In this document: positions 1 through 64,000 of the stretch, piece after piece | Layout: each line of letters begins with the position of its first letter | How positions within the stretch are numbered: position 1 is the stretch's first letter | DNA from: Psychroflexus planctonicus | GTDB taxonomy: Bacteria; Bacteroidota; Bacteroidia; Flavobacteriales; Flavobacteriaceae | Reading direction: 5' to 3' | Assembly: GCF_014640195.1 (NCBI RefSeq) | Contig: NZ_BMGM01000011.1 | Span: forward strand, 62,001 to 126,000 | Length of the DNA: 64,000 bases | Program-made: the position numbers and the translations under genes | The notes under the pieces: model-generated | Database searches by the model: none | What the model was told of the DNA's origin: nothing | What the model saw: the letters and a program-made list of their open reading frames with translations, nothing else

Positions 1-17
1 TGCGAAGGGTTAAAAAT

Positions 18-1976
<1,959 letters not shown>

Positions 1977-1987
1977 TTAACAACCCA

Positions 1988-1995
1988 CAAATATA
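1988..1995 (-). promoter_or_regulatory. Bacteroidota -7 box of gyrB
   Basis: On the minus strand this reads TATATTTG, an exact match to the TAnnTTTG -7 element of the Bacteroidota primary sigma factor. It leaves a leader of roughly 20 nt before the gyrB ATG. Confidence 0.7.
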
Positions 1996-2153
1996 ACCAA
2001 AGCATTTACTTATGCCGCATTTTGAATAATAAAATAGCAGTATAAACCAGAGAATTTATTAACAATTGTTAGTGAATTAATTTTCGTTAAAATTGGCGTC
2101 TAAAATATACGTTTTTTGAATTTTTGGAGTTGAAAGGAAAAACCTCAACTTAT

Positions 2154-2804
2154 ATGAAAAATAAACTCTCGCTTTTTGCATTCTTCATCTTCTTTATCGG
2201 AAGTTTGATTACTTCTTATTCTCAAAACTTTTCAGACTTAGATAAAAGTCCAATGGATGCAGTCATGGCTAGAAATGAAGATAATTCTCCCTTGGTAAGA
2301 ATAATTTATAGTCGACCTTTTAAACGCGAGAGAACAATTTTTGGCGAACTTGTACCTTACGGAGAAGTTTGGCGAACAGGTGCAAACGAAACCACAGAAA
2401 TACGTTTTTATGAACACTGCTCAGTAAACGGAAAGCCTGTAAAAAAAGGAACTTATGCCTTGTTTAGTATTCCTGAAAAAGATGAATGGACCATTATTAT
2501 TAATAAAAACCACCAAGATTGGGGTGCTTACAATTACCAAGAAGATGCAGATGTATTGCGCTTTGTCTTGCCAGCTCAAGAAACCGCAACCATAGTCGAA
2601 CAATTTTCAATTAGCACTCGACCAGCAACAGATGGTGCTTATATTTTAATGGGCTGGGACGATACTTTTTTACGATTCAAAATTGAACCTGATGAAAGTT
2701 TATTTCCAGATGAAAATGAAATCGAAAAAACTCCTGCTAAAAAGGATGAAGTTGAAAAAGAAGAAAAAACCAAAAAATGCAAATGGTTTTTTGGGCTGTT
2801 TTAG
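2154..2804 (+). CDS. DUF2911 domain secreted protein
   Basis: Exported protein of unknown function. The ATG at 2154 gives 216 residues starting with a signal peptide (MKNKLSLFAFFIFFIGSL, cleavage likely after SYSQ); an in-frame ATG 30 nt upstream would put a hydrophilic extension before it and is less likely. The body matches the DUF2911 family as I know it: SPMDAVMARN, VRIIYSRPFKR, GEVWRTGANETTEI, KGTYALFSIP, WTIIINKN. The C-terminal 30 residues are a lysine/glutamate-rich tail ending in KCKWFFGLF, an unusual hydrophobic end. The gene overlaps the convergent small ORF at 2801-2992 by 4 nt. Molecular role unknown. Confidence 0.88.
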   Translation: MKNKLSLFAFFIFFIGSLITSYSQNFSDLDKSPMDAVMARNEDNSPLVRIIYSRPFKRERTIFGELVPYGEVWRTGANETTEIRFYEHCSVNGKPVKKGTYALFSIPEKDEWTIIINKNHQDWGAYNYQEDADVLRFVLPAQETATIVEQFSISTRPATDGAYILMGWDDTFLRFKIEPDESLFPDENEIEKTPAKKDEVEKEEKTKKCKWFFGLF

Positions 2805-2992
2805 CCGTCTTTCTTCTTTTTGAATTTTTGAAACGAAAACACAAAAATGATTCCCAATGCTATGGATATACTTGCCTTGATCCAAAAAACAGGATTTGCT
2901 ACTAAATGAAATAACTCATTTTGTTGTAAACTTAGAAAATGATAAAAACAAAATGCGAAGAAACCTGCACTTGTCAAATCCTTCCATTTCAT
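2801..2992 (-). CDS. small two-helix membrane protein
   Basis: A 63-residue protein with two hydrophobic stretches (about residues 9-30 and 34-54) separated by a short turn, and a basic tail (KFKKKKDG). I do not recognise a family. Its ATG at 2992 follows the stop codon of the upstream decarboxylase without any spacer (TAA then ATG), which indicates translational coupling. The pairing suggests a membrane partner of the decarboxylase or simple hitch-hiking; the sequence does not decide. The reading is supported by its tight spacing and membrane pattern rather than by homology. Confidence 0.6.
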   Translation of the reverse strand: MKWKDLTSAGFFAFCFYHFLSLQQNELFHLVANPVFWIKASISIALGIIFVFSFQKFKKKKDG

Positions 2993-4405
2993 TTACTCCA
3001 TTGTTTTTAGAATATCAGCAATATCTTCTTCGGTAGTATCAGGATTGATGAAGCAAAATCTGGCAATGGTTTCAGCTTCGCCATTAGTGGTCCATTTTGT
3101 CGGAGTAACCAAGGCAAAACCAGACTGGTGATTCTGATAAGTCCAATCTACATAATCTTTCGCTTCCCAGCCTTTTCTTCTATATAAAACACAGGATAAA
3201 CCGGGTTCTCTAACCAATTCTACGTGTTCTAAATCTTGTATTTGTTGAGCAGCATTTTGAGCTAATGTCAAACCGCGTTCAATGGCTTTGGTATAGGTTT
3301 CTGTTCCGTGCATGGCAAGTGAAAACCAAAGTGGCATTCCTCTTAATCTTCTCGTTAATTGAATTTGATAGTCGGCTGGATTGAAACCTTGAGCGCCATC
3401 ATCTTTAAAAATATCTAAATAAGCTCCTTTTTGCGAGTGTGCGTTGGCCGCTAATTGCATATTTCGATAAATAACAGCGCCACAATCGTAAGGAGAGAAC
3501 ATCCATTTGTGCGGATCGATGGTAATGCTATCTGCTTCTTCAATTCCATTGAATAAATGCCTTACCGAAGGTGCTGCCAAGGCGCCACCACCATAAGCTG
3601 CATCTACGTGAAACCACAAATCTTCTTTTTTACAAACGCTTGCAATTCCACTTAAATCGTCTATAATTCCAGCATTGGTTGTTCCACCTGTAGCTACAAT
3701 TGCAAACAAACGTTTTCGATCAACTTCACTTAAATTATTAATGGTTTTTTGAAGCGCTTTTCCTGTTAATTTATCTTCTTGGTCGTCTTCCACTAAAATT
3801 AAATCGGCATCGATAACTTGTGCCATCGATTTTACCGAAGAGTGCGCACCATGCGAAGTAATCAACAAACCTTTAAAAGCGTTGTTTTCTTCATTTTTGG
3901 CTCTCCAAGCTTCGCGAGCGGCAACAATGGCACTTAAGTTAGCCGCAGTTCCGCCAGAAGTAAAAACACCAAAAGCTTTCTCTGGCAATCCTGTTAAAGA
4001 AACCAACCATTCCATAGCTCTATTTTCACAAAAAATTCCGCCAGCGCCAGTCATCCAATAAGCGCCGTGGATACTTGATGCAGATGTAACTAAATCGAAT
4101 AAAATAGCTGCGCGGGTGGGCGCAGCAGGTACAAATGCCAAATGACGTGGATGATCTACAGGAACGGCTGCTTTTGCTAAAATATCTCGAAAAATGCTAA
4201 AGGCTTTTTCTCCCCCAATTCCATCTTTGGTAATGGTTTCGCCTACCAATTTCAATAAATCTGCTTCCTTTTTAGGAGCAGCCAATTCTGGGTTGGTATT
4301 GGATATTCTATTAATAGCATATTTCATGATATCTAAAGTCATTTCAACCGTATCGATATCTATGGAATGCATACTCTTCATTTGGTTCTTTTTATTCTCT
4401 GCCAT
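2993..4405 (-). CDS. PLP-dependent group II amino acid decarboxylase
   Basis: Cytoplasmic pyridoxal-phosphate enzyme of the DDC/glutamate/tyrosine decarboxylase group, 470 residues. Seen: the aromatic-ring stacking His in GAHSS (H188), the PLP-nitrogen aspartate in HVDAAYGGG (D268), and the Schiff-base lysine in DPHKWM (K300). Glycine-rich TSGGTAANL near residue 150 binds the cofactor phosphate. The substrate cannot be read from sequence; aromatic amino acids or a diaminobutyrate-like substrate are possible. It is transcribed from a TACCTTTG box about 80 nt upstream and is followed without a gap by a small membrane protein. Family assignment is secure, substrate is not. Confidence 0.9.
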   Translation of the reverse strand: MAENKKNQMKSMHSIDIDTVEMTLDIMKYAINRISNTNPELAAPKKEADLLKLVGETITKDGIGGEKAFSIFRDILAKAAVPVDHPRHLAFVPAAPTRAAILFDLVTSASSIHGAYWMTGAGGIFCENRAMEWLVSLTGLPEKAFGVFTSGGTAANLSAIVAAREAWRAKNEENNAFKGLLITSHGAHSSVKSMAQVIDADLILVEDDQEDKLTGKALQKTINNLSEVDRKRLFAIVATGGTTNAGIIDDLSGIASVCKKEDLWFHVDAAYGGGALAAPSVRHLFNGIEEADSITIDPHKWMFSPYDCGAVIYRNMQLAANAHSQKGAYLDIFKDDGAQGFNPADYQIQLTRRLRGMPLWFSLAMHGTETYTKAIERGLTLAQNAAQQIQDLEHVELVREPGLSCVLYRRKGWEAKDYVDWTYQNHQSGFALVTPTKWTTNGEAETIARFCFINPDTTEEDIADILKTME

Positions 4406-4483
4406 AAATTGCCTAAAATCCTTTGTTTAATAGTTGAACGGCTTGCTTGTTCACAAAACCGAGTTCATCAAAAATTTAGTTGG

Positions 4484-4491
4484 CAAAGGTA
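4484..4491 (-). promoter_or_regulatory. -7 box upstream of the decarboxylase
   Basis: Minus strand TACCTTTG, an exact TAnnTTTG match, 78 nt before the decarboxylase ATG. This gives a leader of about 70 nt. Confidence 0.5.
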
Positions 4492-4519
4492 AATAATCTA
4501 GAAACTTTAAAAGCCTAGC

Positions 4520-6118
4520 TTACTTTTCAATTTGAATTAAATTAAATTCCAATGCCAAGGGATCGAATTCTGAAAGTAAACGCGGAATAAAATTTTTACC
4601 CAAGAGCAAATAAATTTCACTAAAATTGATAAACCGTTCTTGCAGCAAATGCGAGGGAAATAAAGAAATTTGAAGTTCTTCTACCCTTTGTAAATAATCT
4701 TTTAATTTTCTTTTTTGTGCTTTTAGCAATCGTTTTTCTAAATGCGTTAGTCCTTTAATTTGTTTGTGTTCTTGAGCAGCAACTGCACCTTTAAAACTAG
4801 CATCGGTTAAACTGGCTAGCTGATGCAATTCTTCAAATTGCGTTTGCAGGTATTTTTTCTGAGCTGAAAAATCGATTTCAATATCACTGATTTGGTGGGT
4901 TACTTTTGTAGCTAGTTCGTGATGAGCTAAAAAGAAATCACTTAATTGCAAATCTAAATTCTTGATTTTCTTAGCCTGTTTTTTGGTATACATCAAAGCT
5001 GAATTTCGCAACAACAAAATAGGAAATGGAATATTTTCAGCTTGAAAATAAGACTTCAATTGAAACCAATACGCCAATTCTCCACCACCACCGATGTAAC
5101 ACAAATTGGGCAAAATAGTTTCTTGATACAAGGGACGCGTCATTACATTGGGAGAAAATCGTTCGGGGAAATTTTCCAATTCCTTAATTAATTCGTCTTT
5201 GGTAAATTGCCATTCTGTTTCATTTACAAAATAGGTTTCATCTTTATAAATGATGCGTTCACGTACTTCATCACGAATGTAAAATAGATTTATTTCACGT
5301 GGATTTACTTGAATTGTATAATTTTCAGCCTGTAGTTTTTTGATGGTCTCCGAAGTATGTTGATGCACAGATTGATGAAGCAATTCGTTTTTTAATTGCG
5401 GAATAAACAAGCGTTTCAATTCTTTTTCATCTGCATCCAAAATTACCAACCCATATTCTTGAAACAACTGATTCACCAAATACCGAGTCGCTTCAGCATA
5501 GGTATCATGATATAAATAGGCTTTTTGAAAGAGTTTTCTTAAAAAGTTAGCTTGTTCTCCTAATCCTAATTCTTGGTCTAATTCAGCAAATAATTCGTCT
5601 AAATTTTCAGTAGGATGCGTTCCTACTTTTCCTTGTTTTTGATGCTGAGCTTTGTATTTTTTTTGTTGAAAATGAAAAAAGCTAATTTCATCAAAATCGT
5701 GGTCTTCTGAAGCCATCCAATACACAGGAACAAACTTTTTATCGGGATATTGCAACTGCAATTGATGACAAAGTTTAATGGTAGAAACTATTTTGTAAAT
5801 AAAATAAATTGGTCCTGTAAATAAATTTAATTGGTGTCCTGTAGTAACGGTAAACGTATCTACATCTAACAAAGATTTGATGTTGTTTATACTGGCTTCT
5901 GAAGCTGCAATGCTTGTATATTGCTTCAACAAAACATCTACTAAAGTCTGTCGGTTTTTAGAAGTAAAACTAGCCCGTTTTTCGGTCATTTGTACTTCGA
6001 AAGAAGAAAGCGCTGGAAAGCGATTATAAAAAGCTTCAACTTTAGGATTCTTTTCAATATAATCTGTAATTAAATCTGAGAAATATTGAGTTTGTTGATA
6101 CGAAATACAGTCGGACAT
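4520..6118 (-). CDS. bshC: bacillithiol biosynthesis cysteine-adding enzyme BshC
   Basis: Last enzyme of bacillithiol synthesis, joining cysteine to glucosaminyl-malate. At 532 residues it matches the usual BshC length. Recognisable family segments are TVTTGHQLNLFTGPIYFIYKI (truncated motif near residue 85), VYWMASEDHDFDEI, GTHP and the ligand-pocket GGGGELAYWFQLK near residue 345, followed by a lysine-rich helical C-terminal part that forms the dimerising coiled coil. A minus-strand TATATTTG box precedes it. A second bacillithiol-linked gene (ytxJ) lies at 49644-50051; other bsh genes are not in the window. Confidence 0.94.
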   Translation of the reverse strand: MSDCISYQQTQYFSDLITDYIEKNPKVEAFYNRFPALSSFEVQMTEKRASFTSKNRQTLVDVLLKQYTSIAASEASINNIKSLLDVDTFTVTTGHQLNLFTGPIYFIYKIVSTIKLCHQLQLQYPDKKFVPVYWMASEDHDFDEISFFHFQQKKYKAQHQKQGKVGTHPTENLDELFAELDQELGLGEQANFLRKLFQKAYLYHDTYAEATRYLVNQLFQEYGLVILDADEKELKRLFIPQLKNELLHQSVHQHTSETIKKLQAENYTIQVNPREINLFYIRDEVRERIIYKDETYFVNETEWQFTKDELIKELENFPERFSPNVMTRPLYQETILPNLCYIGGGGELAYWFQLKSYFQAENIPFPILLLRNSALMYTKKQAKKIKNLDLQLSDFFLAHHELATKVTHQISDIEIDFSAQKKYLQTQFEELHQLASLTDASFKGAVAAQEHKQIKGLTHLEKRLLKAQKRKLKDYLQRVEELQISLFPSHLLQERFINFSEIYLLLGKNFIPRLLSEFDPLALEFNLIQIEK

Positions 6119-6132
6119 GCGGCGAATTTTGG

Positions 6133-6140
6133 CAAATATA
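6133..6140 (-). promoter_or_regulatory. -7 box of bshC
   Basis: Minus strand TATATTTG, exact TAnnTTTG match, 14 nt before the bshC ATG at 6118. Confidence 0.65.
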
Positions 6141-6251
6141 CTTGGGATGCCTGCAAGTGTTTTTAAATTTTAGTTAAATGTGAAAGCAATTCAATATTCC
6201 AAAGCAGAAATATAGTTTTTCAAAATCGAGAGGCATTTATTTGGGAATGCT

Positions 6252-6259
6252 TACTTTTA
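6252..6259 (+). promoter_or_regulatory. probable -7 box of the DUF2520 gene
   Basis: TACTTTTA on the plus strand, one mismatch (final A for G) to TAnnTTTG, 24 nt before the ATG at 6284. It is divergent from the bshC promoter. Confidence 0.45.
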
Positions 6260-6283
6260 CGGCTCATTTGAAGCAGACTTAAA

Positions 6284-7045
6284 ATGATAAAAACAGTATT
6301 AATTGGTTTCGGAAATGTGGGTTTTCACATAGCAAAATCCTGTAAAGCAGCTGATGAAATTGAATTGCTTCAAATTTATAACCGAAGTGAAGTTGAAGCC
6401 AATCTGCAAAAAGAAATTAATGTAGCCTTTACAACAGATTTCAACTTGCTACAAGAAGCCGATGTGTACATTATTGCCGTGAAAGATGATGCCATTGAAA
6501 AAGTGGTGAAACAAATTCCGTTTACCAACAAAATAGTTGCACATACATCAGGAAGCTTGCATTTATTAAATACGCATCAAAACGATGCTGTATTTTATCC
6601 GCTGCAAACCTTCACTAAAAATAAAAGCTTGAATTATAAAGTGATTCCTTTTTGTTTGGAAGCTGAAAATGAAGAAACTTATGCGGTAATTGAAAAAATG
6701 GCAAAAAGCATTTCACCAAAAGTGTATTCCATTTCTACAGCACAACGACAAGAGTTGCATTTAAGTGCAGTTTTTGTGTGTAATTTTGTGAATCATTTAT
6801 ACGCCATAGGTGAAGAAATTTGCAAATCGCATCAAATTCCTTTCGAAATATTAGAAGCTTTAATTGAAGAAACAGCAAACAAAATAAAAAGTTTGAATCC
6901 GGTTGAAGCTCAAACTGGTCCGGCTTTGCGCCAAGACCAAAAAACCATAAACAGACATTTAGACCAATTGAAGAAAACGAACTATACAGATATTTACCAA
7001 CAACTTTCAAATTCGATAGCAAAAAAACATGGAAACCAATTATAA
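6284..7045 (+). CDS. Rossmann-fold DUF2520 protein
   Basis: Putative NAD(P)-binding reductase-like protein of 253 residues. The N-terminus holds GFGNVGFHIA, a GxGxxG dinucleotide motif, then YNRS where the second strand ends, VAHTSGS and FYPLQTFTK; the C-terminal helical half is the DUF2520 domain. The family resembles 6-phosphogluconate/pyrroline-5-carboxylate reductase-like folds but has no assigned substrate that I know. The gene overlaps the following KdsC-like phosphatase by 17 nt, so the two are almost certainly co-translated. I recall this pair being conserved in flavobacteria. Confidence 0.88.
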   Translation: MIKTVLIGFGNVGFHIAKSCKAADEIELLQIYNRSEVEANLQKEINVAFTTDFNLLQEADVYIIAVKDDAIEKVVKQIPFTNKIVAHTSGSLHLLNTHQNDAVFYPLQTFTKNKSLNYKVIPFCLEAENEETYAVIEKMAKSISPKVYSISTAQRQELHLSAVFVCNFVNHLYAIGEEICKSHQIPFEILEALIEETANKIKSLNPVEAQTGPALRQDQKTINRHLDQLKKTNYTDIYQQLSNSIAKKHGNQL

Positions 7046-7535
7046 AGAATTATTAGAACAAATTAAGTGCTTCATTTTTGATGTAGACGGCGTTTTAACC
7101 AACGGAAAATTATTGATTTCTGACCAAGGAACATTATTAAGAAGTATGAATGTAAAAGATGGTTTTGCTATGAAATACGCGCTAAGCCGTGGCTTCAACG
7201 TTTGTATTATTTCTGGAGGAACCAACGAAGGTGTTCGCGAACGATTAAAAACCCTTGGCATAACCGATGTATATTTAGGAGCTCATGATAAAGTAGAAAT
7301 TTTAGATGAATACCTAGATGTTTATGAAATTTCTAGAGATGAAGTAGCTTATATGGGAGATGATATTCCAGATGTATATCCTATGAAAGAAGTACTGCTG
7401 CCTACTTGTCCACAAAATGCAGTTCCTGAAGTAAAGAAAATAGCCAAATACATTTCTCACAAAGATGGTGGTAAAGGCTGTGTACGAGATTTAATTGAGC
7501 AAGTTTTAAAAACACAAGGTAAATGGGCGATATAA
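7029..7535 (+). CDS. KdsC-like HAD phosphatase
   Basis: Phosphatase of the KdsC (3-deoxy-manno-octulosonate 8-phosphate phosphatase) group, 168 residues. All HAD motifs are present: FDVDGVLTNG with the nucleophile/acid aspartate pair, the motif II serine in CIISGG, the lysine in GAHDK, and motif IV GDDIPD. The C-terminal GGKGCVRDLIEQVL is typical of KdsC. The enzyme would act in lipopolysaccharide Kdo synthesis, though related HADs also act on other 2-keto-sugar acid phosphates. The start overlaps the DUF2520 gene by 17 nt, so the two form one operon. Confidence 0.87.
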   Translation: METNYKELLEQIKCFIFDVDGVLTNGKLLISDQGTLLRSMNVKDGFAMKYALSRGFNVCIISGGTNEGVRERLKTLGITDVYLGAHDKVEILDEYLDVYEISRDEVAYMGDDIPDVYPMKEVLLPTCPQNAVPEVKKIAKYISHKDGGKGCVRDLIEQVLKTQGKWAI

Positions 7536-7574
7536 TATAAAGTAGATTTTACAAAAAAATTGCTGATTATGGAA

Positions 7575-7640
7575 TTTTACACCCACCTTATTCCTCCCTT
7601 ACTTCGATTTAACTCAGCACAAGCAAGGGAAGAATATATA
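7575..7640. repeat. imperfect inverted repeat 3' of the KdsC-like gene
   Basis: The stretch holds TTCCTCCCTTACTT and, about 20 nt on, its imperfect complement AAGCAAGGGAAGAA. It could act as a degenerate hairpin or be a remnant of one of the palindromic repeat families seen elsewhere. There is no U-tail, so it is not called a terminator. Confidence 0.35.
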
Positions 7641-7732
7641 GAAAGTTTCATGTTTAGATGAATATTATAATGTTTTTAAATTAACATTATCGTTTATTAG
7701 CAAAACAAACAAAACTAAAATTTTATTAACTT

Positions 7733-8641
7733 GTGCAAACTCGAATACTGGCTTTTGTGAATTTAATTCGGTTGCCCAACTTAATCATGTTGGCGCTGGT
7801 ACAAGTTTTAATGGTATTGGTTTTCCTACCTGCTTTTATTCCTTCTTTTGAATTTGAAACTTGGAAACTGATTAGCTTAATCAGTAGTGTTTGCTTTATA
7901 GCAGCGGGTGGAAATTTAATCAATGCATATTTCGATCAACAAACAGATTTAATCAACAAATCGAAACACTACAATAACTACAAACATCTAGGTAAAAGGA
8001 GGTGTCTAATTTCTTACGCAGTTCTATCTACAATAGGATTGATTTTGGGGTTTTGGCTTTCCTTCAACTCAAATAATTATCTGGCACTAGTTATTTATGG
8101 CTTTGTTTTCATTTCACTTTTCATGTATTCAAAATACTTGAAAGGTAGCTTTTTAGTTGGAAACATTCTTGTGAGTTTAGTGGTGGGTTTGAGTCTTCTC
8201 TTGCCATGGGTTTTAGGCGTAGATGAAAAGACTTTTCACTTGCAAGATCCTGTTTTTCAATTGCTTTTGAGTTATATTTTATTTGCAGCAGTTATCAATT
8301 TTGCTAGAGAATTAGCCAAAGATGCAGAAGACGTAGTTGGCGATTTTGCTACAAATCATCAGACTTTTGCAATCCTTATGGGAAAAAAACGAACTCAGCA
8401 ATTCATTCAAATTCTGGTTTTTATTTGCCTTATTGGACTTGTTTACGCATACTTTCGTTTTTTTGCAGGTCAACTCATTCCTATGCTTTACATTTTTTTA
8501 GCCTTAGTCTCTAGCGGGATCATCATTTTTGTTAAAACAGGAAAAGCAAAACACAAAAAGGATTTTTCAAAATTGAGTATGCTGTTTAAAATCTGGATGT
8601 TTTTGGGTTTGATTAGTTTGGGGTTTTATGGGTGGGTTTAA
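7733..8641 (+). CDS. UbiA-family prenyltransferase
   Basis: Integral membrane prenyltransferase of 302 residues, with about eight hydrophobic helices. The two aspartate-rich motifs are present: NAYFDQQTD near residue 64 and RELAKDAEDVVGD near residue 190. In flavobacteria this branch is annotated geranylgeranylglycerol-phosphate geranylgeranyltransferase-like; the actual lipid substrate is not shown by sequence. The start is GTG (the preceding TTG is in another frame), since the next ATG would remove the first half of helix 1. It normally sits next to maf; here a toxin-antitoxin pair and repeats separate the two. Confidence 0.88.
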   Translation: MQTRILAFVNLIRLPNLIMLALVQVLMVLVFLPAFIPSFEFETWKLISLISSVCFIAAGGNLINAYFDQQTDLINKSKHYNNYKHLGKRRCLISYAVLSTIGLILGFWLSFNSNNYLALVIYGFVFISLFMYSKYLKGSFLVGNILVSLVVGLSLLLPWVLGVDEKTFHLQDPVFQLLLSYILFAAVINFARELAKDAEDVVGDFATNHQTFAILMGKKRTQQFIQILVFICLIGLVYAYFRFFAGQLIPMLYIFLALVSSGIIIFVKTGKAKHKKDFSKLSMLFKIWMFLGLISLGFYGWV

Positions 8642-9187
8642 ATTTCACCTGTTTAAAAAAACTATTCGGTGAAAATTATCATGAATCAGAAATGAAATTA
8701 TGGGAGCATCGCACACAAATCTAAAAACCGACTATGACCAAAAATATTATGTCAGGGCTACGCCCCTTGAATTGTATCGGTTGCATTAATGTTATGAAGA
8801 TTAACGGGCTAAAGCCCCTATTTGTGCTATGAAAACTTGAAAGCACAACGAAATGTTTACTACTGTTTTTTTGAATTATTTCGTTTCATAAAAAATCTCC
8901 ATAATTTCAATTTTTTGTGATGTATTTGAAGTTAAAAAAAAATCGGTGGAAATTCAATGAAATATAAATGAGATTTTGGGGGCAGCGCCCACAAATCTTG
9001 ATAAGATATCAAAGATACCAACAATTGAGGGGCAGCGCCCTGAAATCTAAAAACCGACAATACACAAACTTTACATTTTAATTCGTTTAAAAAATATAAT
9101 TGCTATCAAACTCAAAAATTGGATTCAACATCAAGTTACAAATCACATCAAACAAAAAATTGTATATTTACTTAAAGAATTTGCATA
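8642..9187. repeat. block of GGGGC-hairpin repeats between ubiA and the TA pair
   Basis: No gene is visible here. The region contains four short self-complementary cores: GGGCTACGCCCC (8755-8766), GGGCTAAAGCCCC (8806-8818), GGGGGCAGCGCCC (8978-8990) and GGGGCAGCGCCC (9029-9040). At least two (after 8701 and after 9029) are followed by ACAAATCTAAAAACCGAC or a close variant. Two longer, diverged copies of one unit can be aligned: about 8655-8735 and about 8930-9000, each having a poly-A run, ATTCGGTG or ATCGGTG, and a GGGAG/GGGGG core. They look like non-coding mobile palindromes. Confidence 0.6.
9163..9170 (+). promoter_or_regulatory. possible -7 box of the DUF433/DUF5615 pair
   Basis: TATATTTA, one mismatch to TAnnTTTG, 17 nt before the ATG at 9188. 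Confidence 0.4.
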
Positions 9188-9415
9188 ATGGTAAATTATA
9201 AAGAGATTATTACGATAGAACCAGGTAAACGCAGTGGAAAACCCTGTATACGTGGTTTGCGTATTACTGTAAATGATATTTTGAACTGGCTAGCCTCAGG
9301 AATGACAATTCAAGAAATTTTACAAGATTTCGATGAATTAACTGAAAATGATATTTATGCAGCATTGAGCTTTGCCGCCGATAGAGAAAATAAAACATAT
9401 CATAGTGCAGTATGA
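9188..9415 (+). CDS. DUF433 family antitoxin-like protein
   Basis: A 75-residue protein of the DUF433 family. IEPGKRSGKPCIRGLRITVNDIL is the family signature (given here in part), followed by WLASGMTIQEILQDFDELTENDI, a helix-turn-helix-like C-terminal half. DUF433 proteins usually precede DUF5615 PIN-like proteins and are treated as putative antitoxins. The stop codon overlaps the start of the next gene by 4 nt (ATGA), as is usual for such pairs. The antitoxin itself looks complete. Function is inferred from family and context. Confidence 0.85.
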   Translation: MVNYKEIITIEPGKRSGKPCIRGLRITVNDILNWLASGMTIQEILQDFDELTENDIYAALSFAADRENKTYHSAV

Positions 9416-9684
9416 GACTTTTGTTCGACCAAAATATCTCACATCGAATTTTAAAATTACTGCCTGAAAAATTTAAGGATTCTACTACAGTAAAAAAAGA
9501 AAATCTCATCAATGCTACACATAAAGAGATTTGGGAATTTTCAAAACTCAATTCTGTTTTCACGAATAAAAATGAATTCAAAAAAGACCTTCCCCATGCT
9601 ACAAGAAAAACTAGCTCATTTCCAAATCATTTTAGGCTCTGGCTCGCCAAGAAGAAAATCTTTATTAAAAGAATTACGACTTGA
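9412..9684 (+). pseudogene. C-terminally truncated DUF5615 PIN-like toxin
   Basis: The first ~48 residues are a clear DUF5615 (Mut7-C/PIN-like) N-terminus: MRLLFDQNIS, then KENLINATHKEIWEFSK. Intact members that I know continue with a TIVT(K/F)DxDF strand and a PPKIIWLRxGN motif and reach about 110 residues. Here the sequence after about position 9560 (SVFTNKNEFKK) does not match, and the open frame simply runs on through the 5' end of maf in another frame. The likely history is a deletion or insertion junction at about 9555-9590 that removed the catalytic C-terminus. The product is probably inactive. Confidence 0.7.
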
Positions 9685-10183
9685 TTTTACAGTTGAATTA
9701 ATGCCCGTTGATGAAGCTTTTTCGAGTTCGCTTCAAAAAGAAGAAATCACTAATTATTTAGTAAAATTGAAAGCCGATGGGTTCAGAAAATTAAAAGACA
9801 ACGAAGTGCTCATTACAGGAGACACGATTGTTTGGCATAACAACCGAGCTTTGAATAAACCCCAAAACAAAGCGGAAGCTATGCAAATGCTCCAAAGTTT
9901 ATCAGGCACCACACATCAGGTTATTTCTTCCGTAGCCTTAACTTCAAAAGAAAAGCAAATCATAAAAAGCGATGAAGTAGATGTAAGTTTTCGAGAACTC
10001 ACATTAGAAGAAATTGAATTTTACGTAGACCAATTTAAGCCCTTCGACAAAGCAGGCGCATACGGAATTCAAGAATGGATTGGAAAAATTGGAATTACCT
10101 CTATTCAAGGTTCTTTTTATACGGTAATGGGTTTACCGGTTCATTTGCTTTATGATGCGTTATTAGAAATAACAGAAAAGTAA
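9596..10183 (+). CDS. maf: Maf-family nucleotide pyrophosphatase
   Basis: House-cleaning nucleoside triphosphate pyrophosphatase of the Maf/YhdE group, 195 residues from the ATG at 9596. Motifs: LGSGSPRRKSLL at the N-terminus (usually ASxSPRR), GDTIV, NKPQNKAEAMQML, SGTTHQV, and FDKAGAYGIQ. An upstream in-frame extension of 28 residues exists but is derived from the truncated toxin gene and has no Maf homology, so it is rejected. No promoter box is obvious between the TA pair and maf, so expression may now depend on read-through from the TA promoter. Confidence 0.9.
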   Translation: MLQEKLAHFQIILGSGSPRRKSLLKELRLDFTVELMPVDEAFSSSLQKEEITNYLVKLKADGFRKLKDNEVLITGDTIVWHNNRALNKPQNKAEAMQMLQSLSGTTHQVISSVALTSKEKQIIKSDEVDVSFRELTLEEIEFYVDQFKPFDKAGAYGIQEWIGKIGITSIQGSFYTVMGLPVHLLYDALLEITEK

Positions 10184-10247
10184 TTTTTGATAAAATGTAA
10201 CAAAAAATAAATTTTGCATACTTATTTGTTAACTTAAATATGCGAAA

Positions 10248-11144
10248 ATGATTCAGTTACAACTTAAAAACCTATCAAAAACTTACGCTAATGGTGTAAA
10301 AGCCTTAGATGATATTTCTATTGAAATCAACGCTGGAATGTTTGGCCTTTTGGGACCAAACGGAGCTGGGAAGTCAACTTTAATGCGAACTATCGCTACT
10401 TTACAAAAGCCAGATTCGGGTGAGATTCATTTAGGCGATATCAATGTTTTGGAAGAAAAAATGCGTTTGCGAAAAGTACTGGGATATTTACCACAACAAT
10501 TTGGAGTGTATCCAAAAATGTCGGCAGAAGCTTTGTTAAATTATTTTGCTGAATTAAAAGGAATTACCAACAAAAAAGAACGACAAGAAATTGTGGCTTA
10601 CGCCTTAGAAGTAACCAATCTTACCGAAGTAAAAAACAAACATGTTGCCGGTTATTCGGGTGGAATGAAGCAACGTTTTGGTATTGCTCAATTGTTATTG
10701 AATGATCCAAAATTAATTATTGTAGATGAACCAACGGCAGGATTAGACCCAGCTGAAAGACATCGCTTCTTAAATGTTCTTCGTGAAATTGGAACCAACC
10801 ATATTGTTATTTTATCTACACATATTGTAGACGATGTAAAAGAGTTGTGTACAGACATGGCGATTTTAAACGGTGGTAAAATCTTAAGTAAAATGTCGCC
10901 TAAAGAAGCGGTAGAAAGTATTCAAGGTAAAATTTGGACTACCATAACCGATCGCGCAGGCGAAGAAGAATTAGCCAAACAATACAATGTAATTTCTAGT
11001 AATTACAACCAAGATAATACCTTAAACGTTCGGGTTTTTGCTGAACAACTACCTGATGCTAATTTTAAACAAGCTGAAGCCGATTTGGCAGATGTGTATT
11101 TTGTGCATTTAAAAGAAGATGAACACCAAACTATAAATGCATAA
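10248..11144 (+). CDS. ABC transporter ATP-binding protein
   Basis: ABC ATPase of 298 residues: Walker A GPNGAGKST, Q-loop YLPQQFGVY, signature YSGGMKQR, Walker B LIIVDEPTAGLDP and switch STHIV. The last ~70 residues form an accessory domain like that of ABC-2 exporters. It lies 3 nt before the permease/M1 peptidase fusion gene and clearly forms one transporter with it. Substrate unknown. Confidence 0.92.
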   Translation: MIQLQLKNLSKTYANGVKALDDISIEINAGMFGLLGPNGAGKSTLMRTIATLQKPDSGEIHLGDINVLEEKMRLRKVLGYLPQQFGVYPKMSAEALLNYFAELKGITNKKERQEIVAYALEVTNLTEVKNKHVAGYSGGMKQRFGIAQLLLNDPKLIIVDEPTAGLDPAERHRFLNVLREIGTNHIVILSTHIVDDVKELCTDMAILNGGKILSKMSPKEAVESIQGKIWTTITDRAGEEELAKQYNVISSNYNQDNTLNVRVFAEQLPDANFKQAEADLADVYFVHLKEDEHQTINA

Positions 11145-11147
11145 GCT

Positions 11148-14100
11148 ATGTTTAGTAAAATTGTTTTTTTCGAATTAAAATATTGGCTCAAGAGTCCATT
11201 ATTGTATACTTATGCCATCATTATGGCAGTCATTTCCATGTTTATTATGGCTTCTGCGATAGGTGTTTTTGACGATTCTACCGTTACCGTAACTGGAATT
11301 AGTAAAATTAATTCAGCAATAGGAATCAGCGGATTGCTGGCAGCTATGGCCTTATTGGTTTATTTTTTACTGCCTTCTATTGTAGGAAGTTCCATTTATA
11401 AAGACTACAAATACGAAATGTACCAAGTGCTTTTCGCCTATCCATTTACCAAATTTGCTTACTTATTTGGGAAGTTTGTGAGTAGCTTTATCATGGTTTT
11501 GGTGGTTATTGTTTTTTGTATGCTTGGTTTGTGGATTGGAACGCAGCTACCAGGTGCAAATCAAGAATTGCTACTGGAATTTCAATTTTTAAACTATTTC
11601 CAACCTTTCTTACTGATTGTAATTCCTAATTTATTGTTTTTTGGAGCCATTGTTTTTGGTGTAGTAACTTTTTCAAGAAACATTTTTGTGGGATTCATCA
11701 CGGTGGTGATTTTAATTGTTATTCAAAGTTTGGCAAACTCGTATATGCAAGATTTAGACACTAAAAACATTGCCGCTTTATTAGACCCAACAGGAATGTC
11801 GGCAGTAAGTCTAGAAACCGAGTATTGGACGGTTGCGGAAGAAAATTCTAAGCTAATTCCGTTTAAAGATTATGTTTTATACAACCGCTTATTGTGGCTA
11901 GGAATCAGCTCGGTAATTTTCGCTTTCATATTTGGTTTATTTAAGTTTCATCAACAACCGGTTAGCTTCAACTTCTTTAAAAAGAAAGGAAACCGAGTAA
12001 CCAAACAAAATTTTGGAGTGACCAACCGAATACCAATGCCATCTTTTCAAGTTGATTTTTCTTTTATTAGTCAATTAAAAACGGCTTGGAAACATACGTT
12101 TATAGAATTGAAATACATCCTAAAAAACTGGGCTTTTATTTCGATTGCTGTAGTTGCAATACTAATTACCTGGATGGTTTTAGAAGTCGGTATGCCAATC
12201 CAAGGAACAGACACTTTGCCTGTTACTAGAAATGTAATTTTTTTAGCTAAAGGTGGACTTTCTCTCTTTTTAATGATTCTTATTTTCTTGTTTTCCGGCA
12301 TGTTGCTTCACCGTGGCAGAATGAGTTATATGGATCAACTGCTTGATGCCACGCCGATTTCGAGTTGGGTAATGCAATTGGCAAAGTTTCTAGCAATCAT
12401 TTTTATGATATTTATACTGTATGCTATACTTATTATCATAGGAGTAAGTTTTCAAGCCAGTAAAGGCTTTTATGATTTTGAAATCGATCTTTATTTATTC
12501 GATTTTTATGTAGTAAATATCTGGAATTGGATTATTTATACTTTTTTAGCTTTCTTTTTCCACAGCTTGATTAAAAATTATATTGTAGGATTTGTAAGCT
12601 TAATAGCGCTTACCATATTCTTAGGATTCTTTTCTAGCTTTGGAGTAGAACAAGCTATTTTCAATTTTAATGAAATTAGTGGAGTGAGTTATTCAGATAT
12701 GAATGGCTACGGAAGCGGCCTAACGCGCTACTTTATGTACAAACTCTACTGGGGATTATTTGGAATTGCTTTGTATGTACTGGCTTTATTGTTTTTTAGA
12801 CGCGGAATTTACGCTTCAATAAAAGAACGATTTAGTCAAGCAGGAAAACGTTTCACTGTAGTAAATCAAGCCGTTTTATATTTAAGTTTGATCGGATTTT
12901 TAAGTATCGGAAGTTACATTTATTATGTAAATAATATTCAAAATGAACGCCTTTCAGGAAAAGAAAGAGAGTTACGAAGCGTTGAGTATGAAAAAACCTA
13001 TGGCAAATTTGCAGGAATAGCTCAACCACGAATTGTAGCTTCTAAAATCAATTTAGATTTGTTTCCTGAAACTCGCGATTTTGAAGTTGAAGGACATTTC
13101 AACTTAGTGAATAAAACAGATCAAGTAATCGATTCTATTCATTTGAACCTCAACGATAGACCAACGGAATACAGCTTCAATAGAAAGCATCAAGTAGTCT
13201 TGAAAGACACCACTTACAATTATCATATTATTCAATTAGATGAAGCTTTACAACCCGGAGATACGGTAGCATTTAATTTCAATATGAAAAATGAACCCAA
13301 TACATGGTTACGAAACAATTCGCCTGTAATAACCAATGGAACGTTTATGAACAACAGTGTTTTTCCGAGTATTGGCTACAATGAAAATGCAGAATTGAAA
13401 AACAATGTGGTGCGTGAAAAATACAACTTACCACCAAAAGACCGAATGAAATCGCCTTTGGATCCTGACAATTTGAAAAACACCTACATATCGAGTGATG
13501 CCGATTGGATTGATTTTGAAACTACCGTGAGTACTTCGCCAAACCAAATTGCCATTGCACCTGGTTATTTACAAAAAGAATGGGAAGCAGATGGAAGAAG
13601 GTATTTTCATTACAAAATGGACGATAAGATTTTGAATTTCTACAACTTCATGTCTGCTGAATATGAAGTAGTTGAAGAAGATTTCAAAGGAATTAAATTA
13701 CAGATTTTTTATCATAAAGGTCACGATTACAACTTAGACCGAATGCTAAAAGGAGCAAAAGAAGGCTTGGCTTACTATGGAGAAAACTTTAGTCCATACC
13801 AATTTAGACAACTAAGAATTATTGAATTCCCAAGTGTTTTTGGAACTTTTGCACAAGCATTTGCCAACACCGTTCCTTTTTCTGAATCCATTGGATTTAT
13901 TGCCGATGTAAATGATGAAGACGAAGGCGTAGATTATCCGTTTAGCGTAACTGCTCACGAAGTAGCACACCAATGGTGGGCGCATCAAGTAATTGGTGCA
14001 AATGTTCGTGGAGCAACCCTTATGTCGGAAAGTTTGTCTGAATACAGTTCATTAAAAGTATTGGAAAACACGTTTGGTGCTGAAAAAATGAGACGCTTCT

Positions 14101-14792
14101 TAAAAGATGCTTTAGACAAATATTTAAGCGGAAGAAAATTTGAAAGTCAAATGGAATTACCGCTTATTTTAAATGAAAATCAACAGTATATTCATTACAA
14201 TAAAGGTTCTATGATCATGTATGCCATGAGCGATTATTTAGGTGAAAAGAACTTTAATGCCGCTTTGAGCTCGTACATAGATAAAGTGGCTTTTCAAGAA
14301 CCACCTTACACAACGGCAATTGAATTTAAGGAACACATTAGTGAACATACGCCTGATTCCTTACAGTATTTAATTACTGATTTATTTGAAAGCATTACGT
14401 TATACGACAACAAAATAATTAAAGCGGAAACTGAAAAGTTAGAAAATGATAATTACAAGGTTAAGTTTACCGCACAAGTGGCGAAATACCGCAGCGACGA
14501 AAAAGGAAATTCTATTTTTGATGAAACCTATGGTCCTACTTTAGTTGAAGAAATTAATGATGAAAAAGTAGAATCTTTGTTTTTAGCTGATTATATTGAT
14601 GTAGGAATTTATACGGAAGAAGAAATTGATGGTAAAAAAGAAGAAAAACTGATTTATTTGAAGAAGCATAAAATTGAAGAAATCAATAATGCTTTTGAAA
14701 TTGAAGTAGATCAAAAACCCACAAGAGTAGGCATCGATCCGCTGAACAAGTTAATCGATCGAAACTCAAATGATAACCGAAGAAGTTTGTAA
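11148..14792 (+). CDS. ABC-2 permease fused to M1 family aminopeptidase
   Basis: A 1214-residue fusion. The first ~600 residues carry two blocks of about six membrane helices (ABC-2 permease), then an extracytoplasmic M1-type metallopeptidase. The zinc site HEVAH is at residues 937-941 with the third ligand glutamate in SESLSEY at about 961. The exopeptidase GAMEN motif is replaced by the degenerate FAQAFANTVPFSES, as in other permease-fused M1 proteins. The architecture places a peptidase in the periplasm tethered to an exporter. Known homologues have no established substrate. A terminator hairpin follows at 14906. Confidence 0.92.
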   Translation: MFSKIVFFELKYWLKSPLLYTYAIIMAVISMFIMASAIGVFDDSTVTVTGISKINSAIGISGLLAAMALLVYFLLPSIVGSSIYKDYKYEMYQVLFAYPFTKFAYLFGKFVSSFIMVLVVIVFCMLGLWIGTQLPGANQELLLEFQFLNYFQPFLLIVIPNLLFFGAIVFGVVTFSRNIFVGFITVVILIVIQSLANSYMQDLDTKNIAALLDPTGMSAVSLETEYWTVAEENSKLIPFKDYVLYNRLLWLGISSVIFAFIFGLFKFHQQPVSFNFFKKKGNRVTKQNFGVTNRIPMPSFQVDFSFISQLKTAWKHTFIELKYILKNWAFISIAVVAILITWMVLEVGMPIQGTDTLPVTRNVIFLAKGGLSLFLMILIFLFSGMLLHRGRMSYMDQLLDATPISSWVMQLAKFLAIIFMIFILYAILIIIGVSFQASKGFYDFEIDLYLFDFYVVNIWNWIIYTFLAFFFHSLIKNYIVGFVSLIALTIFLGFFSSFGVEQAIFNFNEISGVSYSDMNGYGSGLTRYFMYKLYWGLFGIALYVLALLFFRRGIYASIKERFSQAGKRFTVVNQAVLYLSLIGFLSIGSYIYYVNNIQNERLSGKERELRSVEYEKTYGKFAGIAQPRIVASKINLDLFPETRDFEVEGHFNLVNKTDQVIDSIHLNLNDRPTEYSFNRKHQVVLKDTTYNYHIIQLDEALQPGDTVAFNFNMKNEPNTWLRNNSPVITNGTFMNNSVFPSIGYNENAELKNNVVREKYNLPPKDRMKSPLDPDNLKNTYISSDADWIDFETTVSTSPNQIAIAPGYLQKEWEADGRRYFHYKMDDKILNFYNFMSAEYEVVEEDFKGIKLQIFYHKGHDYNLDRMLKGAKEGLAYYGENFSPYQFRQLRIIEFPSVFGTFAQAFANTVPFSESIGFIADVNDEDEGVDYPFSVTAHEVAHQWWAHQVIGANVRGATLMSESLSEYSSLKVLENTFGAEKMRRFLKDALDKYLSGRKFESQMELPLILNENQQYIHYNKGSMIMYAMSDYLGEKNFNAALSSYIDKVAFQEPPYTTAIEFKEHISEHTPDSLQYLITDLFESITLYDNKIIKAETEKLENDNYKVKFTAQVAKYRSDEKGNSIFDETYGPTLVEEINDEKVESLFLADYIDVGIYTEEEIDGKKEEKLIYLKKHKIEEINNAFEIEVDQKPTRVGIDPLNKLIDRNSNDNRRSL

Positions 14793-14802
14793 TAATTGAA
14801 GG

Positions 14803-14876
14803 GGTTATTCGGATTTGAAATTGGTATATGATTATTCGGTTTATTCGGTTTATTCGGATTTGAAATCCGAATAAAC
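14803..14876. repeat. tandem TTATTCGG units ending in a 29-bp perfect palindrome
   Basis: The unit TTATTCGG occurs at 14804, 14833, 14842 and 14851. The last copy leads into a perfect inverted repeat with 14-bp arms (GTTTATTCGGATTT and its complement around a single G), at 14848-14876. The core resembles the GGATTTGCAATCC family at 43649-43855. It lies just before the true terminator at 14906. Confidence 0.65.
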
Positions 14877-14905
14877 TAAATTTTCAACTTTGTTACTTCA
14901 CCAAA

Positions 14906-14944
14906 AACCCTGCAAGAATTTTAAAGTCCTTGCAGGGTTTTTTA
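14906..14944. terminator. terminator between the M1 fusion gene and the porP-like gene
   Basis: Hairpin with 11-bp arms AACCCTGCAAG (14906-14916) and CTTGCAGGGTT (14929-14939) followed by a T-run. It sits between two convergent genes and could serve both. The same CCCTGCAA core recurs at 37728-37755. Confidence 0.8.
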
Positions 14945-14947
14945 GTT

Positions 14948-15874
14948 TTAATATGTATAACAACCACATCTACCACGGCGATAGCGTTCTTTAGCTCTAA
15001 GTGTGAGCACCAAAGAATGAATACCGCCATTAAATCGAGAATATTTACCCATAGTTGCATCGTATGCATAACCCGCCATAAATTGATCGCTTATTCTAAA
15101 GCCTACAAATCCTCCAACGGAAACATCGTATTCAAAATTTACATTGGCATAAAATTTTTCTTCCCAATGAAAATTAAGCGAATACAAGGTACTAATTGGT
15201 GCGCCTTCAATTACACGAACTAAAGCCGTTGGTTGTAAAACTACATCACGATCTAACTCGAATTGAAAACCGATGTTCCCAAATAAATTTGGTGTGCTAC
15301 TAGCTAAGGTATTTCTAAATTCGTCTACGTATTGTGTTGTTAAAAAATTAGGTACAGAAAGTCCAACAAAAAAATCTTCAGTATGTAAATAAAATCCTGC
15401 TCCAAAAACAAAACTGTGGTTACTTACATCTCCCAAACTTGGATTAAACTCTTGTGGATTTTCAATAGAAAGTTGCCGATAATCTATAGCGTAATTGGCA
15501 TAACCCACTTTAATTCCAGAAGATAAACGCCAAGTTCTATTCAATCGTAAATGATAGGCAAAATTACCAAGTGCTCTATTTTCTTTGGTGGCGCCCACTT
15601 TATCGCTAACTATATCTAATCCTAAACCCACATTAGAATCACCTATTTTGCTGTGCGCACTCAAGTATAGTGTTTCTGGTGCGCCATCAAAACCAACCCA
15701 TTGCGAAGTATATAATGCTGAAGCACTATAACCTTCAAAACTGCCTGCGTAAGCTGGATTAAAAGTTAGGGGTGTAAAAATATAATTCGTCAATTTCGGA
15801 TCGGATTGCGCATGGCCAATGAAGCAGGAAAGAATAAGTATCCCGCTCAAAACGAAGTTTTGTAAGCTTTTCAT
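14948..15874 (-). CDS. PorP/SprF family type IX secretion outer-membrane protein
   Basis: Predicted outer-membrane beta-barrel of 308 residues with a signal peptide (cleavage after GHAQ) and the family opening SDPKLTNYIFTPLTFNPAYAGS. Family members bind to T9SS components; SprF is needed for secretion of the type B cargo SprB in Flavobacterium johnsoniae. The start lies 2 nt after the stop of the giant T9SS type B protein upstream, so this is the dedicated partner of that cargo rather than the general PorP. The C-terminus ends RRGRCGCYTY, an unusual cysteine pair. Confidence 0.88.
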   Translation of the reverse strand: MKSLQNFVLSGILILSCFIGHAQSDPKLTNYIFTPLTFNPAYAGSFEGYSASALYTSQWVGFDGAPETLYLSAHSKIGDSNVGLGLDIVSDKVGATKENRALGNFAYHLRLNRTWRLSSGIKVGYANYAIDYRQLSIENPQEFNPSLGDVSNHSFVFGAGFYLHTEDFFVGLSVPNFLTTQYVDEFRNTLASSTPNLFGNIGFQFELDRDVVLQPTALVRVIEGAPISTLYSLNFHWEEKFYANVNFEYDVSVGGFVGFRISDQFMAGYAYDATMGKYSRFNGGIHSLVLTLRAKERYRRGRCGCYTY

Positions 15875-15876
15875 GA

Positions 15877-18800
15877 CTAAGAATTGTTATCTATTTGTAC
15901 AAATCCTTTTTTGGTTTTAAAACCACAAGGTGAAGTAAATTGAAGCACATAAAAATAAGTTCCTGTTGGAAGTGCTTTATTTTTGTTAATCGTTCCTTTT
16001 GCATTCGATTTTCCTTTGAAAACTATATTTTCATTATCATAATGGTCTGCTTCCCAAACCAATTTCCCATAGCGATTAAAAACACTTACTTTGTTTTCAG
16101 GAAAACGCTTAATGTTTTCAATTTTCATTCGGGTATTTAATTCGTTACCGTTTACCGTAATTAAGTTTCTTACTTCTAAATTTCCATCGAGTATTTCTAC
16201 TCGTACTTCAAGAATTCCTGTGCTCTCGCAACCGTATTCTGAGTTGTAATTAATTCCGTAATAAGTTTCACCTTGTTGCAAGCTTTCTAATGGTGAAAGT
16301 TCTTCGGTTAATGTATAATCGGCAAACCATATAATTTCTAAACCACTTGCTCTAATATCGCCAAGCATTGGTTCATCTTCAATACAAAACTCCTGAAATG
16401 CTTCACCTACTGGTGCAGGAATTTCAAAAAGAACCTCATCAGTTACTTCTGCTTCTATAATTATTTCACATGCATTGGCATCCATAACCTCTATTTGATG
16501 AGTTCCTATTTGTGGAGCTTCAAGCGTAAAGCTTTCTTCAAATTCGCCGACGTTTGAAAAATATGGTGGCGTTCCACCTTCAACATGTATAATTAATTCT
16601 CCATCTTCAGCGCCATTACAAGATGCATTTTCTACATGGTAAGTAACTTCTAGCGGTGAAGGCTGTTCAACTTCTACACTATAAGTCTGCACACAAGCAT
16701 CGGATGTGGCAATTTCAACTTCGTAAAATCCTGCTGCTAGGTCGGTAATGTTTGGTGTGGTACTTTCAAAACCATCAGGTCCAGACCAGGTAAATTGAAG
16801 CTGACTTTCATCAAAATCTCCATCAGCCACGATGTCTAAATCAATTATTCCATCATTAGATTCAAAGCAACTTAAATTTGTTGCCGTTAATTCTGCAGTA
16901 TAACTTGCTGGAGGTAAAACTTCAATATCAATTTCACGTTCACAGCCATTAGCATCTACTACTTGAACTGTATAAATTCCTGCAATTAAATCTATAATTC
17001 TGCCTGAATGTTGTCCATTTTCCCAATTGATGGTATATGGTGCAACTCCACCATTGATATTCAGATCAATACTCGCATCGCCTGCATTTGCACATGATTC
17101 TCTAGTTACTTCGTAATTGATAACCAATTCTTCAGGTTCTTCAATTTCTACTTCTAAAGTAGCAGAACATCCAACTTGGTCGGTTACTTCTAAAGTATAG
17201 ATACCCGGTGATAAATTTTCTAAATTAGCTTCATTGCTTTCAAAACCATCCGCACTGGTCCATTGATAAATGTAGTCTGCATTAGTGCTAGTAGATTGCA
17301 TAGGAACTCCACCAGAAACAGCAATATTTATAAAACCAGAATCTTCTTCACCAAAACAGGTAGCTCCTCCACTATTTAGTAATTCAATTTCTAAAGCTTC
17401 TGGCTGAGTGATTTCGAAAGTTTGGCTAGCAAAACAAAGGTTTTCATCAAAAACAGTTAATTGGTAAGTCGCTGCTTCCAAGTTGGAAATATCTTCTTGA
17501 GTTGAAAATACAGCTCCGTTTTTTTCCCAGTAATAGGTGTAATTGCCAGTACCACCATTCACATTAACATCAATTAAACCTGAAAAGTCAGCATGACATA
17601 AAACATTCATTTTTAGTTCTTCTTCAATACTTAGCGCTTCTGGAGCAATAATTTCATACTCAAATAAAGCAGAACAGCCATTTTGGTCGGTAATTTCAAC
17701 AAAGTACAAACCAGTGTTTAAATTATAGATTTCTTTTTGTGAAGAACTAAAATTATCCGGTCCTGTCCATGCGTAATCGTAGGCAGATTCATCGTTTGCA
17801 AAACCACCTGATGGATTTAAAATAATGTATGCATCATTAGTAGTTTCACAGCGTGTGTGTACTCCGTTGAAATCTGAAAATGTAGTATTTGCTTGTATGG
17901 GAGCACTCACTGAAATATTAAAAGTTTGTGTAGAAATTCCACAAGACTGACCTTGGTATTGCGATGTAGCCGTTAGAGTAATTTCAGCAACTTGTGTTTC
18001 AGTCGAGTTGTTTTCTGCAATAAAATTAGGAATTGAATTGGTTCCGCTTCCTGCCAAACCAATATTTGGATTGGAGTTTGTCCAGCTGAATTGAGTTAAC
18101 ATATTTTCATCTAAGTTTGAAAACTGCATCACTTCAAATAGATCTCCAACACAAATTTCAACATCTGGAAGTTCTTCTAAATCTGGTGCAACAATAGTTT
18201 CTACTAAAGCAGGTTCCGAAATTAAGGTGTTACAAGAAGCATTATCAAAACTCACTTCAACAAAATAATAGATTTCGCCAACTTCACTGGTATCGGGTAA
18301 AAAAGTAATTTGATTAGCTCCAGCAATTGGATTTGCATTTGTAAAATCAGTATTTTCACTAGCAAACCATTGAAAACTTGGATTTCCTGTCGAATAATCT
18401 ACACCTACAGAAAGTTCTTGTGAATCATCATTTAAACAAGCTACAATCGATTCGGGTTGTTGTTGAATTTCAGGTTGAGCAAAAACTTCCACATGAACTG
18501 CTTCACTTATTGCATTACAACCTGAGTTATTTTGAAGCACTTCAACAAAATAATAGAAACTTCCAATTTCTTCGGTTGAAGGTGAAAATTCATCTTGGTT
18601 CGCATTGCTAATTAGCGTTGCATCACTGAAATTTTCAGTTGAACTTACCCACCATTGAAATTCAACTTCTCCTATTCCACCTGAAGCATTTGCTGTTAAA
18701 GTTGAAACTTCTGAATATTGGCAATAATCAAATTCGGTTTCTGTTGAAACTATCTCGATACTCGGTTTGCTTACTACTTCAATTTCAGAAAATTCACTAA

Positions 18801-21800
18801 CTACATCTCCGCATTCATTTCCTTGTGGACTAATTTGCACATAGTAGAAATAATTTCCTTCTGTCGTAAAACTTCCTGGATCAAAACTAGAAGTTGTTGC
18901 CCCATCAATTGCTTGTGCGCCATTTGATGAAGCTTCGGTATTGCTATACCATTGGTAAGTGGTGCTTGAAGAAGTAATTTCCAATTCTACTTCTAAAACA
19001 GCAGCTTGTCCGTCAACACAAATTTGTTGAAAGCTTGTGGGTTGCTGAGCAATTTCTCCAGAATTTTCAATGTTAACGGTCAGTTCAAAACTTTCTCCAA
19101 CGCAATCTTCAGTTTCTGGTGTAATGGTATAGACTAAACTTGTGTTCTCACCCGAAGTGTTGGTTAACTCTTGAAAAATAGTGTTTGTTGGTGTTTGCTG
19201 AGCAGTTGCACCCTGAATTGCAGCTGAATTTTCCCCAGTTGGCAGTTCCCAGGTAAATTGCGTGTTCGATGGAACTTCACCAGCAAAATAATCGTCTACC
19301 GAAAGTGAAAAGCTTCCGCCTGTACAAACACTTAGTTCAAAATCTTGTACATTCGGTAACGGATTTACCAGTATTGAAACTTCAAAAGTTTGTCCTTGGC
19401 AAGCATCATACCAAGGTGTAACTTGATAAATTACTTCTTCTGAAACTAGGCTATTGGAACTTAAAGTTTGCTCGATTGAAGCAGCTTCAGTTGAACTTGG
19501 ATTGGCTCCGTTGATGTTTTGATTCTGTACAACTTCCCAAGTAAATTGGGTGTTTTCAGGAAAATCATTCAATTGACTTTCAGTAGGAAAAACAATAGTT
19601 TCTTCGCTACATACTTCGAAGGAATAATCTACTATGCTAGGATTGGGTTTTACCAAAACAGCAACATCAAAAGCTTCGCCTACACAATCTGCATGTTGTG
19701 GTGTTACTGTATAATTAACAACTTGATTTTCGGTAGTTTCATTAAATAAAGTTTGTTGAAAATTAACTGAAAGTTCATTTTGGTTAGTCGCTCCAGTAGC
19801 TGAATTAGTTGAATTTACTGTCCATGTAAATTCAGTTGCTTCGGGAACTAAATTAGATGAAAAATCAGAAAAATTAGTGGTCAATTCTTCTCCGCTACAC
19901 ACTTCAAAATTGGCATTTTGAATTTCTGGTTTGGCAGGAAAATAAACTTCTACTTGAAAAGTTGCTCCTTCGCAACTTCCTAAATGCGGAGTAACTTCAT
20001 ATACCAAATAGGTATCTTCATTACTTACTTGCATAAGGTTTTGCGTAAAATTGCTTTGTTCATCAATTGAAGCGCTTGCGCCGCTAACCGCAGCATTTTC
20101 GTTACCTGTAGGCAAACTCCATGTATAAGTTGTTCCGTCAGGAATATAATTATCGGTATAATCTTCTGGTGAAAAATCAATGTCAGCTATTTCACAAAAG
20201 CTCAATGAAATATCATTCACCAAGGGCGCAGGATGAATGGTAATGTTGAAGGTTTCTGCTTCGCCTTCGCAAATAATACCATTTATATTTAAAAGTGGTG
20301 TAACACTTACTTGCGTTGTAAATGAATCTTCTGTTAAGTTTTGAGCAGAAAAACTAGGGATATTTCCAGTTCCCGTTAATTGACCTAAACCAATTTCGTC
20401 TGTAAATTCCCATGTAAAATCAGTTGCAAAATCAGCATTGGTTCCTGTAAATTCTATTTCGTTAATTACTTCTGTGTTACAAACCACCAAATCAGACAGA
20501 GTTTGCATTTCAGGAGTAGGCAATACGTTGATTAAAACACTTGTTTCAACCGCTTCACAAGCACCGTCTGGATTATTGGTTGTTGCAAAAATTTCTACTT
20601 CTCCAGAAAAATCAGTTGGTAAATTAAATGTAGTTTGAACAGCATTAGCATCCGAGAAACTTCCGTTTAGGTTGCTTGTCCAAGTTACTTCGGTAGCTGA
20701 ACCACCAAGAATTGCGGTAAGTTCAATACTTTCATTTAAACAAACAGCTTCGGCTGCTTCAATTGCAATTTCTGCTTGTGGTTGAACTTCCACCACAAAA
20801 GTTTGGCTGACTTCATCACAAATTTCTTCATCAGAAGTAGATGTGAGTGTAAATTCGATGTTTCCTACAAAATCTTCAGCAGGAAGATAAGTTTGTTGAA
20901 GTACATTTGGGTTTTCTTCAAAGCTTCCACCTTCCACATTTACCGTCCAAACACCTGTTGTGGTAGCGCCCGAAATAATACCTTCTAAAGAAATAGCTCC
21001 ATTGGCACACACTTCTTCGGGAGCAATAATTTCTGCTTCGGTTTCTGTTAAAACGGTAATTTCTCCAGTATAAGTTGCAATTCCACATTCGTTTTCTACT
21101 TCTAAAGTATATTGAAAAACACCCTGCTGATTAAAATTTAGAATCGGTTCAGCTTCAGTAGAATTAGAAATGTTGGTTGGTAAATCAGAAAAATCCCAGT
21201 TGTAAGTTGGCTCTTGGTCTGCAAAGCAGTTGGAAACCAAAGCCGAAAGTTGAACATCTTGGTCAATACAAACGCTTTGGTTTTCTAAAACTGCTTCTGG
21301 GGTATCCTTAATCTGTATTTCTTGCGAAAAAGAATCCGTTTTGCAAGCTGCATCTTGCTCGTTGGTATTCAAAACCAACTCTAAAGTGTATAATCCAGGT
21401 TCAGCAAATTCAATCTCTGGATTTTCTGAATTTTGATTTGTTCCATTTACAAAATTCCAAGCTGCGTTGCTTGGTAATTCGTCAGAACATTCATTAAGAT
21501 TGGCCGTAATGTTCCATTGGTATAAATTATCTTGATTACAGCCTGGTAAACTCGATGTATTTTCAACTATAAAAATGTCCGAAAAACAGGCTTCGTTTTC
21601 ATCAAGTTCAAATTCCGCTTTAATCTCTGGCGCCACACAAATGCTTTTAATGATGCTTTCTTCACCACAATTATTCCCAGTAAATAAGGTAACTTCATAA
21701 GTTCCAGGTTCGTTAAAATTAATGTTTACATTTCCATCTCCGTTAGTCCATTCGTTCCAGTCGTAAGTATCTCCAGTAAAACCGTTGTTGCTTCCTAAGC

Positions 21801-22968
21801 TTCCTTCGGTAACTGTAAAACCCGTTAACGGGTTCACTTCCCAATACACACCATAATCTGTAGAGCAGCCGCCTTGGGTTGCGCTAGCTCCAGGATTGGT
21901 GATATCTTGTAAGCTAATTTCATTATTTACACAAGCTGTTGTATTGCTCATTGTAAAATCAGGTTCGGTGCTTTCTGAAACGCGAACAGGTCCAACAGAA
22001 GTAAACGAACCTTGCGTTGAACACGGATTGTACGCCGTAACTTGAATTGAAAAAGCATCGTAATAGGTTGTATTGTTTACAACAGACGTTGCTCCACAAG
22101 AAGTATCTTCGAACACATGAGTTAATGTAAACGGATTGGTAGGCAAGCCATTTAAAATAATAGGCTCAGACCCATCGTTGATATTAATTTCATAGATAGT
22201 TCCAGGCAAATCATTTGAAGCTGCAACGGTAAAATCATATTCATTGGGTTTACAAGAAATAGAACCTGAATTAAAAATGGTAATGGTAGGTGGCTCGTTT
22301 CCAACATAAATTGAAAAATCAGTACTTGCTGAACAACCACTAGGATAAATTATACTATAAGTTAAGGTGTAAATACCTGGATTATAGATATGGCTTTCTA
22401 ATGAAGTAGCTTCAGGACTTCCGTCTCCCCAATTAATGTCAAAAGTGGTTCCTTCTGGATAAGTATCTTGATTAGGATCTATAAAATTGAAATTTGCAAA
22501 ATTGAAACTTCCACAACGTAAAAACTGAATTTGACCGCTATCTACTTCTGAAGAATAACCTGAAGATGATGAATTATCGATTTCTAATGAAGGTGAATTG
22601 GGTGCAGGCAAAACTTCAACGGTGATGCTTTTGGTCGTTCCATTCAATGTCAAACTTGCTGAAAATGTTCCCTCTGAATTGTACTGAATTTCATGTGGAC
22701 CCTCAGTTGAAGCCTGAGCAATTGAACCGCCTTCAAATGACCATATATAATCAGGATTATCTCCTAAGTTTTGTGAAGCATCTGTAAAAGTAATGGTTTG
22801 CCCAATGCAAGTAGTTACTACATCTGTATTTGATGTAGTTGGATTGGTTGTGAATTCTACTTCTAAAATAGCGAAAGCAGAAAAATCAACTTTTGGCATA
22901 TTTTCGATAGCAAACCCAAATAGATAAACTCCAAAAAACAGGAAAGAATAGAATAATTTTGTTTTCAT
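15877..22968 (-). CDS. giant T9SS type B surface protein with PKD-like and SprB repeats
   Basis: Secreted adhesin-like protein of 2363 residues. A signal peptide is followed by a PKD domain near residue 50 (FTDASQN, YIWSFEGG). Many Ig/PKD-like repeats cover about residues 130-1690; some are near-copies of a ~95-residue unit containing (V/I)xYxVTPxxxxCxG. About six SprB-type repeats (GGxxxYxYxW, LxxGxYxxxVTDxxGC) occupy about 1690-2200. The C-terminus carries the gliding-motility CTD (VSVFNRYGKLVWEADHYDN, ALPTGTYFYVLQF), the T9SS type B signal. A TACATTTG box lies 43 nt upstream. Likely a cell-surface adhesin; ligand unknown. Confidence 0.92.
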   Translation of the reverse strand: MKTKLFYSFLFFGVYLFGFAIENMPKVDFSAFAILEVEFTTNPTTSNTDVVTTCIGQTITFTDASQNLGDNPDYIWSFEGGSIAQASTEGPHEIQYNSEGTFSASLTLNGTTKSITVEVLPAPNSPSLEIDNSSSSGYSSEVDSGQIQFLRCGSFNFANFNFIDPNQDTYPEGTTFDINWGDGSPEATSLESHIYNPGIYTLTYSIIYPSGCSASTDFSIYVGNEPPTITIFNSGSISCKPNEYDFTVAASNDLPGTIYEININDGSEPIILNGLPTNPFTLTHVFEDTSCGATSVVNNTTYYDAFSIQVTAYNPCSTQGSFTSVGPVRVSESTEPDFTMSNTTACVNNEISLQDITNPGASATQGGCSTDYGVYWEVNPLTGFTVTEGSLGSNNGFTGDTYDWNEWTNGDGNVNINFNEPGTYEVTLFTGNNCGEESIIKSICVAPEIKAEFELDENEACFSDIFIVENTSSLPGCNQDNLYQWNITANLNECSDELPSNAAWNFVNGTNQNSENPEIEFAEPGLYTLELVLNTNEQDAACKTDSFSQEIQIKDTPEAVLENQSVCIDQDVQLSALVSNCFADQEPTYNWDFSDLPTNISNSTEAEPILNFNQQGVFQYTLEVENECGIATYTGEITVLTETEAEIIAPEEVCANGAISLEGIISGATTTGVWTVNVEGGSFEENPNVLQQTYLPAEDFVGNIEFTLTSTSDEEICDEVSQTFVVEVQPQAEIAIEAAEAVCLNESIELTAILGGSATEVTWTSNLNGSFSDANAVQTTFNLPTDFSGEVEIFATTNNPDGACEAVETSVLINVLPTPEMQTLSDLVVCNTEVINEIEFTGTNADFATDFTWEFTDEIGLGQLTGTGNIPSFSAQNLTEDSFTTQVSVTPLLNINGIICEGEAETFNITIHPAPLVNDISLSFCEIADIDFSPEDYTDNYIPDGTTYTWSLPTGNENAAVSGASASIDEQSNFTQNLMQVSNEDTYLVYEVTPHLGSCEGATFQVEVYFPAKPEIQNANFEVCSGEELTTNFSDFSSNLVPEATEFTWTVNSTNSATGATNQNELSVNFQQTLFNETTENQVVNYTVTPQHADCVGEAFDVAVLVKPNPSIVDYSFEVCSEETIVFPTESQLNDFPENTQFTWEVVQNQNINGANPSSTEAASIEQTLSSNSLVSEEVIYQVTPWYDACQGQTFEVSILVNPLPNVQDFELSVCTGGSFSLSVDDYFAGEVPSNTQFTWELPTGENSAAIQGATAQQTPTNTIFQELTNTSGENTSLVYTITPETEDCVGESFELTVNIENSGEIAQQPTSFQQICVDGQAAVLEVELEITSSSTTYQWYSNTEASSNGAQAIDGATTSSFDPGSFTTEGNYFYYVQISPQGNECGDVVSEFSEIEVVSKPSIEIVSTETEFDYCQYSEVSTLTANASGGIGEVEFQWWVSSTENFSDATLISNANQDEFSPSTEEIGSFYYFVEVLQNNSGCNAISEAVHVEVFAQPEIQQQPESIVACLNDDSQELSVGVDYSTGNPSFQWFASENTDFTNANPIAGANQITFLPDTSEVGEIYYFVEVSFDNASCNTLISEPALVETIVAPDLEELPDVEICVGDLFEVMQFSNLDENMLTQFSWTNSNPNIGLAGSGTNSIPNFIAENNSTETQVAEITLTATSQYQGQSCGISTQTFNISVSAPIQANTTFSDFNGVHTRCETTNDAYIILNPSGGFANDESAYDYAWTGPDNFSSSQKEIYNLNTGLYFVEITDQNGCSALFEYEIIAPEALSIEEELKMNVLCHADFSGLIDVNVNGGTGNYTYYWEKNGAVFSTQEDISNLEAATYQLTVFDENLCFASQTFEITQPEALEIELLNSGGATCFGEEDSGFINIAVSGGVPMQSTSTNADYIYQWTSADGFESNEANLENLSPGIYTLEVTDQVGCSATLEVEIEEPEELVINYEVTRESCANAGDASIDLNINGGVAPYTINWENGQHSGRIIDLIAGIYTVQVVDANGCEREIDIEVLPPASYTAELTATNLSCFESNDGIIDLDIVADGDFDESQLQFTWSGPDGFESTTPNITDLAAGFYEVEIATSDACVQTYSVEVEQPSPLEVTYHVENASCNGAEDGELIIHVEGGTPPYFSNVGEFEESFTLEAPQIGTHQIEVMDANACEIIIEAEVTDEVLFEIPAPVGEAFQEFCIEDEPMLGDIRASGLEIIWFADYTLTEELSPLESLQQGETYYGINYNSEYGCESTGILEVRVEILDGNLEVRNLITVNGNELNTRMKIENIKRFPENKVSVFNRYGKLVWEADHYDNENIVFKGKSNAKGTINKNKALPTGTYFYVLQFTSPCGFKTKKGFVQIDNNS

Positions 22969-23010
22969 TTTTTATAGAATCCGACAAAACAACTCGTCGT
23001 ATTAATTCTA

Positions 23011-23018
23011 CAAATGTA
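23011..23018 (-). promoter_or_regulatory. -7 box of the T9SS type B operon
   Basis: Minus strand TACATTTG, exact TAnnTTTG match, about 42 nt before the ATG at 22968. Confidence 0.55.
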
Positions 23019-23099
23019 CAATTTATTCTACATGATTAAAGTTTTCATAATTTTTTCATCCTATAAACTGCTTAAAATCATATTTTTCAATGTTTAATG

Positions 23100-23963
23100 C
23101 TATGCATATTTAGAAAACAATCTGCTTGCCTGATTGTAAGCAGCTTCGAAACTTCCCATTTTTACTTGGGCTTCTGCTTTGTGTTCATTAAAATAAGAAA
23201 TCAATCTTTCCGTTGGCATGTTTCCTGTTAATTTATCTTTTGCCATTGGGCAACCACCAAAACCTTGAATAGCTCCATCGAATCTACGGCAACCGCTTTG
23301 GTAAGCAGCATGCACTTTTTCGTGCCATTTATCTGGCGTGGTGTGTAAATGTGCACCGAACTCAATTTTTGGATAAGCTGGAATTAAATTTTCAAATAAA
23401 TAGGAAATGGTTTCTGAATCTGAAGTTCCTACGGTATCAGACAAAGACAAAATTTCTACGCCCATGTTGGCTAATTTTTCTGTCCATTCTGAAACAATCT
23501 CTACATTCCAAGGATCTCCATACGGATTTCCAAACCCCATGGAAAGGTAAGCCACTACTTTTTTATTGTGTTTGTTAGCTATATTTAAAATATCGGACAA
23601 AACTTCAATAGATTCCGCTATGGTTTTATGCGTGTTTCGCATCTGGAAATTTTCTGAAATAGAAAATGGATAACCCAAATAATCAATTTCAGTAAACTGG
23701 CAGGCATCTTCTGCCCCGCGTAAATTAGCTACAATAGCTAATAGTTTAGTTTGTGTTCTTGATAAATCCAATTGATCTAAAACACGAGCAGTATCTTGCA
23801 TCTGCGGAATGGCTTTAGGAGAAACAAAACTGCCAAAATCTAAAGTTTCAAAACCACAATTCAACAAAGCTTGGATGTATTTCAGCTTTTCATCTGTTGG
23901 TATAAAGGTTTTGATGCCTTGCATAGCATCTCTAGGACATTCAATTATTTTTACTTTCTCCAT
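23100..23963 (-). CDS. hydroxymethylglutaryl-CoA lyase
   Basis: Cleaves HMG-CoA to acetoacetate and acetyl-CoA in leucine and ketone-body catabolism. The 287-residue TIM-barrel shows the HMGL/DRE family start (IIECPRDAMQG), the metal-binding GAHLHTT, and the signature loop GGCPMAKDKLTGN carrying the catalytic cysteine near residue 245. The expected arginine is in ECPRDAMQ (R11). The gene stands alone. Its promoter box ends only 4 nt before the ATG, so the mRNA may be leaderless. Confidence 0.92.
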   Translation of the reverse strand: MEKVKIIECPRDAMQGIKTFIPTDEKLKYIQALLNCGFETLDFGSFVSPKAIPQMQDTARVLDQLDLSRTQTKLLAIVANLRGAEDACQFTEIDYLGYPFSISENFQMRNTHKTIAESIEVLSDILNIANKHNKKVVAYLSMGFGNPYGDPWNVEIVSEWTEKLANMGVEILSLSDTVGTSDSETISYLFENLIPAYPKIEFGAHLHTTPDKWHEKVHAAYQSGCRRFDGAIQGFGGCPMAKDKLTGNMPTERLISYFNEHKAEAQVKMGSFEAAYNQASRLFSKYA

Positions 23964-23967
23964 GCTT

Positions 23968-23975
23968 CAAATATA
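23968..23975 (-). promoter_or_regulatory. consensus promoter directly at the HMG-CoA lyase start
   Basis: Minus strand TATATTTG preceded at 17 nt by TTTG, a full match to the Bacteroidota consensus. The box ends 4 nt before the ATG. Confidence 0.65.
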
Positions 23976-24169
23976 CAATTTTATCATTTTCGCAAAAGAA
24001 AGCGGATAATTTTAAATTATATAAAATTGACGACTGTCACTCCAAATCTTTCTATGATTTGATTAGGCTTTGTACAGACAATAGAAAAGATAAAATCAAG
24101 TTAGCAGTAATATTTGAAATTCGCTTTCAAAAAGCTTTACTGGTTTTATCTTTAGTGAATAAGATTGAT

Positions 24170-24262
24170 TAAAATTTTTCCCTAAAGGGAAATGCCGAAA
24201 GGCAAAGGGTGTTTTTATGTTTTAGTTTGCACCCATCCCTTACCCTTCCCTTAATGGAAGGG
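24170..24262. repeat. cluster of three short hairpins
   Basis: Three self-complementary pieces follow one another: TTCCCTAAAGGGAA (24178-24191), TGCCGAAAGGCA with a GAAA tetraloop (24193-24204), and CCCTTCC/GGAAGGG around a 6-nt loop (24243-24262). AAAGGGTG and its near-complement CACCCATCCCTT lie between the second and third. There is no adjacent gene end. It looks like a palindromic repeat element. The rest of 23976-24380 shows nothing coding. Confidence 0.45.
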
Positions 24263-24380
24263 AAGAAGCTGATGCATAGTTTAAATGAAAAAATTTGTTT
24301 TAATTATCACTTCCTATTAAATGAAATTACAAAATTTACTAAGACTCGAACCTGTCTGACTGAACAATATTGTTGTATAA

Positions 24381-24645
24381 ATTAAAAAATCTAGAGCAAA
24401 TGCTATAAAATTAGTTTACACTGAATTGATTTAACTCAATTGGAATGTTGGAGAATATATCAGTAAAAAAAATGAACAATCTGAATGGGGAGACTCGATT
24501 GTACCTGAATTAGCAAAATATATTCTACAAAATGAGCCTAAAATAAAAGGTTTTTCCGACAAGAATATTTGAAAAAAATGAAATACACGAAAAGTATAGG
24601 GGTTTTTCAAAACTCTCAATACTGTTGAGAGAAAGTTACCTTCGC
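24381..24645 (+). pseudogene. remnant of a YhcG/DUF1016-type PDDEXK nuclease gene
   Basis: Translating the plus strand gives KKSRANAIKLVYTELI, a stop at about 24432, then NWNVGEYISKKNEQSEWGDS, IVPELAKYILQNEPKIKGFS and DKNI followed by another stop at about 24570. This is the N-terminal DUF1016 (YhcG) signature. After frame changes the continuation LKKMK, EIHEKYRGFSKL and LSILLRE (to about 24640) still matches the family (RMKQFYETY...LSTLLRE). The catalytic C-terminal nuclease part is gone. Two stops and at least two frameshifts make it a dead gene fragment. Identification is from memory of the family. Confidence 0.72.
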
Positions 24646-24682
24646 ATATAAAACGAAATTTCCGTTGAAATAAAATCTTTCG

Positions 24683-24690
24683 TATCTTTA
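24683..24690 (+). promoter_or_regulatory. possible -7 box of the TA pair at 24706
   Basis: TATCTTTA, one mismatch to TAnnTTTG, 15 nt before the antitoxin ATG. Confidence 0.4.
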
Positions 24691-24705
24691 GAAAAAAATT
24701 TCACT

Positions 24706-24888
24706 ATGATAACAAAAGCGAAATTGAAAGAACAAATTGATAGTTTTCCAGAACAATTTTCGATTGACGATTTAATTGAAAGACTAATTTTAGTGGAAAA
24801 AATTGAGAACGGAAAAATCCAATCTGAAAATGGTGAAGTCTTAAGCGAAAGTGAATTTGACAAAGAGATTGATAAATGGTTCGAATAA
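24706..24888 (+). CDS. small antitoxin of a ParE-type TA pair
   Basis: A 60-residue acidic protein (SIDDLIERLILVEKIENGKI) of the kind found before ParE/RelE toxins in Bacteroidota. It has no recognisable DNA-binding domain of its own. Its 3' end overlaps the toxin gene by 13 nt. Antitoxin role is inferred from size, charge and position. Confidence 0.75.
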   Translation: MITKAKLKEQIDSFPEQFSIDDLIERLILVEKIENGKIQSENGEVLSESEFDKEIDKWFE

Positions 24889-25172
24889 ACTGGACTTTTC
24901 AAGCAAAAAATGACTTAAAAGATATTGCTGATTATATTTCTAAAGACTCTAAACTTTATGCGAAACGACAATTTTTAAAAATCCGAAGTCGAACTGATAT
25001 ATTGAAATCTCAGAGTTACTCTGGTCGTATGGTTACTGAAATTCAAGATGAAAACATTAGAGAAATTTTTGAAGGAAACTATCGAATAATATACCGAGTT
25101 GTGAATGAAAACCGAGTTGATATTTTGACTGTTCATCATTCCTCACGAGATTTACGAAAACGAAAAATATAA
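24876..25172 (+). CDS. ParE/RelE family toxin
   Basis: A 98-residue protein with the ParE fold signature: an N-terminal helix pair (WTFQAKNDLKDIADYISKDS), the conserved RxxxExxxGNYRIIYRV core near residue 70 and the C-terminal ILTVHHSSRDL. ParE toxins inhibit gyrase and RelE toxins cut ribosome-bound mRNA; sequence alone does not decide which applies. The gene overlaps its antitoxin by 13 nt, and a YhcG pseudogene lies just upstream, so the locus is a small accessory spot. Confidence 0.85.
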   Translation: MVRINWTFQAKNDLKDIADYISKDSKLYAKRQFLKIRSRTDILKSQSYSGRMVTEIQDENIREIFEGNYRIIYRVVNENRVDILTVHHSSRDLRKRKI

Positions 25173-25478
25173 CAAAGCCGAAAAATACGCAAGGTAACAG
25201 CACATAACAAAAATGGCGAATATATTGTTGAAACGATCCCGAAGCTTCGGGAGTGTAATTTTATAAAAGTAAAAGTTTAGCCTGCCTTTGCCGGCCTTCA
25301 GATTAGCAAAGTAAAAATTAATTGTTAAAAAGAATAAAATGGTGATATTGAAATCTTTCTTTTTTTCTTTGTTCAGTAAAAAGATACATGCAAATAATGT
25401 AGCAAATTAAAAGAAGGTTAATGTTTTGAACTCAAATTAATTAAGCTTGCGCACTTCCTGTCTTTGTATTTATTAAAG
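25173..25478. other. non-coding stretch after the TA pair
   Basis: No gene is seen. It contains ATAACAAAAATGGCGAA (25204-25220), which matches a sequence by the second TA pair at 52914, then GATCCCGAAGCTTCGGGA (25235-25252), a perfect short palindrome, and GCCTGCCTTTGCCGGC (25281-25296). These look like short mobile palindromes. The remainder is AT-rich without structure that I can name. Confidence 0.45.
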
Positions 25479-26090
25479 TTACACAAAAATCAAAATCGCA
25501 ATTCCTAGAAAAACAATTATCTGTAAATATTTAAAGAACAATTGCGTCTGCTTATTTTTGTTTAAGAAACGAGTTATTTTTTCAGCTAGAAAAGCAACAA
25601 TCCCAAAAATCAAGATGGCTTGTAGCATAAATAAAAAGCCCAATATATAAAATTGATAAATCAGGTTTTCATCTGGACTCCAAATGAAACTTGGAAAGAA
25701 AGCTAAAAAGAAAATAGTTACTTTGGGATTGAGCACATTCATTAAAAATCCGCGTGAAAACATTTTCTTGAACCCACTTACATTCGATTTTCCTGAGAAG
25801 TCCAAGTTTTCATTAGACTTCCACACTTTATAAGCTAAGAAAAGTAAATAGGCTGCACCTGCAACTTTTATGATGAAAAAAAGATTTTCTGAAGCTTTAA
25901 TAATAGCCGAAACGCCAAAAGCAACCAAACTTGTATGAATAATAATTCCGCTTACCAAACCTAAACTAACAGCAATACCATCTTTTTTGTTTGTCGACAT
26001 ACTTTGTACCAACACATAAATAATGTCAGGTCCAGGTGAAATGGTTAACGCAATAGACGCAATTAAAAATGAAATGATTTCAGCTGGCAT
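25479..26090 (-). CDS. LysE/RhtB family exporter
   Basis: Inner-membrane exporter of 203 residues with about six hydrophobic helices. The N-terminal SIALTISPGPDIIYVL is the LysE/RhtB signature, and GAAYLLFLAYKVWKS follows near residue 80. The family exports amino acids or their derivatives; the substrate is not evident. The ATG at 26090 overlaps by 1 nt the last base of the pyrD stop, so it is translated as the second gene of a pyrD operon. Confidence 0.88.
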   Translation of the reverse strand: MPAEIISFLIASIALTISPGPDIIYVLVQSMSTNKKDGIAVSLGLVSGIIIHTSLVAFGVSAIIKASENLFFIIKVAGAAYLLFLAYKVWKSNENLDFSGKSNVSGFKKMFSRGFLMNVLNPKVTIFFLAFFPSFIWSPDENLIYQFYILGFLFMLQAILIFGIVAFLAEKITRFLNKNKQTQLFFKYLQIIVFLGIAILIFV

Positions 26091-27118
26091 TAATCCATTT
26101 CTTTAAGAATAGCCTGGTTTATTTTTTTGATCAAGCTTGGACCTTCGTACACGAAACCAGTATACAACTGAATTAAACTTGCGCCAGCTTTCAATTTTTC
26201 GATAGCATCTTCTGGAGTAAAAATTCCACCTACACCAATAATAGGAAACTTGGCTTTTCCTTTTTGGTGCAAATACGCAATAACTTGGGTTGCTCTTTTT
26301 GTTAAGGGTTTTCCACTTAAGCCGCCCATTTCTTCTTTGTGTTCAGATTGTAATCCTTGCCTATCAATTGTAGTATTGGTGGCAATTACTCCAGCGATTT
26401 TAGTTTGTTCTACAATTTCAATAATATCATCTAATTGCGAATTGGTTAAATCGGGGGCAATTTTCAACAAAATGGGTTTGGGTTTGGGTTTGGGTTTGCT
26501 GGAATTGAGTTCTTGTAATTTTAAAAGCAGATGGGTCAAGGGTTCTTTCTCTTGTAAGTCTCGTAAATTTGGAGTGTTAGGAGAACTTACATTCACTACA
26601 AAATAGTCGACCACTGGAAACAACTTTTCAAAACAAATTCGGTAATCATCAAAAGCATTTTCGTTGGGGGTGATTTTATTTTTACCAATATTTCCGCCAA
26701 TTAATACACCCGGATTAGATTGCAAACGCTTTACAGCTTCATCAACACCTTGGTTATTGAAACCCATTCGGTTAATAATGGCTTGGTCTTCTTTTAAGCG
26801 AAAAAGTCTCTTTTTTGGGTTTCCTTCTTGTGGTTTTGGGGTAAGTGTGCCAATTTCAATAAAACCAAAACCCAATTGAGAAAGTTCTTTATAGAGTTTT
26901 GCATCTTTGTCGAAACCCGCTGCTAAACCAACTGGATTTTTAAATTTCAACCCAAAAACTTCTCGTTCTAATTTAAGATTTTCTAATTGAAAATTAGCTT
27001 TTGCAAAACTTTTGTAGCCAGGTAATCTTGAAGCTTTTTGTAAACTAGAAAAACTGAAATGATGTACTTTTTCTGGATCAAATTTAAAAAGTAAGGGGCG
27101 TAAAAGTGTTTTGTACAT
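26090..27118 (-). CDS. pyrD: quinone-dependent dihydroorotate dehydrogenase
   Basis: Membrane-associated class 2 enzyme oxidising dihydroorotate to orotate in pyrimidine synthesis, 342 residues. Seen: the N-terminal helical quinone-tunnel region ([13 protein letters not shown]), FMN-binding [37 protein letters not shown], the catalytic serine region [14 protein letters not shown] and [11 protein letters not shown]. Oddity: residues about 207-214 are KPKPKPKP, coded by a GGTTTG hexanucleotide tandem repeat in the DNA. The promoter box TATTTTTG lies 16 nt upstream. Confidence 0.94.
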
Positions 27119-27134
27119 ACAGAAAAAGTTTCAA

Positions 27135-27142
27135 CAAAAATA
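27135..27142 (-). promoter_or_regulatory. -7 box of pyrD
   Basis: Minus strand TATTTTTG, exact TAnnTTTG match, 16 nt before the pyrD ATG. Confidence 0.6.
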
Positions 27143-27192
27143 AGTCATCTAAAAAGATGTAAAATGATAAACGAGAAGAATTTCAGAAAAAT

Positions 27193-27900
27193 TTAATGAC
27201 ATTCCATTGAAGAAGAAACTTCTTCAACAGCAGGTTTTGGAGAAACATACGGAATTCCTAAACCCATGCCACGTAAAATGAAGAGAATTCCTATAATGAC
27301 CACCGCATACGGAATTACTTTTCTAAAATTGAATTGGGTAGCTTTTTGAATAAAACCTTTAAAGTAAATTACGCCCGTCATCATTGGTACCGTTCCGAGT
27401 CCAAAAAGCAACATATAAAACATGCTATTGGTTAAATTGGCTGTGGCAACCGAAGCAAATACCGCCATATAGACTAAGCCACAAGGCAAAAGTCCGTTTA
27501 AAAATCCAAGCTGAAAAAAATTGAAATAAGAATCTTTTTTGAAAGCTAGACCCAATTCGGTTTTTACTTTACCAATGAAGCGGTAAATGGGTTGTGTAAT
27601 TTTGAAACGCTGTAATTGTTTTTGTGGTAAAACCACCAACAAAATCATAACTATACCAATGCCAATTGAAAGTTGCTGCTGCACACCAAAAGTAGCAAAA
27701 CTGTGACCAATTATTCCAAATACTAAACCGATTGAAGCATAAGCCATTAATCTACCAATATGGTATAAGCTAACTTGAGTAAATTTTTGTAGAGAATTGC
27801 TCTTACCAACGGGTAGCATAAATGCAATTGGTCCACACATGCCAACGCAATGCAGACTTCCTAGCAAACCCAATATAAAAGCAGACCACAACATCACCAA
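27193..27900 (-). CDS. SafE/TauE-like membrane protein linked to cbb3 oxidase maturation
   Basis: Six-helix membrane protein of 235 residues with the opening LGLLGSLHCVGMCGPIAF, which carries the CxxxC typical of the sulfite-exporter/CcoS-linked branch that follows fixH in Bacteroidota. It ends in VEEVSSSMECH. It overlaps fixH by 7 nt. The pair probably serves copper or heme handling for cbb3 cytochrome oxidase, although the cco structural genes are not in the window. Exact transport role uncertain. Confidence 0.82.
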   Translation of the reverse strand: MVMLWSAFILGLLGSLHCVGMCGPIAFMLPVGKSNSLQKFTQVSLYHIGRLMAYASIGLVFGIIGHSFATFGVQQQLSIGIGIVMILLVVLPQKQLQRFKITQPIYRFIGKVKTELGLAFKKDSYFNFFQLGFLNGLLPCGLVYMAVFASVATANLTNSMFYMLLFGLGTVPMMTGVIYFKGFIQKATQFNFRKVIPYAVVIIGILFILRGMGLGIPYVSPKPAVEEVSSSMECH

Positions 27901-28337
27901 GTCATTTCTTTTTTATAAGCAAAGGCTTTTTCATCAATTTTAAAATCTACCATCACGTTCCACCTACCTTGTTCCAAAAATTGAGCAGGAATTAACAACT
28001 GATGATTTTTCAACTGAATTGGGAAACGAAAATCTTTTTGTTTATCTGATGGTCTGTACATCAAAACTTCTCCTTCAACTTTATCGGCTTCAATAGAAGT
28101 TGGAAAGTGAATTAACAAACCTTCTTTTGTTTTTTCAAGATGAAAATCACCGACCAAATCGGCACTATTGTTTACTTTATCAATTTCATCTTGTACCAAT
28201 AATTCTTTATGGTAATAATTTTCAGTAACCAAATCCTGATTATTGCTAGAAGATAGCATCTGTACCACAAAAAACATAATAAAGCCAATAAAACAACCTA
28301 TGGCCAAAACAATAGAAGCACCCCAATTTAATTTCAT
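27894..28337 (-). CDS. FixH family protein
   Basis: Single-pass membrane protein of 147 residues: KLNWGASIVLAIGCFIGFIMFFVVQ at the N-terminus, then YYHKELLVQDEIDK and a periplasmic immunoglobulin-like domain, the usual FixH layout. FixH acts in assembly of cbb3-type oxidases. The gene overlaps the SafE-like gene by 7 nt. The FixGH neighbours ccoN/O/P/G are absent here, so the operon has been split from the oxidase genes or is a second copy. Confidence 0.85.
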   Translation of the reverse strand: MKLNWGASIVLAIGCFIGFIMFFVVQMLSSSNNQDLVTENYYHKELLVQDEIDKVNNSADLVGDFHLEKTKEGLLIHFPTSIEADKVEGEVLMYRPSDKQKDFRFPIQLKNHQLLIPAQFLEQGRWNVMVDFKIDEKAFAYKKEMTW

Positions 28338-28359
28338 TGCAAAATATTTTAGTTTTGTA

Positions 28360-28367
28360 CAAAAATA
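28360..28367 (-). promoter_or_regulatory. -7 box of fixH
   Basis: Minus strand TATTTTTG, exact TAnnTTTG match, 22 nt before the fixH ATG. Confidence 0.55.
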
Positions 28368-28457
28368 ACTTTCAAATGAAATTCAAACTATGATGAAAAT
28401 CAGTTAAATGCATCTGTTTTATGTAAAATTAATCTACTAACATTCAACTTATTAAAA

Positions 28458-28465
28458 TACATTTG
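28458..28465 (+). promoter_or_regulatory. -7 box of the alpha/beta hydrolase gene
   Basis: TACATTTG, exact TAnnTTTG match. Transcription from it would begin about 28471, just before the first possible start codon at 28477. Confidence 0.5.
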
Positions 28466-28533
28466 ATTACAAATAATTGGTTAAAAAGAGATGCGATTCA
28501 GAAAAATTGTTTGAATATTGTAAAAAATTAAAA

Positions 28534-29316
28534 TTGCTTAGTTACCAAACTTACATTCATTCATCTTCCCAAACATGGGTAACTTTTGTCCACGGTGCTG
28601 GCGGGAGTTCGAGTATTTGGTTTAAGCAAATTCGTGCTTATAAAAAGGAATTTAATGTATTGCTATTAGACCTTCGAGGACACGGAAACTCCAAGCCCAA
28701 ATTAGCGGATAGCTTTAAAGAAGATTATACTTTTGATATTATCACGAATGATATTTTAGAAGTTTTGAATGTAGAAAAGATTGAGAAATCTCATTTTGTA
28801 GGCATTTCGTTAGGTACTATTTTAATTCGAAATTTAGCTGAAAAATATCCTGAACGGGTAGAAAGTATGGTCATGGGCGGCGCCATCATGAAAATGAATA
28901 TCCGTTCCCGTTTTTTAATGCGTGTAGGTAATATTTTTAAATCGGTTATACCGTATATGTTACTGTATAAGTTATTTGCCTTCATCATTATGCCGCGCAA
29001 AAACCATAAAAAGTCACGCTTGTTATTTGTAAATGAAGCTAAAAAACTCTACCAGAAAGAATTTATAAAATGGTTTAAGTTAACTTCAGAAATCAAACCC
29101 TTATTGAAGCTTTTTAGACAAAAAGATATAAATATTCCTTCGTTGTATGTTATGGGGGAACAAGATCATTTGTTTTTGCCTTCTATTAAAAAAATTGTAG
29201 AAGATCATACCAAAGCGACTTTACAAATTATCCAAAATTGTGGACACGTGGTAAATGTAGAACGCCCAAACGACTTTAATAATTTGAGCATTCAATTTAT
29301 CAAATCGATTGCTTAA
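28534..29316 (+). CDS. alpha/beta hydrolase
   Basis: Cytoplasmic hydrolase of the alpha/beta fold, about 260 residues. Seen: oxyanion-hole HGAGGSSSIW, nucleophile elbow GISLG (in HFVGISLGT), acid aspartate in GEQDHLF and catalytic His in NCGHVVNVERP. There is no ATG near the 5' end. TTG at 28534 gives LLSYQTYIH, which fits the N-terminus I expect for this family, while TTG at 28477 adds 19 unmatched residues but lies closer to the promoter. The substrate is unknown. It lies alone and convergent to the DUF4197 gene. Confidence 0.82.
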   Translation: MLSYQTYIHSSSQTWVTFVHGAGGSSSIWFKQIRAYKKEFNVLLLDLRGHGNSKPKLADSFKEDYTFDIITNDILEVLNVEKIEKSHFVGISLGTILIRNLAEKYPERVESMVMGGAIMKMNIRSRFLMRVGNIFKSVIPYMLLYKLFAFIIMPRKNHKKSRLLFVNEAKKLYQKEFIKWFKLTSEIKPLLKLFRQKDINIPSLYVMGEQDHLFLPSIKKIVEDHTKATLQIIQNCGHVVNVERPNDFNNLSIQFIKSIA

Positions 29317-30020
29317 TTTCTGTCTTGTAAAGCAAATACTTTTCGCATGAGATCTGTTTTTCGCATGCCGATGCTTTCTCTTATTTGTTTTTCTTCAATT
29401 TCTAGCATTACAAAAACACCTTTTAGTGCTTCTTGTGTAACATAATCGGTTAAATCTGGATTTACATTTTGTGTTAATGGAATTTGATTATAGCGGTTAA
29501 TCATATTAGTCCAAACTTGGTCTGCTCCTACTTTAGCAAAGCTATTTTCAATTATAGGTTGAAAGCGTTGGTACAATTCATTTTGCGTTTGTGTTTTTAG
29601 ATAATTTGTTGCAGCCACATCCTTACCCAATAAAATATCTCTTGCATCGGTAATGCTTAAATCTCGAATGGCATTTAAAAATATGGGAGTTGCTTCTGAA
29701 ACTGCATCCTCAGCTGCACGATTCAGCATTTTAATTCCTTCGTCTGCTAAATTTCCCAACCCAACATTTCGTAATGTATTATCTAATCTTTTAAGTTCGT
29801 CGGGAAGAGTGATTTTTACCAAATCATTATTCAAAAAGCCATTTTCATTGGCCAAATCACTCACACGGTCTTGAACTCCTTGACGCAAAGCTTGCTTTAG
29901 TCCAGAAGAAATATCAGCATTAGTAAGGGTTTGATCTTGCATTGCTTCATCAGCAATCTGTTGTAATTCTGCACAAGAACTGGCAAAAATTATACACATA
30001 CATAAAATAATTCTTTTCAT
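29313..30020 (-). CDS. DUF4197 lipoprotein
   Basis: A 235-residue lipoprotein with lipobox IFASSC (cysteine at 16). The body is helical and matches DUF4197: SSGLKQALRQGVQDRVSDLA, LPDELKRLDNTLRNVGLG, FLNAIRDLSITDARDILLG and the C-terminal EEKQIRESIGMRKTDLMRKVF. Function unknown. The start overlaps the aroK stop by 4 nt (ATGA), so they form an operon. Confidence 0.87.
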   Translation of the reverse strand: MKRIILCMCIIFASSCAELQQIADEAMQDQTLTNADISSGLKQALRQGVQDRVSDLANENGFLNNDLVKITLPDELKRLDNTLRNVGLGNLADEGIKMLNRAAEDAVSEATPIFLNAIRDLSITDARDILLGKDVAATNYLKTQTQNELYQRFQPIIENSFAKVGADQVWTNMINRYNQIPLTQNVNPDLTDYVTQEALKGVFVMLEIEEKQIRESIGMRKTDLMRKVFALQDRN

Positions 30021-30550
30021 TTGTTATTCATTTTAAGATTAATAGTTTCTATAATTTGTGTCATATTTAGATTTGAAACCTCTACAATATGTTTTGCTTG
30101 TAAATAAAAAAACTGACGTTCAAATAGATGTTTTCTAATGAATTCTTCTAAACCAAATAAATCTTGATAATGCGAAATAAGCGGTCGGCTTTCTTTCTCT
30201 TCCCATAATCTTTCTAAAAGAGTTTGTATATTTTGTTTCAAGTAAAATGATGTTGTATTCTCTTGTTGATTAATCAATTCCATATTATTGTAATAACATG
30301 GAGTTCCTCCACCAAGAGCGAGAACAAGATTTTCATGTTCTGAATTATCTAAAACTTCTTTTAAGCATTCATTTTCTATTTTTCGAAAAAAGATTTCTCC
30401 TTTCTGCTGAAATATTTCGGAAATGTTCATCTGTAATTTAGTTTCAATGTAATGATCTAAGTCAACAAATTGAATTTGAAGATGCTTGGCTAACTCCTTA
30501 CCAACACTTGATTTTCCTGACGACATATAACCTAATAGAACAATTTTCAA
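30017..30550 (-). CDS. aroK: shikimate kinase
   Basis: Phosphorylates shikimate in the chorismate pathway, 177 residues. Walker A is GYMSSGKSS (lysine 13), followed by the shikimate-binding FVDLDHYIE, FRKIENE, ALGGGTPCY and the lid arginine in EEKESRPL. The start codon is TTG; the next ATG would remove the P-loop. A TAAATTTG box lies 40 nt upstream. It is translationally coupled to the DUF4197 lipoprotein gene. Confidence 0.92.
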   Translation of the reverse strand: MKIVLLGYMSSGKSSVGKELAKHLQIQFVDLDHYIETKLQMNISEIFQQKGEIFFRKIENECLKEVLDNSEHENLVLALGGGTPCYYNNMELINQQENTTSFYLKQNIQTLLERLWEEKESRPLISHYQDLFGLEEFIRKHLFERQFFYLQAKHIVEVSNLNMTQIIETINLKMNNK

Positions 30551-30589
30551 AGCTTAAATTTTTAATATGAAACAACTTATAAAAAGCAT

Positions 30590-30597
30590 CAAATTTA
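30590..30597 (-). promoter_or_regulatory. -7 box of aroK
   Basis: Minus strand TAAATTTG, exact TAnnTTTG match. Confidence 0.5.
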
Positions 30598-30632
30598 AAG
30601 CATTTTTTACTTGATAATACGAAAATACATAC

Positions 30633-30640
30633 TATATTTG
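30633..30640 (+). promoter_or_regulatory. promoter of the tRNA cluster
   Basis: TATATTTG with TTG 20 nt upstream (30610-30612), a full Bacteroidota consensus. It is placed 29 nt before the first tRNA-Lys. Confidence 0.75.
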
Positions 30641-30669
30641 CACCCGCAAAAAGTGGATACTTTTTTCAT

Positions 30670-30742
30670 GATCTGGTAGCTCAGTTGGTAGAGCATCTCC
30701 CTTTTAAGGAGAGGGTCCTGGGTTCGAGCCCCAGCCAGATCA
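30670..30742 (+). tRNA. tRNA-Lys (anticodon TTT), copy 1
   Basis: A 73-nt cloverleaf: acceptor GATCTGG/CCAGATC, D-arm GCTC/GAGC, anticodon arm TCTCC-CTTTTAA-GGAGA with TTT, T-arm CTGGG/CCCAG. CCA is not encoded. It is identical to the copy at 30875. Confidence 0.97.
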
Positions 30743-30763
30743 CAAATTTATGTTCTGATTTTG

Positions 30764-30842
30764 TTGGGCGAGAAGTCTATGCTGAGCGAAACCTTTGGGT
30801 TGAGCCGAAGTAAGCCCCAGCCAGATCACAAATTTATGTTCT
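30764..30842 (+). repeat. degenerate third tRNA-Lys 3' segment with its flank
   Basis: A 30-nt block covering the last 16 nt of the tRNA-Lys gene plus 14 nt of flank (AGCCCCAGCCAGATCACA...TGTTCT) at 30727-30756 is repeated exactly at 30813-30842. The sequence before it (TTTGGGTTGAGCC, 30793-30805) resembles an expanded T-arm, and the sequence before that (GAGAAGTCTATGCTGAGCG) looks like flavobacterial intergenic repeat DNA. It cannot fold as a tRNA. Confidence 0.7.
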
Positions 30843-30874
30843 AAAGTTGATTATTCAATTTTTTTTATTTACAA

Positions 30875-30947
30875 GATCTGGTAGCTCAGTTGGTAGAGCA
30901 TCTCCCTTTTAAGGAGAGGGTCCTGGGTTCGAGCCCCAGCCAGATCA
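30875..30947 (+). tRNA. tRNA-Lys (anticodon TTT), copy 2
   Basis: Same 73-nt gene as at 30670 with no differences in the mature part. It is followed at 30951 by a terminator-like hairpin. Confidence 0.97.
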
Positions 30948-30950
30948 CAA

Positions 30951-30976
30951 ACCTCCGTTAATAATTGGGGGTTTTT
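30951..30976 (+). terminator. weak terminator after tRNA-Lys
   Basis: Arms ACCTCC (30951-30956) and GGGGGT (30967-30972, one G-T pair) with TTTTT after. A second hairpin, CCCAG-TTTAT-CTGGG, follows at 30988-31002 without a U-tail. Confidence 0.5.
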
Positions 30977-31010
30977 AGTTATAAATCCCCAGTTTATCTG
31001 GGAAATATAT

Positions 31011-31094
31011 GCCCAGGTGCTGGAATTGGTAGACAGGCATGGTTGAGGGCCATGTGTCCATTAGGGCGTGCGGGTTCAAGTCCCGCTCTGGGCA
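31011..31094 (+). tRNA. tRNA-Leu (anticodon GAG)
   Basis: An 84-nt class II tRNA: acceptor GCCCAGG/TCTGGGC, anticodon arm CATGG-TTGAGGG-CCATG with GAG, a long variable arm and T-arm GCGGG/CCCGC. It lies downstream of tRNA-Lys and may be co-transcribed. Confidence 0.95.
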
Positions 31095-31113
31095 CTTTAT
31101 TCACAAAATAGTT

Positions 31114-31121
31114 TATATTTG
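31114..31121 (+). promoter_or_regulatory. -7 box of the lipoprotein gene at 31136
   Basis: TATATTTG, exact TAnnTTTG match, 14 nt before the ATG. Confidence 0.6.
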
Positions 31122-31135
31122 AGTTTTAAAATTTT

Positions 31136-31699
31136 ATGAAACTCTTAAAACTTCTTACTTTTTTCATTTTAATTATCTCTAGCTTAGTTTCTTGCGGGAA
31201 ACTTCCTACTCCAAGCCAAGCGGTTCCATTATACAAAGACCAATTGCATTTAATGAATGGGTATTACGAAATTAATCCATATGAAAGTGCATATAGTTTT
31301 GAAGGAATTCCGTTGGATGAAGTTTTTGAGATGGAAATACCTCAGCAAGTAAATTTCATTCAATTGGAGTTTATCGACAAAAAAACACTGCAAATAAGCT
31401 ATGAACATGCAGGGAAAACTTACATCAAGCAAATTAAAGGAAAGCACAAACAAGGTGGTTTCTATTTACATAAAACTTGGGGAGCTTTGGGTGTGCCACC
31501 ATTAGTTTGGTTGCAATGGAACAATGGCAAACGTATTTTTATGGGAAACGACGATAACTTAATATTTGACATCAGTAAAAACGAAAGTGCTCTTATTTTT
31601 GGCTTCAACAACCAAAGAATAGAACGGGAAATTATTTTTTACGATCGACTTTACGAAAAATTTTATACTGGCAAACCCAAAGCAACTGTAATTGATTAA
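31136..31699 (+). CDS. lipoprotein of unknown function
   Basis: A 187-residue lipoprotein with signal peptide and lipobox SSLVSCGK (cysteine at 20). I do not recognise a family. The body is beta-rich with several aromatic motifs (GYYEINPYESAYSF, GGFYLHKTWGALGVPPLVWLQW, GNDDNLIFDISKNESALIFG). It lies alone between tRNA-Leu and the convergent T9SS protein, with its own promoter. Confidence 0.75.
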   Translation: MKLLKLLTFFILIISSLVSCGKLPTPSQAVPLYKDQLHLMNGYYEINPYESAYSFEGIPLDEVFEMEIPQQVNFIQLEFIDKKTLQISYEHAGKTYIKQIKGKHKQGGFYLHKTWGALGVPPLVWLQWNNGKRIFMGNDDNLIFDISKNESALIFGFNNQRIEREIIFYDRLYEKFYTGKPKATVID

Positions 31700-31742
31700 G
31701 TGAAATTTTTAATTTCAATTCTGAGCTAGATAAGTTTATATT

Positions 31743-33158
31743 TTAGTTTTTAATAATTTTTTGAGCTATTGTATTACCATTTTCAGTTACAATCTTCAAA
31801 AGGTAAATTCCTTTTTCAAATTCGGTTAAATCGATGGTTTTTGATTTATGCGTGCTAATTAACCTTCCATTTAGAGTATAAATTCGTGCAAAATCAAAAT
31901 CATCTAAAATAATATTCAACTTGTTACTTGCTGGGTTAGGATAAATGCTAAGGCTTTGTTGTAAGTTTACTTCATTAACACTAAGTGGTTGTTGAAATTC
32001 AAATGCACCCATGTCAATTATATTGTTGTCAATTCTGGGGTTGCCAACGATGTCTAAATCTGGAATATTTAAGCCGGAAGTATCAGGGATTCCTGAATCT
32101 ATACAAGGAGAAGTGTTTTGCAAAGAAAAATCATCAGAGTTCAAATCTGAAAATAAAGCATTTGAACCTAAAATATTTCCAACTAAATCGTTAACATTAT
32201 CAGGAAATGTAGCATCATCAGTAATACTATTCTGCATTTCAATAATTGCACCTACAGGATTACTGGTTGCGAAGTTCAAATTATTATTTTGAATAATGGA
32301 ATTAAAAATATAGGTATTGGCACCACTTTCAACTCTTATTCCTTGGGAATTTCCTACAATGGTGTTATTTATAATGTAATGATTACCAGCACTAGTGGTA
32401 TACACACCAAAATTATCATTATTGTAGATTAAATTTCCAACCAAATAGACATTTGAGTTAGATGAACGAATCGCAGATACTGCCCCAGAAGAAATAATTG
32501 AATTGTTATAAAATATGTTATTGATCGCATTAAGCGTAGAATCAAAAATTACTAATCCATTAGTTCCATTATCAAAAAATGTATTGTTAGGGATTTCAAA
32601 TGAAGTAGTTACATCGCGAACAAGTAAACCGTTGATATAATTATTTCTAAACTCATTAGATTCAATAGTAATACCTGTCTGAAAAAGACTTATTGCACCA
32701 TTGAAAGAAACAACCGAATTAATTCCTGGTACATTTCTAGTTTCTTTGGCGTATTCTATTATACAATTTTCAAAAGATGAATTGTTATTTGCATTTTCAT
32801 CAATAAGAACACTTCCCCAATATCCTGATGAACCATTACGCGTAAATAATATAGGATTAGAAGCTGAAGCATTTGCTGTAATTGTACCTTGTACTCTTAA
32901 TACACCAACGTTTCCAGCATTATAGTCAAACCAAGATGGAGAAGCTGAAGCAGAACTTGAATTAAATCTAATTTCTACGCCTTCTTCTATGGTTAAAGTT
33001 TCTCCATTTAAGACAATAGCTCTGCCTTCAATTATATAAGGCGAATTTTCAAGGGTCCAATTTCCACTTATAGTTGTATTATCTGGTATTGTAGTTTGTC
33101 CAAAACTATGCAGAATAAAAAGCAACATGAAGATATGTATGCAATTACTTTTTCTCAT
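31743..33158 (-). CDS. T9SS type A parallel beta-helix protein
   Basis: Secreted protein of 471 residues. It has a signal peptide, a right-handed parallel beta-helix rich in Asn ladders (FRNNYINGLLVRD, NNTIVGNSQGIRVESG, NSIIQNNNLNF), then the type A sorting domain near residue 395: SLSIYPNPASNKLNI and KGIYLLKIVTENGNTIAQKIIKN. Such helices occur in polysaccharide lyases and in adhesins; no catalytic residues can be assigned. No neighbouring carbohydrate genes are present. Confidence 0.85.
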   Translation of the reverse strand: MRKSNCIHIFMLLFILHSFGQTTIPDNTTISGNWTLENSPYIIEGRAIVLNGETLTIEEGVEIRFNSSSASASPSWFDYNAGNVGVLRVQGTITANASASNPILFTRNGSSGYWGSVLIDENANNNSSFENCIIEYAKETRNVPGINSVVSFNGAISLFQTGITIESNEFRNNYINGLLVRDVTTSFEIPNNTFFDNGTNGLVIFDSTLNAINNIFYNNSIISSGAVSAIRSSNSNVYLVGNLIYNNDNFGVYTTSAGNHYIINNTIVGNSQGIRVESGANTYIFNSIIQNNNLNFATSNPVGAIIEMQNSITDDATFPDNVNDLVGNILGSNALFSDLNSDDFSLQNTSPCIDSGIPDTSGLNIPDLDIVGNPRIDNNIIDMGAFEFQQPLSVNEVNLQQSLSIYPNPASNKLNIILDDFDFARIYTLNGRLISTHKSKTIDLTEFEKGIYLLKIVTENGNTIAQKIIKN

Positions 33159-33196
33159 CTTTAAAAATTAGGTTGATCTATAATCTATTAAAACAA

Positions 33197-34486
33197 TTAT
33201 TTCAATTCGGGAGCTAAATCTTCTAAAGCTGAAACCGTAAAATCAATATCTTCATAACTCAAAGCATTATTCAAAAAATAACTTTCAAAAGCACTTGGTG
33301 GTAAATAAACTCCACGCTTCAACATGCCATGGAAGTATTTTTTAAAGGTTTCGTTATTCGCTTTAGCAGCACTTTCAAAATCAACTACAGCTTCTTTTTC
33401 AAAATGAACTGATAACATTGAGCCCATTCGGTTAATGGTATGTGGAATTTCGTGTTTTTCTAAAACTTCAGATAAACCTTTATATAAATAAGCACATTTT
33501 TTCTCGAGTTCTTCAAAAATCTCTGGATGTTTATTCAATTCATCTAACATAGCAAAACCCGCAGCCATGGCTAAAGGATTTCCACTTAAAGTTCCAGCTT
33601 GATAAACTGGTCCTTCTGGTGCTAGATGCGACATGATTTCTTTTCGAGCTGCAAAAGCACCAACAGGCAAACCGCCACCAACAACTTTCCCAAAAGTCAC
33701 TATATCTGCCAAAACGCCTAAACGTTCTTGTACTCCACCTTTTGCTAGCCTAAAACCGGTCATCACTTCGTCAAAAACTAATAAGATTTGATGTTCATCG
33801 CATAATTTTCGTAAACCTTCTAAAAATCCTTTATTTGGAATGATACAGCCCATGTTTCCAGGAACGGGTTCTACAATAATACAGGCAATGTCATTTTGGT
33901 TGGCTTTTATAATTTTTTCAACTTGAGCTAAATCATTGTAATTAGCTAGTAAAGTATCTTTTGCTGTTCCTTTGGTTACGCCCGGACTGTTGGGTGCACC
34001 AAAAGTTACCGCTCCACTACCCGCTTGGATTAAAAATGAATCGGAATGACCGTGATAACATCCCGCAAATTTGATGATTTTATCTTTACCTGTGTAACCA
34101 CGGGCTAAGCGAACTGCACTCATACAGGCTTCTGTCCCGCTATTTACAAAACGAATTTTATCTATCCCGGGAACCATTTCAACAGCTAATTTTGCTATTT
34201 TGGTTTCTAACTCAGTAGGAATTCCAAAAGAAGTCCCGTCTTTGGCTTTTTCGATTACCGCTTCAATTACAGGTTGGTGGGCATGACCCAAAATCATAGG
34301 TCCCCAAGATGAAATATAATCGATTAATCGGTTTCCGTCTTCATCGTATAAATAGGCTCCTTTGGCTCTTTTCACAAAAATAGGATCACCGCCTACCGAG
34401 TTAAAAGCACGAACAGGTGAGTTTACGCCACCAGGAATATATTTTTTAGCTTCATTGAATAATGCACTACTTCTTTTGTAAATCAT
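33197..34486 (-). CDS. hemL: glutamate-1-semialdehyde 2,1-aminomutase
   Basis: Converts glutamate-1-semialdehyde to 5-aminolevulinate in heme synthesis, 429 residues, the usual length. Seen: [10 protein letters not shown] at the substrate site, [16 protein letters not shown] for PLP phosphate, YHGHSD, the PLP aspartate in [12 protein letters not shown] and the Schiff-base lysine in [15 protein letters not shown]. It is last in a minus-strand operon and overlaps the glucosaminidase gene by 4 nt. Confidence 0.95.
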
Positions 34487-35379
34487 TTCTTGTTAAGGGG
34501 TTTTAAATATAATTTTTGACCGATGTTTAAATTATCACTTTCTAATTGATTGAGTTGTTTTAACTCATCTACGGTCAAATTAAATTGTGTTGAAATTTTA
34601 TATAAGGTATCACCTGCTTTTACATAATATACACTAGTTGTGGTGTCTACTTTGTTTTTGGGCTTAGGAAAATTAGGTGGCGGCGTACCGTTTACCACTT
34701 CTGCGTCTAATTCATGTAAATGAAAACGCTCGATTAAACTAATTAACTTATCCGGATACTTTCTGTCGGTAGCATAACCTGCTCTTCTAAGTCCTTTTGC
34801 CCAAGCTTTGTAATCGGTTATTTTATAATCGAACAAAAATGCATATCGCGGTCTTTCGTACAAAAACAAAGAATGGTCTCTAAACGAATATTTAGGATCT
34901 TTGTATTTTCTGAAACATTCTTGCAATTCGTCATCATCATGATATACTTTTTCGCCTTCCCATCCATTGCATTTTATACCAAAATGATTGTTAGAACGTG
35001 TAGTTAAATTGCCTTGACCTGAGCCTGATTCTAAAATTCCCTGCGCAATAGTTATGCTCGCTGGAATTCCATACAAACGCATTTCTTCTTGAGCAATTCC
35101 AGAATATTGCCAGATATAGGCTTCAACTGGATTGCTAAAGGCGGGTTTATCATCTGTTGTTTTAGGTGTTTTTTCTTGCTTTGTTTGATTTTCTACTTGA
35201 CTTTCGTCTTTAGTTTTTGGGTCTACTTTTTCAATTTCATTAGAAGTAGTCTGCGTTGTTTTTGAAGAATTTCTATGGCTAGAAACTTTCTTCTTTGTAC
35301 CACATGAAATAATCATTGAAACTAAAAGAAGTGCGATTATACACGCTTTAAAGACTTTAAATATTGAGTTGATTTTCAC
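34483..35379 (-). CDS. glucosaminidase lipoprotein with LysM domain
   Basis: Peptidoglycan hydrolase of 298 residues. It has a lipobox (SMIISCG), a low-complexity linker rich in Lys/Thr/Glu, an N-acetylglucosaminidase (FlgJ/GH73) domain with the [12 protein letters not shown] and [13 protein letters not shown] motifs, then one C-terminal LysM ([19 protein letters not shown]...IGQKLYL). It cleaves the glycan strand of peptidoglycan. It overlaps hemL and the PLP desulfhydrase gene by 4 nt each, so the three are translationally coupled. Confidence 0.92.
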
Positions 35380-36320
35380 TTGATTTTGATAAGTTGAGAA
35401 TTCGAATTTGCTAATTTTTTATTCATACTTTCAACTCCTTGGAGTCCACCTGTATGAATTGCTAAAATACGAGTATTTTCTGAAAAAAAACCCGATTTTA
35501 TGAGTTGAAACACTCCAAAAAGCATTTTACCCGTATAAATGGGATCTAAAGGAATTTGATAGGAAGCATAAAAGGAATTGATAAACCGAATTAAATCTGC
35601 GGAAACTTTAGCATAACCCCCAAAATGAAAGTCGATATTCAACTTCCAGTTTTCCTTTTTTGTCCATTTACTGATTTCCTGATTTAAAAAATCTCCTTTT
35701 AAAGCCGAAAAAGCCAAAACTTGTTGCTGCTTAGTTGAAGCTTCAATGAGTCCAGCTACCGTTCCACCTGTTCCAGAAGAACAACAAATTACATCGAAGG
35801 ATGCATCTTCTTCATTAATAATTTCTTTACAGCCTTGTATGGCTAAAGCATTGGTTCCACCTTCAGGAATAACATATACTTCACCAAACATAGTTTGGTA
35901 ATTCGCTAACTGTTCGGGTGAATCTTTTTTTCGGTAATTTTCTCGTGTTTCAAAATAAAACTGCATTCCGTTTTGATGCGCATATGCTAAAGTTGCATTT
36001 TCTTTTAAAATTTCAGGGAAATTTTTAGCCAATTCGTCTCCGCGAATAATGCCAATGCTCTCTAATCCACACAAACGAGCCGCTTCAGCTGTTGCTGCAA
36101 TATGGTTGGAAAAAGCACCGCCAAAAGTGAGCAGCTTGGTTTTTCCTTCTTTTTGGGCTTTTAGAAGACTGTATTTTAATTTTCTGAATTTATTTCCGGA
36201 GATAACGGGATGAATTTCATCTTCGCGTTTCAACCACAGTTCTATTCCATTAGCTTCATCTTTACAAACCAACTGATTTCTACTTTTGTGTATTTCAGAA
36301 AAAAAAGATGCCGTTTTCAA
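35376..36320 (-). CDS. ACC deaminase / D-cysteine desulfhydrase family PLP enzyme
   Basis: Fold-type II PLP enzyme of 314 residues. The PLP lysine is in ISGNKFRKL (K44), the carboxylate-binding loop is GGAFSNHIAATA and the phosphate loop CCSSGTGGT. Substrate could be D-cysteine or aminocyclopropane carboxylate; D-cysteine desulfhydrase is more usual in this phylum. It lies 3 nt after guaD and overlaps the glucosaminidase gene by 4 nt. Confidence 0.87.
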   Translation of the reverse strand: MKTASFFSEIHKSRNQLVCKDEANGIELWLKREDEIHPVISGNKFRKLKYSLLKAQKEGKTKLLTFGGAFSNHIAATAEAARLCGLESIGIIRGDELAKNFPEILKENATLAYAHQNGMQFYFETRENYRKKDSPEQLANYQTMFGEVYVIPEGGTNALAIQGCKEIINEEDASFDVICCSSGTGGTVAGLIEASTKQQQVLAFSALKGDFLNQEISKWTKKENWKLNIDFHFGGYAKVSADLIRFINSFYASYQIPLDPIYTGKMLFGVFQLIKSGFFSENTRILAIHTGGLQGVESMNKKLANSNSQLIKIK

Positions 36321-36323
36321 GAT

Positions 36324-37688
36324 TTATAATTTTACAGGATTTCCCATAATAAAGGTTTCTTCTATCACTCGATCGTCTCCTAAAATTTGTAAGGCGAATA
36401 ATTTTTCTTCTAAGGTAAAACTGTTTTCTATTCTGAGCTTTAATAAATCGGTAGCTTTCCAATCTATAACTATAAAATCCGCTTCTTTACCTGTTTCAAA
36501 ATTGCCAATTGCATGGTCTAAATGAAGCGCTTTTGCACCACCCAAGGTAGCTAAGTAAAACGACTTCAACGCAGATAGTGGCTTTATATCTGAAGGATTT
36601 TTAGCATAGGCTTTTCTTAATTGAGTTACTTTATAGGCTTCATTTAAGGTTTGTAAAATACTAAAACTCGTGCCAGCGCCCACATCGGTTCCTACGCCTA
36701 CGCGAATATTTAATTCTTCTGCTTTTTGCAAATTGAATAATCCGCTACCTAAAAATAAGTTGGATGTAGGACAAAAAGCAAGACTACAATCGTGTTGCTT
36801 CAATTGCTCCCATTCGTCTTCTTCTAAATGAATAGCATGCGCAAAAACAGCGCGTTTTTGTAGTAAGTTGGCTTGTTGATAAACATCTAAATAGCCATTG
36901 CTTTCGGGAAATAAGGCTTTTGTAAATTCTACTTCTGCTTTATTTTCAGATAGATGCGTATGCAAATAGACATCAGGAAATTCCTTTAATAATCTGCCGG
37001 CTTCTTGAAGTTGTTCTGGGCTTGAAGTAATGGCAAAACGGGGTGTTACTGCGTACAGCAAACGTTCTTTTTTATGCCATTTTTCAATGAGTTTTTTAGA
37101 ATCTTCATAACTGGACTTTGCTGTATCTAAAAGTTCATCTGGCGCATTGCGGTCCATCATTACTTTCCCGCAAATCATGCGTAAGTTGAACTGTTTTGCT
37201 TTTTCAAAAAAAGCATCAACCGACTGGGGATGCACCGTGCCAAAAACCAATGCGGTGGTGGTTCCATTTTTTAAGAGTTGCTTCAAAAAGAAATCGGCTA
37301 CTTCACTGGCATGGTTTTTATCCTTAAATTTGATTTCAGTTGGAAATGTATACGTATTCAACCATTCTAAAAGCTCTTCGCCATGAGCGGCAATCATTTC
37401 GGTTTGTGGATAATGAATGTGCGTATCTACAAAACCAGGCATAATTAATTTACCTGAATAATCTTCGAAAGTGGCATCAGGATGTGAAGTTTGAAAAGCT
37501 TCAAAAGTAGTTAGCGATTTTACTTTTCCGTTTTCAACAGTTAAGATTCCGTGTTCAATAAATTGATAGGCTTCGGATTCTATATTTGGGTCTTCCATAA
37601 AATGAAAAAAGGAAGCGCGTATGTGTTTTTCTTGAGCGAAGGTTGTTGACATAAAGAATACTAAAATGAGTTGAAATATCCGTTTCAT
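36324..37688 (-). CDS. guaD: guanine deaminase
   Basis: Amidohydrolase converting guanine to xanthine. The zinc ligands are in VDTHIHYPQTEM, LHTHLSENKAE and AHAIHLEEDEW; other family marks are FPTEIKFKD and the C-terminal DFIVIDW. The ATG at 37688 gives 454 residues and a startling N-terminus: MKRIFQLILVFFMSTTFAQ reads as a signal peptide, unexpected for a cytoplasmic purine enzyme. The ATG at 37652 (MSTTFAQEKH) would remove most of it. The promoter box ends 4 nt before the first ATG, which does not settle the matter. It heads a four-gene operon. Confidence 0.86.
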   Translation of the reverse strand: MKRIFQLILVFFMSTTFAQEKHIRASFFHFMEDPNIESEAYQFIEHGILTVENGKVKSLTTFEAFQTSHPDATFEDYSGKLIMPGFVDTHIHYPQTEMIAAHGEELLEWLNTYTFPTEIKFKDKNHASEVADFFLKQLLKNGTTTALVFGTVHPQSVDAFFEKAKQFNLRMICGKVMMDRNAPDELLDTAKSSYEDSKKLIEKWHKKERLLYAVTPRFAITSSPEQLQEAGRLLKEFPDVYLHTHLSENKAEVEFTKALFPESNGYLDVYQQANLLQKRAVFAHAIHLEEDEWEQLKQHDCSLAFCPTSNLFLGSGLFNLQKAEELNIRVGVGTDVGAGTSFSILQTLNEAYKVTQLRKAYAKNPSDIKPLSALKSFYLATLGGAKALHLDHAIGNFETGKEADFIVIDWKATDLLKLRIENSFTLEEKLFALQILGDDRVIEETFIMGNPVKL

Positions 37689-37692
37689 CAAG

Positions 37693-37700
37693 CGAAAATA
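37693..37700 (-). promoter_or_regulatory. -7-like box of the guaD operon
   Basis: Minus strand TATTTTCG, one mismatch to TAnnTTTG, 4 nt before the ATG at 37688 and 40 nt before the alternative ATG at 37652. Confidence 0.45.
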
Positions 37701-37727
37701 CACAAATGCTTGATGATATTAAAAATC

Positions 37728-37755
37728 CCTGCAAGGTTTCAGAAACTTTGCAGGG
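37728..37755. repeat. CCCTGCAAG palindrome between divergent genes
   Basis: Imperfect hairpin CCCTGCAAGGTTT/AAACTTTGCAGGG with one G-T pair. The same core forms the terminator at 14906, but here it lies upstream of both flanking genes (guaD left, DUF5522 right) and so terminates neither. Confidence 0.6.
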
Positions 37756-37838
37756 TTGAAAAAATAATATTTTAAAAAATACTCAATGAAGAATTACTAA
37801 AATTTAGCCAGTATGATGACATAAGATTGAAGAATCCT

Positions 37839-37846
37839 TATTTTTG
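37839..37846 (+). promoter_or_regulatory. -7 box at the DUF5522 start
   Basis: TATTTTTG, exact TAnnTTTG match, ending 4 nt before the ATG at 37851. Confidence 0.5.
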
Positions 37847-37850
37847 TGAA

Positions 37851-38012
37851 ATGACTTTTAAGAAAAAACACATTCCGTTGGAAGATGGAGACTATTATTT
37901 AACTCCAGAAGGCTACCGATGTTTTACTGAACAATACCACTTAAAGCGTGGTTATTGCTGCAAAAGCGGATGCCGACATTGCCCATACGGATTTGATAAA
38001 AAAACAGAATAA
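37851..38012 (+). CDS. DUF5522 cysteine-rich small protein
   Basis: A 53-residue protein with the DUF5522 pattern: EDGDYYLTPEGYRCFTEQYH, then KRGYCCKSGCRHCPYGF with four clustered cysteines (CCxxxCxxC) that could bind zinc or an iron-sulfur cluster. ATG at 37851 is chosen; an in-frame TTG 24 nt upstream precedes the promoter box and is unlikely. The stop codon is directly followed by the hutU ATG, so the two are coupled. Function unknown. Confidence 0.82.
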   Translation: MTFKKKHIPLEDGDYYLTPEGYRCFTEQYHLKRGYCCKSGCRHCPYGFDKKTE

Positions 38013-40046
38013 ATGAACAACACCACAACTTTTGAAGTAGAAATACAACAAGGAATTCCAACAAAGTTACCACCGAAAAAAGCATATGATGCGAATGTAA
38101 ATCACGCTCCTATTCGGAAAAAAATTCTAAGCGCTGATGAAGAAAAATTAGCACTTCGAAACGCTTTGCGCTATTTCGATAAAAAACATCATGCCGAATT
38201 ACTTCCTGAATTTAAAGATGAATTGGATAGATACGGTAGAATTTACATGTATCGCTTAATGCCTGATTACAAAATGTACGCTCGCCCAATTGAAGAGTAT
38301 CCAGGCAAAAGCCAAGAAGCCAAAGCGCTAATGTTAATGATTCAAAATAACTTAGATCCTGCTGTTGCGCAACATCCACATGAATTGATTACTTATGGTG
38401 GAAATGGTGGCGTTTTTCAAAATTGGGCGCAATATTTACTTACCATGCAGTATTTATCTGAAATGACCGACGAACAAACCTTGGTCATGTATTCTGGACA
38501 TCCTATGGGACTGTTTCCTTCGCATAAAAACGCACCACGCGTGGTGGTAACTAACGGAATGGTGATTCCCAATTATTCTAAACCTGACGATTGGGAAAAA
38601 TTTAATGCGCTGGGAGTTTCTCAATTCGGACAAATGACAGCGGGAAGTTTTATGTACATCGGTCCACAAGGAATTGTTCACGGCACTACCATTACAGTTT
38701 TAAACGGATTCAGAAAAATCAATAAAAGTCCCGAAGGTGGTTTGTTTGTTACCGCTGGTTTAGGCGGTATGAGTGGCGCTCAGCCCAAAGCTGGAAATAT
38801 TGCAGGTTGTGTTACCGTTTGTGCAGAAGTAAATCCAAAAGCTACAAAAACTAGACATGAACAAGGCTGGGTAGACGTAGTAATTGCTAATTTAGATGAA
38901 TTGGCAGCACGCGTTAAACAAGCCAAAGCCAACAAAGAAGCGGTTTCTATTGCTTACGATGGAAACGTTATTGATGTGTGGGAGAAATTTGATGAAGAAA
39001 ACATTCATATCGATTTAGGAAGCGACCAAACTTCATTACACAATCCGTGGGCTGGTGGTTATTATCCAGCTGGGTATTCTTACGAAGAATCTAACAAAAT
39101 GATGTCGGCAGAACCTGAAAAATTCAAAGCTGTTGTTCAAGAAAGCCTACGTAGACATGTAGATTCTGTAAACAAACACACCCAAAAAGGCACTTACTTT
39201 TTTGACTACGGAAATGCCTTTTTACTAGAAGCTTCCCGAGCTGGAGCAAAGGTATTTAAAGATGAGAATGGCAACTTAATCAATGCTGGACAACTCACCA
39301 ATCCCAATGCAGATTTTGCTTACAAAAGCTATGTACAAGACATCATGGGACCAATGTGTTTCGATTATGGTTTTGGTCCCTTCCGTTGGGTTTGCGCTTC
39401 TGGTAAACCTGAAGATTTAGCTAAAACCGATGCTATTGCCACAAAGGTTCTTGAAGAATTAAAAGCAGAAGCACCAGCTGAAGTTCAACAGCAAATGGCG
39501 GATAACATCAAATGGATTAAAGGTGCGAAAGAAAATAAATTGGTTGTTGGATCGCAAGCTCGAATTTTATATGCCGATGCAGAAGGTAGAATGAAAATTG
39601 CAGCCGCTTTCAACAAAGCTATTGAAAAAGGTGAAATTGGGCCTGTGGTTTTAGGTAGAGATCACCACGATGTTTCTGGAACAGATTCGCCATTTAGAGA
39701 AACATCCAACATTTACGATGGAAGTAAATTTACAGCAGACATGGCCATACAAAATGTAATTGGCGATTCATTCCGCGGAGCTACTTGGGTTAGCATTCAC
39801 AATGGCGGTGGAGTTGGTTGGGGAGAAGTAATCAATGGTGGGTTTGGTATGCTTCTTGATGGTAGTAAAAATGCAAATCAAAAGTTGCACGCTATGCTGC
39901 ACTGGGATGTAAATAACGGAATTGCAAGGCGATCTTGGGCAAGAAACAAAGAAGCTATTTTTGCCATAAAAAGAGCTATGCAAATGGAACCTAATTTAAA
40001 AGTTACACTCCCAAATTTAGTAGACGATGCGCTTTTAGAAAACTAA
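38013..40046 (+). CDS. hutU: urocanate hydratase, long form
   Basis: Converts urocanate to imidazolone propionate in histidine breakdown, using tightly bound NAD+. Seen: YGGNGGVFQNW, GHPMGLFPS, the NAD loop TAGLGGMSGAQ, YDYGNAF-like FFDYGNAFLLEAS, and GRDHHDVSGTDSPFRET near residue 550. At 677 residues it belongs to the longer Bacteroidota/eukaryote-like form rather than the ~555-residue proteobacterial one. hutH, hutI and hutG are not in this window. Confidence 0.94.
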   Translation: MNNTTTFEVEIQQGIPTKLPPKKAYDANVNHAPIRKKILSADEEKLALRNALRYFDKKHHAELLPEFKDELDRYGRIYMYRLMPDYKMYARPIEEYPGKSQEAKALMLMIQNNLDPAVAQHPHELITYGGNGGVFQNWAQYLLTMQYLSEMTDEQTLVMYSGHPMGLFPSHKNAPRVVVTNGMVIPNYSKPDDWEKFNALGVSQFGQMTAGSFMYIGPQGIVHGTTITVLNGFRKINKSPEGGLFVTAGLGGMSGAQPKAGNIAGCVTVCAEVNPKATKTRHEQGWVDVVIANLDELAARVKQAKANKEAVSIAYDGNVIDVWEKFDEENIHIDLGSDQTSLHNPWAGGYYPAGYSYEESNKMMSAEPEKFKAVVQESLRRHVDSVNKHTQKGTYFFDYGNAFLLEASRAGAKVFKDENGNLINAGQLTNPNADFAYKSYVQDIMGPMCFDYGFGPFRWVCASGKPEDLAKTDAIATKVLEELKAEAPAEVQQQMADNIKWIKGAKENKLVVGSQARILYADAEGRMKIAAAFNKAIEKGEIGPVVLGRDHHDVSGTDSPFRETSNIYDGSKFTADMAIQNVIGDSFRGATWVSIHNGGGVGWGEVINGGFGMLLDGSKNANQKLHAMLHWDVNNGIARRSWARNKEAIFAIKRAMQMEPNLKVTLPNLVDDALLEN

Positions 40047-40051
40047 ACAAA

Positions 40052-40588
40052 ATGAAAATATTTAAATTATTACCTGTTTTAGCATTATTAATTGCTTTTA
40101 CTTCCTGTTCGTCTATTAATGTTGCAGTAGATTATGACAAAGAAGCTAATTTTGAAAATTACAAAACCTTTGCATTTTACAAGCCGGGAATTGATAAAGT
40201 TGAAATCTCAGATTTAGATAAACGTAGAATACTAAAAGCCATAGATCAAGAATTAACGGCAATTGGAATGGTTAAGTCTGAAAACCCCGATGTGTTAATC
40301 AACATTTTTACTGAAGAGCAAGAAAACATAAACATTTACCAAAATAATTTTGGTTGGGGCTGGGGTCCTGGCTGGGGTTACGGTTGGGGAATGCCAATGT
40401 CTCAAGTTAATAGAAGCGTTGAAGGCTCTTTATTTATAGATTTTATTGATAGAAACAATAACCAATTGGTATGGCAAGGTTTAGGAACAGGTGTTTTAAG
40501 TTTAGATATGGAAAGAAAGGAAGAACGCATCAAAGAAATAGTAAGTGAAATTTTGAAAAAATACCCTCCTGAAGCTGATAAAAAGTAA
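40052..40588 (+). CDS. DUF4136 lipoprotein
   Basis: Lipoprotein of 178 residues (lipobox IAFTSCSS). The body is DUF4136: VDYDKEANFENYKTFAFYKPG, then DLDKRRILKAIDQEL and a Trp/Gly-rich insert (FGWGWGPGWGYGWG), then GSLFIDFID and LVWQGLGTG. Function unknown. It follows hutU after 5 nt and may share its transcript. Confidence 0.87.
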   Translation: MKIFKLLPVLALLIAFTSCSSINVAVDYDKEANFENYKTFAFYKPGIDKVEISDLDKRRILKAIDQELTAIGMVKSENPDVLINIFTEEQENINIYQNNFGWGWGPGWGYGWGMPMSQVNRSVEGSLFIDFIDRNNNQLVWQGLGTGVLSLDMERKEERIKEIVSEILKKYPPEADKK

Positions 40589-40648
40589 AAAAACAAAGCA
40601 TTATTTTCTAAAAAAAAACAAAAACATCTAGCCTTTTCAATAATCGGT

Positions 40649-40656
40649 TAGCTTTG
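40649..40656 (+). promoter_or_regulatory. -7 box of the ECF sigma operon
   Basis: TAGCTTTG, exact TAnnTTTG match, 17 nt before the TTG start at 40674. Confidence 0.5.
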
Positions 40657-40673
40657 TAGAAAATCAACCTGCA

Positions 40674-41213
40674 TTGCAAGAAGAAGAATTAATTCAATTA
40701 CTTCAAAATCCAGACAAAAAGGATGAAGCCTTCAGTTTACTTGTAAAAGAATACAAGGTTCGGTTGTATTGGCATATCCGAAACTTTGTAAAAATTCACG
40801 AAGATGCAGACGATGTTTTGCAGAATGTATTCATAAAAGTATACCGAAATATTCATAAATTTAAAGGCGAAAGCAAGTTGTATTCTTGGATGTACAGAAT
40901 TGCCAGTAACGAGAGTATTACTTTTTTGAACAAAAAAGCCAAAAAGCTTCAAATTTCAAATGAAGAAATTCAAGATTATATTCTCGATAATTTGCAAAGT
41001 GATGTCTATTTTGAAGGAGATGAAATTCAGTTGAAGCTGCAAAAAGCTATAGCCAAATTACCCGAAAAACAACAGTTGGTTTTCAATATGAAATATTTTC
41101 AAGAATTGAAGTACAAAGAAATGTCAGAAATATTAGAAACCAGCGTTGGAGCATTAAAATCAAACTACCATCATGCAGTAAAAAAAATTGAAAGTTACTT
41201 GAAAAAGTATTAA
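40674..41213 (+). CDS. ECF-type RNA polymerase sigma factor
   Basis: Sigma-70 family regulator of 179 residues. Region 2 is seen in DADDVLQNVFIKVYRN and KLYSWMYRIASNESI; region 4 in LPEKQQLVFNMKYFQELKYKE and SVGALKSNYHHAVKKIE. The start is TTG, with no upstream ATG in frame and a -7 box 17 nt away. It is followed by a one-helix membrane protein and a lipoprotein that look like its regulators. Target genes unknown. Confidence 0.9.
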   Translation: MQEEELIQLLQNPDKKDEAFSLLVKEYKVRLYWHIRNFVKIHEDADDVLQNVFIKVYRNIHKFKGESKLYSWMYRIASNESITFLNKKAKKLQISNEEIQDYILDNLQSDVYFEGDEIQLKLQKAIAKLPEKQQLVFNMKYFQELKYKEMSEILETSVGALKSNYHHAVKKIESYLKKY

Positions 41214-41243
41214 ACCTTTTACGGAAAAAAAGGTCATAAGTAT

Positions 41244-41774
41244 ATGAAATTGAATAACGACATAGCAAAAAAATCCACAGGGTTTGTAATCCCTAAAGCT
41301 TATTTTGAAATCTTTGAAACCCGTATGTTGAAGAAAATTTCAAAAACAAAAGAAACTACTCAAAAGCACTTACCAAAAAACACCGGTTTTGAAGTTCCTG
41401 AAGCTTACTTTAGCACCCTTGAAAAATCGGTTTTAGATCAAACTGTTAACCACAGAAAAGGAAAAGTAATTAAATTATGGTATAATAGAATTGCTAAAGT
41501 TGCAGCTATATTATTAATTTTAATAACAGGCTACGGAATTTTAAACCTGAATCATCGAGTAACAGAAAAGGGAGATACCTTTTCTAACATTAGCAAAGAA
41601 GATTTAGAATTATACATAGAGAACAACATTTTACCCTATTCAGAAATGCGAAGTTTATTGGATACGGATAATGAATTTGACGTTGCTGAAACCAATATCA
41701 ACGAACTCAATCGAGAAGTGATTTTAAAATACTTCGATAATGAATTAGACGATTTAGATTTATTAGATGAATAA
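41244..41774 (+). CDS. putative anti-sigma factor with duplicated N-terminal motif
   Basis: A 176-residue protein with one membrane helix near residue 85-100 (VAAILLILITGYGIL). The cytoplasmic part holds two copies of one motif: STGFVIPKAYFEIFE near residue 12 and NTGFEVPEAYFSTLE near residue 48. The outer part is acidic. Position directly after an ECF sigma gene and topology suggest an anti-sigma factor; no known anti-sigma domain is seen. It ends 3 nt before the next gene. Confidence 0.68.
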   Translation: MKLNNDIAKKSTGFVIPKAYFEIFETRMLKKISKTKETTQKHLPKNTGFEVPEAYFSTLEKSVLDQTVNHRKGKVIKLWYNRIAKVAAILLILITGYGILNLNHRVTEKGDTFSNISKEDLELYIENNILPYSEMRSLLDTDNEFDVAETNINELNREVILKYFDNELDDLDLLDE

Positions 41775-41777
41775 AAA

Positions 41778-42314
41778 ATGAAAACACTATTGAATTTATT
41801 TTTGATTAGCCTTTTGCTTTGGAGCTGCAATCCTAAAGCAGATCAAGTTAAAGCGCCTGCTGAAAAAAACACAGTAGAACAAAATGATAAAGAAAATTCG
41901 GCAGAAGATAAGGGAAACGAAAACGAACAAAAAGAATTGAGTGATGACAAAATTCAATCTTTAAAGGTGGCTTATTTTACGAAGGAACTGAACTTGACTA
42001 CAAAAGAAGCAGAAAAGTTTTGGCCTATTTACAATAAGCACAACCAAATTTATAAAGATTTAGGTGATACCGAATGGGATGCCATTAAAAAAGGATTACG
42101 AGAAGTGGATACCTATAGCGACGAAGAAGCCGAACAACTACTGCTTCGCTACAAAAAATATTTAAATCAACGTTTAGCTAATCGAATAAGCTTTATAGAC
42201 GAGCTGGAAAGCGTGATTTCTCCAAAAAAAATCATGCTTCTGAAGCATGCTGAATACAACTTCAATAAGAAACTACTCAAACAATACCGTTCAGGAGAAG
42301 CTACTACAAAGTAA
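41778..42314 (+). CDS. Spy/CpxP-like lipoprotein
   Basis: Lipoprotein of 178 residues (lipobox LLLWSCN) with a charged linker and a helical domain: KVAYFTKELNLTTKEAEKFWPIYNKHNQ is the pattern of periplasmic Spy/CpxP or heavy-metal sensor-like proteins in flavobacteria. Together with the sigma factor and its putative anti-sigma factor it could form an envelope-stress sensing set. This is an inference from order and fold pattern. Confidence 0.7.
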   Translation: MKTLLNLFLISLLLWSCNPKADQVKAPAEKNTVEQNDKENSAEDKGNENEQKELSDDKIQSLKVAYFTKELNLTTKEAEKFWPIYNKHNQIYKDLGDTEWDAIKKGLREVDTYSDEEAEQLLLRYKKYLNQRLANRISFIDELESVISPKKIMLLKHAEYNFNKKLLKQYRSGEATTK

Positions 42315-42319
42315 TTGCG

Positions 42320-42327
42320 TATTTTTG
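42320..42327 (+). promoter_or_regulatory. -7 box of rsmB
   Basis: TATTTTTG, exact TAnnTTTG match, 17 nt before the rsmB ATG. Confidence 0.6.
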
Positions 42328-42344
42328 CAAATTAATTCAAAAGT

Positions 42345-43556
42345 ATGCGTTTACACCGTAATTTGGTATTTGCAGTCATAGATACCTTAGACTCCATTTT
42401 TAACGAAGGAGCTTATGCCGATAAAGAAATTTCCAAAACTTTAAAACGCGATGCGCGTTGGGGTTCCAGAGACCGAAGTTTTATAGCTGAAACCACCTAC
42501 GACATTGTGCGATGGAAGCGTTTATACAGCGAGATTGCAGACATCAATCAACATTATTCTCGAACAAATTTATTCAGATTATTTACCGTTTGGGCTACTT
42601 TACGCGGAATTGAAATTCCAGATTGGAAACAATTTGAAGACACACCTACCCGACGTATCAAAGGAAAATTTGACGAGTTAAGCAGTATTAGAAAATACAG
42701 AGAATCCATTCCCGATTGGCTAGATCAATTAGGAGAAGAACAACTTGGCACTGAAGTTTGGGAAAAAGAAATTGCTGCACTTAACGAACAAGCACCCGTA
42801 ATTTTACGTGTAAACACGCTACAAACTAACAAAGCCAAGCTGCAAATTGAATTGGAAAAAGAAGGAATTGAAACCTTGTTTTTAGAAAATCATCCTGATG
42901 CACTACAGCTCATTAACCGTGCAAATGTTTTCAGTACGAAATGTTTTGAAAAAGGCTGGTTTGAAGTGCAAGATGCATCTTCACAAAAAGTAAGTAAATA
43001 TTTGGCTCCCAAAGCAGGAATGCGTGTTGTAGATGCTTGTGCTGGCGCTGGTGGAAAAACCTTGCATTTGGCTTCCATCATGGAAAACAAAGGTCAGCTG
43101 ATTGCCTTGGACATTTTTCAACAAAAATTAAGAGAATTAAAGCGAAGAGCCAAACGAGCAGGCGCACACAACATTGAAACCCGATTGATTGATTCTACCA
43201 AGGTAATCAAAAAGCTGCACGATTCAGCAGATGCGGTTTTAATTGATGCACCTTGTACAGGACTTGGTGTTTTACGCAGAAATCCTGATGCCAAGTGGAA
43301 ATTGAAACCTGATTTTATTGAAGAAATCACCACCAAACAGCAAGATTTATTAAAAGATTACAGTAAAATGTTGAAAACAGGTGGAACCTTAGTGTATGCC
43401 ACTTGTTCCATCTTACCCTTGGAAAATCAAGATCAAGTGAAGCGCTTTCTTGAAAGTGAAGAAGGAACGCAATTTCAGTTGGCTAAGGAAGAAAAAATAT
43501 TAGTTAGCGAAACAGGACACGATGGTTTTTATATGGCAAAATTGCTGAAGAAGTAA
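42345..43556 (+). CDS. RsmB-like RNA (cytosine-5) methyltransferase
   Basis: RNA m5C methyltransferase of 403 residues of the RsmB/NSUN group, probably acting on 16S rRNA C967. Seen: SAM motif VVDACAGAGGKTLHLAS near residue 230, motif IV DAPCTGLGVLRRNPDAKWK near 302 and motif VI ATCSILPLENQDQV near 352 with the catalytic cysteine. The N-terminal 140 residues are helical and NusB-like. An own promoter separates it from the sigma cluster. Confidence 0.9.
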   Translation: MRLHRNLVFAVIDTLDSIFNEGAYADKEISKTLKRDARWGSRDRSFIAETTYDIVRWKRLYSEIADINQHYSRTNLFRLFTVWATLRGIEIPDWKQFEDTPTRRIKGKFDELSSIRKYRESIPDWLDQLGEEQLGTEVWEKEIAALNEQAPVILRVNTLQTNKAKLQIELEKEGIETLFLENHPDALQLINRANVFSTKCFEKGWFEVQDASSQKVSKYLAPKAGMRVVDACAGAGGKTLHLASIMENKGQLIALDIFQQKLRELKRRAKRAGAHNIETRLIDSTKVIKKLHDSADAVLIDAPCTGLGVLRRNPDAKWKLKPDFIEEITTKQQDLLKDYSKMLKTGGTLVYATCSILPLENQDQVKRFLESEEGTQFQLAKEEKILVSETGHDGFYMAKLLKK

Positions 43557-45702
<2,146 letters not shown>

Positions 45703-45819
45703 AAAGTCTTGATTGAAAAGGAATAGAACGCAATTTTCAAGTGGAATTAAAGAAAAATTGAGATAAATTAACCACTTTTGCAAACTGACTTAAAACATTT
45801 TTGAAGCAAATAGAGCTGA

Positions 45820-47718
45820 ATGGAAGAAAATAAAAAATTTGATGTTAACTCGTTAATAGGCTTTGTATTAATCGGAATTATTTTATTCTGGATGCTATAC
45901 ATGAACCAAGACCCAGAAAGCGAGCAAGAACAAACTACCACAGAACAAGTTGAAGAAAATAAAACCGATACTTTACAACAAAACAGCCAAACCAATAATT
46001 TAGCTACTCCTACTGAAGAAGCAAGCAGCACAGAAAATGATTCTATTGCGCAACTGATAGCTCAACAGCAATTGGGTGCTTTCGCTTATGCTGAAATGGC
46101 TGCTTCTAATAAAGATGGAGTTACCGAAATTAGCAATGATGTTTTACGTTTAAAAGTAAGCAACCGCGGTGGACAAATTATTGAAGCGGAAATTTTAGAA
46201 TACGAAACCTACGATGGAAAACCCATTTATTTAATTAAAGATGGAAATGCCAATTTTTCAATCGATTTGCACACCAAAGACGGGAAAAAACTAGCTACTA
46301 AAGATTTATATTTCGAGCCTTCACTTTCACAGGAAGGTGAAGACCAAGTTTTGCAAATGAAGTTGAAAGCTTCTGAAGAAAACTATTTGGCTTTTGAATA
46401 CCGATTGAAACCCGATGACTACATGATGGATTTCAACATCCGTTCACAAGGTTTAAATCAAGTTTTAAATACTTCTGAAGAACCTATGTTGCATTGGCAA
46501 ATCAAGGCCTATCGTTTAGCTAAAAGTATTTCGTATGAGAATCAATATTCTGAAATCATCTTTAAATATGAAGGAAACAAAGATGATTATACAAACCAAC
46601 GTGAACAGACTGAAGAAGAAGGAAAAGATGTAGACTGGGTTGCTTTTAGACAGCACTTTTTTAGTTCGATTTTGTTAGCCGATTCACCATTTCAACGTGG
46701 AAAGTTTATTTCGGAGAATTTGGTACAGGATGAACAAGTAGACACCGTTTTTACCAAAAACTACAAAGCCGAATTAGCTTTACAATTAGAAGCAGGAGAA
46801 TTCACCAAAGGGATGAATTTTTACTACGGCCCAACTGATATCAAAATTCTTAGAGAGTACGAACGAGATTTAGACATTGCTGTACCTCTAGGATGGGGGA
46901 TTTTTGGATGGATCAATAAGTATTTATTTATTCCATTTTTTGGCTTTTTAAGTGGTGTTTTACCGAGTTACGGTTTAGCCATTATCATCATGACCATAGT
47001 AGTTAGAATAGTACTTTCTCCTATTACTTATAAATCGTATTTGTCTCAAGCGAAGATGAAAGTCTTGCGTCCTGAAATAGACGAATTGAATAAAAAGTAC
47101 AAGGACAATGCAATGAAAAAGCAGCAAGAAACCATGAAACTGTATAGCAAAACGGGAGTAAGTCCATTGAGTGGTTGTATTCCTGCTTTATTGCAAATTC
47201 CTGTATTCTACGCCTTGTTTAGATTCTTCCCAAGTGCATTCGATTTGCGCCAAAAAGGATTTTTATGGGCAGACGATTTATCGAGTTATGATGTTATTTT
47301 TGAATGGGATGCTTATATTCCATTAATTTCTTGGGTTTACGGAAATCACGTAAGTTTATTTCCGATTTTGGCATCGGTGGCTATATTCTTTTACATGCGA
47401 ATGACTACAGGACAAAACATGCAACAAATGAGTCAACCAGGCATGCCAAACATGAAAGTAATCATGTATATTTCGCCATTGGTCATGTTGGTTTTCTTCA
47501 ATAATTACGCAAGTGGACTTTCGTTGTACTACTTTATTTCTAACTTAATTACCATTGGTATTATGTTAGTCATTAAGAAAGTAATTATCGATGAAGACAA
47601 GATTTTGGCGAAGATTGAAATGAACAAGAAAAAGCCTAAGAAAAAAGGCAAGTTTGCACGCAAAATGCAGCAAATCATGGAACAAGCTGAAGAGCAAAAA
47701 CGAAAAAACCAGAAGTAG
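45820..47718 (+). CDS. yidC: membrane protein insertase YidC
   Basis: Inserts proteins into the inner membrane, 632 residues. One N-terminal helix (LIGFVLIGIILFWMLYM) is followed by an acidic linker and a large periplasmic beta domain, then five C-terminal helices of the insertase core with YGLAIIIMTIVVRIVLSPITYKSY, SGCIPALLQIPVFYALFRFF and FNNYASGLSLYYFISN. The C-terminus is a basic tail (KKKPKKKGKFARK). A strong terminator follows. Confidence 0.96.
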   Translation: MEENKKFDVNSLIGFVLIGIILFWMLYMNQDPESEQEQTTTEQVEENKTDTLQQNSQTNNLATPTEEASSTENDSIAQLIAQQQLGAFAYAEMAASNKDGVTEISNDVLRLKVSNRGGQIIEAEILEYETYDGKPIYLIKDGNANFSIDLHTKDGKKLATKDLYFEPSLSQEGEDQVLQMKLKASEENYLAFEYRLKPDDYMMDFNIRSQGLNQVLNTSEEPMLHWQIKAYRLAKSISYENQYSEIIFKYEGNKDDYTNQREQTEEEGKDVDWVAFRQHFFSSILLADSPFQRGKFISENLVQDEQVDTVFTKNYKAELALQLEAGEFTKGMNFYYGPTDIKILREYERDLDIAVPLGWGIFGWINKYLFIPFFGFLSGVLPSYGLAIIIMTIVVRIVLSPITYKSYLSQAKMKVLRPEIDELNKKYKDNAMKKQQETMKLYSKTGVSPLSGCIPALLQIPVFYALFRFFPSAFDLRQKGFLWADDLSSYDVIFEWDAYIPLISWVYGNHVSLFPILASVAIFFYMRMTTGQNMQQMSQPGMPNMKVIMYISPLVMLVFFNNYASGLSLYYFISNLITIGIMLVIKKVIIDEDKILAKIEMNKKKPKKKGKFARKMQQIMEQAEEQKRKNQK

Positions 47719-47732
47719 TAAACTTCTAAATG

Positions 47733-47774
47733 CATAAAAAAATAGCCTTGAAAATTTCAAGGCTATTTTTTTAT
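47733..47774. terminator. strong bidirectional terminator after yidC
   Basis: Near-perfect palindrome: AATAGCCTTGAAA and its complement, flanked by A-run and T-run, so it can stop transcription from both sides. Confidence 0.9.
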
Positions 47775-48036
47775 GCTCTAAGATCAACTTCAAGTTAATT
47801 TTAAAAGTGAGATTTCTCTCCTGAAAAATCGAAATCGAAATGACAGCATTATTTTAACTTGTCATTCAAAGCGAAGTGAAGAATGTTACTCTTCAAATGA
47901 AAAAGTGATTTTCTGTTCTTAGCTAAACGAAGTCTGAGACTTCGTTTCATACAAAATGAGCATCTTTTAAAATAGTTACAATAAATTGCGAAGTTCTAAA
48001 CTTCGCGTAGCCTGTGAGTTTTAAACTCCATAAACC
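47775..48036. repeat. palindromic repeats between yidC and the comM-like gene
   Basis: No gene is seen. Two hairpins share a CGAAGT stem: AAACGAAGTC-TGA-GACTTCGTTT (47925-47947) and GCGAAGTT-CTA-AACTTCGC (47988-48006); GAGTTTTAAACTC follows at 48016. GAAATGACAGCATT...TTGTCATTC (47838-47867) looks like another flavobacterial intergenic repeat. The second hairpin may also help terminate the comM-like gene. Confidence 0.55.
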
Positions 48037-49575
48037 TTACCCCAACCAACCATCTCGATCCAAACTTCTATACTGAATAGCTTCCGTGATATGGCTTGGT
48101 TGAATTTGCTCCTGTTTTTCTAAATCGGCTATGGTTCTTGCCACTTTTAAAATACGATCGTACGCACGAGCAGAAAGATTCAATCGCTCCATAGCGGTTT
48201 TCAATAAGGTTTTGGAAGTTTGATCTAATGCACAAAATTCCCTGATTTGCTTCACTCCCATTTGGGCGTTGTAGTGAATGTTTTCAAAACTAGAAAAACG
48301 TTCGGTTTGAATATTTCTAGCTTCCGTTACGCGTTTTCTGATGTCTACACTGCTTTCGCCGCGACGTTCTTCACTTAATTTATCAAATGGAACGGGAGTT
48401 ACTTCAATGTGAATATCGATTCGGTCGAGCAATGGACCCGAGATTTTACTTAAATAACGTTGCATCTCTGCAGGTGAAGAACTTACGGGCGCATCTGGAT
48501 CGTTAAAATATCCGCCTGGACTTGGATTCATACTAGCCACCAACATAAAACTGGATGGATACGTAATGGTAAATCGTGCTCGAGAAATAGTGACTTCTCG
48601 ATCTTCTAAAGGTTGACGCATTACTTCTAAAACCGTTCGTTTGAATTCGGGTAATTCATCTAAAAATAACACGCCATTATGCGAAAGCGAAATTTCACCG
48701 GGTTGCGGATAACTACCGCCACCAACCAAAGCTACATCCGAGATCGTGTGGTGCGGACTTCTAAACGGTCGTTCTGCAATTAATCCTTGATTGTCTTTAA
48801 TGCGCCCAACAATAGAATGAATTTTAGTAGTTTCTAAAGCTTCTTGCAGCGACATGGGTGGCAAGATGCTAGGTAAACGTTTAGCCAACATGGTTTTACC
48901 CGAACCTGGCGGCCCAATCATAATAATGTTATGTCCACCAGCTGCAGCAATTTCCATACAGCGCTTAATAGATTCTTGACCTTTGACGTCTGCAAAATCA
49001 AATTCGGGTTTGCTTAAGCAATCATAAAAGGTTTGTTGGGTGTCTACAATGCATTGTTCAAGCGCTTTTCCCTCATGAAAAAAATCGATGACTTGCTCTA
49101 TATTGTCCACTCCATACACCTTCAAACCATCGACAATAGCTGCTTCTTTTTCATTTTGTTTCGGCAAGATAAAACCATCAAAACCTTCTTCTTTGGCTTT
49201 TATAGCGATAGGCAAAGCCCCTTTGATGGGTTGCAAACTTCCATCAAGTGAAAGTTCGCCCATGATGATGTATTTATGTAAATCTTCAGAAATAATTTGT
49301 GAAGAAGCAGCCAACACACCAATCGCCAAACTTAAATCGTATGCCGAACCTTCTTTGCGTAAATCGGCTGGCGCCATGTTTATGGTGATTTTTTTCCCGG
49401 GGAAATTATAACCTGTGTTTTTTAAAGCAGCTTGTATTCGAAAGCTACTTTCTTGTATGGCTTTATCAGGAAGTCCAACCAGATGATAACCAATTCCTTT
49501 GGCAGTATTGACTTCAATGGTAATGGTTTGCGCTTCAACCCCAAAAACAGCACTTCCGTAGATTTTTACAAGCAT
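48037..49575 (-). CDS. YifB/ComM-type Mg-chelatase-like AAA+ ATPase
   Basis: AAA+ protein of 512 residues: an N-terminal LonC-like domain ([10 protein letters not shown]), Walker [21 protein letters not shown] near residue 222, Walker [12 protein letters not shown], sensor 1 region [10 protein letters not shown] and a C-terminal domain ([17 protein letters not shown]). Homologous ComM drives branch migration in natural transformation. Not in an operon with other competence genes here. Confidence 0.92.
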
Positions 49576-49643
49576 AGGATGAATAATTAGTTATCAGTCA
49601 ACTAATTTACTACTATTTTTTAAAATTGAAAATGGAATTTTAT

Positions 49644-50051
49644 TTAAGTGCTTAAAAATGAATTCACTGAAGATGGTACAATCGCCGAATGCGAAGCATG
49701 ATGCACTACTTCTTCATGTTGAAGAAGGATCAATTGTGGCGACTGATGCAAAACCTGAAAGTCCTGTGTAATTGCATCTGAAACATCTCGGTAAGACAAT
49801 AAGTCTAAATAAAACAATTCAACTTGCTCTTTTGGAAAATCGGCACCAGCTTGAAACTGATTCCAAACCATACGGCTGATTCCACATCGAGTAGAATGCT
49901 TAAAAATAACCACCAACTTTTCGTTAGAAATCTGCTTCAAATTATCAAGTTGCTCCACTTTAGTTAATTTATACCAATCTAAATTCGGTTTGTTTTGTGG
50001 TTGCTCTTTCGATTCGTTATTCGATGAAAATAGATTTTTGAATAATCCCAT
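49644..50051 (-). CDS. ytxJ: bacillithiol-associated thioredoxin-like protein YtxJ
   Basis: A 135-residue thioredoxin-fold protein of the YtxJ family, with FKHSTRCGISRMVWNQF: a single redox cysteine in STRCGIS as in monothiol bacilliredoxin-like proteins. Probably acts in bacillithiol exchange, in line with bshC in the same window. A TAACTTTG box lies 19 nt upstream. Confidence 0.88.
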   Translation of the reverse strand: MGLFKNLFSSNNESKEQPQNKPNLDWYKLTKVEQLDNLKQISNEKLVVIFKHSTRCGISRMVWNQFQAGADFPKEQVELFYLDLLSYRDVSDAITQDFQVLHQSPQLILLQHEEVVHHASHSAIVPSSVNSFLST

Positions 50052-50070
50052 CTTGTTTTTCTTTTTTGTT

Positions 50071-50078
50071 CAAAGTTA
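50071..50078 (-). promoter_or_regulatory. -7 box of ytxJ
   Basis: Minus strand TAACTTTG, exact TAnnTTTG match. Confidence 0.55.
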
Positions 50079-50111
50079 TGGAATATGTCGGTATATATTG
50101 AATTTCCACAC

Positions 50112-50158
50112 AATGTCATTTTGACATTATTTTAACAAGGGTATTTGTCAAATTGACA
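50112..50158. promoter_or_regulatory. twin TGTCA-N3-TGACA palindromes before clpB
   Basis: Two perfect palindromes: AATGTCATTTTGACATT (50112-50128) and TGTCAAATTGACA (50146-50158). Both have TGTCA and TGACA arms around a 3-nt spacer, and their centres are 32 bp apart, close to three helix turns. They lie in the 157-nt region between divergent ytxJ and clpB, 51 nt before the clpB ATG. This looks like a pair of operator sites for a dimeric regulator, plausibly of heat shock. It is not the CIRCE element. Confidence 0.6.
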
Positions 50159-50208
50159 TGATTTTATCAAGGCACATTAATTGCTTTAATTCTATTAAAA
50201 TTACGAAA

Positions 50209-52818
50209 ATGAACTTTAACAATTATACCATAAAATCGCAAGAAGCTGTTCAACAAGCGCAGCAACTTGCTCAAGAATTGAAGCATCAACAAATTGAAAA
50301 CGAACATTTGTTTAAAGCCATTTCAATTGTAGATGAAAATGTTACTCCTTTCTTAATGAAAAAGCTGAACATCAATCCTAGTTTGTTGACCCAAATAGTG
50401 GACAAAAGCTTAGCCAGTTTTTCAAAAGTGGAAGGTGGAGACATCATGCTTTCTAGAGAAACAGGGAAAACCCTAAATGAAGCTTCCATTATTGCGAAAA
50501 AAGGCGAAGACGAATATGTTTCTATCGAACATTTGATCATGGCTATTTTTAAAAGCAATTCTAAAATTGCTCAGATTTTAAAAGACCAAGGTGCAACCGA
50601 AAAAGGACTTCAAGCAGCGATTGATGAACTTCGAAAAGGAGATAAAGTCACTTCCAAAAGCGCGGAAGAAACCTACAATTCTTTAGACAAATACGCCAAC
50701 AACCTCAACAAGATGGCGGAAGAAGGAAAGTTGGATCCGGTGATTGGTCGAGATGAAGAAATTAGAAGAATTTTACAAATCCTATCTAGAAGAACCAAAA
50801 ACAACCCCATGTTGGTCGGTGAACCCGGTACGGGAAAAACCGCCATTGCAGAAGGTTTAGCTCACCGAATTATCGCGGGCGATATTCCTGAAAACTTAAA
50901 ATCTAAAAAGATTTATGCTTTAGACATGGGTGCATTAATTGCCGGTGCTAAATACAAAGGTGAGTTTGAAGAACGATTAAAAGCTGTCATTAAGGAAGTG
51001 ACTTCTAGCGATGGCGACATTGTTTTGTTCATCGATGAAATTCACACCTTAGTCGGTGCTGGCGGTGGTGAAGGCGCAATGGATGCAGCCAATATTTTAA
51101 AACCAGCTTTGGCTCGTGGCGAATTGCGTGCAATTGGTGCAACGACTTTAGACGAATTTCAAAAATATTTTGAAAAAGACAAAGCCTTAGAACGTCGCTT
51201 TCAAAAAGTGATGGTGAATGAACCCGATACCGAAGCAGCGATTTCCATTTTACGTGGAATAAAAGAAAAGTACGAAACTCACCATAAAGTACGCATTAAA
51301 GATGATGCCATTATCGGTGCGGTAGAACTTTCACAACGCTATATTACCAATCGTTTTTTGCCAGATAAAGCCATTGATTTAATGGATGAAGCAGCATCCA
51401 AACTTCGCATGGAAATCAATTCGAAACCAGAAGAATTAGATGTATTGGACAGAAAAATCATGCAATTGGAAATTGAAATTGAAGCCATTAAACGCGAAAA
51501 AGATGAAGACAAATTAAAAACGCTTCGAGCGGAGTTAGCCGATTTAAAAGAAGATCGAAACGAGTTGAATGCCAAATGGAAAAATGAAAAAGATGTCGTA
51601 GATCAAATTCAGCAAGCCAAAACCGATATTGAAAATTACCGCTTAGAAGCGGAACGTGCCGAACGCGATGGAGATTACGGGAAAGTAGCGGAAATCCGTT
51701 ACGGAAAAATTAAAGAAGCAGAAGAAAAGCTAGCCAAATTTCAAGAAACCGTCGATGCTCAAAAAGGCGAAAACAACTTGATTAAAGAAGAAGTAAACTA
51801 TGAAGACATTGCAGAAGTTGTAGCCAAATGGACTGGAATCCCTGTAACCAAAATGCTTCAAACCGAACGCGAAAAACTGCTTAAACTGGAAGACCAATTG
51901 CACAAACGTGTAGTCGGGCAAGATGAAGCCATCATTGCAGTTAGCGATGCAGTACGTAGAAGTCGAGCTGGATTGCAAGACCAAAACAAACCTACTGGAT
52001 CCTTCTTGTTTTTAGGAACAACGGGGGTAGGTAAAACTGAATTAGCCAAAGCCTTAGCCGAATTTTTATTCGATGATGAAAGCGCCATGACTAGAATCGA
52101 TATGAGCGAATACCAAGAACGGCATGCCGTTTCCAGATTGGTTGGTGCACCTCCGGGATACGTGGGTTACGACGAAGGCGGACAACTTACGGAATCCGTA
52201 AGAAGAAGACCCTATTCTGTTGTTTTGTTAGACGAAATTGAAAAAGCGCATCCAGATACGTTTAATATTCTGTTGCAAGTATTGGATGAAGGCAGACTAA
52301 CCGACAACAAAGGTCGTGTAGCCGATTTCAAAAATACCATTATTGTAATGACATCGAATATTGGTAGCCATATTATACAGGAGAAGTTCGATAGCTTGCA
52401 AGATGCCGAAACCGCTACTGAAGCCGCAAAAAGTGAAGTATTAGCTTTATTGAAGAAAAGCGTTCGACCAGAGTTTTTAAACCGAATTGACGATGTGGTG
52501 ATGTTTACGCCTTTAAATCAAATGGACATTAAAGCCATTGTAAAAATTCAGTTGAAAGGCTTAAAAAACATGTTGAGCAAACAAGGCATTACCTTAGATG
52601 CTACTGAAGAAGCCATTACGCATTTAGCCCACTTGGGATTCGATCCACAATATGGAGCAAGACCTGTAAAACGTACGATTCAACGAGAAGTGTTGAACAA
52701 GCTTTCGAAAGAAATATTAGCCCAAAAAGTGAGTTCCGACAGTATTATTTTGTTGGATCAATTTGATGGCGAATTGGTGTTTAGAAACCAAAATGAAATC
52801 GCTTTAGACAAAAAATAA
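50209..52818 (+). CDS. clpB: ATP-dependent chaperone ClpB
   Basis: Hsp100 disaggregase working with DnaK, 869 residues from ATG 50209 (MNFNNYTIKSQEAVQQA). Domains: Clp N domain, NBD1 with GEPGTGKTAIAEGLA and FIDEIHTLVGAG, the coiled-coil middle domain about residues 395-525 (KREKDEDKLKTLRAELADLK), NBD2 with GTTGVGKTELAKALAEF and VLLDEIEKAHPD, and a small C-terminal domain. A 17-residue upstream extension in frame is rejected, as it lies in the operator-like region and has no homology. A terminator follows. Confidence 0.97.
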   Translation: MNFNNYTIKSQEAVQQAQQLAQELKHQQIENEHLFKAISIVDENVTPFLMKKLNINPSLLTQIVDKSLASFSKVEGGDIMLSRETGKTLNEASIIAKKGEDEYVSIEHLIMAIFKSNSKIAQILKDQGATEKGLQAAIDELRKGDKVTSKSAEETYNSLDKYANNLNKMAEEGKLDPVIGRDEEIRRILQILSRRTKNNPMLVGEPGTGKTAIAEGLAHRIIAGDIPENLKSKKIYALDMGALIAGAKYKGEFEERLKAVIKEVTSSDGDIVLFIDEIHTLVGAGGGEGAMDAANILKPALARGELRAIGATTLDEFQKYFEKDKALERRFQKVMVNEPDTEAAISILRGIKEKYETHHKVRIKDDAIIGAVELSQRYITNRFLPDKAIDLMDEAASKLRMEINSKPEELDVLDRKIMQLEIEIEAIKREKDEDKLKTLRAELADLKEDRNELNAKWKNEKDVVDQIQQAKTDIENYRLEAERAERDGDYGKVAEIRYGKIKEAEEKLAKFQETVDAQKGENNLIKEEVNYEDIAEVVAKWTGIPVTKMLQTEREKLLKLEDQLHKRVVGQDEAIIAVSDAVRRSRAGLQDQNKPTGSFLFLGTTGVGKTELAKALAEFLFDDESAMTRIDMSEYQERHAVSRLVGAPPGYVGYDEGGQLTESVRRRPYSVVLLDEIEKAHPDTFNILLQVLDEGRLTDNKGRVADFKNTIIVMTSNIGSHIIQEKFDSLQDAETATEAAKSEVLALLKKSVRPEFLNRIDDVVMFTPLNQMDIKAIVKIQLKGLKNMLSKQGITLDATEEAITHLAHLGFDPQYGARPVKRTIQREVLNKLSKEILAQKVSSDSIILLDQFDGELVFRNQNEIALDKK

Positions 52819-52843
52819 ATTTTGATTAGTTAATTTGATTTGT

Positions 52844-52884
52844 AAATCGGCTTTACTTCATAGCAAGTAAAGCCGATTTTTTTT
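52844..52884 (+). terminator. terminator of clpB
   Basis: Perfect 15-bp stem AAATCGGCTTTACTT (52844-52858) with complement at 52865-52879, 6-nt loop, then TTTTTTTT. Confidence 0.92.
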
Positions 52885-52910
52885 AAAAGTTAATAGCTTT
52901 CGTAGTCTCT

Positions 52911-52934
52911 TGCCTAACACAAATGGCGAAGGCA
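52911..52934. repeat. TGCCT...AGGCA short hairpin by the ParDE pair
   Basis: TGCCTAAC starts and AGGCA ends a 24-nt unit containing CTAACACAAATGGCGAA, which matches 15 of 17 bases of 25204-25220 beside the other ParE pair. It lies 35 nt beyond the toxin stop. The GCCTAAC heptamer recalls an attC half-site, but no full site is seen. Confidence 0.4.
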
Positions 52935-52968
52935 GGATTTTATTATGGAGAGTTTGTAAACTGGCATT

Positions 52969-53274
52969 TTATTCATTCAATTGAGCTTCAATATCCATTT
53001 TTTGGTGCAAAATTCTTATCACTTCAATTTGTTCTTCTTTAAGATTGATTTTATAGAAAATGAAATGTGATTTTACCTGAGTACGGAAATATCCTTTTCT
53101 TATTGGACTATAACCTTTTCCAGAATGCGGGTTTTTAGTCAAATATTCAATTTCATCTATTATTAAGTCTAAATATCTGTCCGCTTGTTCTAGAGACCAG
53201 TTTTCAAATGTATAAACCCAAATGTTTTCGATATCTCGATTTGCTTCTTGACTGATTTTGTATTCATTATTCAG
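52969..53274 (-). CDS. ParE-type toxin with non-canonical start
   Basis: An open frame of 101 codons with no stop, directly after the ParD gene. It reads NNEYKISQEANRDIENIWVY, TFENWSLEQADRYLDLI, GKGYSPIRKGYFRTQVKSH, FIFYKINLKEEQIEVIRIL and HQKMDIEAQLNE, a complete ParE protein. No ATG, GTG or TTG begins the frame: the only plausible start is CTG at 53274, which overlaps the antitoxin stop by 8 nt; a TTG much further in would remove the first 44 residues. Either CTG is used with coupling, or a mutated start has silenced the toxin. It is easily missed by gene finders. Confidence 0.78.
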   Translation of the reverse strand: MNNEYKISQEANRDIENIWVYTFENWSLEQADRYLDLIIDEIEYLTKNPHSGKGYSPIRKGYFRTQVKSHFIFYKINLKEEQIEVIRILHQKMDIEAQLNE

Positions 53275-53515
53275 TCAGATGTTTTTGGTGAAGTTCTTTT
53301 AAAAGTTTTTTACGATCGAAGTTTTCTACAAATCCTGAATCTTCACCCTTTTTGAGAGCTCTAATTAGTTCGGCTTTTTTTGACTCTTCATTTTCAAACA
53401 TTCTTAAAGCAGCTCTTACAACTTCGCTAGCGGAAGAATATTTTCCTTTTTTTATTTGTTGGCTTATAAAGCTATCAAAGTAGTCTCCTAGTAATATCGA
53501 TGTATTTTTAGCCAT
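53267..53515 (-). CDS. ParD family antitoxin
   Basis: An 82-residue antitoxin with the ParD ribbon-helix-helix start (NTSILLGDYFDSFISQQIKKG, YSSASEVVRAALRMFENEE) and an acidic/basic C-terminal toxin-binding tail. It is followed with an 8-nt overlap by the ParE-type frame on the same strand. Confidence 0.88.
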   Translation of the reverse strand: MAKNTSILLGDYFDSFISQQIKKGKYSSASEVVRAALRMFENEESKKAELIRALKKGEDSGFVENFDRKKLLKELHQKHLTE

Positions 53516-53649
53516 AAATAAAAAGTTTTACCAAAAATAGCAACTATTTGGTATGTATTCAAAATCAAATTCATGAAATTTTGTTCGACTATGCTTGTTG
53601 CTAACTTATACCATTTATCATTTGAAATTACCGCAATAAAATATGAAAC

Positions 53650-54438
53650 TTACTTTTCTTGTTGATTTTCAATTCCCAAAACCGTCATCAACAGAAAATC
53701 TAAGCTTTTTCCATAATCTAAGACTTCGTACTCCAAACCGAGTTTTCTGATGTTTGCATAATAATCATTACTCTTTCTGTAATAATTCTTTTCTAACTGA
53801 ACCGCAGTTGCTTGCTGACCCAGTTTTTCAATTAAAAACCATTTTTCTATCAGCCTTGCCGTTCTTCCATTGCCATCTTGAAAAGGATGTATTTTAACAA
53901 ACACCAAATGTAATAATGAAGCATAGTAAAAAATTTCAAAAGGATTTAAATTTGCTTTTAAAAGCAGTTCAACATCTTCAAAAAGTTTTTTTAATTCTGT
54001 TTTTACCAAATCTGGACTGGCTGCAACATATTCAATTTCATCTTCATTATTAATCACAAACATGGGATTATTTCTAACGCTACCTTGCTGACTCTTTGGA
54101 AGCAAGCTCGCACTTAAAATTGAATGCGCCTTTTGTACATTTTTGAAATGCAAAGTATGTTCATCTATATAATCGTAAGCTGCAAATAGGTCGTCTGCTC
54201 TTTTGGTGTAATCTGGATTGAACTTAACGTTTAAAAACCTGTGTTTGAAGTAGCTATCAAATTCAACTTCTTCCCCTTCAATTTTGGACGAGTACACTGA
54301 TGAAACGGACTTATAAAATTGAAAGTAATCTACATTTAGGTTTGGCTTTTTAATCTTTTTCAACTTATCTAATGGAGATTCCTGCACAACAGAAATGTAC
54401 TGCTCGAGTAATTTAGATGTTAGTGATTTAAATTTCAT
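53650..54438 (-). CDS. Fic domain protein, class II
   Basis: Likely AMP-transferase of 262 residues. The Fic motif HPFQDGNGRTAR is intact at residues 184-195. An N-terminal inhibitory motif of the (S/T)xxxE(G/N) type, SSKIEG, is at residues 50-55, so it belongs to class II and should be self-inhibited. Target unknown. It stands alone beside the ParDE pair, a small accessory spot between clpB and the DUF4139 gene. Confidence 0.88.
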   Translation of the reverse strand: MKFKSLTSKLLEQYISVVQESPLDKLKKIKKPNLNVDYFQFYKSVSSVYSSKIEGEEVEFDSYFKHRFLNVKFNPDYTKRADDLFAAYDYIDEHTLHFKNVQKAHSILSASLLPKSQQGSVRNNPMFVINNEDEIEYVAASPDLVKTELKKLFEDVELLLKANLNPFEIFYYASLLHLVFVKIHPFQDGNGRTARLIEKWFLIEKLGQQATAVQLEKNYYRKSNDYYANIRKLGLEYEVLDYGKSLDFLLMTVLGIENQQEK

Positions 54439-54485
54439 AAATAACTAGTTGTGAAAAACCATTCCATATCGAAAATATCAGATTT

Positions 54486-56087
54486 CTATCGTTCTAAATT
54501 AACACGCTTTCCTTTAGGATAAGTGACTTTATAAGCAAAATTCTTGGTTTGTTTAGCTTTTGCATCAAGGTTAATGTTCCAAGTAATGATGCCAGTTTCA
54601 TCGTCTCGGGTTGCATCTTCAAAAGCTTCATCACTAACTTTAATGTCACTGTTTTGTGAAATGGGAATTCGGTCTTCCAGCTTCACTTCTACTGCTACAT
54701 TTTTATTGTTTTTGATGCTGATTTCATATTCCTTTTCTTCAATTTGGTTGTTTCTAAAAAAGGATTTGCTTTTCATTTTATTTACTTGTTCCCGTTCTAC
54801 TACAATATTTTGGTCGTTTCCTAAAGCAATAACAAAATCTTCGGTGTTCATGTTGGCATCGATAAAAATGGTTCCGGTGAAGGTATCTTCAAAATAAATA
54901 CTGGCTTCACCAGGTAATAAATCTAAAGATTGCCAATCTTTTAAAATAGCGGTTAAATATACTTTTGGATCTAAGACTGGAGCAGCATAATATTCAAAAT
55001 CAGCTTCTAAGTCTTGTTGATCTAATTTCACTTTTAAAGGCTCATCTGAAGATTTGATGGTGTATTTTTTGGGAAGTTTAAAATTCATTACGGTTAGTTC
55101 TTCTGTTTTTTGGACTTGTTGCGAAGTTAGTACTTCTTCTGAAGCTGCTTCTGATTTAGCTTTAGCACCATAGCCCATTACGACCACTTCATCTTCAACA
55201 ACTTCAATAATTTCAGGTGCAGGTGGTAGCGGTGCATTAAAATTTAAATAATAAGGAAACAAGTTCGGCTTAACATTATTCAAACTCGGGTCTGCTGTAG
55301 AAAGCGTAACATCAACATCTTTCCAATCGTCTCCGGTATTCTGAAAAATCTTGGCTTGGTAAAGTAAATTAACTGGTGAGTTGATATTTTTTGCTTTAAT
55401 TTCATAAGCAGGAAACCAACCTGCATCTTCTACCAAATAAGAGATTTCGATGGATGTGTTTTGCTTAATTTCGCTGTTGAGTAGTAATTTAATCTCTCCA
55501 CGTGAAGTTCTGTTTTTACTTTCTAAATTATTTATTTCCCGTTGAATTTTGTTGAGTTCCTGTTGAATTTCATCGCGTTCTTTTTTAATGGTATACAATT
55601 GATTGTAAATCGCTTCTGAACGCTCACGGTAATAATTGGCATATTCTTTCAGTTTTACCAAACTTGAATTCGCTTCTGTTGATGCTATTTTTTTGTTTTG
55701 CATCAAAAGGGATTCTTCCGTTTCTAATGCATCAATCGCGCTTTGTTTAGTAGCCATTTTATCTTTTAAGGCTTCTATTTTCTGCTTCAGCTGAGCTAAT
55801 TCAGCAGAAATTTTTTGCTCTTTTAAATAGGTAACATCAAATTGAATGGAATTGACGCTCACTTGATTTAAACCCTTCACTTGAATACTGTTTTGCCTGA
55901 TGTTAGGTGATAAATCTGAAAACACCAAGGTGTTATTTCCTTCACCTAAACTTACATTTGCCATTGCAGAAACTTGAGCTCCCGATAAGAAAACCGTGAC
56001 TTTATGGGTTTTTAATTCAATTTCTTTTTCGGTAGCAAATAGAAAAAGGGGAAGACATAAAAAACAAAGAATAAATCGTTTTAGCAT
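54486..56087 (-). CDS. DUF4139 (MuiA-like) secreted protein with SusC-like plug motif
   Basis: Exported protein of 533 residues from ATG 56087, which begins the signal peptide (MLKRFILCFLCLPLFLFA). N-terminal DUF4140 part (VTVFLSGAQVSAMANVSLGEGNN), a long coiled coil about residues 80-180, then DUF4139 (EISYLVEDAGWFPAYEIKA, WKDVDVTLSTADPS, VTYPKGKRVNL). Between them sits EDEVVVMGYGAKAKSE, a motif otherwise seen at the TonB-receptor plug of SusC proteins. Function unknown. Confidence 0.85.
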   Translation of the reverse strand: MLKRFILCFLCLPLFLFATEKEIELKTHKVTVFLSGAQVSAMANVSLGEGNNTLVFSDLSPNIRQNSIQVKGLNQVSVNSIQFDVTYLKEQKISAELAQLKQKIEALKDKMATKQSAIDALETEESLLMQNKKIASTEANSSLVKLKEYANYYRERSEAIYNQLYTIKKERDEIQQELNKIQREINNLESKNRTSRGEIKLLLNSEIKQNTSIEISYLVEDAGWFPAYEIKAKNINSPVNLLYQAKIFQNTGDDWKDVDVTLSTADPSLNNVKPNLFPYYLNFNAPLPPAPEIIEVVEDEVVVMGYGAKAKSEAASEEVLTSQQVQKTEELTVMNFKLPKKYTIKSSDEPLKVKLDQQDLEADFEYYAAPVLDPKVYLTAILKDWQSLDLLPGEASIYFEDTFTGTIFIDANMNTEDFVIALGNDQNIVVEREQVNKMKSKSFFRNNQIEEKEYEISIKNNKNVAVEVKLEDRIPISQNSDIKVSDEAFEDATRDDETGIITWNINLDAKAKQTKNFAYKVTYPKGKRVNLER

Positions 56088-56155
56088 AATATATAATTTG
56101 TAACCAAAGTTACAGGATATCAAGTTAAGTTTCATTTCTTTTGAAAGAAAAATTA

Positions 56156-56761
56156 ATGAAAGACTTTTGGAATGAACGTTACCAAGCAGAAGAGTTTGCT
56201 TATGGAATTGAGCCTAATCAGTTTTTAGCAAATGAAATTAAAAAGCTAAAAGCAGGTAAAATTTTACTTCCTTTTGAAGGCGAAGGAAGAAATGCTGTTT
56301 TTTGTGCCCAAGAAAATTGGGAAGTAGATGCTTTCGATTTCTCTGAAAAAGGAAAACAAAAGGCGGAGACCTTAGCTAAATTAAAAAATGTACAAATCAA
56401 TTACCAAGTTAGTGCATTGGAAAATTTTAAATTCAAATCTAATGATTATGATGCTGTTGCATTGGTCTTTGCACATCCTAGTCCAGATAAGCGTAAAATG
56501 CTTCATCAACAAGTTGTTGAAGCGCTAAAACCTGGTGGAACTATTTTACTAGAGGCTTTTCATGAAGACCAAATAACTAAAACACATATTTCTGGCGGAC
56601 CCAAAAAGAAAGAATTGCTTTACAGTGAAGCGATGCTTCAACAGGATTTTGCAAAGCTTCAAATTGAAAAGCTAGAAGTAGTTCATACTGAATTAGAAGA
56701 AGGAAAATATCATCATGGCGAAGCTTGTGTAATCAGATTGAAGGCTAAAAAGCTTATATAA
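56156..56761 (+). CDS. class I SAM-dependent methyltransferase
   Basis: A 201-residue methyltransferase. The ATG at 56156 starts MKDFWNERYQAEEFAYGIEPNQFL, the usual start of this TehB-like group. SAM motifs: ILLPFEGEGRNAVFCA (motif I, an ExGxGRN form), VDAFDFSEKGK and GGTILLEAF. The substrate is unknown; some relatives are linked to tellurite or thiol methylation. It is divergent from the DUF4139 gene. Confidence 0.85.
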   Translation: MKDFWNERYQAEEFAYGIEPNQFLANEIKKLKAGKILLPFEGEGRNAVFCAQENWEVDAFDFSEKGKQKAETLAKLKNVQINYQVSALENFKFKSNDYDAVALVFAHPSPDKRKMLHQQVVEALKPGGTILLEAFHEDQITKTHISGGPKKKELLYSEAMLQQDFAKLQIEKLEVVHTELEEGKYHHGEACVIRLKAKKLI

Positions 56762-56878
56762 AGTCTGAATTGCTCTTATATTTTTTTACTATTCTAGCAA
56801 GTTTGTTCAGTTAAACACAAAAGTGTATTTATTTTCATTAAAATCCTGTTAAGCAGTTGTAGGAGTTAATAAAGACGT

Positions 56879-56886
56879 TAAATTTG
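56879..56886 (+). promoter_or_regulatory. promoter of the OmpA-like gene
   Basis: TAAATTTG with TTG 19 nt upstream (56857-56859), a full Bacteroidota consensus. Confidence 0.65.
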
Positions 56887-56911
56887 CAGTGTTTAATAAA
56901 TTCACAAAAAA

Positions 56912-57757
56912 ATGAAAAAAGTAATTGCTTTAGTAAGTATTGCAGCCCTTTTAATGAGTTCATGTGTTTCAAAAAAGAAATTCAGTGAGCTAGAAGACAA
57001 GTATCAAGATACAAACACCGAATTAAAATCGGCTAACATGAAGTTGAGTGTTTGTGAAGATGAGAAGGCAAATATGAGGACAAGCTACGATCGCCAAATT
57101 AAAGTATTGGAAAATACCAATAATGCTTTGTTGAATACACAAGGCGAAATGGCTATCATTTCTAAAACTGGTGCAGAAAATCTTCAGAAATCTTTAGAAA
57201 GCATGCAAGAAAAAGACTTGCAAATAAAAACCATGCGCGACGCTATTAACAAAAAAGATAGTGTAACGCTTGCTTTAGTAACTAGCTTAAAAGGTGCTTT
57301 GGATAACGTAAACGACGAAGACATTGAAATTTCTGTAGAGAAAGGTGTTGTTTTTGTTTCCATTTCTGATAAATTATTATTTGGAAGCGGACAATATACC
57401 GTAACTAAAGAAGCTAGAAAAGTTTTAGAAAAAGTAGCTAAAGTAGTAAACGATAAGAAAGATTTTGAATTTATGGTAGAAGGCCATACAGATACTGACC
57501 CTATTTCTAGAGAAGTAATCGAAGACAATTGGGATTTAAGTGTGAAGCGTGCAACTTCTGTGGTTCGTATTTTACAGGATGAATTTAGTGTTGATCCAAA
57601 ACGTATGACAGCAGCTGGTCGTGGAGAGTATTTACCTGTTGCTTCTAACGATACAAGCGATGGTAAAGCTAAAAACCGTAGAACTCGAATTGTAGTTCTT
57701 CCTAAGTTAGATCAGTTCTTCGGAATGATTGAAGACGGAATGAAAAACACAAAATAA
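56912..57757 (+). CDS. OmpA family lipoprotein
   Basis: Peptidoglycan-binding outer-membrane lipoprotein of 281 residues. Lipobox LLMSSCVS, a helical coiled-coil region about residues 25-115 (ELEDKYQDTNTELKSANMKL), then an OmpA domain: ISDKLLFGSGQYTV, VEGHTDTDPI, NWDLSVKRATSVVRIL and AAGRGEYLPVASNDTSDGKA. It would anchor the envelope to peptidoglycan. Terminator at 57781. Confidence 0.93.
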   Translation: MKKVIALVSIAALLMSSCVSKKKFSELEDKYQDTNTELKSANMKLSVCEDEKANMRTSYDRQIKVLENTNNALLNTQGEMAIISKTGAENLQKSLESMQEKDLQIKTMRDAINKKDSVTLALVTSLKGALDNVNDEDIEISVEKGVVFVSISDKLLFGSGQYTVTKEARKVLEKVAKVVNDKKDFEFMVEGHTDTDPISREVIEDNWDLSVKRATSVVRILQDEFSVDPKRMTAAGRGEYLPVASNDTSDGKAKNRRTRIVVLPKLDQFFGMIEDGMKNTK

Positions 57758-57780
57758 GTAATTCACTTATTTTATAAATT

Positions 57781-57807
57781 AAACCTCGGATACCCGAGGT
57801 TTTTTTA
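57781..57807 (+). terminator. terminator of the OmpA-like gene
   Basis: AAACCTCGG-ATAC-CCGAGGTTT followed by T-run. Confidence 0.88.
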
Positions 57808-57852
57808 TTGTATAAAACTTAAATGAAAAGTTGCTAAACTTGTAATTATACG

Positions 57853-57860
57853 TATATTTG
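57853..57860 (+). promoter_or_regulatory. promoter of the tRNA-Arg transcript
   Basis: TATATTTG with TTG 19 nt upstream (57831-57833). It lies 254 nt before the tRNA-Arg gene, so the transcript would begin with the degenerate tRNA copy and several hairpins. Confidence 0.65.
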
Positions 57861-57867
57861 CAACCGC

Positions 57868-58022
57868 AAAATAAAACTGCTTTGTAGTTTGTTCTTGCTA
57901 AGTTCATAACAAACAATAGAATTACTACTAACCTCCATTTTTTGGGAGTAAACAGCATTTGAGTTTCCAGCTTTAAGTTGGATATTATAAAAGTTTTACG
58001 CTTGAGTCTGGAATAATATAAA
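57868..58022 (+). other. long structured leader before tRNA-Arg
   Basis: No gene is seen. CTCC...GGGAG (57933-57950) and TCCAGCTT-T-AAGTTGGA (57966-57982) can form hairpins. TTGGATATTATAAAAG and CTGGAATAATATAAAG look like a diverged direct repeat before the degenerate tRNA. Confidence 0.4.
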
Positions 58023-58091
58023 GGTCGCATAGCTTCCCGAAGTATCGGGAGAAAGAGCATCCCGACCGAAAGTCGGAACGGTCACAGGTTC
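58023..58091 (+). pseudogene. degenerate tRNA-Arg copy with two arms replaced by hairpins
   Basis: It starts GGTCGCATAGCT, continues with AGAGCAT and ends ACGGTCACAGGTTC, all shared with the true tRNA-Arg 92 nt downstream. The D-loop is replaced by TCCCGA-AGTA-TCGGGA (58035-58050) and the anticodon arm by CCGAC-CGAAA-GTCGG (58062-58076). The 3' acceptor strand is missing. It has no anticodon and cannot be a decoding tRNA. Confidence 0.7.
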
Positions 58092-58114
58092 TAACTTTGA
58101 AATGAAATAATAAA

Positions 58115-58188
58115 GGTCGCGTAGCTCAGTTGGATAGAGCATCTGCCTTCTAAGCAGACGGTCACAGGTTCGAATCCTGTCGCGATCA
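58115..58188 (+). tRNA. tRNA-Arg (anticodon TCT)
   Basis: A 74-nt cloverleaf: acceptor GGTCGCG/CGCGATC (one G-T), D-arm GCTC/GAGC, anticodon arm TCTGC-CTTCTAA-GCAGA with TCT, T-arm ACAGG/CCTGT. CCA not encoded. It borders the defense island at 58334-64000. Confidence 0.96.
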
Positions 58189-58198
58189 CTTAATAATC

Positions 58199-58229
58199 AA
58201 AGAGTTACAGAAATGTAGCTCTTTTTTTA
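58199..58229 (+). terminator. terminator after tRNA-Arg
   Basis: AAAGAGTTAC-AGAAAT-GTAGCTCTTT (one T-G pair) followed by TTTT. Confidence 0.7.
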
Positions 58230-58236
58230 TTTATAC

Positions 58237-58265
58237 TTGTAACACATTTGTAACACAAAATGTGT
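58237..58265. repeat. TTGTAACACA direct repeats beside tRNA-Arg
   Basis: TTGTAACACA occurs at 58237-58246 and 58248-58257, and ACACA-AAA-TGTGT forms a hairpin at 58253-58265. Such arm-type repeats next to a tRNA are often left by integrases, but no integrase gene is in the window. Confidence 0.4.
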
Positions 58266-58333
58266 TTTAAGACTAACAAAAAGTTAGACTTTTTAGAATT
58301 TACTTGTTCTATTTTTATCAAAAAATAAAATTG

Positions 58334-61189
58334 CTAGGCTGCCATACCTTCAATAAAAGTATTGATGAAGTTGTTGATTTTGTCGATTATTCTAGGAATG
58401 CTTTTTTTACGAACTAAAATAGATTGTTTTTCTTTCATGGCTTTGCGGACTTTTTCTCGTAATGCTGGAACTTCATCAGTAAATAGTTTTTCTTCTATTA
58501 TTTTTTCTACCTTAGTTTGTTTGAGATTTTCTTCTTCACATAACTGAAAAAAAGCTTTTTGCTGTTCTTTACTCCAATACGCATCAAAAGCATCTTGAAC
58601 ACTAGCCACTTTATTGCCTACTAGTTGTTCGTCAATAAATTTTTCTATGAGTTCTTTTTTGCTTCGCAAGTCGATATCACCCGATAACAAATCTGAAACT
58701 TGTTGTCGTTTCTTTTGTTGCTCTTCAGTATCATCATTATCATTGATTTGATCTAAAAGATTTAAAATGTAAGCTACATTCACTTCATCTTTATGCATTA
58801 ACTCAATTTCGAAGTCAATATCATTTAAAATGGATGCTTTTTCAACTTCAGATTGTTCTTTGGTTTTTTCATATAAATCAAGGTATTTGCTCTTGTAATC
58901 TTCAAAAGTTTGCTCATCCATTTCCAAATCTTCAAAATCGAAATCTGAAAATGTACTTAAAGCATTTACTACACGCATTAAAGCTCTAAAGCGTTTTACA
59001 AATTGCTCTTCTTCAATTTCTGAAGTCAATTCATTTACACTATCTACACTTGGCGCAACTTCCTTTAAATCGGCTAAAGCTTCTTGAAAAGCAGCAATGT
59101 AATCTTCATAAGGCTCCATCAAGATGGTATCCTTGGCTTGTTTATTCGAAAATAACGCAATAGCTTCGTCTGTAGCTTCTTTTAAATTTCTAAATACGAC
59201 AATGTTTCCATGAGATTTTTGCTTGTTTAAAATTCGGTTGGTACGCGAATAGGCTTGAATTAATCCATGGTATTTCAAGTTTTTATCAACGTATAAGGTA
59301 TTCAAAGGTTTACTATCAAAGCCTGTCAAAAACATATTTACGACGATTAAAATATCTATCTCTTTCGATTTAACTCGTTTAGCGATATCATTGTAATAGT
59401 TGTAAAAGTCTTGGCTTGATTTGGTTGAATATTTTGTTTTAAACTGGAGATTATAATCTTCTAAATACGATTCTAAAGCTTCTCTATTATTGGTATGATA
59501 ATTAGCTTCTGGTTCAGCAACAAGCCCTAAGTCTATATTGGTTTGTCCGTCAGCACCATCAAACTCTTGATTGGCTTCGTAAGAAAATATGGTTGCGATC
59601 TTTAAATTGTGCTTGCCTGCTTCTTTCTTTGCTTTAAAAGCTTGGTAATATATTTTTAAAGCATCAATGCTACTTACGCATAGCATGGCTGTAAAATTTT
59701 TATGGTGAGTTTTAATGGGATGCGACTTGATAATGTAATCGGCAATTTTTTCAATTCTTTCTTCCGATTCTAGCACTTCTTTGGTGTTGATATCTTCTAC
59801 ATCAATATCTACGAAATTGAGACTACTTTCTGCTTTTTGTTTATACCGACCCACATATTCTATTGAAAACTTAAGTACGTTTTCGTCTCTAATGGCATCA
59901 GTAATGACATATTTGTGTAAACAATCTCCAAATAATTCTTTGGTAGTTCTTTTCCCTAATTGATTTTTTACCGCATTATCGGCAAAAATGGGTGTGCCTG
60001 TAAAGCCAAAAAGTTGAACCTTATTGAAAAAATTAGTGATGCGTTGATGTGTTTCACCAAATTGAGAACGATGGCATTCATCAAAAATAAAGACCATTTT
60101 TTCATTTTGTAAAGGCTTCATTATGGCTTCATAACGCTTGCTCATTATGGCATTATTTAGCTTTTGAATGGTGGTAACCATCAATTTAGTGTCGTTCCCA
60201 AATTGCTTTACCAGCTCTTTTGTATTGTCCGTTCCATCTACGCTACCATCTGAAAAATTATTAAATTCTACCGTAGTTTGATAGTCTAAATCTCGACGAT
60301 CTACTACAAACACTACTTTGGTAACTTCTGGAATATCTTTGATTATTTGACTTGCCTTAAAGGAAGTTAATGTTTTTCCTGAACCTGTTGTGTGCCAGAT
60401 ATAGCCATTTTTGGTTGAGTTTTTAACCCTATCAATTAATTTTTCGGTGGCATAGTACTGATAAGGTCGTAAGACCATCAAAATACGGTCGGTTTCAGCT
60501 AAGACGATGTATTGACTAATGAGTTTGGATAATTGGCAAGGCTCTAAAAAGGTTTCTGTAAATTCAGATAACTGGGTAATTTTTGAATTATCTTCTTTTG
60601 CCCAGTAAAAGGTTTGTTTATAGTTTAATGCGCGTAAACGGTTGTTGGCAAAATACTTGGTGTTTACACCATTCGAAATTACAAAGAGTTGAACCAATTG
60701 AAATAAACCCGAACCTGAACCAAAAGAATGACTTTTATAGCGTAATATTTGACGGTGCGCTTCGGCCATTTCGCAACCACGACGTTTCAGCTCGATTTGT
60801 GTTATGGGTAAACCATTGATGAGTATAGTGACATCATACCGATTGATGTACTTGCCATCTATGGTAATTTGGTTAGTAACTTGAAACTGATTTTTACACC
60901 AAGCTTGTGTATTCAAAAAATCGAAATATAAAATGTCTCCGTTATCTCGCTCGATGTGTTGCTTTTGGCGAATGAGTTTAGATCGCTCAAAAACGGAGCC
61001 TTTGTTAAGGATATTCAATACCCGTTGAAACTCTGTAGATGAAAGCTGAACAGTGTTATACTTTTCAAACTGCTGCTTCAAATTAGCCAATAACTCTGTT
61101 TCGTTTTTGATGACTATTCTTTGATAGCCTAAACCTTGTAATTGCTTTAGGAGCTGTTCTTCAAGTGCTGCTTCGCTTTGTCTAGTCAT
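58334..61189 (-). CDS. hsdR: type I restriction enzyme subunit R (HsdR)
   Basis: Motor/nuclease subunit of a type I restriction system, 951 residues from ATG 61189 (MTRQSEAALEEQL). The nuclease core has D119 and ELK at 133-135 (ITQIELKRRG), then RecA-like helicase motifs: Walker A WHTTGSGKT (lysine near 272), DECH in FIFDECHRSQ near 370, and QAYSRTNRILN (motif VI). The C-terminal third is helical. The ATG starts 5 nt after the Abi stop; a longer reading that overlaps Abi is possible but less likely. Confidence 0.95.
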   Translation of the reverse strand: MTRQSEAALEEQLLKQLQGLGYQRIVIKNETELLANLKQQFEKYNTVQLSSTEFQRVLNILNKGSVFERSKLIRQKQHIERDNGDILYFDFLNTQAWCKNQFQVTNQITIDGKYINRYDVTILINGLPITQIELKRRGCEMAEAHRQILRYKSHSFGSGSGLFQLVQLFVISNGVNTKYFANNRLRALNYKQTFYWAKEDNSKITQLSEFTETFLEPCQLSKLISQYIVLAETDRILMVLRPYQYYATEKLIDRVKNSTKNGYIWHTTGSGKTLTSFKASQIIKDIPEVTKVVFVVDRRDLDYQTTVEFNNFSDGSVDGTDNTKELVKQFGNDTKLMVTTIQKLNNAIMSKRYEAIMKPLQNEKMVFIFDECHRSQFGETHQRITNFFNKVQLFGFTGTPIFADNAVKNQLGKRTTKELFGDCLHKYVITDAIRDENVLKFSIEYVGRYKQKAESSLNFVDIDVEDINTKEVLESEERIEKIADYIIKSHPIKTHHKNFTAMLCVSSIDALKIYYQAFKAKKEAGKHNLKIATIFSYEANQEFDGADGQTNIDLGLVAEPEANYHTNNREALESYLEDYNLQFKTKYSTKSSQDFYNYYNDIAKRVKSKEIDILIVVNMFLTGFDSKPLNTLYVDKNLKYHGLIQAYSRTNRILNKQKSHGNIVVFRNLKEATDEAIALFSNKQAKDTILMEPYEDYIAAFQEALADLKEVAPSVDSVNELTSEIEEEQFVKRFRALMRVVNALSTFSDFDFEDLEMDEQTFEDYKSKYLDLYEKTKEQSEVEKASILNDIDFEIELMHKDEVNVAYILNLLDQINDNDDTEEQQKKRQQVSDLLSGDIDLRSKKELIEKFIDEQLVGNKVASVQDAFDAYWSKEQQKAFFQLCEEENLKQTKVEKIIEEKLFTDEVPALREKVRKAMKEKQSILVRKKSIPRIIDKINNFINTFIEGMAA

Positions 61190-61194
61190 AGTGT

Positions 61195-62118
61195 TTAAAT
61201 TTTCCAAACGGGTTCTTCCATCCAATTAAGCTTCATACCTAAAGCATTTTGGTCTACTTTAGGATATTTATTGAATAGTTGGTACAATTGTCTTTTGAAA
61301 TCATTGTTGGGTTGAATTGTATTTAATAAATATTTCATCAAAGTCATGTGAATGTACAATTTCTGAAACTCATGTTGTTTAGGTACATTTTCAGTTTTAA
61401 TTATCCACGGATTGGGTGGCTTTGATAATAATTTAACTGTTCCTGGCAAATTTCTGTTCCATAATCTTGAATGATGTGCACAAAAGTTTCTTATTTGTGC
61501 AATGGACTGTAACCAGCTTGGTAAATAGGTATGGTTAACAGCTCCAAATTCTACTGCAATAGAATCTTTAGATTGGACGCTTGGTTTTAAGTTACCGTAA
61601 AGCTTAGATAATGCTCCAAAACTGGTTTGTTCTAAGGATTTCCAAGCAGGTGGAAATCGTTTGTCATCTTTATGGTTTTTAAAATGATTTTTAATTGTTA
61701 CATCTTTAGATCGTGTAAGCTCTTCTTGTAAGTTAGATAGTGTTTTGACTAAAGCCATACTATCTGTAAATAAATCAAAATTTTGAAACCACCATGGATC
61801 TACTTCATGCGATAGATGATAGATTAGTTTAGTTCTTAAACTAATTTCAATTTTTTCAATGACTTCAAATAAAAGTAACCTTAACTCAGCATCAAAATTA
61901 TATAAGGCAATAACATCATCAAAATTACTATTAGGCTTAAAAACATGATTTAGCTTATCTGATTGCATCACATACCAATACTCACCTAAGCGATAGTAAC
62001 TTATATTAGAGAGATACTTTTCTGCTAACTTAGTTTTAGATATAGTCAAGCCTCTATCTTGTAGTTGCTTGATTTGTTGCTTTATGGTCAAGGGTTTTTT
62101 GCTAAACATGGTGTGCAT
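61195..62118 (-). CDS. Abi_2 (AbiD/AbiF) family HEPN protein
   Basis: Abortive-infection protein of 307 residues. The N-terminus (TIKQQIKQLQDRGLTISK, YLSNISYYRLGEYWYV) is typical of Abi_2. Two RxxxxH-type HEPN motifs are visible: R95-TKLIY-H101 (Rx5H) and R210-NFCA-H215 (Rx4H, in RNFCAHHSRLWNR). HEPN proteins of this kind are RNases; the Abi_2 family includes AbiF, reported as an ancestor of Cas13 and controlled by a small RNA. A TAGTTTTG box lies 13-20 nt before the ATG, and a structured RNA lies just upstream. Alternative ATG at 62109. It is embedded in a type I R-M operon. Confidence 0.9.
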   Translation of the reverse strand: MHTMFSKKPLTIKQQIKQLQDRGLTISKTKLAEKYLSNISYYRLGEYWYVMQSDKLNHVFKPNSNFDDVIALYNFDAELRLLLFEVIEKIEISLRTKLIYHLSHEVDPWWFQNFDLFTDSMALVKTLSNLQEELTRSKDVTIKNHFKNHKDDKRFPPAWKSLEQTSFGALSKLYGNLKPSVQSKDSIAVEFGAVNHTYLPSWLQSIAQIRNFCAHHSRLWNRNLPGTVKLLSKPPNPWIIKTENVPKQHEFQKLYIHMTLMKYLLNTIQPNNDFKRQLYQLFNKYPKVDQNALGMKLNWMEEPVWKI

Positions 62119-62130
62119 TTAAAGCGTTAG

Positions 62131-62138
62131 CAAAACTA
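62131..62138 (-). promoter_or_regulatory. -7 box of the Abi gene
   Basis: Minus strand TAGTTTTG, exact TAnnTTTG match, between the U-tail of the small RNA and the Abi ATG. The toxin can therefore be transcribed apart from the RNA. Confidence 0.6.
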
Positions 62139-62144
62139 AGATAT

Positions 62145-62202
62145 AAAAAAAAGACACACCCTGGGACGCTGTTCTTATGGGTAAGCGTGGTGTGTACTGT
62201 TG
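62145..62202 (-). ncRNA. structured small RNA 5' of the Abi gene (AbiF-type candidate)
   Basis: Minus strand. An outer stem ACACACC (62195-62189) pairs with GGTGTGT (62160-62154); directly inside, ACGCT (62188-62184) pairs with AGCGT (62170-62166). The loop is TACCCATAAGAAC and a one-sided CCCAG bulge (62165-62161) lies before the closing arm. A run of eight T follows, so the RNA ends with an intrinsic terminator. A TATATTTG promoter box (62213-62206) puts the start about 62200, giving an RNA of about 55 nt. ACCC in the loop could also pair with the bulge-flanking GGGT. From memory, the abiF RNA motif of Weinberg and co-workers sits in this place; a covariance search is needed. Confidence 0.72.
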
Positions 62203-62205
62203 CTG

Positions 62206-62213
62206 CAAATATA
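62206..62213 (-). promoter_or_regulatory. promoter of the Abi-associated small RNA
   Basis: Minus strand TATATTTG, exact TAnnTTTG match. A weak TTTT takes the -33 place 20 nt upstream. Confidence 0.65.
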
Positions 62214-62338
62214 TGTTTGTTTTTCATTTCTGTAAAACATTTTAACTATTTAATTTATAAATTACTGGTTTATAGGACATAATAAGAGTTTACTCAAATT
62301 TTCTAAATGCTTGAATTTTTTTAATCATTACAATATTA

Positions 62339-63685
62339 TTAAACCATTTTCACAGTACCATTTTCTAACAAAAAGCTAGTTTCTACAGCTATAAAATCAT
62401 TTGGTTTTTCTTCTTCAAAATATACTACTCTGTAAGGTATTTTAAATCCTTTTTTTTCTAAAACTTCAAATGGTTCTTTACTTTTAAAAGAAGATATTTT
62501 ATAAGCTTTTTTTCCTTTAGGTAGTTTGACTTCATTTTTAAATGAGTCATCAGATATTACAATATCGCAATCACCACTATTTATTACTTCAATCGTGAAT
62601 TTGATGATGAATGCCTTTTCATCTTTAGAAATATCTATTTGTTTATCATCATCATTTCCATCATACAATTGAAGTTCTAAAAAAGGCTTGCCATTTTCTT
62701 TTATATTGTTCTGCAATGGTGCTTTTTCAATATCTGGTAGATCGAATACTTGACCAAACACAGGTAGACCCTTTGACCTAAAGTCTTTTCCTTCTAAACT
62801 ACCAAGTAAGTTAATTATATATTTTGTAAAATTGTTATGAGACCAACTCAACATGATACCATTCTCACCGCTGTTAATTATAGGTGAATAATGAACTTTA
62901 TTAAAATGTAGATGACCATTTTTACCTGTATACAATCTCCATCCTGCTTTACCTTTAAATCTTATATTCCCTTTTTCATTTATTTTCATATCTATCTTAT
63001 CAATGTCTTTAACTAAGTCACGGTTTTTATTCTTATGACTCTCATTATTATCATCGATTTTAATTTGTTCTATTAGACCTGTCATTTCTGTGTTAATTTC
63101 ACTTTTTAAAATAATACCACCACGAAAGCCATAAACTTCTTCAGATAAAAATTCTTCCAAAACATTAGGTTTTGATTTTAAGTTATTTTTAATTTCAAAG
63201 AAAAAAGTACTACAAGTAAATTCTTTTGGTAAATATTCTTTCAAGCTGTTCAAATCACTCAATTTATTCATAGCGTTACGAATATTTTTTTTGTTGAAGG
63301 TTGATTTAACTTCAACAACAGAAAAAACATACTCAGCAGGTATTGCTCTTTTTTTACCTTGTGCTGAATCGTCATAATCTGCTTCAATCCATAAAATGGG
63401 AGAGTTTAAATTATCGTAAATAATAATGTCATAATGAAATAGAACATATTCTTGACAAATTATGTCAGGTATTATATATCCTGATGTAACACCATATTTT
63501 TTTGGCAAAAAGTCTTGGAATAATTTCCTTACAGCAGCTTCCCCTGCATTACCGTGGGATGTTCTAACTGGACGATTTATATTCTTTGCTAAAGCCTTTT
63601 CAAATTCTTGAATTAAGTCTTGACGATTAGTTAAAAATTCTTGCCAGCCAAAAAAACCATATTTAGATTTAAACTTATCTTCCAT
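62339..63685 (-). CDS. DUF6602-like putative PD-(D/E)XK nuclease
   Basis: A 448-residue protein. The N-terminal ~200 residues match the DUF6602 pattern as I know it: HGNAGEAAVRKLFQDFLPKK, VTSGYIIPD, then HYDIIIYD and VFSVVEVKST. E49, D86 and E125-V-K127 fit a PD-(D/E)XK nuclease site. The C-terminal half is beta-rich, with FLELQLYDGNDDDKQIDISK and VINSGDCDIVISDDSF, and I do not recognise it. It starts 2 nt after hsdS. Probably a DNA-degrading or sensing partner in the defense operon. Confidence 0.65.
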   Translation of the reverse strand: MEDKFKSKYGFFGWQEFLTNRQDLIQEFEKALAKNINRPVRTSHGNAGEAAVRKLFQDFLPKKYGVTSGYIIPDIICQEYVLFHYDIIIYDNLNSPILWIEADYDDSAQGKKRAIPAEYVFSVVEVKSTFNKKNIRNAMNKLSDLNSLKEYLPKEFTCSTFFFEIKNNLKSKPNVLEEFLSEEVYGFRGGIILKSEINTEMTGLIEQIKIDDNNESHKNKNRDLVKDIDKIDMKINEKGNIRFKGKAGWRLYTGKNGHLHFNKVHYSPIINSGENGIMLSWSHNNFTKYIINLLGSLEGKDFRSKGLPVFGQVFDLPDIEKAPLQNNIKENGKPFLELQLYDGNDDDKQIDISKDEKAFIIKFTIEVINSGDCDIVISDDSFKNEVKLPKGKKAYKISSFKSKEPFEVLEKKGFKIPYRVVYFEEEKPNDFIAVETSFLLENGTVKMV

Positions 63686-63687
63686 AC

Positions 63688-64000
63688 CTACACAAACATT
63701 TTCTGTAATAAACCTTTTTTAAAGTTTTGGGTCTGCTCCAATTGCTCTTGGGTGTGCGCTATTTTTTGGTCGATGCTACTTAAAAAATTAGCGATTTTGA
63801 TTTGTTCTTCAAAACAAGGCAAATCCACAGTTATATTTGAAAAATTTTTACTTGAAATTGTAAATCTGGTGCTACCAGTTGCAAACTTTGAAATTTGCTT
63901 TAAAACTTTAGGTATATTACAGAAGTAATGAGAGTACAATAAATTTAATTTTATATTGGGTCTAAATCGTATCAAGTGATAGCTAAATACAGCATTTTCA
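63688..64000 (-). CDS. hsdS: type I restriction specificity subunit HsdS, C-terminal part
   Basis: The frame is open to the window edge (ENAVFSYHLIRFRPNIKL at the cut); the 5' part lies beyond 64000. The visible ~104 residues hold the end of the second target-recognition domain and the conserved helical spacer (LPCFEEQIKIANFLSSIDQK, IAHTQEQLEQTQNFKKGLLQ). The hsdM gene should lie further upstream. It is followed after 2 nt by the DUF6602-like gene. Confidence 0.88.
   Translation of the reverse strand, partial: ENAVFSYHLIRFRPNIKLNLLYSHYFCNIPKVLKQISKFATGSTRFTISSKNFSNITVDLPCFEEQIKIANFLSSIDQKIAHTQEQLEQTQNFKKGLLQKMFV

Follow-up and report, generated by a model that had tools for sequence, protein, structure and literature searches.

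The window, i.e. the whole 64,000-nucleotide stretch of DNA analysed, is a part of contig C11 of our Psychroflexus genome G000 (3.11 Mb in 34 contigs). It carries an intact tRNA-Arg(TCT) gene preceded by a partial copy of the same gene, the copy being situated between the promoter-like stretch of the tRNA-Arg unit and the intact gene (Table 1). The term promoter-like refers to the -33/-7 consensus of Bacteroidetes promoters. Upstream of the unit lies an OmpA-like gene (56912-57757, named from reading), whose product has its nearest named relatives in Psychroflexus species, with that of P. salis as the closest (94%; records of the own genome were possibly excluded). The leader sequence upstream of the copy (57870-58022) contains more hairpin-like and repeated pieces (TTTAAGTTGGATATTATAAAA, GAGTCTGGAATAATATAAA) that resemble older, decayed units of the same kind. 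Two minus-strand ORFs, one resembling the R subunit of type I restriction systems and the other Abi-like, both named from their translations, occupy positions 58334-62118, just past the tRNA-Arg terminator.

Table 1. Features of the window related to tRNA genes, their partial copies, and palindromes
Feature	Coordinates	Strand	Basis or remark
Promoter-like stretch (TTGC ... TATATTTG) of the tRNA-Arg unit	57831..57860	+	Sequence; identical in P. salis (L031)
Partial tRNA-Arg(TCT) copy, from position 1 to the T-loop C	58023..58091	+	Lacks the 3' T-stem and 3' acceptor strand
Palindrome TCCCGAAGTATCGGGA replacing the D-loop	58035..58050	+	Sequence, shuffles, genome-wide pattern count
Palindrome TCCCGACCGAAAGTCGGAA replacing the anticodon arm, one C-A mismatch	58060..58078	+	Sequence, alignment of relatives' palindromes
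A/T-rich leader with TTTGAAATGAAATA, from the copy to the intact tRNA	58092..58114	+	Sequence; leaders alike in relatives
Intact tRNA-Arg(TCT)	58115..58189	+	ARAGORN; Rfam RF00005, 73.8 bits
3' partial tRNA-Lys copy, T-loop replaced by a longer palindrome-like insert	30764..30829	+	Script and reading
Palindrome TCCCGAAGCTTCGGGA of the same class	25237..25252	+	Neither a local repeat nor a tRNA copy observed nearby

The copy retains three pieces of the tRNA-Arg sequence, GGTCGCA-TAGCT (58023-58034), AGAGCA (58054-58059), and CGGTCACAGGTTC (58079-58091), while its D-loop and anticodon arm have been exchanged for hairpins, just as an earlier, sequence-only reading of the locus had described. That reading regarded both hairpins as perfect and as unrelated to each other. 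The first, TCCCGA-AGTA-TCGGGA, is indeed a perfect 6-bp palindrome, but the second, TCCCGAC-CGAAA-GTCGGAA, has C58061 opposite A58077 and is perfect only in its inner 5 bp; nor are the two unrelated, since both begin with TCCCGA. The copy stops at the T-loop C at 58091, where an unrelated leader starts, and it has neither a closed acceptor stem nor a complete T arm. A functional tRNA at 58023-58091 is ruled out by ARAGORN, which calls none there, and by Rfam, whose tRNA covariance model RF00005 has no match listed at this position up to an E value of 1. The predicted RNA fold of the copy is not a cloverleaf, its 5' acceptor strand pairing with part of the second palindrome. A six-frame search of the window with a home-made GIY-YIG profile detected no GIY-YIG ORF, and the locus itself comprises a tRNA fragment but no nuclease ORF. 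An rRNA-type boxA antitermination leader (TTGAAATA) was also considered and rejected: the motif recurs in leaders, but a boxA-like consensus gave 50 and 39 matches in the own genome against 27 and 43 for the control, and no boxA claim is made.

Both hairpins belong to a broader set of palindromes. The likeness of the first one to a palindrome at 25235-25252, pointed out previously, was confirmed by pattern search and shuffles, a palindrome of the same class occupying 25237-25252. The pattern TCCCGA-N3..12-TCGGGA is found at two sites of the window (58035 and 25237) and in none of 100 dinucleotide shuffles; genome-wide, with a spacer of N3..14, it has 19 sites versus 1 for the reversed pattern, every palindromic site being listed on both strands in this count. 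The shorter-arm form CCCGA-N2..8-TCGGG has 22 sites in G000 versus 3 for the reversed control, and 8 of the 22 lie within about 210 bp of a tRNA when positions are compared by hand. The palindromes vary in sequence and some occur away from tRNAs, and the class is dispersed over the genome in the manner of REP-type elements. Repeats of ~100 bp with palindromes such as TCCCGAGAAACGnAGTGAATCGGGA are located at about 90-132 kb of contig C4 (L080-L083) and at about 450 kb of contig C1 (L075) of G000, the C4 stretch also containing three GIY-YIG genes with no tRNA match nearby in the Rfam-based list. At G000:C1:296225-296238 (L282) a CCCGACGTTTCGGG palindrome is followed by CGATATTCTCCAC, the 3' end of tRNA-Ala; the tRNA-Ala gene lies about 7.5 kb away and no tRNA is called within that locus.

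Partial copies of a tRNA beside the gene they derive from are present at 14 tRNA loci of G000, most of them with a palindrome in or beside a loop. Nine of these loci were found by a script and five by eye. The script flagged 16 of 32 tRNA entries (from 30 loci fetched out of 35 Rfam matches) versus 0 of 938 mismatched pairs, and 13 of 32 versus 2 of 938 in P. salis. After removal of trivial rows from the 16 (two Thr, two Gly/Leu similarities, two Glu, and a double count of Lys), the loci of Arg, Gly-tcc, Lys, Met, Asp, fMet, Gln, Pro-ggg, and Leu-caa were kept; Leu-taa, Asn, Leu-tag, Pro-tgg, and Phe were added by eye, the 0/938 control covering the script only. Upstream copies, composed of 5' parts, accompany Arg, fMet (two copies), Leu-tag, Leu-caa, Pro-ggg, and Pro-tgg, while downstream copies, composed of 3' parts and often followed by a duplicated terminator, accompany Gly-tcc, Lys, Met, Asp, Asn, Gln, Leu-taa, Pro-ggg, and Phe. 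Most palindrome-capped copies of G000 have no nuclease gene beside them (Arg, Asp, Asn, Gly, Lys, Met, both Pro, Leu-taa, Leu-tag).

The tRNA-Lys locus of the window (30744-30874) comprises a partial copy flanked by two identical tRNA-Lys genes, with the insert GAGAAGTCTATGCTGAGC...CGAAGTAA in the T-loop. Inserts related to this one are located in the T-loop of the tRNA-Gln and tRNA-Gly copies elsewhere in the genome. The Gln copy is common to G000 and P. salis, with related T-loop inserts; at these loci (L270, L326) the flank, the terminator, and the tRNA end of parent and copy agree within each species, while flank and terminator differ between the species, which indicates concerted evolution. 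Any difference between an inserted and a native end, which would indicate transfer from another species, may consequently have been homogenised. The Asp copy is absent from P. salis, and a Val copy of P. salis, devoid of a palindrome, is absent from G000.

The locus was then compared with 161 copies of tRNA-Arg(TCT) at loci from the genus, the family, and the order. A partial copy with the anticodon arm replaced by a palindrome is present at 13 of them (L001, L002, L003, L004, L007, L024, L071, L072, L112, L182, L189, L196, L197), and other palindromes are found in the partial copy at 10 further loci (L011, L015, L029, L088, L166, L178, L186, L190, L193, L232). At least 12 loci carry a 3' fragment with no short G+C-rich palindrome visible by eye (L007, L019, L028, L113, L159, L167, L174, L185, L231, L232, L235, L237), L007 and L232 appearing in both kinds of list through different copies. 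The script flagged 78 of the 161, many because of similarity to a neighbouring intact tRNA, mostly tRNA-Pro, and these were set aside by eye; the 5' copy of L007, unflagged, was added by reading, and L026, which has the anticodon palindrome, failed the regular expression and stands outside the 161. An earlier, strict pattern hit 2 of 299 genomes, which is not a prevalence figure because the pattern missed the window copy itself. Several Psychroflexus species, including P. salis, have no copy beside tRNA-Arg(TCT), and the copies must therefore turn over fast.

The search of related genomes suggested by the sequence-only reading thus found the same anticodon-arm replacement in relatives. The copy is not an assembly slip, because comparable copies are present in assemblies from other species and genera, and shuffles together with the other genomes rule out chance or assembly error as its source. 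The opinion that point decay would not make such stems is upheld, and the location of palindromes in tRNA loops holds for the own genome and the relatives alike. What had not been recognised is that the copy belongs to a genome- and family-wide class, partly tied to tRNA-adjacent GIY-YIG genes. In 21 anticodon-arm palindromes the stem is paired in 96.3% of cells, 3 of its 7 pairs are changed on both sides, and its covariation score was reached by none of 500 shuffles, while the loops differ freely; palindromes yield compensatory pairs without any selection on RNA, so this covariation is not a proof of RNA function.

The class extends to T-loops in the family. The pattern GGTTC-YCCCGA-N2..6-TCGGGR was found in 20 of 298 family genomes, with 0 for the reversed control. 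Thirty loci with the motif were fetched, 28 of which the script could centre; these represent 23 separate places, since five pairs overlap. A same-strand tRNA gene lies within 1 kb in 25 of the 28, and in 19 the motif is followed by at least 9 nt of the 3' end of its own tRNA, which is tRNA-Phe, Cys, Val, Leu, Pro, Gly, or Arg.

The association with GIY-YIG genes is observed at tRNA-Arg(TCT) itself. A GIY-YIG gene lies within 700 bp at 6 of the 161 loci, and all 6 are among the 13 with an anticodon palindrome (Fisher 7.8e-8, a guide only, related genomes being not independent); the other 7 of the 13 have no GIY-YIG gene within 700 bp, L182 being cut by a contig end. In the six loci (L002, L003, L024, L071, L112, L197) tRNA-Arg is followed first by a terminator, then by an ORF of ~90 codons, and finally by a 3' tRNA fragment with the anticodon palindrome, which is half lost in L071. 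The protein of L112 is recognised as a Pfam GIY-YIG domain with E 9.3e-15. The full anatomy is displayed by L026, comprising in turn a 5' copy, the tRNA, a terminator, the nuclease gene, a 3' copy, a terminator, a nuclease remnant, and a 3' copy.

In G000, PF01541 has 12 hits, or 10 once two in long ORFs are dropped. Four of these ORFs lie within 80 bp of a same-strand tRNA: ~75 bp behind tRNA-Phe, 47 behind tRNA-His, 39 behind tRNA-fMet, and 61 before tRNA-Leu(caa). The hit at fMet, truncated by a contig end, falls below the Pfam cut-off; a second copy of the fMet nuclease gene, behind a palindrome-capped fMet fragment, ends contig C10, and the fMet array probably spans the gap between the ends of contigs C7 and C10. 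A fifth gene, not counted among the tRNA-GIY loci described below, lies 551 bp from tRNA-Gln on the opposite strand. With an assumed tRNA-neighbourhood coverage of 1.2%, which is our own estimate, the binomial probability of 5 of 10 genes near a tRNA is 6e-8. At Phe, fMet, and Leu a palindrome-capped fragment of the same tRNA is located on the far side of the nuclease gene; at His there is none.

A wider sample comprised 58 high-scoring GIY-YIG loci from 27 Psychroflexus and 60 family genomes. Nine of them have a tRNA call within 700 bp, always on the same strand, 49 have none, and the script found a tRNA fragment in 7 of the 9. One of these loci, L357, is the tRNA-Arg locus of G017 (C15) again, where ARAGORN took the palindrome-capped fragment for tRNA-Phe(aaa). 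Altogether, in 17 of 19 distinct tRNA-GIY loci the nuclease gene is flanked, on the side away from the tRNA, by a fragment of that tRNA (Arg-tct in 7 loci, Phe, Arg-acg, and Asp in 2 each, and fMet, Leu-caa, Ser, and Arg-tcg in 1 each), while both tRNA-His loci have no fragment; the sample is not blind, L026 having been noticed through its fragments and the L381 fragment having been found by eye. Where the nuclease gene is 5' of the tRNA (L349, L352, L365, L381), the fragment covers approximately positions 1-22 and the palindrome lies in or beside the D arm; where it is 3', the fragment derives from the 3' part of the tRNA and has its palindrome mostly in the anticodon arm or T-loop. The nuclease stop codon falls inside tRNA or fragment sequence in 11 of the 19 loci, and inside the D-loop of the intact tRNA in L349, L352, and L381.

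The palindrome is strong in 14 of the 17 far-side fragments and weaker or longer-looped in L071, L338, and L381; L338 also has an upstream 5' copy with TCCCGAAGATTCGGGA. A hairpin score of at least 14 was reached by 13 of 16 fragments, picked after reading and not blindly, versus 422 of 4000 stretches taken at random from these loci. For L365 the piece scored was that between nuclease gene and tRNA, the far-side piece being scored separately (16), and L352 was judged from its sequence. The cassette anatomy recurs in several tRNA types and genera, and tandem units of fragment plus nuclease gene are present, two each in L112, L349, and L358, all from relatives; the window locus has no nuclease gene and no tandem unit. 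Two longer tandem arrays were seen as well, one of eight GIY-YIG genes about 365 bp apart (G012:C34:6991-9748) and one of three such genes 304 bp apart (G075:C1:190101-190909).

Judging by the aligned proteins, kinship of the putative nucleases tracks tRNA type in part only. When the type of the neighbouring tRNA is mapped on a tree of 36 GIY-YIG rows, 11 changes are needed versus 21.2 for shuffled labels (0 of 200 as low), although this test is inflated by near-copies and based on a short alignment. Those nucleases of Psychroflexus and three other genera that adjoin tRNA-Arg(tct) fall on one side of a weak branch (82/94), shared by the Psychroflexus Phe nucleases as a 100/99 clade, and the Arg-tct nucleases form one group in only 40% of bootstrap trees; the His and Asp labels do not cluster. 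The L112 nuclease had no match in a phage collection at E 1e-3, and none of 384 plasmid records covered 80% of the query, the 20 records listed reaching at most 52%, over its tRNA part. The PDB gave one weak match, to the UPF0213 protein 1zg2 (E 0.0077). No description of palindrome-bearing tRNA fragments or of bacterial tRNA-linked GIY-YIG genes was found in the titles and abstract openings searched, which included few subscription papers.

We consider it somewhat more probable than the opposite (roughly 0.55) that the window copy is a non-functional tRNA-Arg fragment, an ORF-less relic of tRNA-invading, gene-end-duplicating GIY-YIG cassettes of Flavobacteriaceae. A complete cassette of this kind comprises a ~90-codon GIY-YIG gene with an intact tRNA on one side and a fragment of that tRNA on the other. 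This arrangement looks as though the cassette had entered a tRNA gene at a loop and had brought along or duplicated what was missing, thereby restoring one functional tRNA; in the displaced fragment a short palindrome usually stands in place of a loop. The nuclease may cut tRNA genes and drive the duplication by break repair, and the palindrome may destroy the cut site in the redundant fragment, shielding the latter from the nuclease; tandem arrays could then grow by recombination between the repeated tRNA parts. The intact tRNA keeps the presumed cut site and loop, which counts against the simple version of such protection. Further points against this reading are that no GIY-YIG gene accompanies the window copy, most of the capped copies of G000, or 7 of the 13 anticodon-palindrome tRNA-Arg loci, that 49 of the 58 high-scoring GIY-YIG loci have no tRNA within 700 bp, that some fragments show no palindrome, that the palindromes vary and also occur away from tRNAs, that both His loci are devoid of a fragment, and that the tree follows tRNA type only in part. 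The window copy may once have been a part of such a unit whose nuclease gene has since been lost; having no nuclease gene beside it, it is to be regarded as a relic or an ORF-less relative and not as a member of a homing-cassette family.

The best-surviving alternative, which we regard as unlikely though worth serious attention, is that tandem tRNA duplication produced redundant partial copies, that dispersed REP-like palindromes landed in their loops and were tolerated only there, and that the GIY-YIG genes came independently to occupy these safe sites as passengers. This explanation accommodates the dispersal of the palindrome class (19 sites versus 1), partly far from tRNAs, the family of T-loop inserts shared by the Lys, Gln, and Gly copies, the lack of a nuclease gene at most G000 copies and of a palindrome in some copies, and the concerted evolution of the flanks at Gln, where those of copy and parent agree. 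It is opposed by the presence of an anticodon-palindrome copy, found at only 13 of 161 tRNA-Arg loci, at all six of those bearing a GIY-YIG gene, by the position of the fragment on the far side of the nuclease gene in 17 of 19 loci, and by the ORFs that often end inside tRNA sequence.

Tyrosine recombinases that target tRNA genes use sites in the T-loop, anticodon loop, and D-loop, near which the copies begin or end. The copies could accordingly be viewed as attachment-site scars of elements with such recombinases, with the palindrome as the inverted repeat at the core of a hybrid att site, and a complete tRNA followed by 3' fragments, with the flank of a relative beyond the last of them (L011 compared with L014), is in agreement with this idea. 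It is nevertheless improbable, since the segments read between tRNA and fragment, at tens to about 600 bp, leave no room for an integrase gene, and since upstream 5' fragments are not expected from such elements. Least probable of all is that the copy is a selected RNA, be it the tRNA mimic proposed by the sequence-only reading, a decoy, or a leader tuning tRNA-Arg maturation: it lies between promoter and tRNA and is therefore probably transcribed, the anticodon-arm stem covaries as described, and the folding z is -3.3 for 58023-58114, but z is only -1.8 for 58023-58091 alone, compensatory pairs arise from palindromes without selection, copies are gained and lost between sister species, and a mimic is unsupported by a molecule with no closed acceptor stem or T arm, no Rfam tRNA match, and a fold unlike that of a tRNA.

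A scar of tRNA-targeting selfish cassettes is thus more likely than a working tRNA mimic. A broader proposal is put forward tentatively, as one that we hold to be possible but short of even odds: that Flavobacteriaceae chromosomes carry selfish cassettes specialised on tRNA genes, in which a tiny putative GIY-YIG nuclease opens the gene at a loop, the cassette resupplies the lost part, and the palindrome makes the displaced half uncuttable, with lineages tending to one tRNA type and the window copy being a fossil. If this were true, there would be, besides splicing introns and inteins, a further way for a homing element to inhabit an essential gene, namely one in which homing into essential RNA genes needs no splicing, and many of the aberrant tRNA-like sequences, stray tRNA calls, and small GIY-YIG nucleases whose tails are encoded by tRNA sequence in these genomes would share one cause. 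Filled, decaying, and empty sites would form a natural series, and the target choice of small GIY-YIG nucleases could be tested in vitro. For annotators, palindrome-capped fragments are a likely source of false tRNA annotations.

Several known systems resemble the cassettes in part. REP-type and Rickettsia palindromic elements are short dispersed palindromes; unlike them, the palindromes described here are tied to loops in partial tRNA copies that adjoin their parent gene. Integrative elements that target tRNA genes rebuild the end of the tRNA they interrupt, and a complete tRNA with a displaced fragment is found here too, but the segments are too short for an integrase and fragments also occur upstream. 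The passages considered on SegB of phage T6 describe a tRNA-linked, free-standing GIY-YIG homing endonuclease of T-even phages with demonstrated cleavage; its authors propose that the 5' part of a tRNA gene recombines with the 3' part of segB through microhomology (PMC13096335). The two systems share a GIY-YIG gene located next to tRNA genes and the tandem multiplication of tRNA-nuclease segments; as to the recombination proposed for SegB, the 3' end of the nuclease ORF often runs into tRNA sequence in the cassettes described here (PMC13096335). SegB is a phage enzyme, and palindrome-capped tRNA fragments are not noted in those passages, whereas the cassettes considered here reside in bacterial chromosomes and their nuclease is putative (PMC13096335). 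In fungal mitochondria, according to the passages considered, mobile endonuclease ORFs duplicate gene ends, as in atp6 of Allomyces and atp6, atp9, cox2, and nad3 of Glomus (PMC3630166). The likeness to these ORFs, of which that in atp9 is of the GIY-YIG type, lies in a nuclease ORF that enters a gene and supplies a new end, the native end being displaced beyond the ORF (PMC3630166). The fungal ORFs, as described there, affect the 3' ends of mitochondrial protein genes, whereas in the cassettes of Flavobacteriaceae the genes are those of tRNAs, both 5' and 3' ends are involved, and the displaced part carries palindromes (PMC3630166).
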